Assembly: GCA_947034885.2 (NCBI GenBank)
Contig: OX344758.2
Span: 3,040,501 to 3,104,500 of the forward strand
DNA length: 64,000 bases
Reading direction: 5' to 3'
From: Thuidium tamariscinum
Taxonomy: Eukaryota > Streptophyta > Bryopsida > Hypnales > Thuidiaceae
Below the pieces are notes generated by a model. That model had not been told where the DNA came from. It searched no databases and saw only the letters and a list, made by a program, of their open reading frames with translations. How positions within the stretch are numbered: the stretch's first letter is position 1; each line of letters begins with the position of its first letter. Both the position numbers and the translations under genes were made by a program. Shown here piece after piece: positions 1 to 64,000 of this stretch.

Positions 1-1352
1 ACAAACAAAGCTTTCTATAAATTCCAATCGCTCGATAACTTTCACACTTCACTCATTACTCAGTAAATGTAAGAAAAACGATGCAATGAAATAAATAACA
101 GCATCAATTCAGCATGCACGCTATAGACGTACTGTACTGTAGGCATTCGGAATCTCGAAAATCTTTCCAAACAGTGCTGAAATCACGTGACAAAGGAAAG
201 AAAATGCAACGAGCATTCCAAAATCTCAAAATATATTTGCTCGCACGGATTTTCACTACAGTATCTACAAACCACAGGCGTCACTTCAACTTAACCTCAT
301 TACCTCGGGCCACTCACTCACTCAGAGGTTCTGCTTACGAATAAACGGCGATCGCTAATGCTCTATGGTCTGCTGTATAATGCTCAATGATCAGTTCGGC
401 TTCTTACTCGCCGCCTCGCCGGGCATATAGCAGATTGGATAAGCCAAGTGCTCGCAGATGGGAACACGTGCGGGAACCGAGGGCTGCGATGCTGCGGCGC
501 TCCGCAACCACGACTGACGGAGCCCTTGCATAAAAATACCTTGAGCTGGAAGTGTTTCAGGGATTTTGCTCAACACGGTGACAGTATGGTCGCAATTGTC
601 AGATGCTGTCATTGGTGTCAGTGCAGTGGATCAACCCCTGCGGCTCAGGTATCTGATAATTATTCAGTTTCTGTAGAAAATGGATTACGCCAGTTCAGTT
701 TTTGCAATTATTTGGACGTGGGTCTTTCGTACTTTTTCGGAAATGCAGAATCTCATAAAGTTCTGGCGATCTGGGGCTGTCCCTCTCTTGTTTTGCCTTC
801 GGACTTTCATAACGTTCAAGATAAGGCAGAGAATCGTTGTAGAGTTTGTTTGCCGTCTGGTTTTGCTTAATAATCTGTACAACAGTAGAGCTCAACGTCG
901 GAGGTCTTAACTCCCTGCTTGATAATTGGGTCAGGTCTTCTACTCGAAAATTCGGCGAGCTTACAGAATTGTCAGCGAGAGAACTTACTCAAAAAAAAAG
1001 TTCACAAAAATTCGTTGTATTTACAAGTACGATCATTGTACTGCATACAGATGATCTGAGCATAATATTCCATCGTCGGTTAAAACATTACGATTCCGAA
1101 GAAATGCAACGGAGCACGATCAGGGAAATCGATGTTCACTCAAGCTGAATTACTCTATGGATTCCGTTATCCCGAATCCAAGTCGGCAGTAGATGCGCCC
1201 TTCCGGAGGGTTTCTTGAAGCTTCAGCACGTCGATGTCTTTCGCCTGCAAGAAATCAAATGACTCGGAGCTTCGAGATTGCATTGCGGCCTTCACAAATT
1301 TTAGCAAATTTTACAAAATTCAAATAATTCCAATTGGAATAGAATAATAAAT
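1..1352. other. Region with no supported gene
   Basis: The base composition is near that of the gene-bearing parts of the window, not the AT-rich repeats, and short open frames occur on both strands. None has a recognisable domain, and none has a start codon and splice sites that together make a convincing model. It may hold exons or UTR of a gene cut by the window edge. Confidence 0.4.
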
Positions 1353-1389
1353 TCAGGTACAAAAAAGAAGTGAAGGATCAAGAAGTGAT

Positions 1390-1646
1390 ATATATACTTC
1401 CTCACGCAACCGCTGTTCTCGAGAACTAATGAAGAAGTCTTTCGTTGTTTTCGCTTTGATTAAACTCGGGGTAGGGATCTCGCCAGAGTCATCACAACTG
1501 TCCTCCAAGGTTACTTTGCGTGTCGTCCTCTTCTGAACCTCCTGGCTTGTAGAATTCGTCCCCTCCACAAGAGCTTCGTGCTTTCCGTCATCACATCCCC
1601 TGTTGCAGGTTGACCGCTCGTGTGCAAATCCTCGTATGTTCAACTG
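1390..1646 (-). other. Possible internal exon of an unrecognised gene
   Basis: On the minus strand an open frame follows an acceptor-like CTCTGCAG (just above position 1646) and runs to a donor-like GAGGAA/GTATAT near 1390. The peptide is hydrophilic, rich in Lys, Arg, Glu, Ser and Thr, and includes HERSTCNRGCDDGKHEAL. I recognise no domain and cannot join it to other exons. The apparent start of the larger frame here is not part of a convincing initiation context. It could be an exon of a gene extending left or right, or a chance frame. Confidence 0.25.
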
Positions 1647-1670
1647 CAGAGTACTTAGCTCAATAAACAC

Positions 1671-2562
1671 GCAGCATTAAATTCAACTGTACAATGATAC
1701 AGATGCTTCTCATAATCCTCCAGTCAGCATTCAATCCATGCGTTGTCACCTTCCTAAGAACCAAGCTTGGAAACCTTACCAAGTTTCGGCTCGGAGTCCA
1801 TCGACCGAGAGTCTTGAAGCCACTCATTACGCCGGTCACCGTTCTCCAACTGAAACCAAATGCCTTAGAAAACTTCAATCACTCCAAGAATTTCAGCCAA
1901 AACAGTTATCCAATACCATCCAGAACCCCCGACCAAGCAATCGAGACACAATCACAGCACGAAATTCTACTTTCAATTAAACCCCATTGCGGTTGAGGAG
2001 CGAAAAGGTAAGATGAGATTCAGACAGTCAGATCATGATTCACACGACGCTGAACACAAGTGTGAGTAATGGACGAAATCTTCAGGAGGAACGTGAAGAA
2101 ATATGAAACATATTAATAATCAAATTCTTGAGTCGCCAATGGTGCAAGATGTTAACGTTTCATTTCCTCTTCACTAATTCACCATGCTTATAGAAGATGA
2201 AACACCGACCCGTCACCGAATGAACGGACAAACCAAACAGATTAATGCTTATCACCTTCAAATCTCAGTCGCAATGAAAAAATTGTTCAGATTTTCAGTC
2301 ACTGACAAACCACTGAGTCACTCAATCAATTTCGGGACATTTCCGAAATGCTCGCACTTGTTTATTCCAAGAAAAAAAAGGGCTACAAAACTGAGTCGCG
2401 CCATGGTTGTCCAGGGCGACTCAAGAATTTGATTCTATAATTCAATCAACACTACGGCGTTGCATCGGCGACTACGGATCGGCCTCTTCTTTCGAGAGGC
2501 CGGCGACAACAGCTCAGATGTCAACCATGGCTATCACAAAAAGGACACAAATAAATTAAGCT
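1671..2562. other. Intergenic / probable 3' UTR of the EXORDIUM-like gene
   Basis: No supported gene. The right part lies just past the stop codon of the minus-strand EXORDIUM-like gene and is expected to include its 3' UTR. I see no clear polyadenylation signal cluster or repeat. Confidence 0.4.
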
Positions 2563-3843
2563 CTAGGCCTGCAGAGCACACTTCTTGGTTGCGGGGTTGA
2601 AGCTGTAGGGGATGAGATACTTGCGCCCCCCGACACCATTCACGTTGTAACTCGCCCCGGTCTTGCTCTTGAGGAGATTGCCGGCGTAACCAGGGTAAGC
2701 ATCCTCGCCATAAATCCCAGCACAAACGGCCACAGCTTCGGAGCCATCGTATATGCTCCCTTGGTAGTATCCGTTTCCGAGAGTGTTCGTTGCTGCGCCA
2801 GAAATCATGCTCGAGATCGTGATGCTCATGCCGTCCACGCCGACATCACCGTTCGGTGCCTTGAGCGGGGGAGTGTTCGGTCCAGCGCCATAAGGTGCCT
2901 TGGCGAAGGGCCAAGCGCAGGTTCCCGGGCACGTCTTGGCAGGGTTTCCTACCCACACGAAGGGTAAGGCCTTGTGTTGCGTTGCCAGAGAGCGTGTGTA
3001 ACTGTGGGTGCCGCACTGGGAGCTGCAGAATCCTTGCACGGCAACATCCGCGGATGTCAGCACCAAGTACAGGGCGGTCGGATCAACAAACTTAGGATCA
3101 ATGGTCTTCAAATTCTTCGTCACCAGCAACTCGATATCCGACTCCTTCAGGTTCTTCTTCAAGCTGTAATTGGCGTCTGCAATTACCTTCCCCAGGACAA
3201 CATTCTGTGCCACTGAGGTCTTCTTCGTGTCCTTGAAATTCTTCGTGATCGCCCACCACCCTGCCACGGTAGGGTAGCCCTTGCTCGCCTGCGGACCCGT
3301 AAACGACTTAACGAGATCAGTGACAATGCCTTTCTGCGTCACCGTCCAGGCGCCATAAAAAATCACATGCACTTTCAAGGGGGTGCCCGTCAGCAGTGGG
3401 CCATAGTGGTACTTCAGATCGATGGTCGGATCTGACACGAGGAACTTCTGCCCTCCGGCGAAGCCTTTCTGCATAACTTCATGGTAAGGGATTGCTCTGC
3501 CGCCGTGGGACCATTTCGAACTCCCTAGTGCAGTAGCTTCATAAGCGGGGATGTCATCAGGTGCGAACGAGTTCCAAGACACCGCGAGAATGAGAAGAGC
3601 GGACAACATCCCAATCAAGATGTTGCGATTCCGAATAGCAGGGCTGGAACTGAGCAACGGCGTATCCTTGATCGACATTGTCGGAGAGTTTTTGAGCTTC
3701 ACTTCTGAATTCAAAGAGGTCGCGCGGGGCAAAATGGGTGTGGAGTCCGACAGATCCAACTTAACGGAAGAAGCCGTCCGTTGAAATGCCGCCATGCTTT
3801 CTCGCACACTCGACGCACTCCTCTCCAGCGGAGACCCTGCCAT
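2563..3843 (-). CDS. EXORDIUM-like protein (phosphate-induced protein 1 family) with N-terminal membrane anchor
   Basis: The family (PF04674) acts at the plant cell surface in brassinosteroid- and carbon-related growth control; no enzymatic reaction is established. The single-exon frame matches it over about the last 300 residues: YHYGPLLTG, KVHVIFYGAW, FTGPQ, VAGWWAITKNF, ALYLVLTSADV, GFCSSQCGTH, FVWVGNP, CPGTCAWPFA, APNGDVGVDGM, YPGYAGNLL and a final GRKYLIPYSF with a C-terminal Cys. Paired cysteines suggest secretion. The N-terminus is unusual: about 75 Ser/Thr-rich residues precede one hydrophobic segment (ILIGMLSALLILAV), which looks like a type II signal anchor and not a cleaved signal peptide. 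I chose the first ATG (3841-3843). A second in-frame ATG at 3793-3795 has a better Kozak context (A at -3, G at +4) and would shorten the protein by 16 residues. The frame continues upstream only through a TTG. Being single-exon is normal for the family. Confidence 0.93.
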   Translation of the reverse strand: MAGSPLERSASSVRESMAAFQRTASSVKLDLSDSTPILPRATSLNSEVKLKNSPTMSIKDTPLLSSSPAIRNRNILIGMLSALLILAVSWNSFAPDDIPAYEATALGSSKWSHGGRAIPYHEVMQKGFAGGQKFLVSDPTIDLKYHYGPLLTGTPLKVHVIFYGAWTVTQKGIVTDLVKSFTGPQASKGYPTVAGWWAITKNFKDTKKTSVAQNVVLGKVIADANYSLKKNLKESDIELLVTKNLKTIDPKFVDPTALYLVLTSADVAVQGFCSSQCGTHSYTRSLATQHKALPFVWVGNPAKTCPGTCAWPFAKAPYGAGPNTPPLKAPNGDVGVDGMSITISSMISGAATNTLGNGYYQGSIYDGSEAVAVCAGIYGEDAYPGYAGNLLKSKTGASYNVNGVGGRKYLIPYSFNPATKKCALQA

Positions 3844-4087
3844 ACAACCCGCTGAATCCCACACTCCACGCACCAATCCACCTACAGCCTCTCCACCAGA
3901 TCCTCCTCCTCCTTAATCCAATCACCAAGCAATGCACTCAAATTGCTACTCAACCCAAATCTCTCAATTCCAAACAATGCAGCTCCCCAAACCCCACCTG
4001 CCTGCCTGTTCAACGCGCTAACGACCTCGAAACCTCTTCTACCTCCTCCAAATTCTCTCCTGCACCGTCCAAGAACAGACCTAACTG

Positions 4088-4480
4088 TTACAAATCTACA
4101 ACAACGGACGCATAGATGAGTGGATCCACAAATCCAAGATCTGGGTTCAGCCCAGAGAGCGAAGGAGAAGCGAATGCAACTACTTGCAGGCGGTCAAAGA
4201 GCTGATATAGCGATTGCAATACGACTCTTCTGTCGCGCGTTACCTTTCCGAATTCCGGATTCAAGGGGCGGTGAAGCTGGATGTTGATCCCAACTGGCGG
4301 AGTCCCTCTGTAATTAAGTAGCAGTGCCTTCCCCACCGCGACAAAGAACGCTGATGCGACTGATTGCGGGAGGACAGGCGCCAGTTTGAGCGCCGCGGCC
4401 GCCACCAAGTGCGGGAACGGCTTTCGAGCGGCGCCCGGGAGCCTCGCATTCTTTCCTTAATTGATTTTCGGTTGGGACTC
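4088..4480 (-). other. GC-rich open frame, function unknown
   Basis: This minus-strand frame lies upstream of the EXORDIUM-like gene. It is open from a stop near 4460 down to its stop at 4088 and reads through KPFPHLVAAAALKLAPVLP and GTPPVGINIQLHRPLNP. There is no ATG; only a GTG near 4408. The block from about 4,100 to 4,960 is GC-rich and open on both strands, as GC-rich DNA tends to be. It could be a fragment of a host gene, an exon, or upstream leader of the EXORDIUM-like transcript. I recognise no family. Confidence 0.2.
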
Positions 4481-4845
4481 CGCGTCGCCGTGAATGTGGC
4501 GAGAGAATTCTGTGGAGAAGGGCTACAGTTAAGTAATTTCGGCAGGGGATCACCGCCGATCGCGGCCATTGTCAGAGTGGCGACCCGGGGAGGGTGGATG
4601 TCTGGCAGAGGAAGATTGGCAAGCGCTGCACACTTGCGAATCGTAAGGGCTCCTACGTTTCCTCGTGCTACGGGGCCGCTCGGGGTTTCAAATGCGGGGG
4701 CTAAAGTCCGAGAGGTCAGTCCCTCCAAATTAGCTCGCATTAGCTCGCATTAGCTGCTAGTAGGCCGGAACTGCGCATTTGGAAGGCTGACTCCCGTCCG
4801 ACTCCCAACGGAGAAAGGCGGGCCCCCAGTTCCCCACCCCTACTG

Positions 4846-4945
4846 CTCCAACTCAGACCTCGGGGCTCCAGCTCAGACCTCGGGGTTCCAGCTCAGAACT
4901 CGGGGTTCCAGCTCAGACCTCGAGGCTCCAGCTCAGACCCCGGCC
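4846..4945. repeat. 20-bp tandem repeat, five copies
   Basis: Five adjacent copies of a 20-bp unit close to CTCCAGCTCAGACCTCGGGG, differing by one or two bases each. The tract ends the GC-rich block upstream of the EXORDIUM-like gene, and composition changes sharply to AT-rich just beyond it. Confidence 0.9.
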
Positions 4946-4959
4946 TCTCCACTATTGCA

Positions 4960-7060
4960 CTGTAATTTTCTCCGTTCCACCAGCCTGGGTTAACTTACCC
5001 CCCCAAGCGTCCAGACTCATCTCCAGAATTGATGATGATTTGGGAAAAATCATCAGAAAGTTCTATTTGGAAGAGTGTTTTGGAATTGAGATGCATATAA
5101 AAGTTGTACAATTTAAGTTATAGACTTCATCCATGCAATTAGATTCTCCAATGTTATCACTGATATTTTTCTATAAATTTTGAAAGAGAAAATTTAAAAT
5201 TCCTCCTAAATTCAATTACAAGCAAAAGATTGTCATTTTTTGAGTAAATTTTGTTGAAATGGATTTGAAATGAAGTTCTCTTGACATGGTGATTTTTTGT
5301 AATTTTTGTATCATTTGATTCTATAACCTTTTTTGCAATCCTAGTTTTGAAATAGAGTCAATGTAGTTTTGGCTTGGTCAACCCCTTGACATACTTCCAC
5401 ATCTATAATTTTAGAAAAATATGTAGTCTATTAACACCAAATCCAACCCTTGGATATGACAACAAATTCATAGAGTATCTTTGAAATTTATGAATTTGGA
5501 CTTTCAAGCACATGTGGCATTTGTTTTTTATTTAGAAAGCTTAAGCTTTGGGATGCAGTTTTCTTGGCATATTTCTTGATTTTATTTCATTGTTTTTTGG
5601 AGTGTGTTGGTATTTGTTGTTAAATGAGTGATTTTATTTTCAAGGTTTCAAGGTTGTCTTTTGTTCTAGGTTTAAATACAATAAAAATTTAAGATTTGGG
5701 AGAAATTTTGGTGGCAATATGCAATCCTCTTTTGTGACTAAAATGTAGTCATCTAGATGATGCTTTCTACAACAATGAAGGAGTCTTTTAATAACAAATC
5801 AAGGGGCTTAGAAGGTGTTGAATTTTAGTAGTGAAACTTCAACAAGGGGGCATTTTCTTCCATTATTGTTGTTGTTTGCCTCACAAAAGAAACTCAATCC
5901 TTCTCACTTCTTCTAGATACAAGGTAGGTAATCAATACATTGGAACTATGTAGAAAAGATAGTGTGGGGATTGATTAATGTAATGAACCACAACAAATTT
6001 AAGAAACTTTAGAAGATGAATTTTGGTGCATTTGAGAATTAGGTGAACATATTGACTCCTTTGGTGCATTCAAGAATTTGGTGAACATATTGGCTCCTTT
6101 CTTGAGAAATAGGGTTGTAAATCAAGTAAGGCTCCTAATGGAAATTAAAAAATTTGTAGCATATATAATTTATAGATTTCCAAATGGTCATGTATTTTCT
6201 AGGACAAAATTCCATGTTTGTATGTCCTTGAAAATGTATAGTTTAATGTTTTACTTTCTTTTAAGTAGAAAAAATAGAATTAAAAACTGGCTATTTATAA
6301 GACTTTTTGATTATAAGATTGGATCCAAAAAATGACAACAAAATCGCCAACTCTTTAGAATGTTCATCAATGTACACGCAAGGGAGGCGATTTTGCCCAA
6401 ACATGGAGGATGTAAAATAATTCATTTTCTAATTGCTTTTGATAGGAATATTTCTACCTATTAGAAAATATACCTTAGAATTCCAGCTAAAAATCATTAA
6501 CTTAAACTGCTCAATAGTAATTTTTAAAAACTATAAATGAAAATGTGACAAATTATCAAAATTTAAATTTAAATATACTATGATTTTTTCTTAAATTTAA
6601 AAATAATAGATACAATTACAATCAAGATCTCTGGAAAGAATTTTTTTGTTTGTAGCATTGGATCTAAATTCAAAAGTTCTAGCATTCCAAAATCAGAACA
6701 CAACAAAATTGGTGTTTTATAAAATCACCTTACAGTTTGAGATTTTTGTGACCTACCTAGTGAAGGTTGCTTGAAGTTAATCCAACCTTTTTGTGGTAAA
6801 GATTTGACATTCAACAGTCGGTTGTTGGGATCTACATCCATTGCTTTAGTGAAGGTGGATAGAACTCTAACTTAAGTGCAAGCTTAGATTTTACCATTTA
6901 AAAATTAATAATAGAAAAAAATGATCTTCAAGAGATAAAATTCATTTGGCTATAACTTTCAATTAAAAAAAAAGCCAATTTCAATGATTTTTATCATTTT
7001 AGAAATGACAATGAATGATCTATAACTAAAGATATCATTTGATTTTGTCAAATTTATATC
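4960..7060. other. AT-rich intergenic DNA with a decayed repeat copy
   Basis: No gene seen. Around 6,340-6,640 the sequence is clearly related to the interior of the CACTA-type insertion at 31458-32210. Shared blocks include CGCAAGRGAGGC, a stretch around the CAGCT box followed by ATTAA, and TGTGACAAATTA followed by AATTTAAATATA. I read this as an old, truncated copy of that family on the plus strand. Confidence 0.55.
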
Positions 7061-7372
7061 ATTAGGGGAGATTTGAAGGCAAAAAAGGGGATTTTTAGGG
7101 CTATTTCCTAATTATTTCCCATATTGTTTAAAAACAAACTAGCCTATAACACAAGAATTATTTAATTTTTGAAATAAATAAATAAATATTGAAAATTTTG
7201 AAAATTATTTAAAAACTTAAATTTGATTTTCAAAAACTAAGAATTTTAAAAAATCAATTTTTTTTGACATAGCACTCTTTTGACGATGTTTGACTATTAA
7301 TGTGACAAGTTCCCATAGTCCAAGTACTCAATATAACTCAGAGTCTTCTAATGCCCTAAAATCTCCCTTTAT
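7061..7372. mobile_element. MITE, ATTAGG-family (divergent copy)
   Basis: It begins ATTAGGGGAGATTTGAAGG and ends with a degenerate inverted copy (CCCTAAAATCTCCCTTTAT). Just inside the right end is a GTTCCCATAG / CAGAGTCTTCT segment that also occurs near the right ends of the copies at 14857-15145, 14618-15279 and 17565-17835. It has no coding capacity. I could not identify a target-site duplication. Confidence 0.5.
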
Positions 7373-7630
7373 CTAAAACTCTAGAGTTTTCAAAATACAC
7401 TCAATTGGATAGATAATTGATTGTATTTTAGGCGATTTATTTAGGCCAAAAGGATCAATATTGTTAATTTTTGGAGTTTGAACCCATTTCTTTTGCAATT
7501 TGAACTATTTAGAGCAATCAATGGACACTTAATTCTTTGTTGTTTGAAAGACATAGAAGACAATGCTTAAACACCCACCATAAGAGTTTAAGAGGAGAAA
7601 TACAAAGAATCTAATTGTAGGCATTCTATC

Positions 7631-8554
7631 TTAACCCTTAAAGGACCAAACTGCATTTTTTGGCAACATAGCGATTTTGGACAGCTCACTATGAGTGGAG
7701 TTTTTTTTTTCTTTGAAATTTTCACACAACATGTGTCCAAGGAGTATCTTGAAGGCCCAACAATTTTCATAACTTTTGACTACATGGTCAAAAAGTTATT
7801 GCATGATATGTAGTTTTCATTGGTCAGTGGGCAGCCCAAAAATTTCTTATAAAAACATTTTTTTAAATTAATAATTTGAAATTGGTTTTTCGATGTATAT
7901 ATATGCAAAAAGCTTTGAATCATTCCATTTTGATTTATGAGATGAAAGTTATGAAGAGATTTAATTTGCAGGCAGTTATGGATTCTCTACTCTAAAATAA
8001 AACTTTGGAAGCCTTTACTTTTACTCAATTTTAAATATTTTTGAAAAAAAATTAAGATTTTGGATGTTGATTGTTTGTTACAACATTACAACCATTGGGA
8101 TTGGCCTTTTTTTTATTCTATAATAAAGTTTTAACAATTTAGTACTTTGTATCACTCTCTACTTCTTTCTGCTCATTAATTTTTTCCTATATGTTGTACA
8201 ATTCCAAATGATGCCAGTTTTTTTGAGCATGTAGCCAACTTGCCATGAAGAATGAATCCAGAAAAGCACCACCATTTGGGGCACTTTTTCATAGAAATGT
8301 GACCTTGTGAAGTGTAGCTACCCGGTTTTTTGCAGGGACAAAAAAGGGTTTTTGTCAATTCAAATGCTAATATCTTGCAATCTACACGGTGGAAATTTCT
8401 GAAATTTTTTCCACATATTTTGACACTAGTATACTAAAAGATCCTATGATTACATGTGTCAAAAAATGTTTAAAAAAAATTTGGTGCTTGTAATAGAAAT
8501 GACAGTTTTAGTGTGTTTTTGGTGAAGACATAGTCTCTGACTTTTAGGGGTTAA
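7631..8554. mobile_element. Non-autonomous piggyBac-like element (copy A)
   Basis: The element is bounded by TTAA on both sides. It begins TTAACCCTTAAAGGACC and ends CTTTTAGGGGTTAA, so the ends are inverted repeats of about 12 bp next to a TTAA target site, as in the piggyBac superfamily. It is about 920 bp, AT-rich and non-coding. It is homologous over most of its length to the copy at 9391-10286, sharing GGCAACATAGCGATTTTGG, TTTTCACACAACATG and AATATCTTGCAATCTACAC. The superfamily call rests only on ends and target site. Confidence 0.65.
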
Positions 8555-9390
8555 AAGGGGAGATTAAAAAAAAAACTTCCTTCTAATGCATAATGCTTAC
8601 ATTACTGCAATTCAAATGCTAATATATAAGAATGTGAAGGATATAGATAACCGAGTAGATAACCAATGATTAACATTACAATATTTGGCAAATAAATATC
8701 CTAAAAATACTTTAAATGCATTTTATATTAGTTTAGATATAGGATTATATGACATACACATGTATTATCAAGTCAAGTTTACCAATTGTTTTTAAAAACA
8801 TACCTACAAATTAGAATGAAGTAATAAGGTATATGTGTCTCACTTCTTCATATGGGATTGTAGTAGACTCAATTTGAAAAAGATGGATTTTCAAACACAT
8901 ACATAGAAGGAATGGGCTTTAGAAAATTAAACAAGGTGTTAAAAGTTACTTCCAAGTTCTTAAGTTACTTTAGGCAACCCTTATCATTCTACCTTTTTAG
9001 TATTATTTCTTACCAATTTTTTTCTATCCTATAAGTGAAAGGTGTACTTTGTTGAACAATTGATTCCAATGTATCACCTCAAACTCTAAGGGTAGAATTA
9101 GAATTCAACAAATTTATTTCAATTTTTCTTAGTAGTTCCCTAAGGTACTTTTCTATCTTACAAGTTGAGGTGCATCTTGTGGAACAATTGGTTCCAAAAC
9201 ACAACTTCATACTCAAGGCATGTCCTTAGAGGTCCCAACCTAATTTATTTGTTTCTACCATAATTAGGGGACGGTTAAGTTGAAAAGGGGAATAGATTTC
9301 CACCACCTTTAGTTAGTGATAGATAGTCCTACACTACAAACATAGAGATAAGAATATGGAATCATTTTTTATATGGACCAACAAAGAATA
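8555..9390. other. AT-rich intergenic spacer
   Basis: I see no gene, RNA gene or clear repeat between the two piggyBac-like copies. Confidence 0.5.
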
Positions 9391-10286
9391 TTAACCCCTA
9401 AAGGACCAAACTGCGTTTTTTGGCAACATAGCGATTTTGGGCAGCTCACTACGAATGGAGTTTTTATTCTTTTTCTTTGAAATTTTCACACAACATGCGC
9501 CCAAGGAGTAGCTTTAAGGTTCAATAAGTTTCATAACATTTGACTACATAGTCAAAAAGTTATTGCATGATATGTCATTTCCTTTTATCTCAGGGTAGCT
9601 TGGGCAGATAAAAAACTTCTTTAAAAATAATTTTTTGAAAAAATTAAAAATTGAAATATTTTATTTACAATTTTGTGTATCCAGGAATCTTTGAATCATT
9701 CCATTTGGATTAGTGAGTCAAAAGTTATGAGGAGGTTTAGTTTGAGGTAGTTTGTGGCTAGTTACAAAATTCCTACACTACAAAAAAAGTTTGAAATCCT
9801 TTATTTAATTCAATTTTTAATATTTTTGAATAAAAATAATTGCAATAGGTGAAGATTGTTTATTACAACATTTTAACCATTGGGATCAGAATTTTTCAAT
9901 TCCATAAATAAATTGTTTACAATTTAGTGTTTTGGCTCATTTTCTACTTCAATCTTTGTACTTGTTATTTTTTCCTCTATGTTTTACAACTCCAAATGAT
10001 TTGAAATTTTTTTTACATATAGCCAACTTGCCTTTTGAAGTGCAGCTGCCCGGATTTTCGCAGTGGTAAAATAATGATTTTTGTCACTTCAAACACTAAT
10101 ATCTTGCAATCTACACAACAAAAATTGCTGAAATTTTTTCCACATCTTTTTAAACCTGTGCTCTAAAAGATCATATGGTTTCTTTTGTCCAAAAATGTTT
10201 TTTTCTTAAAATTTGGTAGTTGTCTAAAAAATGACAGTTTTGAAGCAGTTTTGGTGAAAACATAGTCAAAAACCTTTAGGGGTTAA
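9391..10286. mobile_element. Non-autonomous piggyBac-like element (copy B)
   Basis: It begins TTAACCCCTAAAGGACC and ends AACCTTTAGGGGTTAA, giving ten-base perfect inverted ends (CCCCTAAAGG) flanked by TTAA. It is about 900 bp and in the same orientation as the copy at 7631-8554, with extensive similarity and no coding capacity. It is the best-preserved member of the family in this window. Confidence 0.7.
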
Positions 10287-11980
10287 AAAACTTTAGGGAG
10301 AAGTAGGTATGTGGACAAGTAGCTCTATAGACAAGTATAATGTTTTTTAGTGGTGGTCGTTTAAGTAGCATTTCACTTTAAATAGTTGCTACTAGAGTCT
10401 TAGTGCAATCCAAGTGGCAAATGGATTTCCTCTATACAATGAAAGCAAGGAATCCACAATTGCCAGTGGAAGCCATAGCCACGACCTAGGAAGCCTAAGG
10501 CACATTGTAGTGTTGCAAATATCAATCATTGTTGCAACTACACTCAACATTTGGTAACTCACACCTTTGCAAATGCTTCACTAAGTATGCTTTTGCTAAC
10601 TTAGTTTTGAGTCGAAGTTTCGTTTTATGAGCTTGTTACTTCTAAGTACACAAGAGTTATTTAGGCTAGGATTATAGAATTACCTTGCTTGATATTTATG
10701 AAAGCATTGGAAACTGTACTATGTGTAGTTTAACCCTAGAAGGATGCAAAGGGTCTTTGTGAAATTCATGATTTCTAAAACCATGAGAACTAGGGTGGCC
10801 CGTGCCGTTGCCACGATCTAATTTTTTTAATGTATAGAAACTTCAAAATTCAATAACTTTCATGCTGTAGGTTGGAACACCATGAATCAAAGCCCGTGCA
10901 TCCCTCCTTGCCGAGGGCTTTCTGACAGTACCAAATACACACCCGGGGACTCACGGTCCGGGAGATCTCAACGTAACAAACAAACAAACAAACAAACAAA
11001 TATCCAAACCAACATCGTATCTTCATAGAGGATCATTGATAATAAAATATTCAAAAAAACTCATTTGAAGTCAAAGAACTATAAAAGATCTTGACTTTCC
11101 ACTCCTAAAACCCAAGATGAATGATTGCAATTATGTCCTACATGCATGAAATCCTTGTCATCCATCGGACCAGAGTGGTCCGCTGCGGCGTACTGCGGCA
11201 TCAGAACTTCACTCTCCACAGACAACGGCTCTTCTTCAACGTCGGTACATATTTCTACCTTTGCTGAACATTTTTCCAACCACTCATGCATATAATTGGG
11301 GGCTTCGACTTTCTAGTTTGTAAAGTCGATGTTGAAGTGTGTGTTGTGATAATGGCGTCAAAGCTACCTGCTTGCTAGTTTGTGATGTCCATGAGCAAGC
11401 TACATCATTCCAAAAACTGCGCTGTATCTGTGACAATGACAAACAGCAGATATTTTGAAATTGCGATGTCCATTGTATCGACTTCATCATAGCTGTATCT
11501 AGGTTGTCTGTCCTTGATGTTAGGTGTGTCTATGCTACAATTACTTCATCTAGCATGAAAGAAACCTTCATGCTGCTTGGATTTCGATGGAAACAATGAT
11601 TCATTTCTGTAGATTAATTTGAAATCCCTACTCATTGGAACCTACTACATTACCCAGTCCCTCTATCCACCAGGAAGAAGTCTAATTGGAAGCAACTTAG
11701 AAAGAAACACAGTAGGCAGTTATAATTCTCATGACGTTTGCAATAAGGTTATAATAATAACACTCATACAGCAAGTAAACAATTGCATACTCATAATTTA
11801 CATTTAAAAAAGTGTGTATGTCTAAGATAAAGACTTCAGGTGCTTTAAAATATTGTTCAAGTGTTCTAACCTTCGGCAAGTTTTTCCCAGTTGCTTTACG
11901 CGCTAGTCCAACTCATTTGAATTAATTTTGACACCACTAATGCTACAATTTGCGTAGGTTTATGTGTTTGTTACCACTTA
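10287..11980. other. Intergenic DNA with an (AAAC)n tract
   Basis: There is a simple AAAC repeat at 10975-11000 directly after a GC-richer segment (about 10,790-10,974) containing CCCGGGGACTCACGGTCCGG. A tailed, SINE-like 3' end is possible, but I found no tRNA-like promoter boxes. Short minus-strand frames at 11079-11490 have no recognisable domain. No gene is supported. Confidence 0.4.
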
Positions 11981-12358
11981 GTGGTGACATGGCGTCCCAA
12001 TCAGTGGGTTTTGGTGAAGACCAACAACACGATTACGTTGGGCCTCAATGGACTTACTGGAGATGCCTTGTTAACTAGCAGCAATGACGAAGAAAGCAGT
12101 GATGATGACTACTCCAATCAGGAGCAGCCGGTTGACTACCACGACCTAGAAGTATTGCATGCGGATCGCGTTGATCGTAGAGGGAAGAGAAATGCGAGCA
12201 CAACCAACAAACCAGCACGACAACCTCCAAAGCAGCAATTACCAACTCAGAGTGACACCAGCAATCAAAACAAGTGCACGTCATTTTATGATCACGGGCG
12301 CATGCTCAAGCATGTCGTCAACAACGAAAAATCGCAGAAGCAATCAAATGGTTTTTAA
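11981..12358 (+). other. Unrecognised open frame with acidic stretch
   Basis: A 125-codon frame opens with GTG, so there is no ATG at its start. It contains an acidic run (NDEESSDDDYSN) followed by a basic Gln-rich part (DRRGKRNASTTNKPARQ). An ATG in another frame at 11988 gives only about 29 codons. The base composition is higher in GC than the flanks, so this may be a remnant of a coding sequence. I recognise no family. Confidence 0.2.
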
Positions 12359-12449
12359 GAAAAGAATTCAACAATTTGTTGAAGATGCGTAGTAAGCTAA
12401 CCTCACGAGTCACGACCTTCGTCGTATTACCGAGGTAGATACAAAGTCA

Positions 12450-13613
12450 CTACCTGGGACGCTCATCCACTTTCACTTTCACTTCAATCCCACTTTTCCT
12501 CGCTCGCTCTGCAAACGAACTCGACGTCAAAGCGCACTCAACAATGCCTGCGCATTCTGCAGGAGGCAAGTCCTTGATAATCTCCAGCAACCTTTCCTCT
12601 TCTTCTATTGAAACAACAACAGATGGTGAAGCCGCTGCAGCATGCATTGCACTGTGAGGAGATCGTAAAGTTCCCCGCGTCTGGCAAGCCAGCATGGTCT
12701 TGCAATGTTCCGCTTCATCCTCTCGAATGTTATAAAACACATCATACAAATTCTCCACCTTCGGTCGCCTCGTATTTGGAATGCGGTCCGTTTGAAACTC
12801 GTCAAACAAATAGAGGTCCCCCTCGGTGTAGTACTTCACTGCAACTTCAGGAGCAGGGAGCTTCTTCAACTCGTCGCCATGTAACTTGATGAACTCGTCG
12901 TATGTGTGAAAAGCATGCTTCTCAACACACTCGGAGAAGTGGTAGGCCATCCGAGGACTGAGAAGGTACATGATCACCGTCATGAAGTAGTACCCAACCG
13001 CAATATGCTGCGCTAAAAAGCGATCGACCCAGCGCTCGTCCCCGCCCAAAGCCTCCATCGTCAAGAGGTGATGAAGCTCATTCCAACTCTCTGCGAAGTG
13101 AACCTTGATGTAGTCCGCTCGCCGCCACCAACCAAAACTTTCGTACATGTGGAGGACGGACACAAAGGCGAAATAAGGAACGCGAGCAATTGTTTCCAAA
13201 ACGTAAAAACGAGCGTAATCCCTGTTCTTGTAGAAAACGTCTAGGACTTGGATCACTGCGTCGGTAGCAAGCCGGTTGAACGCCTTCTCGGCCTTGATCT
13301 GCCATTTCTCTAGTGTTTGGAAAGCCTCTCCAGCATCGCCATCACTCACCCCAGTCTTCTCTGAATCGACAGCTTCTTCCTCCACTTCCCGTTCCTCCAC
13401 CAAAGCCCCTCGGGTCAATTTCCGACTGCAATTTTCCCGAACCCCAGATTTTTTAAACTGGGTGGAGAGATGAAATACTCTCCTACTCTCGCATAACCGC
13501 AGCGCTCCCCCTGCAACTTTCCTACCGCATTCCAAACGACTTCGTGAAACCTCGGCCGCGCGGAGGACTAACCCCTCGCCCCTCAGTAATCCACCTGCCA
13601 AGCTGCTTGCCAT
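12450..13613 (-). CDS. PTOX: Plastid terminal oxidase (IMMUTANS type)
   Basis: A di-iron quinol oxidase that moves electrons from plastoquinol to oxygen at the stromal face of thylakoids, supporting carotenoid synthesis and relieving over-reduction. The 387-residue frame carries all six expected iron ligands with the spacing I recall for the Arabidopsis protein: E140 (VLETIARVPYF), E179 and H182 (SWNELHHLL), E231 (ECVEKHA), E300 and H303 (DEAEHCK). Other plastid-oxidase signatures are HMYESFGWWRRADY, SPRMAYHFSEC, and the PTOX-specific segment before YYTEGDLYLFDEFQT. These place it with PTOX and not mitochondrial AOX. The first 60 or so residues are rich in Ser, Arg, Leu and Ala with few acids, fitting a transit peptide; an acidic linker follows. 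The start is the first in-frame ATG. The frame has no intron, whereas angiosperm PTOX genes are multi-exon. The tail after residue 325 (Glu-rich, ending KVKVDERPR) is longer than I expect. Confidence 0.95.
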   Translation of the reverse strand: MASSLAGGLLRGEGLVLRAAEVSRSRLECGRKVAGGALRLCESRRVFHLSTQFKKSGVRENCSRKLTRGALVEEREVEEEAVDSEKTGVSDGDAGEAFQTLEKWQIKAEKAFNRLATDAVIQVLDVFYKNRDYARFYVLETIARVPYFAFVSVLHMYESFGWWRRADYIKVHFAESWNELHHLLTMEALGGDERWVDRFLAQHIAVGYYFMTVIMYLLSPRMAYHFSECVEKHAFHTYDEFIKLHGDELKKLPAPEVAVKYYTEGDLYLFDEFQTDRIPNTRRPKVENLYDVFYNIREDEAEHCKTMLACQTRGTLRSPHSAMHAAAASPSVVVSIEEEERLLEIIKDLPPAECAGIVECALTSSSFAERARKSGIEVKVKVDERPR

Positions 13614-14617
13614 GGTTTCAAGGAAACGCTCTCATAATCTCCAATTTGCAAGTCTCGACTATGTTAAACCCAATTCCAAAAATGCGAGAACACAAACTCG
13701 CTCAGAAATAACGACCTGAGACAATCGCAAAAATTACAATATTACAATTGATCTTACAGTTGCGAGAGCTGCCACAAACGCGCATGGAAATACTGAGCTG
13801 CAACTGTGAGACAATGGCAAAGAATACAAACTCAAATCTCAATAAGAGACCTTCAAATCAAGATTGACTTTGTGAGTAAGTTATGCAACCACCAAATGCT
13901 TCACAAGGAAAAACCCACACAAAGGAAGCACGCTTGCTTCGCCAGACTGATAAAACGGTTAAGAAATTGGTCTCAGAGGACGACGATCTAAGCAAGTAAA
14001 CAATCTATGACCTATCTATCCAACCGCTCAAAATTTAATGAAAACCAATTGTGAAACGGGACGGGAAATAACTTACTCGCGTGGAATTCGCTGGATTCGC
14101 CGTCTGGGACTGAATTGTGCAAACCCCACAACTAAAATATCCGAGGGAGCTTCATCGTCATCGAAAGGCGAAACGGGTGGACTGAAAAAGGTTCGACGTC
14201 GTTCCGCAGGAGAGCCATTTGGCTTGGATCCCTGGCCTGGCGACGTCGACGAAAAAGTTTCAGCCACTTTTTAGTGACTTTTCACAGGTGAGTCCGTCCC
14301 AGCATTTCATTTTTTTATAAGGTAAAAATCAGCCTATGACAGGCAGATTCATTGTTGGAATTTCACTTAAACCCTTAAACAACGGGCTGGTGACCGTGGA
14401 AATCATTGATTTGTAAAAAATCCAACAAAAAGCCCACATAAGATTTTCCCTTTCCACCCCTAATTATGAGGATAATTAGTTCCACTTTTGTCCTACACAT
14501 CAAGATGCTCTCTCATTCATCAACTTAAAAACAACCTTGACAAATATGGGAATTGGGGAGACCAATTGAAATTTTATTTTTTTGACAAAGTATGAATTTG
14601 TAATGGATTTTTGAAGT
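13614..14617. other. Upstream region of PTOX with open frames on both strands
   Basis: It probably includes the PTOX promoter and 5' UTR. At 14038-14274 a 78-codon plus-strand frame starts with ATG. The opposite strand at 14073-14267 is also open and is followed by a donor-like GCGA/GTAAGT at about 14,070, so a minus-strand 5' UTR exon spliced toward PTOX is conceivable. Neither frame has a recognisable domain. From about 14,300 the sequence becomes AT-rich. Confidence 0.3.
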
Positions 14618-15279
14618 ATTAGATGATTTTTGAGGCCTCTGGAAGATTGTTTTGGGGTTGTTCTCCAAACTGTTTCTTACACAATGATCCAGCCCTTCTT
14701 GGTTTGATTTTTTGAATTTATCATAAAAATAATTAATTACAAAAATTTCAAAATATATTAAAAATTTGAAAACTGATTTTTATAAATGCAATTTTTTCTT
14801 AAATTTAAATTTTAAAATTTTAAAATTGATTAATTAATCAATATTGTATGATGTACATTAGGAGGGATTTGAGGGCTCCCGAGGGCCATTTCAAGGTCTA
14901 ATCCCGAAAATTGTCAAGGAACTGCTGGCTATTGTCAGTTGGCAATTAAACAAAATAAATGAATAAAATAAAATTTGGGGTCCTGAAATATGAAAATAAA
15001 TCCAAAAAAAATTTGAATTTTTTTTAATGACGTGGCAATCACTCAACTACATCGGATTCCTACGAAACTACATTCCCGCAATTGATTCTATGTTTTTAGG
15101 CTATGGGAACTCACAGTCTCCCGGAGGCCTCAAATCCCTCCTAATGGCAATATCTCGACTTCATCAACTTGTCTATGTGGCAAAGTTTTTAGAATTCCTC
15201 GCAATGTTCCCAAAGTTCCCATACCATTCCCATACTTTGGGAACCTACAGTCTTCTAAAGGCCTCAAAAATCATCTAAT
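14618..15279. mobile_element. MITE, ATTAGG-family, outer member of a nested pair
   Basis: The left end reads ATTAGATGATTTTTGAGGCC and the right end is its near-perfect inverted copy (GGCCTCAAAAATCATCTAAT). A second, related element (14857-15145) sits inside it. The subterminal GGGAACCTACAGTCTTC is shared with the inner element. It has no coding capacity. Confidence 0.7.
14857..15145. mobile_element. MITE, ATTAGG-family, inner member of a nested pair
   Basis: It begins ATTAGGAGGGATTTGAGG and ends with the inverted copy CCTCAAATCCCTCCTAAT. It is about 290 bp, and its ends closely match those of the element at 17565-17835. It lies wholly inside the related element 14618-15279, so either one inserted into the other or a palindromic unit duplicated. 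Confidence 0.75.
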
Positions 15280-17564
15280 GTGTGCTACCCAATTGCTCTC
15301 TAGACTATCTCCAAACCAACAATAAACAAAAAGTGTATCCATAATGATCATCTTATTGAACTAAAATACTATAGTTACAAAATTTCCTAACAAGACTGCA
15401 ATATCAAGTCGCCAAAAGGGCACTTCTTGTGTTGAATTTCTACTCAAAAGGTCAATGTTCCTACTCTAGTTACTAATTTGCTTTAACACCATCATCCAAG
15501 ACATTGATCGTCTCTACTAACTCAAGCTAATGTAGCCTAAATCTCATTTATTGTAAAAACTTTATCATAGGTTGATGCAAGACTTTAGTGGATCAATCCC
15601 TAGGTGTCTTTGTCAAGTCTTTTGTTTGTCATGAGTTGGTTTATATCAAGTTAGGGCAATGCATTAGGACGAAGGAATTCTACAAAATAATATAAAAGTT
15701 CTACAATGAAGGTGGAGCTTGATAAAAAAGCCTTTTTCCCCTAGAATTCCTAATGAAGATTGGCCCTTTCCAAATGTAAATCATCAATATAAAATTTCAC
15801 AATGAATGAATGATATTTCTACAATACATGTCTATAAAGAAAAACCTTTGAAGCCTCATATTTTATTGTCAAATCCCTCATACAATTACATCCTAGTGTG
15901 TGTACTATATTATATGTGAATAAACTTGTATTATTTGGGGGCTATATAGGTGATTATTTTGAATTTATGGGGGACTCATTTTACCTAAATTTCTAAAGTT
16001 AGCTTATTTCATGTAACCTACTTTTTAGTTGAAAATTTTTTGGATGCTATTTTTTAATACCCAATATTTATTATAAATACAAAATAGTGGAATATGTCAT
16101 ACAAATAGTTGAAAGGGTGAGGAGGGATATTTTACTGGAATTTTTGCTTAGACATTAGAATATACTCTGTAGATAATTCTAAATGGTGTATTTGCAAACT
16201 ATATTCATAGTAATAACACAAAATTTAACCAATTGCAATGAAACAATCACAACTTTGAAGCAAAAATTGAGTGCCTCCAAAGTCAAAGCTCTTCCAACAT
16301 CAAGCTTCTTAAGATGTTTTGGATCTATTGCCTCGGACTCCAATTTCCATAATGTAACCTTCTCCTTGATATTGGTAGCAATGTGGATGCCAAATGCCAA
16401 ACCCTACCACCAATCCCTACTTACAAGCATCTGTAGGCTCTAACTGCAAATCCTAAGGCTTAACAACATAATCTGGTGCACAAACACTCCACTTAATTTC
16501 CAACCAAAGTTTTGTCACATTCCTAACTTGAAGCATCTGAAAGCACCCTAAACCATATGACCTTGCATTCAATCACCATTCTCTCATCCAAATCCAAGAT
16601 TTTGCAAAACGAAGTGGAAAGCCCATGCCAACTACAATCTACAACCCTAACACTTGTTTGTTTGTTGAAATTGCAACCTTAATGTTTGAACACCCATTCA
16701 CTAAAGTGAGTAGGATTGACTTGAACATCCATTGATCTAAATTCATCCACAGTTCAAACCATCGTTAGTTCGTATAGCATACGGGATTCCACCCTTAGGT
16801 ACCTCTTCTACATTTATATTGTACTAAGTATATTATTGGAAAGTTCAAGTTTTTGGAGGGTTTTTTTGGTAGTGCTACTTTAGGAAAAAAAATTGGGATC
16901 AAATTCAATATCATTTTATACCCTTCATTATTTATAACATTTGATAGCCCATTATGTGAATGCTAGTTTACTTTCAATAATTGTCTAAAATTTAGGTCAA
17001 AGGCAATTAAAATTACCCTTCATTTGTTTACACATTAATATAAAAGAAAGGAGAATGCACCCCTTGGGGAATTGCATTTGAAAATTGTTGATGATGTTTT
17101 ACATCACTAAGCCATTAATTGCCCTTCTTCACACCTATGCATATTGTTGGAATTTATTACTTATTCCTAATGATAAAATTTGAAAATTTTGAATTGAAAA
17201 CTATAAAATTTAAATTTAAAATTGCAAAAATGAAAAATAAATTAGTCATAATATAGAATTCTAATTTTAACATTTCTTCCTACAAGACCTTAATCTAGGT
17301 AATGAAAGGGGAAATTTTTCAAGGTTGTATATGATATGAAAACTTTAGAATTTTCAACTCATCAATTCTTTGGTTTGTAGATTCTCATAAATTATGTAGG
17401 GATGTGAATAATCAAAGAAAGGCTCTTCAAATTTCATAGGATTTTTAGATAGGTGAAAGTTTCCCTTATTCTTTTACAAATTGATATAAAGAATAGTCAA
17501 AGAAAGATACAAAAGTATTGGGAAGATGCTTATAATTATGTGGCACACCTTTAAGTTTGTATGC
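15280..17564. other. AT-rich intergenic DNA
   Basis: No gene or RNA gene seen. Open frames are short, occur on both strands and show no domain. Confidence 0.5.
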
Positions 17565-17835
17565 ATTAGGGGGGATTTGAGGGCTAAAGAAGACTGCGAG
17601 TTCCTGCAATCTAAAAACGTAGGAATCCTACGTGGTCAAGTGACTGCCATGTCATTTTTAAATTTTTTTTTAAATAAATAAATATTTTGGACTTTTTTTC
17701 ACATTTCAGGACCAAAAGTTTTTTTGTTTTTTTTTAATTTTTTAATTTTTAAAAGAAATTCTAGCCTGACAATCGCCAGCCATTTCGAGAACAACCCCAA
17801 AAACAACCCTCTAGAGGCCTCAAATCCCCTCTAAT
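17565..17835. mobile_element. MITE, ATTAGG-family
   Basis: It begins ATTAGGGGGGATTTGAGGGC and ends GCCTCAAATCCCCTCTAAT, an inverted repeat of about 18 bp with few mismatches. It is about 270 bp and non-coding, with the same ends as the inner element at 14857-15145. No clear target duplication. Confidence 0.75.
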
Positions 17836-17876
17836 GGCAGTTGTCCAAAGAAAATGTTCAAAAGATGTTTTGCATG

Positions 17877-18086
17877 CCATTGCATGCATACTCTACGACC
17901 TCTATATTTTATGTGATATTTTCATCATTTTTTGTGACACATTTTAGTAGACATCCAATGTTACGTTGGATGTTATTATTGACATAAAAACACAAGTTGT
18001 TTTATTGAATGTTGACTAAAATGCATCACAAAAAATGATGAAAACATCACATAAAACATGGGGGTCTTAGTGTATACATGCAATGG
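17877..18086. mobile_element. Long hairpin MITE-like inverted repeat
   Basis: The two halves are inverted copies: CCATTGCATGCATAC... at the left matches GTATACATGCAATGG at the right. The match continues inward through TTTTATGTGATRTTTTCATC and TTTTTTGTGA to a short centre. A transcript would fold into one long hairpin. The part from CWCTA inward resembles the CACTA-type MITEs at 41165 and 41784, but I see no matching 3-bp flanks. Confidence 0.7.
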
Positions 18087-19949
18087 TAATGGAAATGAGC
18101 CTCAAATACACTAGATCTTGGAGAAAAATCACATTAGAAATTCATTTAAAAAAATTATAAGGTAGATTTCAAGATTTCAAGTTATGCAAGGTAGACCCTT
18201 TAATCTCATATTTTTTTGGTGACTAATTTTTTAGATTTGACATGCAAAAAGAAGATTGAAAGATTCCAAATCGCTTTTGTAGTTTTAACATCTTTGTAAC
18301 CAACCATTATAATCTTTCAATCATTTAGTGATATTGATGTATTTTCTTTTCCTATGCTATTTCTAATATGTCTAGTTAAAATTTTTACGAGTACAATTCA
18401 TAAAATTAATGCAACTTATCAAAATGTTGGTTTTTTCTTCAATTTAGAGCAAATTCCTAAAAACTCAAAAAAAGCATTGGGCATTTAAGAGTTCAATTTA
18501 GCCTCTTTCACCTTCTTTATTGCCATTATTGGTAGCTATTCTTTTCCTATTATCAATTTTGCATTCGGTTTATTTCAAAACCTCCATCTAATTTTTAGTA
18601 ATCTTCTATTCATCAATGTTGTATAACGAATAGTTAAAATGTTTCCTACTAAAATTTTGATCCCTACTTTTGATAGAGGTACAATAATCAACATGGTTAG
18701 TAGTAAATGGGCAATTAGAATGTATGTAAGAGCTTTGAAGATTCATTTCAACTTAATGCAAGCAAGGTAATTTTAGTTGTGGCTATATTAAAATGTCACA
18801 AGTTGTTGTATATTGACTATAACAATTATTCCATTAGTATAATAAGTTAGGTCTTATAGTTCCTTAACTATTTATGACTTGATATTGTTTAGATTTAAAA
18901 AATCTAAAACTAAGATGTATTTAAAAGTTTAATTAAGAAAAACAATTGAATGATGATTGTTAAAAAATATGGTCTACAAATCACATCTATACACTTAGAG
19001 ATTTTATGATACTAACCACTATTTTTCAAATACATTTTAAAATTAAAAATCATATATTACATTTAGAATTGAATGATTATGTAATTAATATTTTTCAATC
19101 TAAAAAAAAAATTCCATTAAGCTTGAATTTTTGTTGAAATATTAATTACATTGACTTTTAAATATTTTTATGCCTATTATTTAATTGAGTTAGTGTCAAA
19201 ACTTAAAACTGTTATCTTTGAAGGTGAAACTTGAACTTCAATTTTAGAAAGAGACAATCCAATCTAAACAAATTCCATACAATTTTGCCTTATTGTTCCA
19301 AGATAAACAAAAGTCTAATTAAAATTTAAAATTAACATAATTTAAATAAGATTTGAACTTGGGACTAGATTGAACTTGACACTTCATGACTTTAGGACAC
19401 TTATATTTTCATAGCAACAAGTTCTTATATTTATTGAGTGCACAAGAACATGGTTTTAATATTTTTTACAATTCCTTAGGATTTAGTAAGGTAGCATTCA
19501 AATACTCCATCTAAAAGTTAAGTATATAAAATTAAGATAAATTATCCTCCACATCTGCATTGTATTGATTTTTTAAAACTCCTCGATGACCACGTAAGCA
19601 TTGCCACATCGGAAAATTAAGGCCACCTCCGGTAGAAACCCTGCCAAGTGGATATACCCCCGCCATGTCCCAACGGTCCTCTCCATTTCAAATTTCTCCC
19701 GCTGGGTCCAACCCGTCCGATCTTCCCATTCCCAGCATTGCATTCAAATTTGAAGCTTCAGCTTGCATCGGATGGGGTGTAGGCGCCGTGCTTTATTCAA
19801 TTGCATTGTGTCAGTGTCATATCTACCCTTTAAAAATCCCCATTACAGATTAGAGACTCCTTCCATCTGTGATAAGTATGTTGGAACTTGAGCAACTGTG
19901 AGCGATCGGCTGTTGGGAGAGAGGAAGTGAACTTTAGGGTTTGGTGGCG
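18087..19949. other. AT-rich intergenic DNA and promoter region of the SNF2 gene
   Basis: No gene seen. From about 19,560 the composition becomes richer in GC, fitting the promoter and 5' UTR of the plus-strand SNF2 gene. A TTTAAAAAT element at about 19,832 could be a TATA-like box, but this is weak. Confidence 0.4.
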
Positions 19950-22900
19950 ATGGCGGATTGGGATAGTAGTCCGGATTATGTAAGGTCGGATCCTCGTGCG
20001 AGGAGGACTGCGAAGTCAAGTGCACAGCAATCTAAGGCTGAGTTGCTGCAAGCTATTGCCGCGCGTCGCCAGGCTCAGCTTCTTCGCAGCGCAAAGGCTC
20101 CCTCTCCGCCTGCAGGTTCGTCATTTCGTTTCGTTGAGCAGAGATGTGTTGTCGCGGGTGGTTATTTTGCTGTGTATCTGGAAATCAGAGTATTTTCATG
20201 TTTAGAACTTTCCATTTGCGAATTTTGTTGCCTTGAATTGCGTTTTCTTGGATTCTGTTCTTCAGCTGCAAGTTAACCGAGGAATGTTGTAATGAATTTA
20301 AAGAACGGTCGAATCCGTGATGATTTGGACACTGGAGAACGAGAGCTATCTGTCTTCCTGTAGCTTGGATCTGTTGTCATTTATGTGAAGGTGGTAGAAG
20401 GTAACGTCTTCTGTGTCATTGATTCTGGTGGAAGGCTACTTGCTCGATCTCTTTGGAGGATAACATTTCTCCCAATGATCTTCTTGCTGGAGTGCCTTAT
20501 CACATTATAATGCCTGATTCTTTCCTCTGTCTATTCGCGATAGCTTAAATATTTGTGGTGCAAGATATTCCCCGGTCGGGCGAGTCTCATCGTTTGTCTA
20601 CCCAAATGCACCATCATTCTCTTTTAGACTTGAAGTGAATATTGGAATCAATTTGTTTGAAAAGTTATTTGTGTCAGTGACTGTACTTTCTGTGCTGGTG
20701 ATTTGATATATGATCTCCTGGATCACCTCTGTTTTATTTGGAGAAAGTTGGATGTAGTGCCCAAATTCCTAGGTCACGAAGTTCCCAAGATCTCTGGCAA
20801 GCCAATCGTTTGGTGTCTGCGAATTCTGAATCCTGTGGTGATGGTGGAAATTGGGGCTGCTGTTTCTAGTCGTAATTCATGCGGGTAGGCTCAGTAGTGT
20901 CGTAGAAGAAATTTCTTTGACTGAGAGGTAGGCATGCAGATGGAGGATCAGATATGAAAGGCGGGATCTTACATGTTGTGGCGAGAATGGCCTCAACGGA
21001 GATCCTTCCGGAATCCTCAGAATCTAGCGGGATGAGTGGCAATGACGAAGTGGACTACGAATCGAATGATAGTACCTCTCCATCAGGTATGTTCTAACGG
21101 ATGCCTCTGATTTTGCCATTGAATTCGAGAAATATTTTGTCTGGATTTGTCCTACTCATTCTGGAAGAATCGAATTTGAGGTTTGCTCGACAACTATCCC
21201 TATACTTATCTCTATGCTGAAAGCAGAACAGAAACTAGGGTTGTACGCAATCAAGAAATTCTTCGGTTCTGTCTGCAGGTTCAAGTCATTCAAAGATCCG
21301 AACGAACGGACGGAGGAGCTCATCAGGTCGGAAATCTTTTCCAAGGCAAAATGGAGATGAGTTTCATGCGGAGTCTGTAGTGAAAAATGCCTCTCATAGT
21401 TCCTCAACGGTAGAAGACCTGAGCTCGGTTCTCGATCAGATTAGTTTGAAAGACAAGAACGGAGTTCTCTCTAGCGATGGATCGAGGTTTCGAGAGAATC
21501 AATTTGAAAGGAATCCAAAGGACTTGATTCTGAATATAAGAAAACGTTTGGTAAAGAAGTCAATCACCGTTGACGTGGAGAGTGACTCCGAAAGCGAGAG
21601 TTTTGTAAGTCTGGATCCTACAGTTCCTTCGTCATCTGCAGATTATTCCTCTGCAGACGATGGCGATGTGGATTCACCTATTATTCCGAAGTTCAAGTCC
21701 AAAACAAAGCAAGTTGCAGCGCTACCAATGCCTTTTCCAGTATCCAGTACCCCAATTCCTCGCTCACCAGACGCTGACTATAAAAAAGTTTGCGCTCCAG
21801 AAACGACAAACAGGGCCAGAGGTATCTCTATTTCATTAATCTCTCGACAATTTTACAGTGTATGGCTTCTTACTAATAATAATTTGATATCTTCTGTGAG
21901 TATCTAGTTCTGTAATCGAATAGTATGGCAAAATTGTAGCGAGTCAATTCCATCATGAGGTTCAGGAGATAAGCGTATTCATTGACTTTCTATGTGTACG
22001 TAATTAGAATCTGAAGTTTGTCTTATCTTGTCGTCTACTCTGTACTTGGGGCTGCTCAGAGTTCTTGCCTGCAGTATTGGTTTCTCAAGAAAATCCGGCG
22101 CCTGCTGTTGAACCTACCACTGTCGTAGACAACTCAGAGGTAATGGAGGACTTAAGTTTTGTTGAAGGAAGACATCGATTCACTCTCCGATCCAAAACTG
22201 CAAATATGCTCTACCCACATCAACGAGCAGGACTAGAGTGGTTTTGGAGTCTGCACACGAAAGGAATGGGTGGTATCCTTGGTGATGACATGGGCCTTGG
22301 AAAAACCATGCAGGTATATCTTAGTAAAATCAGCATTCTCATGTTCATTAGCAGAAATCAGTGAACTTCATGATCTTCAGCACCATTTTAGGGGTAACTG
22401 CTCTTGGCATGTGATCACTCTGTGAGGACAACGACTATGTAGCAAAGTTATCATGTGTAAGAACTACCAGGCTCCTGTTTAAATTCCCTTAATTGTATCT
22501 GGCAGTCTCAGTGTGTTTGACCTCTGCAGGTTGCTTCGTTCTTGGCCGGGCTTTTCTGCACCAAGAATATAAAGTGTGCCCTTATTGTTGCCCCTAAAAC
22601 GCTCATTGCACACTGGGTGAAAGAGCTTAAGGTCGTTGGACTTTCGCGCAAAACACAAGAGTGAGTTCAACCCTTTGTTTTGAGAGCACAGTTTCAACTT
22701 TGCATCCTGGATGTTGATTTTTTTAACTAGGGCACTTGTTGCGTTCAATGTCTGCATTCTCTAAATCTCTTCTGTCGTATCTCACCTTCGGTATTGTGGT
22801 TTCTGCAGCTATTCGGGTACATCTGTCAAAGCACGTGAGTATGCTCTTCAGCACGTCCTACAAATGGGGGGAGTATTGCTCACGACGTATGACATGGTCC

Positions 22901-25900
22901 GCTGCAACTTCAAGGCTCTTAGAGGAGATTTTGACGGAAGAGATGGCTATGGAGATACGAGCGAAGACATTGTTACATGGGATTATATAATTCTTGATGA
23001 GGTTTAGCCCATTCCTATTTTCTTGAGGGACATATTCGAATTAACATTTAGGAACGGAATGATTGTCACACTTTAGTTACCTTTGCCTTTTGATTCTTAT
23101 GAGACTACGTAAGTTGCAGGAAATATTTCCGAAGGAACTGTGTACAGATCTCCCTCTACCCGGAGCTTTGTTGCTACTGAAGACTAGTGTAAATTTTGAA
23201 AGATAATCAGAAATATCCAAGAAAAACGATTCATTTCAATTTGAACACTAGTATCTGTTTAATCCCTTGTGCTTCTGTTAATGTAATCTTGCTTTCAGCG
23301 GGATGCTAATTCTGTTTTCTCACAAACTGTGGTGTAACAGGGACATCTCGTCAAGAATCCCAATACTCAACGAGCTAAAAGTCTGCGAGAGATCCCTGCT
23401 GCCCATCGCATTGTTATCAGTGGTACTCCGATTCAAAATCATCTTCAAGTATGGTCCTCTTACGGCACTAGTTCCGGACTCACGATGTTTTCCGATAGTG
23501 TTACTTCAATATTTTTCAGAGCTGTACCGAGATCATTATATTCAGACATTGCATCGCATTGTGTTTCACTAACTCGAAACTGTTGCCTGGCGTAGGAAAT
23601 GTGGGCACTTTTCGATTTCTGCTGTCCCAACCTTCTTGGAGATCGGAAAGAGTAGGTTCCTTCTTTCTTGTACTTGCTTTAGTCATCGTGAATGCCAAGG
23701 TCGTTTGGGAGGAGGTCGAGGAAATTTTCACACTTGTCGAGAATTGACGCGTTTCTTTTCGCTCGAATATGCATCCAGGTTCAAGGAAAAGTACGAGCGC
23801 CAAATCCTTGCTGGGACTGACAAAAATGCTTCTGATCGGCAAAAACGAATCGGATTAGCAGTTGCTGAGGTGGGATATCCCAATCTTGCAGTACCCTTGA
23901 GTACACTAAATGTCGGTTCTCCTTCATCTTGTTTGGCCAACTTATTCCCATGAATTAACTGAATGTTTTGTTCTGGGAGGTTACGATGCTGTCATTTTCT
24001 ATTTTTTTCTATATTCTCAGAATGCGTGTTCAAGTGTATTCAATTTCGCCAACTGCAGGAATTAAGGCAAAAGTTCGCTCCATACTTCTTGAGACGTTTG
24101 AAAAGCGAAGTCTTTCCGGACTCCGAGAACAAAGAAGAACGAAAGTTATCAAGGAAGAATGACCTTATTGTCTGGCTGCCCCTTTCTGAACGCCAGGTAA
24201 AATTCCCTTGTAAACGTTGGGAAATCTGAGTGGAATTGAAGCGTTGAAAGTTCAATTTTTTTGCTTTCAGATGAAGTTGGACTGAGTGTTTTTTCAGTGG
24301 CCCTTACCGTGCTCCCTTTGTTACATTACAATAGTGAACTCGTGCAGTATTTTGTACTGAATGTTTCCTAATCTATTGCAGGAGAAATTATACCGGGCTT
24401 TCTTGAACAGTAATGCAGCGGAGGAAACAGTGTCTACTGGGAGACAAGTCCTCTCTGCACTAACAGTGAGTTTCATTACCGTCTTATACCCTACTATCGT
24501 CTATTTATACTCTGCTTAAGCTTGTCATTGTGAATGACTTGCCATTTTGACGGTGAGACCTTGGCCGGTTCAGGTTATGAAGAAGATCTGTGATCACCCA
24601 TCATTACTCACGAAGAGAGCTGCAAATGAAATAGCAGAAGGGATGGAAGGATTCTTGGATACTGAAGATATCCAAGCTGCTGAGGCCATGACCCATTCAC
24701 TTGCTGGCATGGTTGAGGAGGATGAAATGAAGGGGACTCGTTCTTGCAAAATTGACTTCCTGATGGCCCTACTTGTAATGCCCTTTCTTATATCTTCCAG
24801 TATTTCAATTTCGGTCTCTGCATTGAAGCTGCTCCTTGAAATGAGAGTAAGAGATATTCGTGGAAGGTGCTAACGTTGAGGATCTTTCTGCGCAGGAAAA
24901 TCTTGTCGCTGAAGGTCACCGTACACTCATATTTGCTCAAACTCGAAAGATGCTCAATATGATTCAGGTCCAACCATCAGTTTTATCCCTTCCTTAATCT
25001 TGGGGCTACGTTCGTGTATTTCAGCGCACATGTAATGCTTCTCTGGTTAGGTGATAACTGTGTTGTCTGTTCGTGTATGCTTTTGATACTCATTACTGTG
25101 CAACACATGGGAAATGATTTCATTTTACAGGATGAAATTCTTGATAGAGGATGGATCTTTAGACGCATTGACGGCACTATCAAGGCGGCCGAGCGTGAAC
25201 AATGTGTACAAGTGAGTAGTTCTTACCAACATTACGACAGTAGTCTGAGATATCAGGCATGCCAAGGGCATCGTGCCTATGGGAAATCTTTAGAAGCGCA
25301 TTAGAATGAGACTGCTCGGTTTACTTTTATTGCCTTTCCAGGATCGTCGCCTAAAGATTTATTATTGTATCGATCTGTAACAGGAATTCCAATGTGATGA
25401 GGAGATACCGCTTTTCTTGTTGACGTCTCAAGTTGGCGGCTTAGGACTTACCTTGACTGGAGCTGACAGGGTGGTAATTGTTGACCCTGCTTGGAATCCT
25501 AGGTAACAATTTACTCCTCGATTTCTGCGACATGACTATATGCAAATGTCTGCCTCTCCCCTTGGTCAGGATTTGCTTATTCTTTATGACATTTAGATCA
25601 TATAGCTAACTGACGCTCTCTGCTTGCAAATCAGTACGGATAACCAGAGCGTGGATCGCGCATACCGCATTGGTCAGAAGAACGATGTGGTTGTCTATCG
25701 CCTTATGACATGTGGAACTATTGAAGAAAAAATATACCGCAAGCAAGTAAGAAATTTTATGTCTCATGGTAACTCGATTTTTCTGCTGATTGTCACAAGA
25801 GGGTATGGATGGTCAATTTCTTCTTTTAAGTAATTTCGCTTTCCAGGTAACTTGATTCGACGATTAGCATGACTTGCCACACTCACCTTCATCTGCATTT

Positions 25901-27491
25901 TCTTTCCTTTCAGGTCTTCAAGGGTGGTCTCATGAAAGTGGCAACTGAGAAAAAGAATCAAATGCGATATTTCTCACAAGGGGTAAGTGATGGCAGCCTT
26001 CCAGAAATAATTATGTCTTGCAGCGACTCTTGTACGCAGGAAATTAAACTTTCATCACTTTGTCACTTGGTTTTAATATGAAGATTTTCCTGTGTGGCGT
26101 CTTGGTGCAGGAACTGGGAGAAATGTTTAAAGTACCAGAAACAGGTTTTAGGGTGTCACAGACCCAACGGCAGCTTCACAAAGAGCATTTTAGTCAGCGG
26201 AGGATGTAAGCTTGCGTCGTTCATTGATCGTATAATGGACAGTCGTGAAATTTCCTTTGGTTATTTTCGTTGTAGAGGTTCTTATTCCAGGAGATCGGTT
26301 TTTCTTGTAACAGAAATACAGACCTACAAGCACATATCGAGTTTCTTGAGGGTCTGGGCATTGCTGGGGTTAGCCATCATGACTTGCTATTTACCAAAGA
26401 AGCAGAGCCGTTGCCTCCTCCTGGCCTTGAGGATGGTGACTTAAAGGCCTCATGGGAACCAAGGTGAGTAAGCCATGCCGTCTCTTCGAGTCAACAATTG
26501 AATAGCATAAGTTTGTACCCACACGAAGCTGACTAATGTGACGAACTGTCTTTTAATCAGGAATCCATTATATGCGGGGCAGCGATACAAAGCAGCTTCA
26601 AAGCCTGAAAGCTATATTTGGGATGCCTCTCAATCCATAGGGTATTTATCCTTCCACTGGTTGTCATAGCTCTGCTCAGAAATTTCTGTTTCCAATCCAT
26701 CGTGCATATCAGAAACGTCTTCTCCTTATTTCTAGATTTTCTAAAAGATGTGTGCCCTGGGTTGCACCAGGCAAGGTGTTTTGCAAAGTGCGACTGCTGG
26801 TTTGCAGAATCGAAATGTGGCCAATGATACTTGGCTCAAGGTGCAATTCTTAAGGAGCAAACTGGAACGACTTTACCGAGCTCTTGACGATAAGGTGGGT
26901 TCAATGCGGGAGTTTCCTCTGCTTCAGTGCGTTTGAACGCTCAAATTGCATTTTGTCTCTAAAACTTGGAACTTGGAACTCGCCATTCATTCCTGACAAT
27001 CACCTCACCTTTTGCACTTGCAGGCATTACTTTCGAGGCTGCCAGATCACGGAGCCTCCCTTGAGACGAAAATTGACGAGACTGAGAATGAGCTGAAAGA
27101 AGCTGAGATGATTGCGGGCAGCAAGGAGAATATAGGTGCGCAATTGTCATCTCGGCCAGCCGCCCCAATTGCTGTTGTCGATCTGTCTGCAGAAAAAAGT
27201 CGATCAACTTCTGACAGACCCGAGGGTCAACGACCTAAACCACTTGGCCTTAACAACAGCAGACCTGTTGTTTCGCCATTCCCCATGAAGAAGACTACCA
27301 TCATCCTGAGCCCAGGCCCAGCTGTCAAGGTACCCAGCATTCCCATATCACAACCTCTCGTTGAGCTGCCGAACTGGAGCTTACTAAGTGACTCACCGGC
27401 TTCAAGCAGAAGCTCACCAGCACCGACAAGCGGAGCAAATGTTGATGATATGGCGGAAGCATTGAGCTCCCTCAAACTGCGTCCGCATTAG
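19950..27491 (+). CDS. CHR24-like: SNF2-family ATPase, CHR24 / PICH (ERCC6-like) type; 22 exons
   Basis: An ATP-driven DNA translocase of the ERCC6L/PICH group, to which plant CHROMATIN REMODELING 24 belongs. My exons: 19950-20115, 21021-21086, 21279-21821, 22075-22313, 22530-22660, 22809-23001, 23341-23448, 23596-23651, 23779-23869, 24059-24196, 24382-24465, 24574-24774, 24896-24967, 25131-25211, 25384-25502, 25635-25746, 25914-25982, 26111-26205, 26314-26463, 26561-26641, 26771-26894, 27024-27491. All introns are GT-AG and the sum is 3,387 nt (1,128 codons plus stop, no internal stop). Motifs: DDMGLGKT with K335; DEGH at 445-448, split by an intron; SGTPIQN at 473-479; VDRAYRIGQ at 769-777. 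After the helicase comes [20 protein letters not shown], typical of the PICH group. The Ser-rich, acidic N-terminus (about 260 residues) and the tail are poorly conserved, so exon 2 and the first ATG are least certain. It resembles the Arabidopsis protein in length. Confidence 0.93.
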
Positions 27492-28439
27492 GTTCACTTC
27501 AGTGGGAAACAACTCATGTGATCCTCAGATGCCGATATGCAATCTGTACTATAGACAACACAATTCTAAGGGACGCGTTCATCAATGCCTAATTTACTCT
27601 ATGCTAATCTGCTTTTTCTCATGCATTCCACGGCCGTGCTGTGTGCCAAGCGGAGAGGATTCGAACCTCATTGTCGTTAGTGATGTAAATCATATTGGTG
27701 TCCGTGACTTCAGGGATGCTCATGATGCACGCGTAGATCATCGCAGTTGGAAATTTATCAAAGCAAATGTGCACCTGATCAGTTCTGGTTACGCGTGGAC
27801 ACCTAGATTTGTTGCTAGCAAACTCTTTCAGTTTGCAGACCATGTTACCCAGCATTTCGTACGCTTTCGAAGACTCATGCATTTTGAAATACAGTGAATA
27901 TTATCAAGGCACAATTGAAAGTTTTGAGTAAGGACTATGAAATTATCAAAATATTACTACATTCACCTCGGCTTCGCTCGGGAAGTCACTTCTCCTGTCA
28001 AATTTACACCTTTGGAGGTCCCTGGAGTACTGCTCAGTACAGTGTGCATACAATTAGTATGAATTGTGGGTGAAATCTAGTTCATGAGCGCTGCTTATAC
28101 GACTCAATACTTTTCTAATTCTGCAAAGCAAAGGTTTCATACGAAGCCTTCACAGCACTTAACACGGTCGGCACCGAAGGCCACCAATGCAGAGCGAGTG
28201 AGTGCAGACCTCGCAGCATTCTACCAGTGCACCTTCGACAACTTCCAATCTCTTGTAGTGATTAACCATGGGAAACAATTTATATATAAACTCCGGTCCA
28301 CTTCAAGAAAGCAGTCCGGCGTGAATAAAGTGTCTGCTCGTCATGACAATGAGCCAATGTCCACGGGATCAAGGGCTACTGATGCAAGACTACTCTTTCC
28401 TTTCGAAAATAGACACTAAAGTAACAAGTAACTAGTTTA
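27492..28439. other. 3' flank of the SNF2 gene up to the LINE
   Basis: It probably includes the SNF2 3' UTR. Open frames on both strands at 27,502-28,420 have no recognised domain. A GAGGTTCGAATCCTC string on the minus strand resembles a tRNA T-arm but is not part of a cloverleaf. Confidence 0.4.
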
Positions 28440-28807
28440 AAGTACCCAAGATTTAATTTAATTTTGCTGGATTTAATTAGATTTAATTAGATTGATTTGA
28501 CTTAATTTTAGTTGTTAATTTATTAATATAGGGTAAGTATGCAATGTAATGTGCATTGTTTAAGTTTCTTACTCTGTTGGAAGTGGTTGGTTGTTTTCAA
28601 TTCTTCTTTTATGTAGAATGATTGATCCAGCATATTGTATGGCTATGGTATTGATTGCTTTGAAAGTGTGTGTTAGAGCAGTTTCTGTTAATTTGAGTTT
28701 GGCTTCAAGGATTTTCATTGAAGGAATGTGTGTTGTTCCTCTAGCTCCTGCTGTAATGACAATAAGTGGATCTATTTTCCATCCTTGGGCGCGATACTAT
28801 TTATTAA

Positions 28808-29230
28808 TGGTTGGTATTTTTGAATTTTATTATCTATGGTTGTTCGTGCAAATCTATCATTAGAGTATGTAAATTCAATGAATTGTATTGTGAGATTATT
28901 ATCTGGGATATTTGGTGGGTTGCTCTGGTAGGAGAGTCCTTTAATCCAGAGGATATCCGGTTTAAATCTAGCATTACAATGACATCTTTGTCTTTGGCAA
29001 GAGCAAGGTAGAAACCATGGGGGGACTGTGTTTTCTTGTGGATTGTTATTGAATGTTCCTGCATTCATGAGAGTATAATATCTACTATTTTTGGTAGATA
29101 GGATTAGTTTTCTCAATTCCCATACTGCTTTGTTATGTCTTTTGACACGAAGGGCATGAATATGATGTTGTTTGCATTTTAAGAGTACATGGAGCCATGT
29201 GTCTACGTCATGAGAGTTACAAATGGAGCA
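28808..29230 (-). other. CCHC finger and PD...E restriction-like endonuclease region of the LINE
   Basis: C-x2-C-x9-H-x4-C is followed by KRHN, then KPDILW and IEFTYSND with a downstream lysine pair. In R2-type LINEs this layout marks the C-terminal restriction-like endonuclease. The finger could instead be the common zinc finger of RT C-termini, but the PD...E half argues for a nuclease. Confidence 0.7.
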
Positions 29231-29605
29231 TGTGATGGATGGAAATCTCTCAATCCCAAAAAATAATTGTTTTCTAGCATTTCCCATGTATTGGCCGGTG
29301 CGGAATTTTAATAGGCTTGTTTTTTGTGAGTCGGTTATTTCAGGGTTTGACCAAAATTCATTAGAGAGGTCCTTATGTATATCAGGGTTAAGGGTCCATT
29401 TACTAATGTTAGGAAATCGTTGTGCCATTATTTCAAGATTTTTATCATGATCATGTTTAATGATGTATGTTCCTAAACATCTAACCGGACCTTTGTCAGG
29501 TCTATGGGCTTGACCTGGCCATTCATCTTTTTGGTAATAGAATGGAGTAGTATGTGCAAATTCATACTTTTTTGAGGCAAATTTATATTCTTTTGTTGTG
29601 CCATT

Positions 29606-30028
29606 TTTTGCAAGTTTATCTGCTTGTTCATTGCCTACAATATTAGTGTGGCCTTTAATTTTGGAAATTGTTGTAGGTTGTGTACGGTTTTGAAGCATCT
29701 CTACTATAGATTCCAATATAATTTTGTCCGCATGGTTGCGATGTACAGTAGGATGTTTTAGTTGTGTATTGAGGACATATAGGCAATTTAGGCAATCAGT
29801 GAATATGTAGGCAGGTTCATGTGGATATTGGATAGTGATTATGCATAGACTTTTGTGTATGGCCATGAGCTCAGCTCTAAAAATGGTTTGTAAACCAGGA
29901 AGCCGTTTAGAGATTTGAATTTCTTCTTTGAAAGAGTTGTATATGTCGTATCCTGCTTTTTCGCGTGTCCAATGTCCATTTGCATGTTGTTGTGGTGGTA
30001 TAAATGAACCATCCGTGTAGTAGCTATA
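29606..30028 (-). other. RNase H domain of the LINE
   Basis: It contains the four-acid DEDD set in order: D in YYTDGS, E in FRAELMAI, D in YIFTDCLN and D in GNEQADKLAK, with the SKIKGH histidine loop before the last. Its role is removal of RNA from the RNA-DNA hybrid during second-strand synthesis. All four acids are intact. Confidence 0.9.
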
Positions 30029-30250
30029 TTGTGGTGGGAATTTTAATTGAGGGATAGATGTATACGTTGGTAACGGGGGAATATATAAATTTATTGAATT
30101 ATAGTTGATTTTATAAGTTAGTTTTTTCCAATTTGAATTCTTTTTTACTATTACATTACTGGGTGTTGGTGCAGCAATTTGTATATGATATTGTGGAATT
30201 TCCATATTTCGGAGGATTTCTGTGAGGGAGTCTAGTTGGTTGGGTGGACC

Positions 30251-30721
30251 AATATTGTGGTTTCGGTGATGTATGCATAAAATATGTATTGCAAGAGGTT
30301 CAGTGTGTGGTTGTTTGTTTAGTTCCATTGAAATTGTTGGTTTTTCATATGTAATAGTGTCTGCAGCAAAATGTGCAATAACGTGTGTATCTTCAAATGG
30401 TCCAATATATGGGGAGAAGTTATGGTACCAATTTATATCCGGTATGACTAATATAGTTATGGTGTCTACATCATGTTTGGCTGCTAGTCTTGCCCAGTGT
30501 AGTGCTTGTTGGGCTGTTTCTTCATTTTGTGGATGTGCAAAACCTTTGCCTTTCCATTTGTATTGAAATGTTTTGCCAAGTGATCCAAATACTCTATCTC
30601 TTTCAAAGAAAGAGTAAAATTGTGTGATTAGTGTGGAGCAGGTGATTGGTGATGAGAAATATGAATGAGAGATGTCAAATGTTTTTGTTAAGGAGTCTAA
30701 GATGTTTTGTGGAAGGGAGTG
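30251..30721 (-). other. PCIF1-like adenine-N6 methyltransferase-like region inside the LINE
   Basis: Between the RT and RNase H the frame reads SLPQNILDSL, FSSPITCS, FYSFFERDRVFGSLG, GFAHPQNEETAQQALHW, TITILVIPDI and FEDTHVIAHF. This order parallels the catalytic module of PCIF1 as I know it: LPP...L..LF, FASPLNC, a phenylalanine-rich helix, then YFGSRG, an NPPF loop followed by E and a helix, a hydrophobic strand ending in P, and a late HxLI-like strand. The catalytic NPPF is HPQN here, so methyl transfer by this copy is unlikely. In cells PCIF1 methylates cap-adjacent adenosine. Whether active relatives of this element keep NPPF is unknown. The call rests on motif order, not on a profile search. 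Confidence 0.6.
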
Positions 30722-31457
30722 TTGCGATGTACTTAGCGTGTTTTTGTTAGATTTCTTATATTTGTAACGTTGATATAGCCATGTGATCTCGGTTTCAAAT
30801 GATTGTGTAGGTGGTGTCAAGCCATGCGTACTATGAATAACAGTTTGATATTGTTTCCATAGCCATTGTAATCTAGTGGTTGGAATAGTTGTGAGGTAGT
30901 TACCGGTGTCAAGGTATATATGTGTCAGTTCATTTTGCGTTATTATGGTAGGTGTGTTTGTTATTATGTCTTTTTTTGGATTGCATTCATTAGTTGAGAT
31001 TTGCATAAGTGGAATTATTGTTGGAGGTGGGATAAATCTAGTATCTCTGGATTGTTCATGGTTAAAGTTGACCATGATGAGGTTTTTGTAGTATTTGTGT
31101 TGTTGTTTTGTATAATATTGTGTTAATAGGTTGATGTTGTGTGCAATTACTGTTGGTTGATTAAACGGGAAAAGATATCTTTGTGGTAGCCATTTACTAT
31201 AAGTGGTATTATTTTCAAGTGTCCATTGGCATAGATATATATTAAATTTTTTAGGGATTTTGTGTTTGTCTTTGATGTCTTTGATTTGATGGTCTATTAT
31301 ACTATATATGGGGAAGCTAAGTGGGTTGTTTTGAATATGTAGAGGTGGATTTTGTTGTTGTGGTATTTGTACTGGTGGTGGGTGTGGAGGGTTATATGAA
31401 GTTCGGGGAATTAAATCTCGGTTATCTGAAATGTATTGTGCTCTTAGAGTTTTTGGT

Positions 31458-32210
31458 ACTGGGTCATTGCAAGAAAGACCTGCGGAAAAGCGTAGCGTTT
31501 TGCACAGTACTCATTTTTTTCTTTGGGAGTACTATATAAATAGTAAATCAATTTTTTTTAAAAGTGAAAAATATGTTTGATGTATATACCTTTAAGAAGA
31601 AGATACCCTAGGAAGGAAAAGTATAGAAAAATTCTCTAAGTAGGAGAACTAGAAAAGTGCTTAATTTCATGAAAATTGTAACTTTTACTACAATTTCACA
31701 TTTTAATTTGTAAAAAATAGGGAAAGTAATTTTTCTTAAAACTAAAAATTTTCCATTTGGGAAGACTTTATGGTAAAGGTATTTCACCAAAATAATGATC
31801 CAAAAACTATCTTGATTGTTCAAAAATGTGAGCGCAAGAGAGGCCTGTTAGCACACATGTAGAGGAAAGAGAATAATGATTTTTTAAATTTCCTTTTGTG
31901 GAAACATGCCTACTTAGTGTAGGAATAGACCCTAGAAATCTCAGCTCTAAATTATTAATTGAAAGTACTCCCCAGTACTAAAAACCCCTAAATCGCAAAG
32001 TGTGACAAATTAGAGAAATTAGAATTTAAATATAAAATGATTTTTGAAAATTTCTGAAAAATAAGGGTTTTGATAACTATCAAGTCAGTCATCTTCAATA
32101 AAAATTTCAAGTTCAAAGAGTTAATACTTCAAAAGTTATAGCTCATGACAACTCCGTCACTCAAAGTGTGACGCCAAATAGTACAAGTCTTTCTTGCATT
32201 CACCCTAGTG
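31458..32210 (-). mobile_element. CACTA-type non-autonomous element inserted in the LINE
   Basis: A 753-bp insertion flanked by GGT on both sides (31455-31457 and 32211-32213). On the minus strand it begins CACTAGGGTGAATGCAAG and ends with the degenerate inverted copy CTTGCAATGACCCAGT, including an 11-base perfect core GCAAGAAAGAC. A 3-bp duplication and CACTA ends fit the En/Spm superfamily. It is non-coding and splits LINE ORF2 after the RT. Related sequence occurs at about 6,340-6,640, 49,724-50,640 and 56,380-56,860. Confidence 0.8.
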
Positions 32211-34257
32211 GGTGTCTTGGACAGGGTTGTAAACATTCAGGTGTACATTGTGGGTAACAGAAAAGTTGTTCAGCTATTTTTAAAGCAACTTTTTCAATTT
32301 TGGTTGGAGTTTTATAGTATATTTTGAAGTCTTGAGGTGTCATTAAATTTGTACCATTTGGGAGTGTAATGTGTTTAATTTTATATATGTTATGTAAAAG
32401 AAGTTTATGTAGCATTTTAAAGGAAAGTTTGGAATTTATATGTGGGAGAATAAGAGTAGTTTGTGACATCCATTCTTTTTCAAGTTCTGTTGGATGTAGT
32501 TGAAAGTTTTCTATTATATTCATGAGGTGAATGTTTGCTTCATGCTTTAGAAGAAAGAGGGTCCTTGTTGTAGGTGATCTAATACAATCTTGTTGTTTGA
32601 TTCTTGGGATGTTTTCTGCCCCTCCATACTTGGCCAAGATATGGTGGATGAATCCTCTATATATTATTCCTAGTCTTCCTGAATCGTTTAGAGCATTTCT
32701 AAGTTGTTCACTAATGCAACGTAGGTATGTATTTTTAAGAGAGAAGGCTTCAAGTCCAAAAAATTCATGTGGAAGTTGTGCTATTACATTGGCAGTGCAT
32801 TTTGGTAATCCACATATAGTTTTCTGAATTCCAATGATCTTTTTATCTAGTTTTTTAATTGTTGGTAGAGAATATGGCACTGCATAGAAACTGTAGGCTA
32901 TACCTGCTCTAATTACAGTGTCAACCATATTGATTTTTTGTTTTATTGTAGTTGGGCACTTAGCAAGTTGTGCACATTGATCTGTTACCTTTTTAGTGGT
33001 TATATGAGTTTGTAGTTTCCATTTTAGAGAAGGTATTAGTTGTATTCCTAAATATGGGTAGGGTTCGTGTTGGTATAAAACTGGTATTTGTTGGTTTCTA
33101 TAGCTAATGTTCATGGCAAGTATTTGAGTTTTAAAGATGTCCGGTTTTGTTTTTGTTTTATTTGGGCATCCAGTGATTGCACATTTTGGTACTCCTAAAT
33201 CCATTCCTGCCCATTTACAATATTTATCTAGTTTATTTAGTTGAGATTGGAGTGATTGGGGATTATTTGATGTAGCTGCTAAGTCATCTGCATATGTTGA
33301 AGAACTTATAGTTATCTGGGATGTACCAAATTTGTAGCCATTATTACCTTTTTGGAGCCATCTAAGTAGCGGTTCAAGAAAAATAAGGAAAAGGTATGGA
33401 CTGAGTGTGTCACCTTGAATGGTTCCTCTTTGTATTTCTATTGGTTTAGTTTTACCAAAATGTTCTCCTGTAAAAATTGTAGTGGAGTTTGAGTAAATAT
33501 TTCCTATTAATGCTACTACGTCTTTTGGGTATCCAAGGTCTGACATTATAGTCAGAAGCCTTGCGTGGTCTATGGAACCATAGGCGTTTTTGAAGTCTAT
33601 ATATAATATGTAAATGTCTTGATTAGTGAAGCGTGCATCTTCTAGAGCTGCTATAAGAAGTTGTAGTTGTCGTGATGTGCTACGTTCTGGTCTAAATCCT
33701 TCTTGGTTATCATGAAGGATTTGGTATTTTTCGCCATAGTTTGAAAGGGTTAAAGTGAGAGTACTAGTGAAAAATTTGTAGATGGTGTTTGCAAGTGCAA
33801 TTGGTCTATGATTTGATAATTGAGAAGGATCTCCTTTTTTATAAAGTAATATAGTCAGACTAGTTTTCCAAGATGATGGGATTTGTTTGTGTTTATAACA
33901 ATGTTTGAAGAATAGAAAAAGGAGGTTTTGAAAACATTGAGGCATATTTTTAAGGATTATATTTGGAATTGAGTCTGGACCAGGGGTTTTATTGTTGGAT
34001 AAGTGTTTTAAACATATGTCATACGTTTCTTTAGTGAAGTAAGTATGTAAGGGAATATCCGGGGTTCCTCTTTTGTCTATGACAAAACCATTTAAGTCAT
34101 GCCAAGGGTATTGTCTCACTGCGCATGTACAATGTGGTGGGTGTTCTGGTAGATAATAGCATGTTGGAACTGTAGGGCTATTATTAATTGATTGTTGAGT
34201 GTGTATTTCATTGGCAATGTCTACAGGGTTGGTGAATAAGTTGTTTTGTCTATCCAA
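32200..34257 (-). pseudogene. LINE ORF2, reverse transcriptase part
   Basis: A 685-codon open frame that opens at a TTG because it is the middle of a larger ORF; it continues upstream in frame to about 34,508. RT motifs: NKTPGPDSIPN (90-99), KKGDPSQLSNHRPIAL (about 140-155), EGFRPERSTSRQL (186-198), YIDFKNAYGSID with D221, RGTIQGDTLSPYLF (277-290), and the catalytic box TYADD with D324 and D325. The thumb region continues to a Cys cluster (CYPQCTPECLQPC). Its stop is created inside the end of the inserted CACTA-type element. All catalytic aspartates are intact, so the domain decayed recently or only by insertions and frameshifts. Confidence 0.95.
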
Positions 34258-35082
34258 AATGCAATCTAGTGGGGGGGTATTTTGGTTTTTGAATATATAT
34301 ATATATATTTTTTTGGGACTTTTTTCATATAGTTGTCTATATTTTGAGATTGCCTTTTTAATGCATTTTTGAGTATATTGTGTAGTTATTTTACGAGCTT
34401 GTATGTTTGCATTTTTGGCTAGGTTTGCTATGGTGTTAATCCATTCTTGTTGGTTAGTACCATGTATTTCAGGTGGTGGGATGTGGGCATTGTTGTGATT
34501 ACGTATTTATTCTATTATTGGGTGGATTGTCCAATTTGTTGTGTGTTTGGATATGTAGATTGCCTTCCTAATCAAGTGGTAAGTAGAGAGGTGAGCTTTC
34601 CATTTTTTCTGTATTTTTCTTGGTAAAAAACCACCTTGTTGGGCTGTACGGTTTGTTAGTTCGGGTAATGGTGGTGCACTACAGTTTCAAGTATTTTATT
34701 GGATATACTTTGTATGAGGTAGTCTAAGGTATTACATGCTTCATGCCATTGGTGGTTTGTTATATTTTCATTTGTAAGAATGGTGGTGAGTTCATTTATT
34801 TGAATTGCGTGTTCCTCAAAGAATTTTGTTTTAAATCTTTCTATATTTTCTTGGGGAATAGGGTTTAATATTCGTGGTGGTTTATTTATTATTGGTGTTG
34901 TAGGTCTTGCTAGTAATGTATTTGGTGGTATATGTAATGTTACTAGTGAATGGTCTGAATTGAGGTTGTGGTTATGATTTGTGGTTGCTATGTATAAAAT
35001 AGAATTAGGTGTATTTATATAGTAACCATCTATTAGACTAGTTTGAGTATAGTTTTGACCACCTTGTCTAGAAAAAGGGCTG
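34258..35082 (-). pseudogene. LINE ORF2, linker between endonuclease and RT (frameshifted)
   Basis: After the (TA)n tract the endonuclease frame resumes with TNSPFSRQGGQNYTQT, IDGYYI and SDHSLV, which are the last conserved AP-endonuclease motifs. It stays open to about 34,680. There the frame shifts by one base to one reading NRTAQQGGFLPRKIQKKWK, hits a TAA at about 34,510, and continues in that frame into the RT. A second (TA)n tract at about 34,298-34,313 encodes an IYIYI insert. Confidence 0.8.
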
Positions 35083-36585
35083 TTAGTAGATATATATATA
35101 TATATATGTAAGTTGCTGGCTGTCTGTAAATCTACGCCATTCTATGTCTTCTGTTTGTGGTGAAGTTATGTTAAATTCATTTTGTCTACCAATGAGGGCA
35201 ATGTCTCTGTTGAAGTCTCCACATAGAATATAAGTGTATTGTGAGTGTAGGGAGATTTGTTGACTTATACATTGTTGGATTTTGGGTATCAATTGTAAAT
35301 CATCTGTGTGTGATGGCATGTACATGTGGAGTAGTAGCCATGGTTGTAAAGGGTGATTGTTGATTTTTATAATTTGTAAATATGGTGAGAATTCAGCTGG
35401 AATTGGAATTTTGGTTATGTTTCCTGGGTATGCATATTTTTTATTTATTAGTGTAATGAGTCCACCACGTCCTGGTGTATATGGTCGTCTCTGTTGCATA
35501 CATCTTGTTATTGCGTGCGTATTATTAAATATTAATTTATATTGTGGAAATAAATTTACGATATATTTTGTGGATTTTGTTGCAGTGATTTTGGTTTCTT
35601 GTATTGTTATTATTGTAGGGGTAGTTGGTGTGTGTGATGTTAGTTGTTGGAGGCTTGGTAAGGCTATGTTGATCGATGCGGCGTTCCATGTGGTCATGTA
35701 TGTATTGAAGTTAGTAGTTTGTGTATTTGTAGTATCTGTGTTTGGTAAATTGGATAGAGGAGTGGGTTGGGAGTATTCTGTTAAGGTGTCTTTGCATTTT
35801 AATGCTTCTAGAAGTAGTTTCTCAAGTAGGTATGGAAATTTGTTAAGCATTATTTGTAAGGTTGGTGTTGCAGGTGTTTGTTTAATGAAATTATATATTT
35901 CTTTGTGAATGGAGTTGGAAGGTTCAATGATATCTTGGTGTAGATTTTTAAATTGAGTGTATGGGTGTGGTGTTGTGATATGTCTTTCTGGTGGATTTTG
36001 TAAGAGGGCCATTTTTTCTAGTAATAGTGTGGTCCAGTCTGGGATTGATATTTGTCTTAATAGATGGTTACATGTCTCTAATTGTGGACTGATTGTGGTA
36101 ATAAGTGCAAATAAAAGTCTTGGTGGTGGGTGATGTTGGTTTTGATGAATGTATTGTGATATGTAAGGGTAATTTATGGTAGTGTCGTTGTGGTGAGGGT
36201 GTGTAATGTTTATTATGGGTGAGAATAGTTTTGCTAAATGTTGGTATTCGGGTTGTAGTTTTATTGTGCATATTATAAAATACATTTTATATCTATTTTT
36301 ATGTGAAGGTGGGTGGGTGGTAAGTATATCGGGCATGGGTCCCGGGTTAGTTTCTATATCACCACATAAAAGCATTGTAATGTACAAAGGGAATTTTTGG
36401 TGTTTTGAAATAAGATAGGTGGTTTTCAATTTTACTTGAATATGTTGGCAAATTTTACTAAATATTTGAATATGGTTGCCAACCAATATAATGTGTTTAT
36501 GTGTATATAAGTGTGATTTATAAGTGTTTAATTTTTGTGTAAGAGTTCTAATGTCAAAAACGAGGTGGAACTTTGATGAGGGCAT
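35083..36585 (-). pseudogene. LINE ORF2, 5' part: 2A leader and AP endonuclease
   Basis: I start at the first ATG (36583-36585); the frame is open a little further but only from a TTG. About 75 hydrophobic and basic residues lead to the 2A motif (36337-36360). A Thr/Pro/His/Gln-rich spacer of about 220 residues follows. Then come the apurinic-endonuclease motifs: TTWNAASINIA, IQETK, GRGGLITLI, LLHMYMPSHTDD, and CGDFNRDIA (GDFN at 35209-35220). The domain nicks target DNA to prime reverse transcription. The frame ends in an IYIYIY run from a (TA)n tract (about 35,088-35,107), which has displaced the last motifs to another frame. The coding strand is A/C-rich, giving many Thr, Pro, His, Gln and Ile codons. 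Confidence 0.9.
36337..36360 (-). other. 2A-type ribosome-skipping motif in LINE ORF2
   Basis: The frame reads TMLLCGDIETNPGP followed by MPD, matching the consensus D-(V/I)-E-x-N-P-G-P with the final Pro starting the downstream product. Known 2A sequences make the ribosome skip the last Gly-Pro bond, giving two proteins from one ORF. Here the split would release a leader of about 80 residues from the endonuclease-RT polyprotein. Confidence 0.85.
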
Positions 36586-36728
36586 GGAGAGAAGCAAAAG
36601 CAAAATATATATATAATATTGCCACCAAGTGGCAGTGTACAATAGTGTGATGCAAATAATGGATGATAAAATACTAAGGTATATGACTATGGTACTCTAT
36701 TTTTGGGTGATGGCGTTGTAAAACTGAA

Positions 36729-38369
36729 CTAGTTTGGCGGTGAGGAGGGTTCGGGGGCTTTAATGGCTGAGCGAGTCAAGCCTTTAATCATTTGCATGCT
36801 CTCAGCTAAGAGGGATTCTAGGTTTGTCAGGTTACCTCTGAGCTCCTGATCTACCTTGTCTGCATAACTTTGTGCCTCTATTGTCAGTTCTTCTTTCATT
36901 TGACTCATGTCAGACTTAAATTCCATACGCAGCTTCAAATTTTCTTTGGAAACCGCCTCTCCTATCAACTCTGATAGTTGCTCATTCTGTAATGATTGTT
37001 TTGGGGCAGAGGATGATGCTGTGTTCTGCATTGCTTCAACTGTACTAGCTAAAGCAGTGTTGATGTCCAAGAAGCCCCATTTCTGAAGGATTTCATCATT
37101 GGGTTTGGCAGTCCCATCTAGAGAGTTAGGATGGGGCTAGAACTCCACCCATTTGTACTGAAGGCGTGTTGATTTCTTCACATGTTGCTTATAGACTGCG
37201 GCGTTGAGACATTCGATGTTGGCTACACCACTATGAGCATCTCCTTTATACCAAGGGGAGAAGATGGATTTGACATTTTTGACTCCAAAGTGGTCGTGAA
37301 ATCCCTGGGTTACTTCAGCAATGGATTTGGTGAGGTTGATGCCTTTGACAATGAGTACTAGGCAGTTTATCTTATTCACCTCTTCACGGGTCAGTTGATT
37401 CAAGTCTCGATTAACTGGTTGTAGAAGTTCTCCCAATACTGCAATTCGTTGCTGCTTGATTTTTGCCAGTTGCTCCGGTGATATTGTTGTCAGCCAGCCA
37501 TAAGGTTCAGCGGTAGGTTTTTGAACCTGTGTTAGCTCAAATTCAAAGCCCCTATGGAAACTCTCTTCGAGTGTCTGTTTGAAAAGGTGGTGGGGTTCCA
37601 TGTTCCGAATGGTCTCACTATTAATCTTGATAGAGAGTAGGGTACTAGAGGTAATAGGATCAAATGATTTGGAGACTTTGGCTATTGTGAGTATGTCATC
37701 ATCTAGAGGAATGGCAAACACTCTAGTACCACGAAGTAGAGCTTTACCATCAATTTCTGGGTTTTGAAGGTGAATTCTAGCCATGCCTGACCAGACTTTG
37801 GAGTTTTTGGCTCCATGACATAGGATTGCTATGGGGTCGGCAATGCTATCACCTAACTGTATGTTCATCTCTTGAAAACACCCCAAGATCTTTACCATGG
37901 CTTGTTTTTGGGTCAATGGGGACAAAGGCATTTCGAAATGTAAGAGAATGTGGTAATCGAGAGCAAGTTGGATGTGCATGTTTACCTCGACATTGAAGGG
38001 AATTTGAGTCAGGTTGAAGTGCTAGCTTGCAATATTGTCAGGTCTTGATGTAGGCCACAGCTTTTGTTGCACGTGAGGAAATGACATACAAGCTTTTGTG
38101 AGGTCCTCTGCTTCTTGTGGATTGTATCCCTGAGTAATGAGTTCTGGTACTGATGCTTTGTTGATGAACAGCGGCATGCTGGCTTCATAGGCAAGGGTTT
38201 CCATAGTAGGAAACCTATACCAAAATTCGTAAGACATTGGTTCACTGAGTAGGGCCATAGTTGTGACGGTGCCTTTCGATTTCTTTTGTGTTGATTCTTC
38301 AGCTTCTGGTGTGGTGCGTTTTTGAGAACCAGACGCATCTTCCATCTCTATTTCATTCGAGTAAGCCAT
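36729..38369 (-). pseudogene. LINE ORF1 with two in-frame amber codons
   Basis: Three open pieces lie in one frame over 547 codons, separated only by single TAG codons at 38022-38024 and 37137-37139. It starts at an ATG at 38367-38369. Order: an acidic and Lys-rich N-terminus; a middle part of unknown fold; a region with VNKINCLVLIVKGINL, HFGVKNVKSIF and GVANIECLNAAVY that looks like an RRM-type RNA-binding fold; and after the second TAG a Glu/Lys/Leu-rich probable coiled coil (SKENLKLRMEFKSDMSQMKEE). RRM plus coiled coil is typical of LINE ORF1 RNA chaperones. Both TAGs could be former CAG codons. The composition is balanced, unlike ORF2. Confidence 0.75.
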
Positions 38370-38390
38370 ATGTCTCCAAACTTTGTTGCT

Positions 38391-40420
38391 TTATGGAGGG
38401 TCTGACATTGTACCTGCATAACATTGAATTTGATTTTTAGGCCAAAAGTACAAAACTAGTATGATTTGAGAAATGTTAAGGCATGTATATATGCGCTTTT
38501 GTTTTAGAAAAAGTATAATATTTTGAGACTTTTTAGAGTGGAGAGGATCTATATTTTGGAGAAAGATTGAAGTTTCAGGAGTTTGGTTTATGTTTGAACA
38601 AGTATGTTGTAAAATGTATGTATTGCAAGGGAAGTTTCTATGTATTGCGATGGATTTGATATGGATTGCGATTTGTTTGGAATATATTGTAAGGACCCTC
38701 CCGATAGCAGTAGGCTCCCGGGCGTGAGTGGAATTACAATATACGTGTAAATAAGAGGTGTCCAAATAGGTATTTTTATACACAAAAATACAATAAAGGA
38801 GGTAAAAGTATAGAGGCATACCTCTGGTCTTAGATTGTAGCGTGTGTGAATCTGGAAGTAGGGGTGTAGATGTGGTATGGCGCCTTTGGATTCGAAATTT
38901 TTCTTCTACAGATGCACTTGGGCGGATGGCGTGTTGTGTTTTACTTGAAGAGCCTGTGGTCTTTGTGCTGCGGGATGACTGTCGATTTGAAGTAACTGGA
39001 GCCTTGGGCGTCGGGCGCAGCCTTGTATCCTTCACACTTCGTCTGGAATCCACCAACTTGTCTTGAGGCTTGGTCTTCATACAGTTTCGATTGAGCTGGG
39101 CACGTTCCGATGGAGTAAATCTTGATGGCACAGGAGCTTGGGTGAGTTTCGGTTGAGCTTGGGTTGCATGATATGGTGAAGATTGGTTGACGCGGATGAG
39201 CAGTGAAGTCGAAGTGGCAAGGTACGGAGAGTTTGAAGAAGCGCAATGTGTTGTCGTCACGGCAAGCAGCAGTTGCGGAAGCGGCAGCAGAGGGGCGTAC
39301 AGGATATTTGTGTAATAGTTTTGCAGAGTTGGTGACGCTAGTTTACCTGCAAGGTGGAACTGGTGAAGGAAGCTGTGCCGCTTGAGTAACCGCCCGGAGG
39401 TGACGTTGCTGAGTTGCGACGCTATGTCCTGGTGAGGCTGCGGCGTGGCATCACTGAGGAGCGGCGGCGCAGGGTCCGGGCCAATCTGTGGCGTAGGGTC
39501 CTTGTGCTGTTTTGGAGCGGTTGACGTACGGATCGGTGAATCTGCCTCCAGCTTCAGTGTGTCGTCATAGTTCACGGTGCGAGGTGCAGAGGGGCGGGGT
39601 GGTGTATCGATACTTCACTAAACTAACGGCTGCTATAAAACTTCCTTGTCGATACTGTGAAGGCGCTCATCGGCTAGGGTGTGTTCGAGAGCGGAAGTTG
39701 TGTCTGTGAAGATTGGCGATACAGTGTAGTCGAGTTTGCTTGAACTGAGAGCGGTGAAAGTCCAGCCGTGTCTGTTTCAGTGAGGTCGGGCCAAGCTTGG
39801 TCTGCAGGTTCTCTCCCTGCACATCGTTCGTCCACTCCAAGCCGTGCTTGATCTTCAGGACATCCTTGATACAGTGAGGTCGAACAATGTTTGCTTTGCT
39901 TAGCACGAACACAAGGGTGTGGTGCGTGTTGAAAGCACATAAGTCTAGATCTGGTTTGAGAGAGATGGTGTTACTAATTTGTGTTTTCGGGGTGTTGTGT
40001 TGTCGTCTCTGTTTGCTAGTTTTGGTATGTAAATTTCGTTTTTGGAAAAAGAGGTTGTAACTGCCAGGTCCCCATATTGGATCTAGGTGGGAGTGGCGGA
40101 CTGCAAGTTCCAGCCTCGTGGAGCATGCTTGCGGTTGCAATGTGTTAGTTGGGGCAGATAACAAAAAACAGTAAAAATGGAAGTAGAGAGAAGTAACAAG
40201 GAGATAAGCAACGGGAATTTGACACCTTGGTTGTAGCGGAACCTTCCTGAGCTGCATGGTTCGATTCCAGAGTGGGTGCCGCACTGGTGCTACACTTGGA
40301 GGATTGATCTTCCAGTTAAATGTAGATCTTCCTTGTTGTACTTGCCCGACCTCACTATCACTTGCAAGTTCACGAACTTCTTGTGACTCCTTGTCTCCCC
40401 AGCCGCTCAGATCAGGCAAG
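38391..40420 (-). other. GC-rich exon-like region upstream of the LINE ORF1
   Basis: Several minus-strand segments look like spliced exons. One runs from about 40,419 and ends at a donor-like CCAAG/GTGTC near 40,225. Another runs from 39,575 to a donor-like TTGCAG/GTAAAC near 39,348. A third runs from about 39,240 to CCAGAG/GTATGC at 38,824 and is rich in Pro, Ser, Thr and Arg (for example SRFTPSERAQLNRN). I cannot fix one continuous reading frame. It may be the LINE's own 5' leader or promoter, an extra N-terminal ORF, or part of a host gene into which the LINE inserted or with which it became fused. Confidence 0.35.
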
Positions 40421-41164
40421 TTCCAAACTCCGTGACATGCAAAAACGGAGCTTTTAAGATCCAGTAATTTCGGATCTCAGTTGGCAAGGAGATCTTGCAG
40501 TTAATTGGAGTATCAGCTGCTTGAGTTGTTGCTGTGAGGTGTTCCGTATGCGGAATTCTGTGCAGCCTCCTCCGAGTAGCTCCTAGCGGGGAGTTTAGCT
40601 ACGAGCCGCCATCGCCAGCCGCTTCAGCCGCACCGCCCGACGCTCACCGTTCCGCTCCGCTCGGCCGGTATGCAAACAAACTAAAGATAGGACTCAGGAT
40701 GACACGCAAAAGAAACCTATTTTCAAAATCAATTGTAAGCCGTAGCTTTTGAAGGCCACCAATGCCCCAAAGTGCATGTGGAACTCCACAATTGTGCTCC
40801 AAAGGGCTAAATTCCTTCACCATCAAAGTTTCACAAGGTACATTCGGATTATGTTGTGGAGTAATCTTGTTAAAAACTGCATCAACACACAAAATTGTGC
40901 CTGTGCCTACACCCCATGCATCTCCTCGTAAATTGGCAAAAGCCTCCAACAATTTATCGTCTTCATCACGAACCTCTTCAGCTTTGGATGAGGGGGTGAG
41001 GTCAGCCCGCTTGTATACAGTGGTACCATCTTCATGTAACATGCACACTTGGATCAGCCTATAGAAAATCATATCGGTTCGGTAGTCGCCCCAACCCAAG
41101 ACATTGGCTTTCTTCTCTTCCTCCAATTGCAATTGCAAGGCCTTCCTTTTAGGAATGACTAACT

Positions 41165-41360
41165 TATTATAAGAAACTCATGTTTTAGATGACAGATTTT
41201 AGGTGACATTTTATGTAGTAACTTGTATTTTTATATCAACAATGATGTCTGCCATAACATCTTGATGTTATGGTGGACATCATTGTTGACATAAAAATAC
41301 AAGTTACTACATTAGATGTCACCTAAAATCCGTCATCTAAAACATGAGTTTCTTATAGTG
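41165..41360. mobile_element. CACTA-type MITE, 196 bp, ACT target duplication
   Basis: It is almost entirely palindromic. The right end reads as CACTATAAGAAACTCATG on the complementary strand, and the left end is TATTATAAGAAACTCATG, so CACTA has mutated to TATTA by two C-to-T changes. ACT flanks both sides (41162-41164 and 41361-41363). The arms run in through TTTTAGATGAC and AACTTGTATTTTTAT to a short centre near GATGTTATGG. Confidence 0.88.
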
Positions 41361-41783
41361 ACTCGAGGTGGCATGCCAAATCGATCACCAACTTTGCTGG
41401 GATTTGAATGATAGGTTTCACTCTATCATTCACAATCTAAGATCTACAACTAAGGAACTTGGGCTTCTTTTTCTCCTCAGCTGTAGGACAAAAGAAAAAA
41501 CCACCTCCTCTCCGTGGGAAGACCATGAACTTATAATTTCCAGGTTGAAGCAATTTCATATTCTTCATAGAGTGCCTGGTCCCTTGTTCAAAAATACATC
41601 TAGAGGCACATTTCATTAATGTGCAGACTTCTTCATAGGCAACATCAAATGAAACACTCTTGGCATATGAAACAATCAATGGTAGCAGATGCTCTTTTGT
41701 ATCCATGGCATAAATGTATATCCCCTTTTCGTGCTGTTGTCACTTGGATGGATCTCCAACAAAATCAATTGAAAGGGCCTTTT

Positions 41784-42023
41784 CACTAGAAGAAAACCCT
41801 GTTAGAATTTCAGAAATCACGTCATGTAGTTTGTGTTGTGGTCATGTTGCAAAACGCAGTCAAAACGCAGTCAAAATGCTGTGAAAACACAAAAAAACGC
41901 AGAAAAATGCTTTTTCTGCGTTTTTTTGTGTTTTCACAGCATTTTGACTGCATTTTGCACCATGACCACAACACAAACTACATGACGTGATTTCTGAAAT
42001 TCTAACAGGGTTTTCTTCTAGTG
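41784..42023. mobile_element. CACTA-type MITE, 240 bp, TTT target duplication
   Basis: It begins CACTAGAAGAAAACCCTG and ends with its exact inverted copy CAGGGTTTTCTTCTAGTG, flanked by TTT on both sides (41781-41783 and 42024-42026). CACTA followed by an A-rich AAGAAAA matches the terminal sequence known for En/Spm elements. The whole element is one hairpin with arms of over 100 bp and a few mismatches, so it is probably recent. Confidence 0.92.
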
Positions 42024-42122
42024 TTTGCTTAGATGTTTTTCTACAATCTTGTCTTCAACCTCCACCACCTTTTATTCAACCTCTTCACCAACTTTGAGTT
42101 GCACATCAACGTCTAGTGCCAT

Positions 42123-44135
42123 CCTTTTTGTCCTTCACCTCCTGTCTATCAAATAATGCATAAGAAAAGTTAATCAGTCTCTAATTTATAGTCCAATTTA
42201 TAGTTCAAAAGTAAAAAAAAACATTCCAAAACGTAACAGTTTAAAAAGACGACAACTTATAGTCCAAGTCATTCTTGTCCACTCCTTGTAGAGGACACAA
42301 AAAAAAGAAATAAGTCAATCCTTGCAGAGAATAACAGAAAGATCCATCAAATGTAGATTTACCAAATGATGCAGCAGACCCGAATTAACCCCTAAATTGG
42401 TGTCCTCATTTACACCGAATGCGCCACATTATCGCATAGTATTGCTATAGAAATGCATGACTATGAAGTCTCAATCTAATTCAACACTTGAAACATGAAA
42501 TGCTTTTATGTCAATAATTAGAATAACCCCCAATTTCCAAACGCAAATACAATGTTGCAAGCTCTACATTCAATTCTTCTTTACAGTCCACAATTTCCTA
42601 GACAATTTCTGAAAAGCAGGTAACATTGATTTCCCAAAAACTTTGTCCCACACACTAAAAAAACCAAATCAAACATGACAGTCTCACACACACAAAGAAA
42701 GAAAATTCCTTTTCTTATCAACAGTACTGGAATGACAATCAATACAAAATAATTATACAAAAACAAAATCAAACGTAAACGTCTCACACAAGAAAATGCA
42801 ATCAAACGTGAACGTCTCACGCATTGAAGAAAACCAACTTCTTCTTCTTTTGAAGAGTACTGGAATGACAATCAACACACAAAATTTATAGAAAATGGAA
42901 TCAAGCATGAATGTCTCACATGGAAAGGCTGACTCTCTTCTCCACATGTTGTTTGCCTTCCCTACTTCAGAAGCTCCACTACTTGCAACAAAAACAACAA
43001 GTTATAGACATGAATACTACAGCAACAATGTCTAGGAAGCCAACATTGCTCAACCTTGAGAAATCCCAGCACCAGAAAATGAGACAAAGCTCAAGCATCT
43101 TGCAACGATGCCAAGCAGTTCCAATCAAAAACTGAAGCACTAGAAATTGAAGCCCTAAGCAAAACCAACGTGGAACTCACACTACCACAATCATTGATCC
43201 ACACATGACTAACTGCACTAGAATCCCCCCCAAAAGGCAAAGACAACCTAATTCCGCTCCCAGCAAAGAAAGTGCATTTTCAAAACTCACCTTGAACTTC
43301 TTTGTCAACAAAGTGATCTCCTCAGTTGGAGTCGTTGGAGCAAGATAGAAAGAAATTGCCCAAAAACTCTACTAGCTGCTGTGAATGTCCTTTGATTCTA
43401 AAAAACCGCAATTCTAGAAACCAAGAAACCACAACACAACCTCCCTCCACACAAAGATCTCTTCCAAACAAAATTGAACGCACAAAAAAATAACCCTAAG
43501 CCGAGGCGGAGAAACTAAGCATAGAAGAGAACAAAAGAAGTACACGACAAAGCAAATACACAATGCACGAAAAATACGGAGTCGGAACGCTGTCGCAAAC
43601 AAATAGAGAAAAGCAAACTTAGAAAACCCTAGGTCTTCCAAAACTCTTGATACTTGCTGCGACCTTCTCAGAAGTTGATACCCGGATGGTCCCCCAATTG
43701 TACACACTATGATTCTCTTTGTTTTTTTTGGCTTTGTTCTATTTGTTTCCATTTTCTGGTGTAGTGAAATCTCCCAAGAAGTGTAATTATGAGATCATCT
43801 AAAAAATAATTTAATTTCTTATACATGTAATGAAATATAATTTTTTTTTTTAATGAGTTCTTCAAGGATAGTAGGCAACATCTTCAAAGCCTATTATTAA
43901 CTACATCCTATTTTTTATTTAATAAAGTTGATTTCTGAGAGTAGAAGAAGTATACCTATTACATCATAATGTGAATTTATCACTATTACCTCCATTTTTG
44001 CTAATAGTTTCAAGATATGAAAAACATTTTTAAAAACTCTATTTTTTAATAAGATTTTGCAAAAAATTCATGTCATTAAAATTTACATACTATTTTAGAT
44101 GCTCTCTATTCTAGTCTATAATAGGCTGGTTTACC
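42123..44135. other. Region without a supported gene
   Basis: Around 43,293-43,350 the minus strand has a possible exon end (ACAAAGAAGTTCAAG/GTGAGT), and 43,400-43,760 resembles GC-richer promoter or UTR sequence. Together these might be the first exons of the decayed gene at 40644-42122, but no frame can be followed. At 42361-42406 lies one arm of an inverted repeat shared with 45051-45091. Confidence 0.35.
42361..42406 (-). repeat. Inverted partner of the right border of piggyBac-like copy C
   Basis: ACCAAATGATGCAGCAGACC followed by CGAATTAACCCCTAAA matches, in inverted orientation, positions 45051-45091 with few differences. The match includes the CCCCTA end, the TTAA site and about 25 bases outside it. 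The flank is therefore itself repetitive. Confidence 0.75.
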
Positions 44136-45067
44136 TTAACCCCTAAAGTCTTATTGTCTCCTCAAGGGACAAAATGGATTTTGGGTAGGTACCTACGGTC
44201 CCCATTTTCAATGAAACTTTCTAAAACTTTTCCACAAGTTAGAAAAAGTGATAAGCTTTGTGAACATATAATTTTTATTTCAATTGGTGCCCATATGCAA
44301 AAGTTATACCACAAAAAGCCCGAAATTAAACTCAGCGGGCAACACCAAAAAAATCACAAAAAGTCAAAATAATTAATTTAAAAAAAAATTTCCTTAAATA
44401 ATATGTTTGAGCATACATGTGAAGCTTTGGCTCGTTCAATTTGGAATAATAATGAGAAAGTTATAGACAATCTTATTTTTCGGGCAATTTAAGTATCTTC
44501 TTCAAAAAAATAACTATAGGATTCAATCTTGAATGCAATTTTCAATATTTAAATTTTTTTTTTTGAATAGGGTTAAATTTTCTTTATGAAACAATCTCAC
44601 TGTTGGGATTATGATGTTTCAATTCCATTTTAGAGCTATTAACAAATTAGTTTTTTGTTTGATTTGAGACCCACTTCTACTTAACAATTTTTTGAAGTAT
44701 TCAGATTTAGTTTTTTTTTCTTGAATTTTTTTTCCTAGAGTCTAAACTTGATTATTTAGTTGAGAAAATTTTTAATTCAAAGTTTGTAGTGCAAAAAGTT
44801 TCCACAAATGGCAGTTGAAACCATCTGAAATTACAAGATTGTATTCTAGAAATGGTTATTTTCTAAGTTTGAATGCTAATATCTTCCAATGCGTACGGTC
44901 TAACCTCATGAAATTTTTACCACATGATTTTAGGTAAGAGAAATTTAAGATCCTATGGTTGTATTTTAAGAACATGATTTTTTTAATCATTCTTGGATGA
45001 TTGTAGCAAATATGGTAGTTTCAAGTGCATTTTGGTAGAATAATTGCCTTAGGACACTAGGGGTTAA
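44136..45067. mobile_element. Non-autonomous piggyBac-like element (copy C)
   Basis: It begins TTAACCCCTAAAGTC and ends GACACTAGGGGTTAA, so TTAA target sites flank short inverted ends. It is about 930 bp. It is a diverged relative of the copies at 7631-8554 and 9391-10286, with matching order of motifs such as ACTGTTGGGATTATGATG and AATGCTAATATCTTCCAATG. Non-coding. Confidence 0.6.
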
Positions 45068-46943
45068 TTCAGGTTTGCCGCATCATTTGGTAAGCTTCAT
45101 ACAAAGCTGAAGCTTTGTCTACTAGACTTTTATTTATTTGCAAATGAGTGGTTTCATATTTTTTGAAGTTTTTTAGAATTGGTTATGAATTTTCAAATGA
45201 GATGTGTTGTAGGTCCTATTTATGTCCCTAAGTCTTCCAAGAATCTTTCACTTGCAACTTCTAAAGCAAGATGCCAAAGCAAAGAGAATGATTGGCTCTC
45301 ACAAGTAATAACGCATTTTTTCTTGAGTCAATGGAGGTCCATTGAAGAACCGTTGAGCCTACATATCACAACCTTTTACAAGAGCTATCCTAGTGCCCAT
45401 AGAATTTGAGAGCCTCTTACCTTAGAAGCACCTAAATGTGACACTTGTTTTGGATATGATAATGTGGAGGGTGCATACATTGTCAATTTGTCATATATGG
45501 ATTATTTAGAAAATGGGCATAGATGGCAAAAATAATGTTTTTTTTTAATATTATTCTAAATTTATCTAAATAAATTATGAATTCAATAAAAGCAAGTTTG
45601 TAGACTCACCTATTGTGGATAGTAGACTCCCATTGAAGCAATCTTGCACCATTGAAATTTGACAAGCATGAAGGCATATGACGCATAGAAGACCATTTAA
45701 AAAAATCAATACAATGCCCCCAAAATGTCAACCACACTTCCTACTCCTACTATTTTGACGCATTCTTGGCTACCAACATGACAACTTTTGGTCTTCTTTT
45801 ACTTCATTTTAGGGCTTATCCTAGGTGTCCATAAACAAATTGTGTTACATCTAGATGCTTCAATTCAACCTTATCTACTCAACCAAACTTGTCTTAGTAG
45901 AGACTATTGAGACCTATACTAGTGCCAAAAGCAAAATAGAAATAGAAAATAATTTTATTTAGAAAAACTTTGAAATTCAAGAACTTTTACAATACAGGTT
46001 GAAACACTACAAAATAAATCATGTACAATCCTCCTAACAAATGTCTTTTTAACGATAGCAAGAATGCAACCGTGGGATGCACAATCCAAAAGATACATAA
46101 AGTATTACTCCATATAATTTAAGATCCATAAAGTGCTTTAAAACCATTACTTTGACATTGTAGGTTCAAATGTGACAAAACTAAAGCCCACTCATTGTTT
46201 CCAACAAAGAATTTTCCAACAATACCAAGAATGTAACCAATTGACATATGGTTCAAAAGATAGGTAATTTAGAATAATTTAGTATAATTTAGTATAATTT
46301 ACTAGTAATTTAAAGACCCATATCTTCCACATTGTAGGTCCAAACACTACAAAACAAAGTGCATACATCCTTTTTGATTTAGGACTCTTTAGGAGTACCA
46401 AGAACAAAACTTGGAGGTGTAACACTATATTCATTAAAATGAGAGTGTTCCATTGATTTGAGAACTTAATGGTATATTGGCCAAGAGTTTAGGGTAAAAT
46501 CCACCATTAAAAAAGCAATTCAATATTTGAAATAAAATCATTGTTGTGCACAGAAGACAAGAAAATGTACAAAAATTTAGAAACACACATGTACTGAGTG
46601 TTCAAATTACAACAAGTATGTACAAAGCACTGAAGATACAAAGCAAAATTGTTGTAATACTTGAAATGGATTAAATTCATCAAAGAAAATATCTATCCAA
46701 AATGCACAAAGATCTTCCAACAAGAGAGATCTGAATTTACAAACCCTTTATTTGCTAAATGTGCTTATTTCTCTTAAATGCTAAGATTCAAAAGAATATA
46801 TTTTTGAATTCTCCCACAAAGGAATCTAACAAAAGGATGCTCAAGCGAGTGTAATATGTACTCTAGCGTGTTACTTCTAAGTGAAGAACACTTATTTAGA
46901 GTGCCCGCATATCTACATACCTACAACCTCCTCCTATGAACAA
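45068..46943. other. AT-rich intergenic DNA
   Basis: No gene or RNA gene seen. A few copies of a TAGTATAATT motif occur at about 46,270-46,300. Confidence 0.5.
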
Positions 46944-47660
46944 CTATAACGTGTGAGATGTACTCTTAAATGCCTTCATGGCTTGCAGGATTTCAGGTCC
47001 CCGCATATATCCTTTGGCAATTTGTCCCAAATCTTGTAAATGTTGAAGCCATTGGGCCTTCAAAGACCTCAACTCCCATGCATTCGATGATGAATTCAAA
47101 CGGTCACTACCGCATGATGCTAGAGGCTTATATTTTCTCTCAAGAAACCATGTAGTGGAGAGATAATAACATCGTTGCCTTGAAGGTGTATGAGACTGTG
47201 CTTGAACTACATCTTTATAGGCATCCTCAGAGAGAGCAAGCACTGAGTTCTGTACTAACGAGGCACAGTGGGCATCAATATACAATTTCCTCCTTGAGAG
47301 TATATTCAACGAAGAGGGCAAAGTCTTTGGTAGGATGGGATCCCATGATTGTAAAGGCAACGGAAAACACAACTTTGGAAGACGCAATGCCCTATTTGGT
47401 GGACTATCCGCTACACCTTCGTCTATAGGATTTTTAGAGAAATCCGTAGTAGAATAGGCTATTTTAGCGGAGCAAAGAAGGTTTCTTGAGCTAAATGTTT
47501 CATATTGCTCGTACTCTCCAATGGAATCAATAGAAGTAGCACATCAAAGTAAGACTTCAATATCTTCACCAATGTCACTAAGAGAATTTTGGAGAAAACG
47601 AACATGTGCCATAACTTTAGACAAAAGATAACCAATGTGGAATGCAATTGAAAAAACTAT
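46944..47660 (-). pseudogene. Unrecognised gene exon(s) with one in-frame TGA
   Basis: A minus-strand frame runs from about 47,660, where it probably begins after an intron, to its stop at 46,944. It is broken only by a TGA near 47,550. It reads AFHIGYLLSKVMAHVRFLQN, DIGEDIEVLL, then after the TGA CATSIDSIGEYEQYE, DEGVADSPPNRALRLPKL, LYIDAHCASLVQNSVLALS and SLKAQWLQHLQDLGQIAKGY. About 235 codons of coding-like sequence on both sides make a chance frame unlikely. TGA in place of CGA (Arg) would be a single C-to-T change. No ATG opens this piece and I recognise no family. It lies 280 bp downstream of the FCP1-like frame on the same strand and could be a later exon of that transcription unit or a separate gene. 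Confidence 0.5.
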
Positions 47661-47941
47661 GAATATTTTATTGCTACAATAACAAAAGATTTAAATGTAT
47701 ATGAGTTGGAAAAATCAAACCAGAACTTCCTAAACCATCCAATTTAGATCAAACTAAACTAAACTCTTTAAGGCACAAAAACTAAATAACTAGTAGTTAT
47801 TGCTACCTAAATCCTTAGCTCTGAGACTAATGTCTAACTCCCACTCAATTGCTTTGAAGTCCAAACAACTCCCATAAGCCGTGTGTTCTCCTTCTTCCCA
47901 CGCTCCTTGTAGTGTATTTTTCTTCCTAACTTGTTAGAGTT

Positions 47942-48598
47942 CTAATCACAAAAAGACCTCAAATCTTCTTTGCATGATTTCAATTTTTTAAACCAAGGAA
48001 GAAGAGTATCAAGTAGAAACGTGTCTAGCGGACCGTGCCCCTTGTAGATCCACGTATCTAGAAGAATGACATTTTGAACTTTGTTCAAAATATTCTTTGC
48101 TGGTGAATCATTCACCAACATGGTATTCTCAAAAGTAAAGTTTTTTCTTCTATCACTAAACAAAATTGAAATGTCCTTCAAGAAGAGGTCCTTATTTGTA
48201 CCTGACTCATTGTGTGTTGTTATCCTACTATAACTATCCCTGCACTTTAGTATCGTACAAGAATCTTGTCCAAGAACAACCAAAGGCCTATCCTTGCCCA
48301 AAAAGAGGTATGCAATGATATCATCAACAATGGACTTCTTCATTGAATTCCAAATAGAGACAAATACTATTTGGCTTAGCTCTTGAAGAAATTGCGCACA
48401 ATTGGGACGGACATAAACTAGTTTTGGCCCAACTACTGTTGGATTAATAGGAGAGTGCAGCTGCTGCTCGATAGGAATGTCTGTTCCAAATTGATTGTGC
48501 ACTCTCTCTTCACAGTCGCAAAGTACTCCGTTAAGATCCAGGACAACGTTGAGCCATCTCTTGGTCAACCTAGACCTCAAAGGAAGAGCTACATCCAT
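47942..48598 (-). CDS. FCP1-like HAD-fold domain protein with altered catalytic motif
   Basis: A 218-codon frame starting at ATG (48596-48598) matches the FCP1 homology / NLI-interacting-factor domain: VVLDLNGVLCDCEE at 18-31, VYVRPNCAQFLQELSQ at 61-76, VFVSIWNSMKKSIV at 78-91, and LVNDSPAKNI at 161-170. Active members dephosphorylate Ser of the RNA polymerase II CTD or other proteins through DxDx(T/V). Here the second Asp is Asn (D21-x-N23), and the later DD pair is ND, so catalysis is doubtful. I recall other plant proteins of this group with DLNG, so it may be a normal non-catalytic subclass. The protein is short, mostly just the domain, and could continue in other exons. No signal or membrane segment is seen. 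Confidence 0.75.
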   Translation of the reverse strand: MDVALPLRSRLTKRWLNVVLDLNGVLCDCEERVHNQFGTDIPIEQQLHSPINPTVVGPKLVYVRPNCAQFLQELSQIVFVSIWNSMKKSIVDDIIAYLFLGKDRPLVVLGQDSCTILKCRDSYSRITTHNESGTNKDLFLKDISILFSDRRKNFTFENTMLVNDSPAKNILNKVQNVILLDTWIYKGHGPLDTFLLDTLLPWFKKLKSCKEDLRSFCD

Positions 48599-49723
48599 GG
48601 GTGACTTCCCACGACCATTGGGAGATACTCCTGTCGTGTTGTAAATTTGTTCACTATGTAAAACTTATGTTTATTGTTAAAGTAGAGGGTTTTTTCGAGA
48701 GTCTAATCCATCTATATGGAGTGGACTCTACATTTTTTACCTCTATTAAACAACTATTGGCATTAATTTGATTTTTTTAATATTTGAAGTCATTTTAGGC
48801 TTTTAGTTTTACTTTCAAATTGTTTAAAAGAAAGGTGAAGTTTGTTTTACCTTTCATTTAGGGTTATTTAAAAAGGACTAGAAGTCCATGTAGGAGATAA
48901 GGATAGGGTTATGGGGAAGAAAAGTGAAGACCAATAGTTGAAGTCAAGTCCATGTGGCTTTGTAGTGGTCAAACTCCACTTCACTAGGTGGTAGATAAGG
49001 TGGAAGTGCTTCTTCCTCCTTCCCTTGATATACTTGTTAAAGCTGGGACTTTGGGATTATTATTGCACATTGGATAGGAAGAGTTTTTTCAATAAAAATT
49101 TGTAAAGTTGTTCATTTTATTTTTGTGACTTTGAAACCTTATTACTCGCTTTATTTGAAGTTTTAATGCAAAGGCTGTGCTTGAGGAAGTGGGAGAGGCA
49201 AGATTGTCATAGACAGTGAAGGTTGAACTTTTGGAAGCTTATAATTATGTGGTGACGAGGGTCCTTCATTTTCCAAGCCAAACCTAATCGCAGCTAGACA
49301 CTTTGTGTATTCCCTAAGTGCGCTCTTCTCAACTTGATATTGCCACCTAGTAACAAATGGACAAATCTCTACTGTGTTACCAAAAAATTCTTGCTAGAGT
49401 GAACACAGATCTTATATTTTCACACTAAAACAACAAAAAAAACCTTAGGAAGACGTCCAAGTTAGAATTTATGTCTAACAGAATGGACACAATGAACTAT
49501 TAGTCTCGTTAGTTCTGACTTCTTGCACTATACCCTAATTCAACAGGGTAACCTAGATTTATACATATTATATGATACGAGGTGATGTTTTATTAATAAG
49601 ATCAAATTCATATTGTTTGCCCTAAATCTTAAATTGCAAGCACCATGGTTAGACTTTAAATCTATGCCACTATATTTCAATAGTACAACTATTCTTCTTC
49701 TTTCATGCTCACCTCTCATTATA
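48599..49723. other. Intergenic DNA upstream of the FCP1-like gene
   Basis: No supported gene. The first few hundred bases are presumably promoter or upstream exon of the minus-strand FCP1-like gene. Confidence 0.45.
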
Positions 49724-50640
49724 GGGTCGTTGCAAGAAATACTTACCGGTTTTGTCTCAAAATGGCTTAAAATCAGTGAGTCCTGAGAGTCTTGTGAATT
49801 TTGAAGTAAATTTTTTTTAAATTGAAAAAAATATGGATAATTTGAAGAGCAATGAGAATATTATATCTCTTGAAATTCAGACCTAAGAAATTTTTTCTCT
49901 AAATGCTATAGACAATGGAAAATACAATGAAAATAGCTCTTTTTCACTTTAGAATTTGGTAAAAATAGTGAAAAAATGAAAAAAACGAAAAATCTGTTTT
50001 TTCTCCAAGTAAAGTTCTTTCTTTTCCAACAAATTTCCTCTTTGGAAAAAATAAATTCTATTCTCTACACTTGCGCAAAGTCAGCCACTTTGATGACATG
50101 TGGAGGTTGAACAGTATAGTATTTTCAAAAAATCTCTTTGTGGCCTTCTGTAACTTTAGGTGAGGTCCTTGCATGCCAATTTTTAGCTCAAAATTTGCAT
50201 TTTGGGGCCAAAAATAGGACTAAAACCCTCCAAAATGGCCAAAGTAGACACCCAATTGGGGGCAGTTTTAAAATAGTAGACTAATTTTGAAAAAATTGAA
50301 AAAATTACAAAAAATGCAAAACTTTTGTAGGCACCTTTATTTCAAGTTTCAAGTCAAATTAACAAAAGATGAAAAAGTTATGAGCAGAAAGCTACCTACT
50401 AAAGGTCAAGGGGACAAAAAAAAGGACAAGTGTTTTTTGCAATCACCCTATTATGGAAATTATGATTTTGACACAAAGAAATTAGATCTTTTACACTTAA
50501 ATTGAGTCCAAATATACTTCAATTTATATACTTGCTAATGGATATTATTATTTTGAGAGGTATGACTACTCCCAAATTAATGAATATGATGTTCTTAGAA
50601 TACTACCTGTCATTCATTATAAAGCGACCTTAGTACTAAG
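49724..50640. mobile_element. Probable diverged CACTA-type non-autonomous element
   Basis: The left end GGGTCGTTGCAAGAAATAC resembles the end of the 31458-32210 element (GGGTCATTGCAAGAAAGAC). The right end, read inverted, is ACTAAGGTCGCTTTATAATG. Interior matches include the ATGAAAAAGTTATGAGC and TTGCGCAAAG segments. The boundaries are approximate and no target duplication is visible. Confidence 0.45.
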
Positions 50641-52949
50641 ATTTTGCATCATTGATCTTCTTGGCAAGGACAATTACTAATAAAGAAAGTTCATGATCTT
50701 GCTTCATTATGAAAAAATGACAACATCCTCAACTATTGGTTTTCTATGGCCATTGCTGTGCATTTTCTCTCCTAGGTGAACTACATTAAGGTAGTTGGTT
50801 GTAAAGTGGAGCTGGCTCAAAAACAAGGCCCTACCTTAGACGTTCATTACTTATACACATTACTTTTATAGTCTTCACCAATGTACAAAGAGTGTACATT
50901 TTAGGTAGTACACCATTATAGAGCCCCATGCCCTTTCAACTTCAAAATTCTAGAATGAATTCTATGAAGCTCTAAAAAAATGAAATGACTAGGGTTATAT
51001 GTCAATTCCAATTGTTTTTCAAAAAAACGTATTGAATATTATTTCCCAATTTTTAACCTACCCAAGATTGAATTCCAAGCACTAGATGCTCGATTTCAAA
51101 GAGCTCATTAGCTTATTGAAACTTTGTAAGTAATAATTAACCCATGGTCGCTATAGATCAAACTACTTCACTTAGCTCCATTCATTCATACTAGAGCAAC
51201 ATTGTAAGCTTTTTGGACCATCAATTTGTGAGATCAATGGTCTAAAAAGCTTATAGTGATGCTCTACCTTGAATGAGTGCACTTTAGGTACTCTTAATCA
51301 AACTTATTCTCACTCACCTTAACCCTAGAGCGCTCTAATATACATTTTTGGACAATAGATAGATTCAAGCAGCCAGAACTTTTTTTCAAAAACGTTTTTC
51401 ATCCACTTTTTTTTAGCAGGTTCTGTATTGAGTTTTGAAGATGTGTAATCCAACTTCTATTGAAAACATCTATCAGTAAGAAGAAAAAGATGCAGAAGTG
51501 CAATAGTGTCAGGATTCAAAGAAAAAATTACAAATGCCCATCCAAAACTTTCAAAAAGTGTAGGATGTTGGGTTGCCTACCCCTTTCTCCTGAAGGCGTG
51601 AACAATAAATTGGCCACTTTATGAGTGCAAGAAACTATTTTGTAAATGTAAGAGTCATTAGAAAACAATATGACACCATTTTCAAGAGCTTTTTTAAATT
51701 GTAAACAGTAAAGACTTTAAGCATCACTAGGCCAAAGTGGCAGCTTTACCGTGTGTTGTTCAACAATGAAGTGCAATTTAAAAAAAGGCGGTACATTCTT
51801 TTTCAAACTTTGGCGGCAGTTAAAAGAATGTACTTGACTTAGCAACAAATATATAAGCTTACTTTTAATTAAAAAATCAATACTATATTGTTGATGGATT
51901 ATTGTTTTTCGATTTATTTTTTTGCTTGCTTCTTTGAAATGTTAAAAGAAGGCTGCTTTGAATCGATGAATTGATGAGTGGTTGTAGGTGTGTAAGGACC
52001 ACGGTTTAGCTGAGCAAAATGATTTGTATTTACTCTTTGAATTGCGTGCAAGTGATCAAAAAGATAGTAGCCTATATATTGGAAATGGGTGACTAATTGA
52101 GAATACATTGGCTACCTTACAGGAAAATATTAGTAAATGAAAAGAAGTAGAGACTCATTCAAAATACTAAGTTATTAAGAATTGAAACATGGAATTGGAA
52201 AATGTCAATCCCAATGGTTGTGATGTTGTAACAAACAATGTACATCCTAATATCATATTTTTTCAAAATACTAGAGCACTTCATAAGTTTCATTTTAAAA
52301 CTCAAAATGGAATGATTAGAATCTTTTTACATATATATAACTCTAGAAAACCAATTTCAAATTTTTTATTTTTTTTAAAGTGATTTTTCAGAGTTTTGTA
52401 AGCTGTCCATTAAACATTGAAAATGACATATCATAAAATAATTTTTTAACTCTATAGTTAAAAGTTATGAAAATGGTTGGGCAAAAATGTTACTCCTTTG
52501 GGCACATATTGTATAAAAATTGCAAAGAAAAAGGGTTTGGAAAGCACCAAGGGAACAAGGGTTACCTTGTCCATTTACCTCCTCCGCACAGATCTCATGT
52601 ACCCAATGTTTGACCCTAAAGCGCTCCAACGTCGAATTCATGGAGGGTAGATGCATCGTGGATTGACAAGTAGGTGCCTAATCAAATGGGCAGAGTTTTA
52701 GAGTTACTACAGTATATACATATAGATATATTTGACTTCAATCACAAAGGGCAAGTGAACAACAAGTTGACTAGGCCAAATTTTCATTCACTCGAGTTCA
52801 AAACAAAGTTTGCAAAAATGAGGTCACTCCTTCAAACCATGCTAAAAATGAAAAAAATGAGGTCCTTCCAGAGGAATGTTCAATTACAAACATCTCCCAA
52901 CACAAATGGGAAGAAGTTCAAGTACAAGCACTACAGCTTGGCCTCCAAG
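50641..52949. other. AT-rich intergenic DNA with a degraded piggyBac-like copy
   Basis: TTAACCCTAGAGCGCTC at 51319 looks like a piggyBac-type end. Sequence at about 52,200-52,560 is related in inverted orientation to the piggyBac-like copies A and B (CAATCCCAATGGTTGTGATG; GGGCACATATTG). The second end is not recognisable. No gene is supported. Confidence 0.4.
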
Positions 52950-53933
52950 TATACCATCCCACTACTCTGTCCCAAAATGTTACACCAGTGTACTCTAATC
53001 TCCAACCAGGTACACCATCACACATTTCTTCCCCAAGAGTTACACCGGTGTAGCCTACCTTCTAAGTACACCATTCACACTTATCCGTCCCAAAAAGTTA
53101 CACCGGTGTAGCCTGGCCTTTAGATACGCAATGACACTTCTCAGCCCCAAGGAATTACACCATTGTAACCTGGCCCCTAGGTACACCATCACTCTCCTTG
53201 CTCCCCAAGAGTTCCACTAATGTAGCCTACCTTCCAGGTACACTATCACACTCTTTGGTCCTTAGGAGTCACCCAATGTAGCCTGACCTCCAATTACACC
53301 ATTACGCTCTTTAGTCCTAAGGGATCACACCAGTGTAGCCCGGCCCCCCAACTACACCATTATACTTTTCAGTTTGAATGAGTTATAACTATGTGGCTGT
53401 GTAACCGGGCCTCGAGGTACACCATTATATTTTTCTTGACAAGGGCTTACACTAATGTAACCCCCAGGTACACCATTGCACTCCTCGGTCACACTTCTCG
53501 GCCCCAAGGAATCACACCATTGTAGCCCGGCCCCCAAGTACACCATTACACTTCCTAGTCATAATTCTCAACCCAAGGAATTACATCAATGCGGCCCAGC
53601 CTTCAAGTACACCATTACACTTTCTAGTCATACTTCTCGGCCTTAAGGAGTAATACCACTGTAGCTCAGCCTCCAACTACACCATCACACTCCTCGGTCC
53701 CAAGAGGTTATACCTATGTGGTGGTATAGCTTGACTTTGAGGTACACCATTATACCTTCCTTGACAAGGGTTCACACCAATGTAGCCCCCAGATACACCA
53801 TTACACTCCTCAATCCCTACTGGTTACACCTATGCTTGTGTATCCATATTGCCTGGCCTTGAGGTACACCATTATACTTCCCTTTGCAAAGAGTTATACC
53901 AGTGTAGCCTCTAGGTACACCATTACACTTTCC
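52950..53933. repeat. Degenerate minisatellite, about 17 units of 50-70 bp
   Basis: Each unit begins TACACCATTACACTCCTCGG or a close variant, continues with a CCCAAGGAGTTACACC-like segment, and ends TGTAGCCTGGCCTCCAGG. Some units are short (about 50 bp, ending AATGTARCCCCCAGG) and some long (with an extra CTATGTGGNTGTGTA). Long and short forms recur in the same order (long, short), suggesting a higher-order repeat. There is no reading frame. Confidence 0.9.
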
Positions 53934-56379
53934 TAAAAAATAGAAAAGGGTCAGTAACAAGCAAGCTTCGGCCATTGAAAGATCCCCCGATTAATATGCT
54001 AAAAAACACAGCAATGTAGTGAGAATGTACATCAAGAGTTCTCCGGATAGAAGAATAGACAATTTCCAGTACCAAGCATAGTCGAGTCATTAATTGTTTT
54101 ATTTTTTTCAATTTATTTTTATTATTATTATTATTTTTTCTTTTTTTCAGATTTCATATCCAAGTGTTAGAATTTATATGCATATATTTGATATTGTTTA
54201 TAAAAATGTCATCCAATGCTATGTTATAACGTAATACATGATACATATATATACTGATATATGGATTTACAACTGAAGCTTGCCATATATTCTTTCTACA
54301 TGAGACTTTTAAGCTTTTCCTATATAAAAAGGTTTTTTATGAACCCTAAATTGACATCTTAAATCATATGTATGCACCTGAGCTACAGTGATGGGTCTGA
54401 AAATATAGTCCATTCATAAAAACGATGCAATTATGATAGTGATTTGGAGGCTATACTGAATGTATCCTCATTTAATATCTGCAAAACAAAGGAGGTACTT
54501 TAATTAAACCTCACTAACATGGTATTTGTCCAGTCATGTTAAATTAGCAACCAAAATTAACACACTAGAAGCCCAAATTTAAACACCTGGTTGTTAAAAT
54601 GGCGGATGCAAAATAATTGAAGGAAGATCCAGACCCCTAAAACACATCCTGGTAACGAATGAATAAAACCAAACTGAGATTTGAACCAAATTGAGATCCC
54701 ACCACACAACACAACTGAAAGGATATTATAAGCAGGTTTCCAACTCCCAGTAAAGACCTTGGAACTTTACTTCACAGTGAAACGATTGAAATTGAGGAGA
54801 TTAGGTAGAGACTGAGATTCCTTTTTTGTTGTGAACTAGGAGCTTCAAAATGGTGTTTTGCTACAGTGTGTTGCTACGCTTAAGCAATGGGTTCATCATC
54901 GTCACAACATTCTAATAGCACTCAGGTTCTAACTGAAATTATAGTGGGTAGTATACTTTGGGTTTTCTATTGCCTATATTGATATGTTTTTTAGCTCCTT
55001 GTGAAAGCAATAACAAGCGTAAGAGGACTGTAGACACCTGGTGTAGCCTCACTAACAAAACATTGGCTTGTCTTGTTTTAGGGATGGGCACATGTGAGGC
55101 CCTCTACCTCTTGGAGTGATTTTACAAAAAATGATATGGCTTACCCTTTCTCCCACTATTTGCTCAAATATTTTGTATTCTTACACATTGAGGTTTTACT
55201 CTAGTTATAAACCTTGAGATAAGTGTATATGGCAGTATTATACATTGAAATATGTCCCAACACTTGACTGTATTGATAAAAATGATGTATGGTCATGCTT
55301 ACAAATGAGGTACATATTTGTATAGACATCTTAGCATTTGATTTAGCCTTGACTAAAATGCTAGGAAAAATAGGGTAAGATTTGTTCAAATGGAGTTGCA
55401 AAAAAGATACATGTTTTAGAAGGATTATAGCAAGATATACTGATTTTTTTAACATGATATTAAATGCTTGAGAAATTGATAGAATGATGTCCTAGATAGG
55501 GATGTTCCAGAAGCTGATTTTTATATTTATTTTTTATTTAATTTAGTCATTTAGTTTTATTCCCTTGCCACCCCATATCAATAGCACAGACCAACATTGA
55601 ACTATTGTTGCAATAACTATCGTACCCTTCACTATTGATCCATCAATTGTATCTATAGTCACTGTCTTTCTTAAACTGGACTATTAATATGATCATTTCC
55701 TATTGTTTTTGTTTTTGTTTTCTATTTTTTATTTTTTTATTTTTTTCTCACCACTCTCATCATTTTCTCTTTTATTATTCCATCCCATTCTTTTTTTTCT
55801 CTCTGCTCTTAATTAGTTCATTATTTGCACTATAGAGATTATAATTATAATTATTTAGATATAATTTCCATTAACCTTCTTCCAACCACCAAAATAACAA
55901 ATTGACTCAAAATTTGAAATAAGATGTAATTCTATCTAAATAATCCCTCCTTCTCCTCTTCGAGAATAAGCCGACTCCGGCTTAATTATAATAAGTTTGA
56001 GCTGGTATCCATTGATTCAAGTAGGAAGGTATTTCCCTTCAAAATCCTTCAATTGTGCAGATCCATTAAAATTAATATCTATTACTTCATTGGAATCCAA
56101 CCAATGCATTTGCAATTTCCTAGGAAACTTAAAACTTTATTATTCATATACTCTCTCTATTATTATTCATATACTCCTTGTATTTTATAAAGGAAACACA
56201 AGTTTTTTTCAAAAATAGAGGGAGTATAATTTCTCTATTTTGTCTTTGAGGGATTTCTTCAATTATTAGCTTCCTATGTGCCATTATGGAGAATAAGTTT
56301 AGGAAAATGCAAGAACTACAAATTACAATGTGCAACTTGTAGTTTCCAGTTTTAAAAATAAAATAAGATGAATAGTGTT
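53934..56379. other. AT-rich intergenic DNA
   Basis: No gene seen. A T-rich low-complexity stretch lies at about 55,700-55,800. Confidence 0.5.
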
Positions 56380-56860
56380 TGCACGAAACACAACTCTTTA
56401 CTTATGTCACATTAAGAATGACGAACTTGTGACTTGTTATAACTTTTGAATTATGAACTTGATAACCTTGAATTTTTATTTATTGAAAATGTATATTTCC
56501 ATTGTGATTATATCCCTTATTTTTCAAAAAATTTAATAAATCATTTTATATTTAGAAATTTATTTTTCTAATCTTTCACATTTTCAAAATTAATAGTTTG
56601 TGGAAATTTTGAGTACCCAAAATTAATGATCTAGAGCTGAAAATTTGTGATTTACTTCCACAAATCAAGCATGTTCTGTATGAGGAGCATCTAAAAATAA
56701 ATTATTTTATATCCTACACATTTGTACCAATTTTTAGACACTTGAAAACACTCTTACATCATACTTTAGAAGAATCTTATTTCTATCGAATTCTTAAAAA
56801 TAGCCAATTTTTGTTTTAATGTTTTTTTTATTTTTATAATTTTTTAATTACTTAAACATC
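56380..56860 (-). repeat. Partial copy of the CACTA-type family of 31458-32210
   Basis: Read on the minus strand it shares, in order, CAGCTCTAGATCATTAATTT, AATTCAAAAGTTATAAC and GTCACAAGTTCGTCATT with the interior of the insertion in the LINE. The ends are not recognisable. Confidence 0.45.
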
Positions 56861-59800
56861 AAAGCATGTTTCTTAAGAAAATTCATCAATCTATTTTGTG
56901 AACAACTTTCGACCTATATTCTTTTAGGATTCAAATTTTTATAGAATACTATTTTTAGTAATATACTAATCATCCATAATTTATTTTATTTTATCTTAAA
57001 AAAGAATTCACAAAAGCTCTATGCTACAAAATTGATTGTCATCCTTGCAATCACTTTGAACAACAACTTCCTTTAAGTAACTAGAACATAAAAAATAGAA
57101 AGAAATACAAATATGATTAGGCTTACAAATTGATCTAAAATTTTGAAGGTCATTATATATAAACCGCTAGGAATTTTGAGTCAATCAAGGGCTTTGTCAC
57201 CAAGATTACAATGATGTTTTGGAGATGACATGTTCACCTATTTAATCTAAGCAAAAATTGAGTGCAAAATTTCCATTTGATAATTGAAAAGCTTTCTATA
57301 GAGACGATTTTGGAGACTAATTTCCACTTGAAAGGTATGCCAATTTCAATTTTTTTAGTTCAATATTTAGAAAACATTTCAAACTAGATTTTTAATAATT
57401 CCAAAATAACTTTTAAATAATTTGGACCAAGCCAAGCCTTTACCCCTAATGATTGCAACAACCATTTCATTTGTATACCACTTTGTGGCACAAAGTTTTG
57501 TTTTCAAATTTCTATTTTGATTTCTTAATGTTTTGACATGTGGATTATCTTTTTTGCAAAAGCACCATCTAAACATCTGTCTAAATCCAGTTAGTTTAGA
57601 TTTAACATAAGGCATATACGGTACACATTTGTCCAAATTCATACCTTTTCAACAAATATTGGAAGGTTAACATGACACCACTAGTTAGATAATTTATATT
57701 TAAATAAAAATGAATTGATTTCTTTTCGAGGTTTTCATCACTAAATGCCCAAGGCCTTATTTGAGCCTATTAAAAATTGTTGTAAGCAAACAACAAGTCA
57801 AAAATTTGATAAGTTTTACCCATTCCATATAAATTGTCATCATACAAATTCAAAGTAGACATGTTATGAATCTCATGGAAAAAATAACTTTAGCAATATT
57901 ACATATAGATTGAAAGATTATAACTTTTGATTAAAAGGTATTACAATTCTAAAACTGATTAGAAGACATTCAATCCTCTTTTTAATGTCAAATCAAAACT
58001 TAGGATTATGAAAAAAATAATAAATATACAAACATTACATATAGAACCATAACCATTTTACAGCATCTCAAAATCTAATGTACAAATTTTTTTAATGAAT
58101 TTACAATGTGGTATATTCTCCAAGTTTGAATGTGTTTAAAACCCATCTTCAAGAGTTCTTGACACTGAAAAATCTAATTTTGCAATTGACCCCCTTGTAC
58201 AAAATCTCAATTATAAATATAAAAAAAAAAATTATTTCAAGATTTTTTTAATTCTAGAAATAGAATTGGAATACTATTCATTAAAAATAATTAATTGATA
58301 AGATTTTATTTAACTTCAAATTTTGTTGATAACAAAAGATGGTGCCTTAGACATTCATGATTCAAGCTAATTAAATGCATTACATATGATTTTGTGTTAT
58401 TTTCACTTTAAAAATATGCAAAGAAAAAAAATAATATAAAACTATAATTTTTGTTAATCTAAGGCCCTAAACGAAGAATCTAATTATAATAATAACATGA
58501 TATAGTACTAAAATCATATTTTTGAAAATAAACTATTGTAAAGCATACTACTGCATCTGGTGCCATTGTCACAGCCAAAATAAAAATAAATCAATTTTCT
58601 AATTTTCTAATTCATAAAATCATAAGAAATTTGGGATTCAATATTTTTTTTTATGAGTGGAAATGCCACAAAAAAGACTGTGCACCCCTCCTTGCATAGA
58701 CCTTTTTATGGCATCAAAAACAAAATAAGTCTTGAATATTATTTCCAATGCAAGAAAAATAAGTTTGTTTTGCAATTGGTTTCATATAATTTACAATAAA
58801 TTTTTAAAAAAAAAATTAATATTGTTGGTGAATATTTTCCATTTCAATTCTTTGCATTAAAAATGATAGTTTTAGAATACTTTCTTAAAAAATATAATCA
58901 TTGAATGTAATAAAATACAAATCATAAAATATAATCATGGCAATTGTACTTTAAATTACTCTATGATTTGGACAATTGACCTTTAGATTGTTCTAAAAAA
59001 TACTTTGTGATTTGCTAGAATAACAAATTTATCTCAATAGCCATATTGCATTTTTTCATGATGTTTATTGAATATCACGTCATAGGATTTATAGAAAGTA
59101 TGTATTTGAAAATTTGAAAATTTCAATTAAATTTCAATTATCAATATCACATAGTAGATTAATGGTTGTAAACCCAAATCATAAATGGAAACATCTTTGG
59201 AGTGACAAAAAAATGTTGACACTTAAGGCTTATTTACATCGTCTATTATTTACTTGACCTTTAAGAAATGAATATTTGGCTAATTCAATGGACAAATGAC
59301 TAGACTCTATATACATTTAAACCTTCAACTTCCAGTCACACATCAATTGTGGGAAATAAATAATGAAAAATATAATGTTTGAAAGAGGAACATGTTCATA
59401 TAAACATAAACAGTAATTGATTGAGTGACTATTGATTGTAAGATTGGTACTAAAAACAAACATTTGTCATGGATGTATTGCTTCAATTAAAATTTTTAAA
59501 TTATATGACTTAGAAACACATTATTTGATATTATTATTTTTAATTCCAAAAATTCAAGATTTTTGAAATCAAATTCAATTAAGGCTATTGTTTTTTTTTA
59601 TAGATAAATATTTAATTTACACTATTTTTCTAGAAGTTATATTTTCGAAGATTGAAAAATGAAATAATTTAATGTTGTATTATCAATTCAAACAATGATG
59701 TAGATATTGTCAATTTTGGAAAAATTAAACTCTAATAAATAGATATAGATATAGATATATGTAGATATAAATATAGATAATACTCTCTATTAAACAAAAG

Positions 59801-61577
59801 GCTAGTTTTTCTTACAAATTTTAAGATTGTCCATGGAACTTGCACATTTTTCCAATTCTTTTCAAAAGGTTTGAAATATTTCGGTTTCACTTGCATCTAG
59901 ATAAATCGGGAGATAAATTTCTTTAATGTGGTATAAATTTTAAAACATTTAAATTTTTTTATAAGAATAATACAATTGTGAAATTGAGTAAGGTTTTGTA
60001 AAATTGATTTCAAATTCACAACGTTTAGAATGGCATGATTTTAATCAAAATGACTGGTTTAGTATTTTAGCTTGAATTTGATCTCCACAAAACCATTGAC
60101 TGACGTCTACAAATACAAGTACAAATATATAAATGTCATTGTATTGAAAGAATCCAAAAAATTAAATGTTTAAGAAAATTTGGACAATATCCATCCCTAA
60201 ATGGGACAAAATGACCCAAAACTATTATTTCTTTATCAATCAAAATTTTGACTACTCAAAGACAAACTCACTGGTCGTGTAGTCAAACATCATTTACAAC
60301 TTTGTAAATAGAAGCTAATAGGAGCATATGTGTGTGTTAATTTGTTTTTCCATGAATCTTTTTATAAAGTTGTAATTAAGATAGAAGTTATGTGTTTGTA
60401 TTTTAGTGCTTGAAGTTCAAATAGATATGACAATATGATATGAAAAAAAATGATTATTGAATGGTAGAGGAATGTTAATAATGATGTTACAATTTGATAA
60501 ATTCATCTAGAATACAATTTTGACTACAAATTATACCATATAGAGTAAAAATGTTTAAATCTTTCATACTGAGTCATTATTGATGATGCACATAAAAAGA
60601 CTTTTCCAATTGATGTACAATATGGTCCTATACTAGTATATAAATTGTATCAAAAAATCATTGTCATTTAACCCCTAAAGGATTAAGGTCAATTTTGGGA
60701 AGAAATTGTCAAAAATTGACATTTTTTTGGGCAGCAAGAGATAATTTAAAAAAATATTTTTAATTCAAAATTCTACCATACAAATTATAAATTCGATCCT
60801 TCAGATATTAATAATGTAATATACATTTTTCAATAATACCTATCTACATAGTACAAACTTTGACCTTTTATAACTATTATATAGATGATCTAAATTGCAA
60901 TTTTTGTTACTTTAAAATCCCTTTTCATTTTCCCAATAGAATATTATGTAAAATTTTCAAAAATAAAATCATAATAAAATGGCAATCTAAAATTTCTTCT
61001 TTTAAATCTCAACATTTATTCATTCAATTTTCAATTTCAGAAAGATTCTTGACTTTAAATTGCCTTCAAGAAGTTTCCTCACGTTTTTAACAAAATCCCA
61101 ATTGATTTTGCTTTATGAAACTAACTAGTGCATTCATTAAAAAAATAATGGCTCACAAGAAGACCCATGAGTTGTCTAAGTAGTCTATGTAGGCCTTTTT
61201 CTACACTTTTTGGAGTGTCGCCAAAACCTCCTGGGAAGTTTAGTGTAGAGCAAAGTTGTAAGAATGAGGCGACACTAGCCTCAACTTTGTTTCTCTAAAT
61301 TCATGTTGTCTATTTTGCGGTTGTTTGTTGAGTGGGGTAACCATCATGGATGTAGTTGGAGACTTTTGGAACAAGCTTGATGTAAGGACGCTTTCAAATT
61401 CCAGCACAAATTCATACTCCATACTACGCTGGTAAAGCATGAATCTGTTTAGTCTGTAGTCTTATCTCCTTTTCAATTTCCCATTTTAGATGAAATCATA
61501 ATTTTTAGAAGTACTAAGTGGATACATTTGGCTTTCCTACTGTGATGAGAAGCTCTTGATTAGAGTCAATCTGCACA
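56861..61577. other. Very AT-rich intergenic DNA
   Basis: No gene seen. TTAACCCCTAAAGG at 60668 is a perfect piggyBac-like left end, but no matching right end is visible downstream in the window. A GATATA-type microsatellite lies at about 59,738-59,780. Confidence 0.45.
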
Positions 61578-61858
61578 TAAGGTAGGTACACCCAAAATGG
61601 CACCTGACCTTAAAGCGCCCTGTACAACGTGCATACATTTTCAAAATCAGTCATGTACCCAGACTGTAGATGGTGCTTTCAGAAACACACTTTGACTGTT
61701 AATAACTTTTGCATTCGGTATCCAAATCCACTGTTCTTTGGTGCGTTGGACCATGCTTTCACTCACCAACAAGACTGTAAAAAAAGGAATCTGAACAACA
61801 TAATAACAGGAACTAGGCACAGTATGAAAAACTGGCGCTTTCGGGTGTACCTACCTTA
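61578..61858. mobile_element. MITE with TAAGGTAGGTACACCC ends
   Basis: TAAGGTAGGTACACCC at the left and GGGTGTACCTACCTTA at the right are perfect 16-bp inverted repeats. The element is 281 bp and non-coding. I could not identify a target duplication or superfamily. A GACCNTAAAGCGCYC motif inside also occurs near 52,606. Confidence 0.7.
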
Positions 61859-63957
61859 GAGGGAGGATTGCTTTGAACAGTCTCAGCTTATCCACTGATG
61901 GTCCTCGTGCCCAATTTGGTAAGTAGAAAATCTGCGCTGGAGCTCAATTATTTGGGGCCGGGGTGATCTGACCCCTCACTCGGCTCACCGGGAAAACGCA
62001 GAAACTTTTTATTGATAGCGCATGATAATCGGAGTATATTACTGTTAAAAGCACTTGGGCTAGCTCCGAACGCTCCGAGCTCTAAGACTGGCCGGTCGCA
62101 AGTAGAATTACTTACCAAGATTCCCTTGAATATCTTGGAAACACAGGATATACTGTACTCGCCACGAAATGCAGAGAATCGACTCAACAAGGAGGGAGGG
62201 AGACTCGATTTCAACCTGAGTTTCAACTCCAGCAGAAAAATCGCTGCAAGTTTGGAGTACACAGGATCCTACAAGTTGACTGCTGTGCCTGAAATCCTCG
62301 AACTCTACTCATGATTTTTTCGCAATCCAGGCAACGTTCCATCAGCAGCTAACGTTCCACATACAACGGTGACATGGAGCTCGTCGGCGGAGATCGGAAT
62401 CATCAGCTGTGAGGCAGCAGGAGAGCTCATCCTGCAGTTTCCACCACCTTCCTTCCGTCTTTCCTGCGACTTGCACTCTTCCTCTTCTGCAGACTTTTCT
62501 CCTTCCGTCACCATATCCACACGCTTTAGATCCTTCCAAGGACAGCAGGGTGGATTTTGGATTCTCCAGTGAAAGTGAAAGTGAAAATGAAGCCCCTATT
62601 TGGTGCCGTGTCTTGGGTATGTTCAAATGACACACAGCGGCATGCGCTCCACACCGCCCTCCACACCGCGCCAGTGAATTTATTAGTGGCGAATTGTCGC
62701 CAAAAACTACCTAGTTGGGGGGTTGGCTACTCTTACATTACAAAAAATGGGCAAACATGTGGATGAAATCGCCAAACTTCTCTTAACAAAATACTAGTGG
62801 TCGCCAATTTTTGGATGAAAGTACCTTATAATAGATAAATTTTGGATGAAAAAATTGACTTGGATGATTCTATCCATTTTTTCCTCACTTGGCTATATCA
62901 TTTTTTCCTTACTTGGCTATATCCTAGGGTGCCAGTCGCACTACCGAGGGAAAAACTTAAAATATACACTGCACCGCGCTCCACACCCTCTCACCCCAGC
63001 CTGACGTTGGCTGGCACTGGTCCCTTCTGGCGAGGCGGCGGAGGCGGCCCCCACCGAGCTCTTACCTGCTTCTGCGCCTGCATTGGCGCTCTGCTTGGCT
63101 AAATCTTGGAAATCGCTAAAACCCTCTGCCAGTGCCCCATTTTCCTTAGACCTTCCCCTACTCGTCGCCGCGCTGCTTGCAGCGCTTCTTCAGAACCATC
63201 TTCAAGCAGGTGCAATCCGTGGAGTGGAGAAGCTGAGGAAAAGACGAGCTCGGTATCCAGGAACGCTTGTAGCATTGGAGGTGAGAATTGGTGCCTTCGC
63301 TGACCAGTTTGGGTTCTCCGATTGGTAATGCGGCGTGGGTTTGGCCGATATGTGGAATTGGACTTGTTTCATCCCCCTTGGTGGTAATGTGTGTGTGTGT
63401 GTTAGATTGGGTTTTGTCTAGGCTGTGGTGGACAGGGATCCCTGAATGCTAGAGGACGTTGGTATCGGATTTTGTTTTTTTCCTGCTTTCTCGGTTAATT
63501 TGGAAGCGAGGTTGGTAGTTTGTCATTGGGGGAGATTGTGGAAGCTCTCTTGGAGTAGTTTGGACGATCGAAAGGGTTTTGCTAGTTTGGAGGTGTGACG
63601 CGTGGGAAGGTTTTTGTGGGTTCCGCGGTGCTTGTGCTGTGTAATGGATGTAGGCTGTCGCTTGTGGGTTGCATTGGTGTTATCGATTGAGTGTTGGAAT
63701 TCGTTTCCGTGGTCCCGACCTTGCATGTGCTTTTGGGTGTGATTGCTGGGCGTGCATTTCCATGCGGATGTATGCATGGAGTGGCTTTTTGCATAGCTCC
63801 ATAGCCAAGTTTTGTGGACTATGGGCCATCGTTTCTTCTGCCTGTTTCTTTTTGTAGTTCCGGAATTTTCCGAAAAATTCTTCCGATGTTATGGAGCTTG
63901 CACTAAAGATGTCTTGAAGCCACGCATGACAGGTTGATGTCATCCCACCAGGTCGAG
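61859..63957. other. Mixed region; probable promoter and 5' UTR exon of a gene leaving the window
   Basis: At 62,300-62,730 GC-rich DNA is open on both strands. A minus-strand ATG frame at 62514-62305 (69 codons, MVTEGEKSAEEEE...) and a minus-strand donor-like ATCTTG/GTAAGT near 62,115 hint at a small minus-strand gene, unrecognised. At 62,950-63,282 a second GC-rich block ends in TTGGAG/GTGAGA, a good donor. With CCACCAG at about 63,951 this would be a non-coding first exon and a 670-bp intron. A short (GT)n lies near 63,390. Confidence 0.35.
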
Positions 63958-64000
63958 ATGGCGCAGGGAAGAGGCAATGCCATCGCCAAGGCTAAGGCTG
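63958..64000 (+). CDS. Start of a gene running off the right edge
   Basis: ATG at 63958 in the context GTCGAGATGGCG (G at -3 and +4) opens the frame MAQGRGNAIAKAKA, still open at the window end. The codons are GC-rich and just follow an acceptor-like CCACCAG, so this looks like the first coding exon after a 5' UTR intron. There are too few residues to assign a family. Confidence 0.45.
   Translation, partial: MAQGRGNAIAKAKA

Follow-up and report, generated by a model that had tools for sequence, protein, structure and literature searches.

A PCIF1-type methyltransferase domain, most likely non-catalytic, between the reverse transcriptase and RNase H of a dual-endonuclease LINE

Introduction

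Which domain does a damaged LINE of Thuidium tamariscinum carry between its reverse transcriptase (RT) and its RNase H, and does this domain still methylate adenines? The question arises from a 64,000-nucleotide stretch of DNA, here called the window, in which a preliminary description had read positions 30251..30721 as a region resembling PCIF1/CAPAM, the cap-specific adenosine N6-methyltransferase. Methylation of the element's own RNA or DNA had been considered there, as well as a structural role after loss of the catalytic motif in this copy. We analyzed the element, the domain and the relatives of both.

Results

The LINE and its surroundings

The LINE lies on the minus strand. Since neighbouring ORFs match the three host-like genes given below, the window was taken as eukaryotic; four further ORFs scanned alongside gave no match.

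2563-3912, minus strand: Phi_1/EXORDIUM, host-like gene (E 1.6e-94)
12450-13631, minus strand: alternative oxidase, host-like gene (E 9.8e-39)
47942-48664, minus strand: NIF-type phosphatase, host-like gene (E 6.8e-17)

The element itself is composed of the following parts.

36729..38390, minus strand: ORF1-like reading frames in three pieces, upstream of ORF2
34656..36696, minus strand: ORF2 N-terminus in two overlapping frames (35083-36696 and 34656-35141)
36337-36363, minus strand: GDIETNPGP, presumably a 2A-like peptide, near the ORF2 N-terminus
35209-35220, minus strand: GDFN of the apurinic-type endonuclease
32200..34506, minus strand: RT ORF (RVT_1 E 3.7e-29, residues 224-489)
33283-33294, minus strand: YADD of the RT
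31461..32205, no strand assigned: 745-bp insert with 22-nt inverted repeats at both ends, splitting ORF2
28772..31510, minus strand: 912-aa ORF with linker, PCIF1-like domain, RNase H, zinc knuckle and restriction-like endonuclease
29600..30028, minus strand: RNase H domain (PF00075 E 6.8e-14)
28772..29485, minus strand: R2-like C-terminal part, start approximate, on evidence including a model of relative P0005
29174-29230, minus strand: CCHC knuckle in the R2-like part
29123-29140, minus strand: RHN in the R2-like part
28943-28963, minus strand: KPD in the R2-like part
28865-28879, minus strand: IEFTY in the R2-like part
28569..28796, minus strand: final C-terminal part of ORF2, out of frame with the 912-aa ORF

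The two ORF1-like pieces that were scanned gave no Pfam match above cut-off. Between the two N-terminal frames of ORF2 the shift falls inside a TA-rich run, and the GDIETNPGP peptide, which we take to be 2A-like from its motif, suggests ribosome skipping ahead of the endonuclease part. The apurinic-type endonuclease of the window copy stays under the cut-off of 24.5 bits (PF03372 E 0.0074, 16.5 bits); that of relative P0090 is matched at E 4.4e-13 over residues 29-264. Compared with the PDB, the RT yields three R2 proteins on top (E 3.5e-32 to 1.4e-29) and LINE-1 ORF2p from E 3.1e-20, followed lower down by 8gh6 and 8ibw (E 5.9e-17 and 1e-15), whose chains are named 'Reverse transcriptase-like protein' and which are R2 going by their titles. 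A frameshift near 28780 cuts the last part of ORF2 off from the 912-aa ORF; compared by eye, this part looks like the C-terminus of relative P0002. For the RNase H and C-terminal parts only, a 672-aa model with a low mean pLDDT of 64 was used. The RNase H and the R2-type restriction-like endonuclease at the C-terminus are, like the apurinic-type endonuclease, marks of Dualen/RandI, and by its domain content the element is a dual-endonuclease (Dualen/RandI-like) LINE. Rfam returned no RNA at gathering scores and NCBIfam nothing beyond the other annotations.

The 745-bp insert is located between the RT and the PCIF1-like domain of the window copy. Its inverted repeats are 86% complementary and no clear target-site duplication was seen by eye; probably it is a small DNA transposon within the LINE. 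Relative P0001 is continuous at this place, so that the insert is specific to the window copy and not a property of the family. P0090 is a single protein of 2281 aa in which endonuclease, RT, PCIF1 and RNase H follow each other in this order.

Homology and predicted fold of the domain

Within the 912-aa ORF, the region between RT and RNase H shows the following features.

about 30209..30958, minus strand: PCIF1-type methyltransferase domain, ORF residues about 185-434, extent by structure
30440..30820, minus strand: PF12237 match, ORF residues 231-357 (E 6.4e-14)
30689-30715, minus strand: LPQNILDSL
30635-30658, minus strand: FSSPITCS, opposite FASPLNC of PCIF1
30575-30610, minus strand: FFERDRVFGSLG motif, opposite the AFPDTDGYFGSRG-type stretch of PCIF1
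30524-30544, minus strand: GFAHPQN, the former catalytic loop, with HPQN opposite NPPF of PCIF1
30428-30460, minus strand: ITILVIPDINW

All motifs quoted in the preliminary description were thus recovered, on the minus strand, and the place that it gave to the region, between RT and RNase H, is right. The segment that it delimited is indeed homologous to PCIF1, the true stretch being larger by structure.

The resemblance to PCIF1 goes beyond chance. With 52.4 bits the PF12237 match passes the curated cut-off of 31.1, as do those of the relatives P0090 (31.5), P0091 (42.2) and P0002 (35.3 bits), and 61 of the 63 family members scanned are matched at E <= 0.001; for P0092 no PF12237 match is listed at E up to 1. 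A phmmer search of the PDB at E up to 10 returned two sequences, both of them PCIF1 (6irx, E 4.3e-4, and 6irv, E 4.7e-3). When the profile of alignment A2 was compared with the PDB, the best 60 of 86 matches were RNase H or RNase H-bearing RT chains only, and a domain-only alignment was then built for the PDB profile search. A 12-member profile found 6irx at E 8e-8, with a best stretch that stops short of the catalytic loop. Among 100,000 shuffled versions of the ORF, none contained the pattern of the two main motifs, which had been picked post hoc.

The predicted structure has the fold of the PCIF1 methyltransferase domain. Foldseek comparison of the whole model with PCIF1 gave modest TM-scores of 0.42-0.46 at an rmsd of 5.8-6.8 A; the structural match begins at PCIF1 residue 417, and upstream of the domain the model has low confidence. 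The next-best fold family scores about ten Z units below PCIF1, on which grounds we rejected both a match by chance and a resemblance to Rossmann folds in general. Sequence, profile and predicted structure all support the homology of the window domain to PCIF1. At E up to 10, neither the RT ORF nor the 912-aa ORF has a separate WW family among its listed matches, and P0090 has none at E up to 1.

The stretch LWKQY..GLTPPTQSFE (ORF residues 217-248, 30767-30862, minus strand) bears a non-significant likeness to the piece LRQHY..GIEPPRESFN, which lies upstream in PCIF1. An internal deletion relative to PCIF1 might account for it.

A tblastn search of phage records with the domain gave no match at E up to 1, and one genome-contig scan and the viral-contig scans revealed no relatives. 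In public records, LINE fragments including P0006, P0009, P0010 and P0016 are labelled 'ribonuclease HI', and P0006 is filed under an archaeal MAG. These names and this filing are likely to be mis-annotation or mis-binning.

The former catalytic loop across the family

The loop was surveyed with a domain profile over 93 sequences, where 80 of 92 rows span it. NPPF occurs in none of these 80 rows, the window included. At the position of the catalytic Asn, 78 rows have a residue and two a gap; His is found in 74 of the 78, Phe in two and Tyr in two. Loops of the window branch mostly read HPHN or HPHT, HPPP-like forms occurring in a few members, and P0092 has FPDF. Alignments A1 and A2 show conservation of at least 90% for each of the loop residues G, A, H and P, which in the profile survey are present in 70/79, 73/78, 74/78 and 72/81 rows, respectively.

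A looser signature of the methyltransferase motif permits His and thus HPPF. This loop was found in three distant members, P0089, P0090 and P0091. The plain pattern [NDSH]PP[FYW] matches four of the first 89 proteins (P0089, P0018, P0036 and P0081). It sits at the loop in P0089, while P0081 has no loop at that site; the loops of P0018 and P0036 read HPHN and HLHN, so their matches lie elsewhere. A D/N-P-P-F/Y/W-like motif is missing from the collected members as far as D or N in the first position is concerned, but not if the HPPF of the three distant members is counted.

Because the change extends across the collected family, the loss looks both old and shared, and no accident of the window copy; the earlier statement that the motif is lost in this copy is too narrow. 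In contrast, the RNase H of the same copy keeps catalytic-type residues (TDG, AE, FTD, AD), and the RT likewise retains those of its own. Methyl transfer has presumably been lost.

In view of these loops, it is unlikely that the domain is still an active methyltransferase, with an unusual motif, and that it methylates adenines in the RNA or cDNA of the element. FSSP and D..FGS, the motifs ahead of the loop, rank with the most conserved blocks in the domain and would suit an active enzyme, as would the PPF retained in the three HPPF members. Against this stand the absence of the catalytic Asn from all 80 loop-spanning rows and the disappearance of the Phe from the window branch. In PCIF1 itself, inactive mutants are altered at N553 and F556 of NPPF, APPA and SPPG being such inactivating changes according to excerpts of PMC10544176. 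Excerpts of PMC9479742 describe a change of Phe to His in the NPPF of Drosophila PCIF1, offered by the authors as a possible reason why flies lack m6Am. Given the family-wide motif change, methylation of the element's own RNA or DNA is unsupported, and the structural or non-catalytic role is the better of the two alternatives first offered.

Conservation of the domain

In alignment A1 (28 sequences) the mean pairwise identity is 0.58-0.60 for the core of the domain and 0.56 for RNase H; the linker between them reaches 0.31. For the 19 of 93 sequences that contain over 80% of both domains, the mean p-distances of the two domains amount to 0.45 and 0.41. The distances of the two domains correlate with r 0.85 in these 19 members, a value as high being obtained in 0 of 2000 permutations. 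Among 45 members, linker 420-490 shows a p-distance of 0.63 versus 0.42 for the domain. ORF residues 60-225, partly outside the domain, show 0.49 versus 0.41 for the domain (19 members); they are only slightly freer to change and fairly conserved in their turn, so the domain is not alone in being conserved. These distances indicate that domain and element have a shared history, and selection has presumably maintained the domain.

A functionless, decaying passenger is extremely unlikely on these figures. The window copy is broken elsewhere, by the insert and by frameshifts, as a passenger in decay would lead one to expect, but across the 19 members the conservation of the domain is near that of RNase H. 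Its position between RT and the R2-like C-terminal half and its evolution congruent with RNase H would also fit a purely structural role, in which the domain binds nothing and, as a spacer or dimer interface, keeps RT and RNase H at a set distance. Such a spacer would have no need for a conserved former-active-site loop (G, A, H, P), while linker 420-490 varies freely, and we regard it as rather unlikely.

Discussion

With moderate confidence, we interpret the domain as a PCIF1-type domain that was captured by a LINE and has stayed between its RT and its RNase H; most likely it serves there as a non-catalytic binding module. The fold, the motifs ahead of the loop and the new loop are still conserved, which indicates that the domain works; probably it handles nucleic acid instead of methylating it. 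A Dualen/RandI-like LINE would once have acquired the domain from a PCIF1-type gene, where it formed the methyltransferase part, and would have kept it at this place. Early on, the catalytic Asn of NPPF would have been replaced by His, and in the window branch the remainder of the motif would have been lost as well (HPHN). The domain could then act as a nucleic-acid clamp on the path from RT to RNase H, guiding the template RNA or the RNA/cDNA hybrid along it, a role suggested by position and analogy.

Retention of the predicted fold and of the pre-loop motifs would equally allow SAM or SAH still to be bound, with the domain serving as a sensor or a stabilised pseudoenzyme. As LINEs have no known need for a sensor of this kind, we consider this very unlikely. 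In the three distant members, HPPF may leave room for activity. It is decidedly unlikely, if conceivable, that the domain of the HPPF branch still works as an adenine methyltransferase, modifying element RNA or the RNA/cDNA hybrid while target-primed reverse transcription proceeds, and that the window branch later became a reader or clamp at the same site.

For the binding module, the cap is an unlikely ligand by the route of PCIF1, because the helical domain, to which cap recognition by PCIF1 is reportedly assigned, was not found here. If the binding module is real, an RNA-modifying fold was recruited into a reverse-transcription machine and retained there despite the loss of its catalytic residue, which raises the question of what ORF2p needs between RT and RNase H. 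There is also a practical warning: matches to PF12237 in metagenomes can be LINE fragments and not cap methyltransferases.

Comparison with known systems

Compared to PCIF1/CAPAM, the window domain is without NPPF and fused into the ORF2 of a LINE; the WW domain of PCIF1 is not reported for the window element, and the part corresponding to the helical domain is unmatched in it. Drosophila Pcif1 is, like the window domain, a PCIF1 relative with an altered NPPF that has nevertheless been retained, but it is a host gene and its change concerns the Phe (excerpts of PMC9479742). Although called catalytic-dead, the fly protein is reported to affect fertility still. The window element would add a retrotransposon case to such inactive PCIF1 relatives.

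Dualen/RandI LINEs share with the window element the apurinic-type and PD-(D/E)XK-type endonucleases and the RNase H, whereas a PCIF1-like domain is not mentioned in the excerpts of the two papers concerned (PMC3636483, PMC4640811). Among the cryptophytes studied, every one but Guillardia theta is described as having an expansion of LINE/Dualen (PMC12747079, in excerpt). None of the open-access literature matches listed, a scope that leaves key papers on Dualen, PCIF1 and adenine methylation outside, described a PCIF1-like domain in a LINE. The parts are of known kinds, and the novelty of their combination is not established.

Retrotransposons that bear methyltransferases are likewise known from DIRS elements with DAM domains and from Gypsy and DIRS elements with cytosine methyltransferases, for which the excerpts of PMC6338049 speculate about a defence against DNA viruses. 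Those cases belong to other element classes and involve DNA methylase domains that are not of PCIF1 type. A PCIF1-type domain in a LINE, derived from an RNA enzyme, would differ from them in kind.
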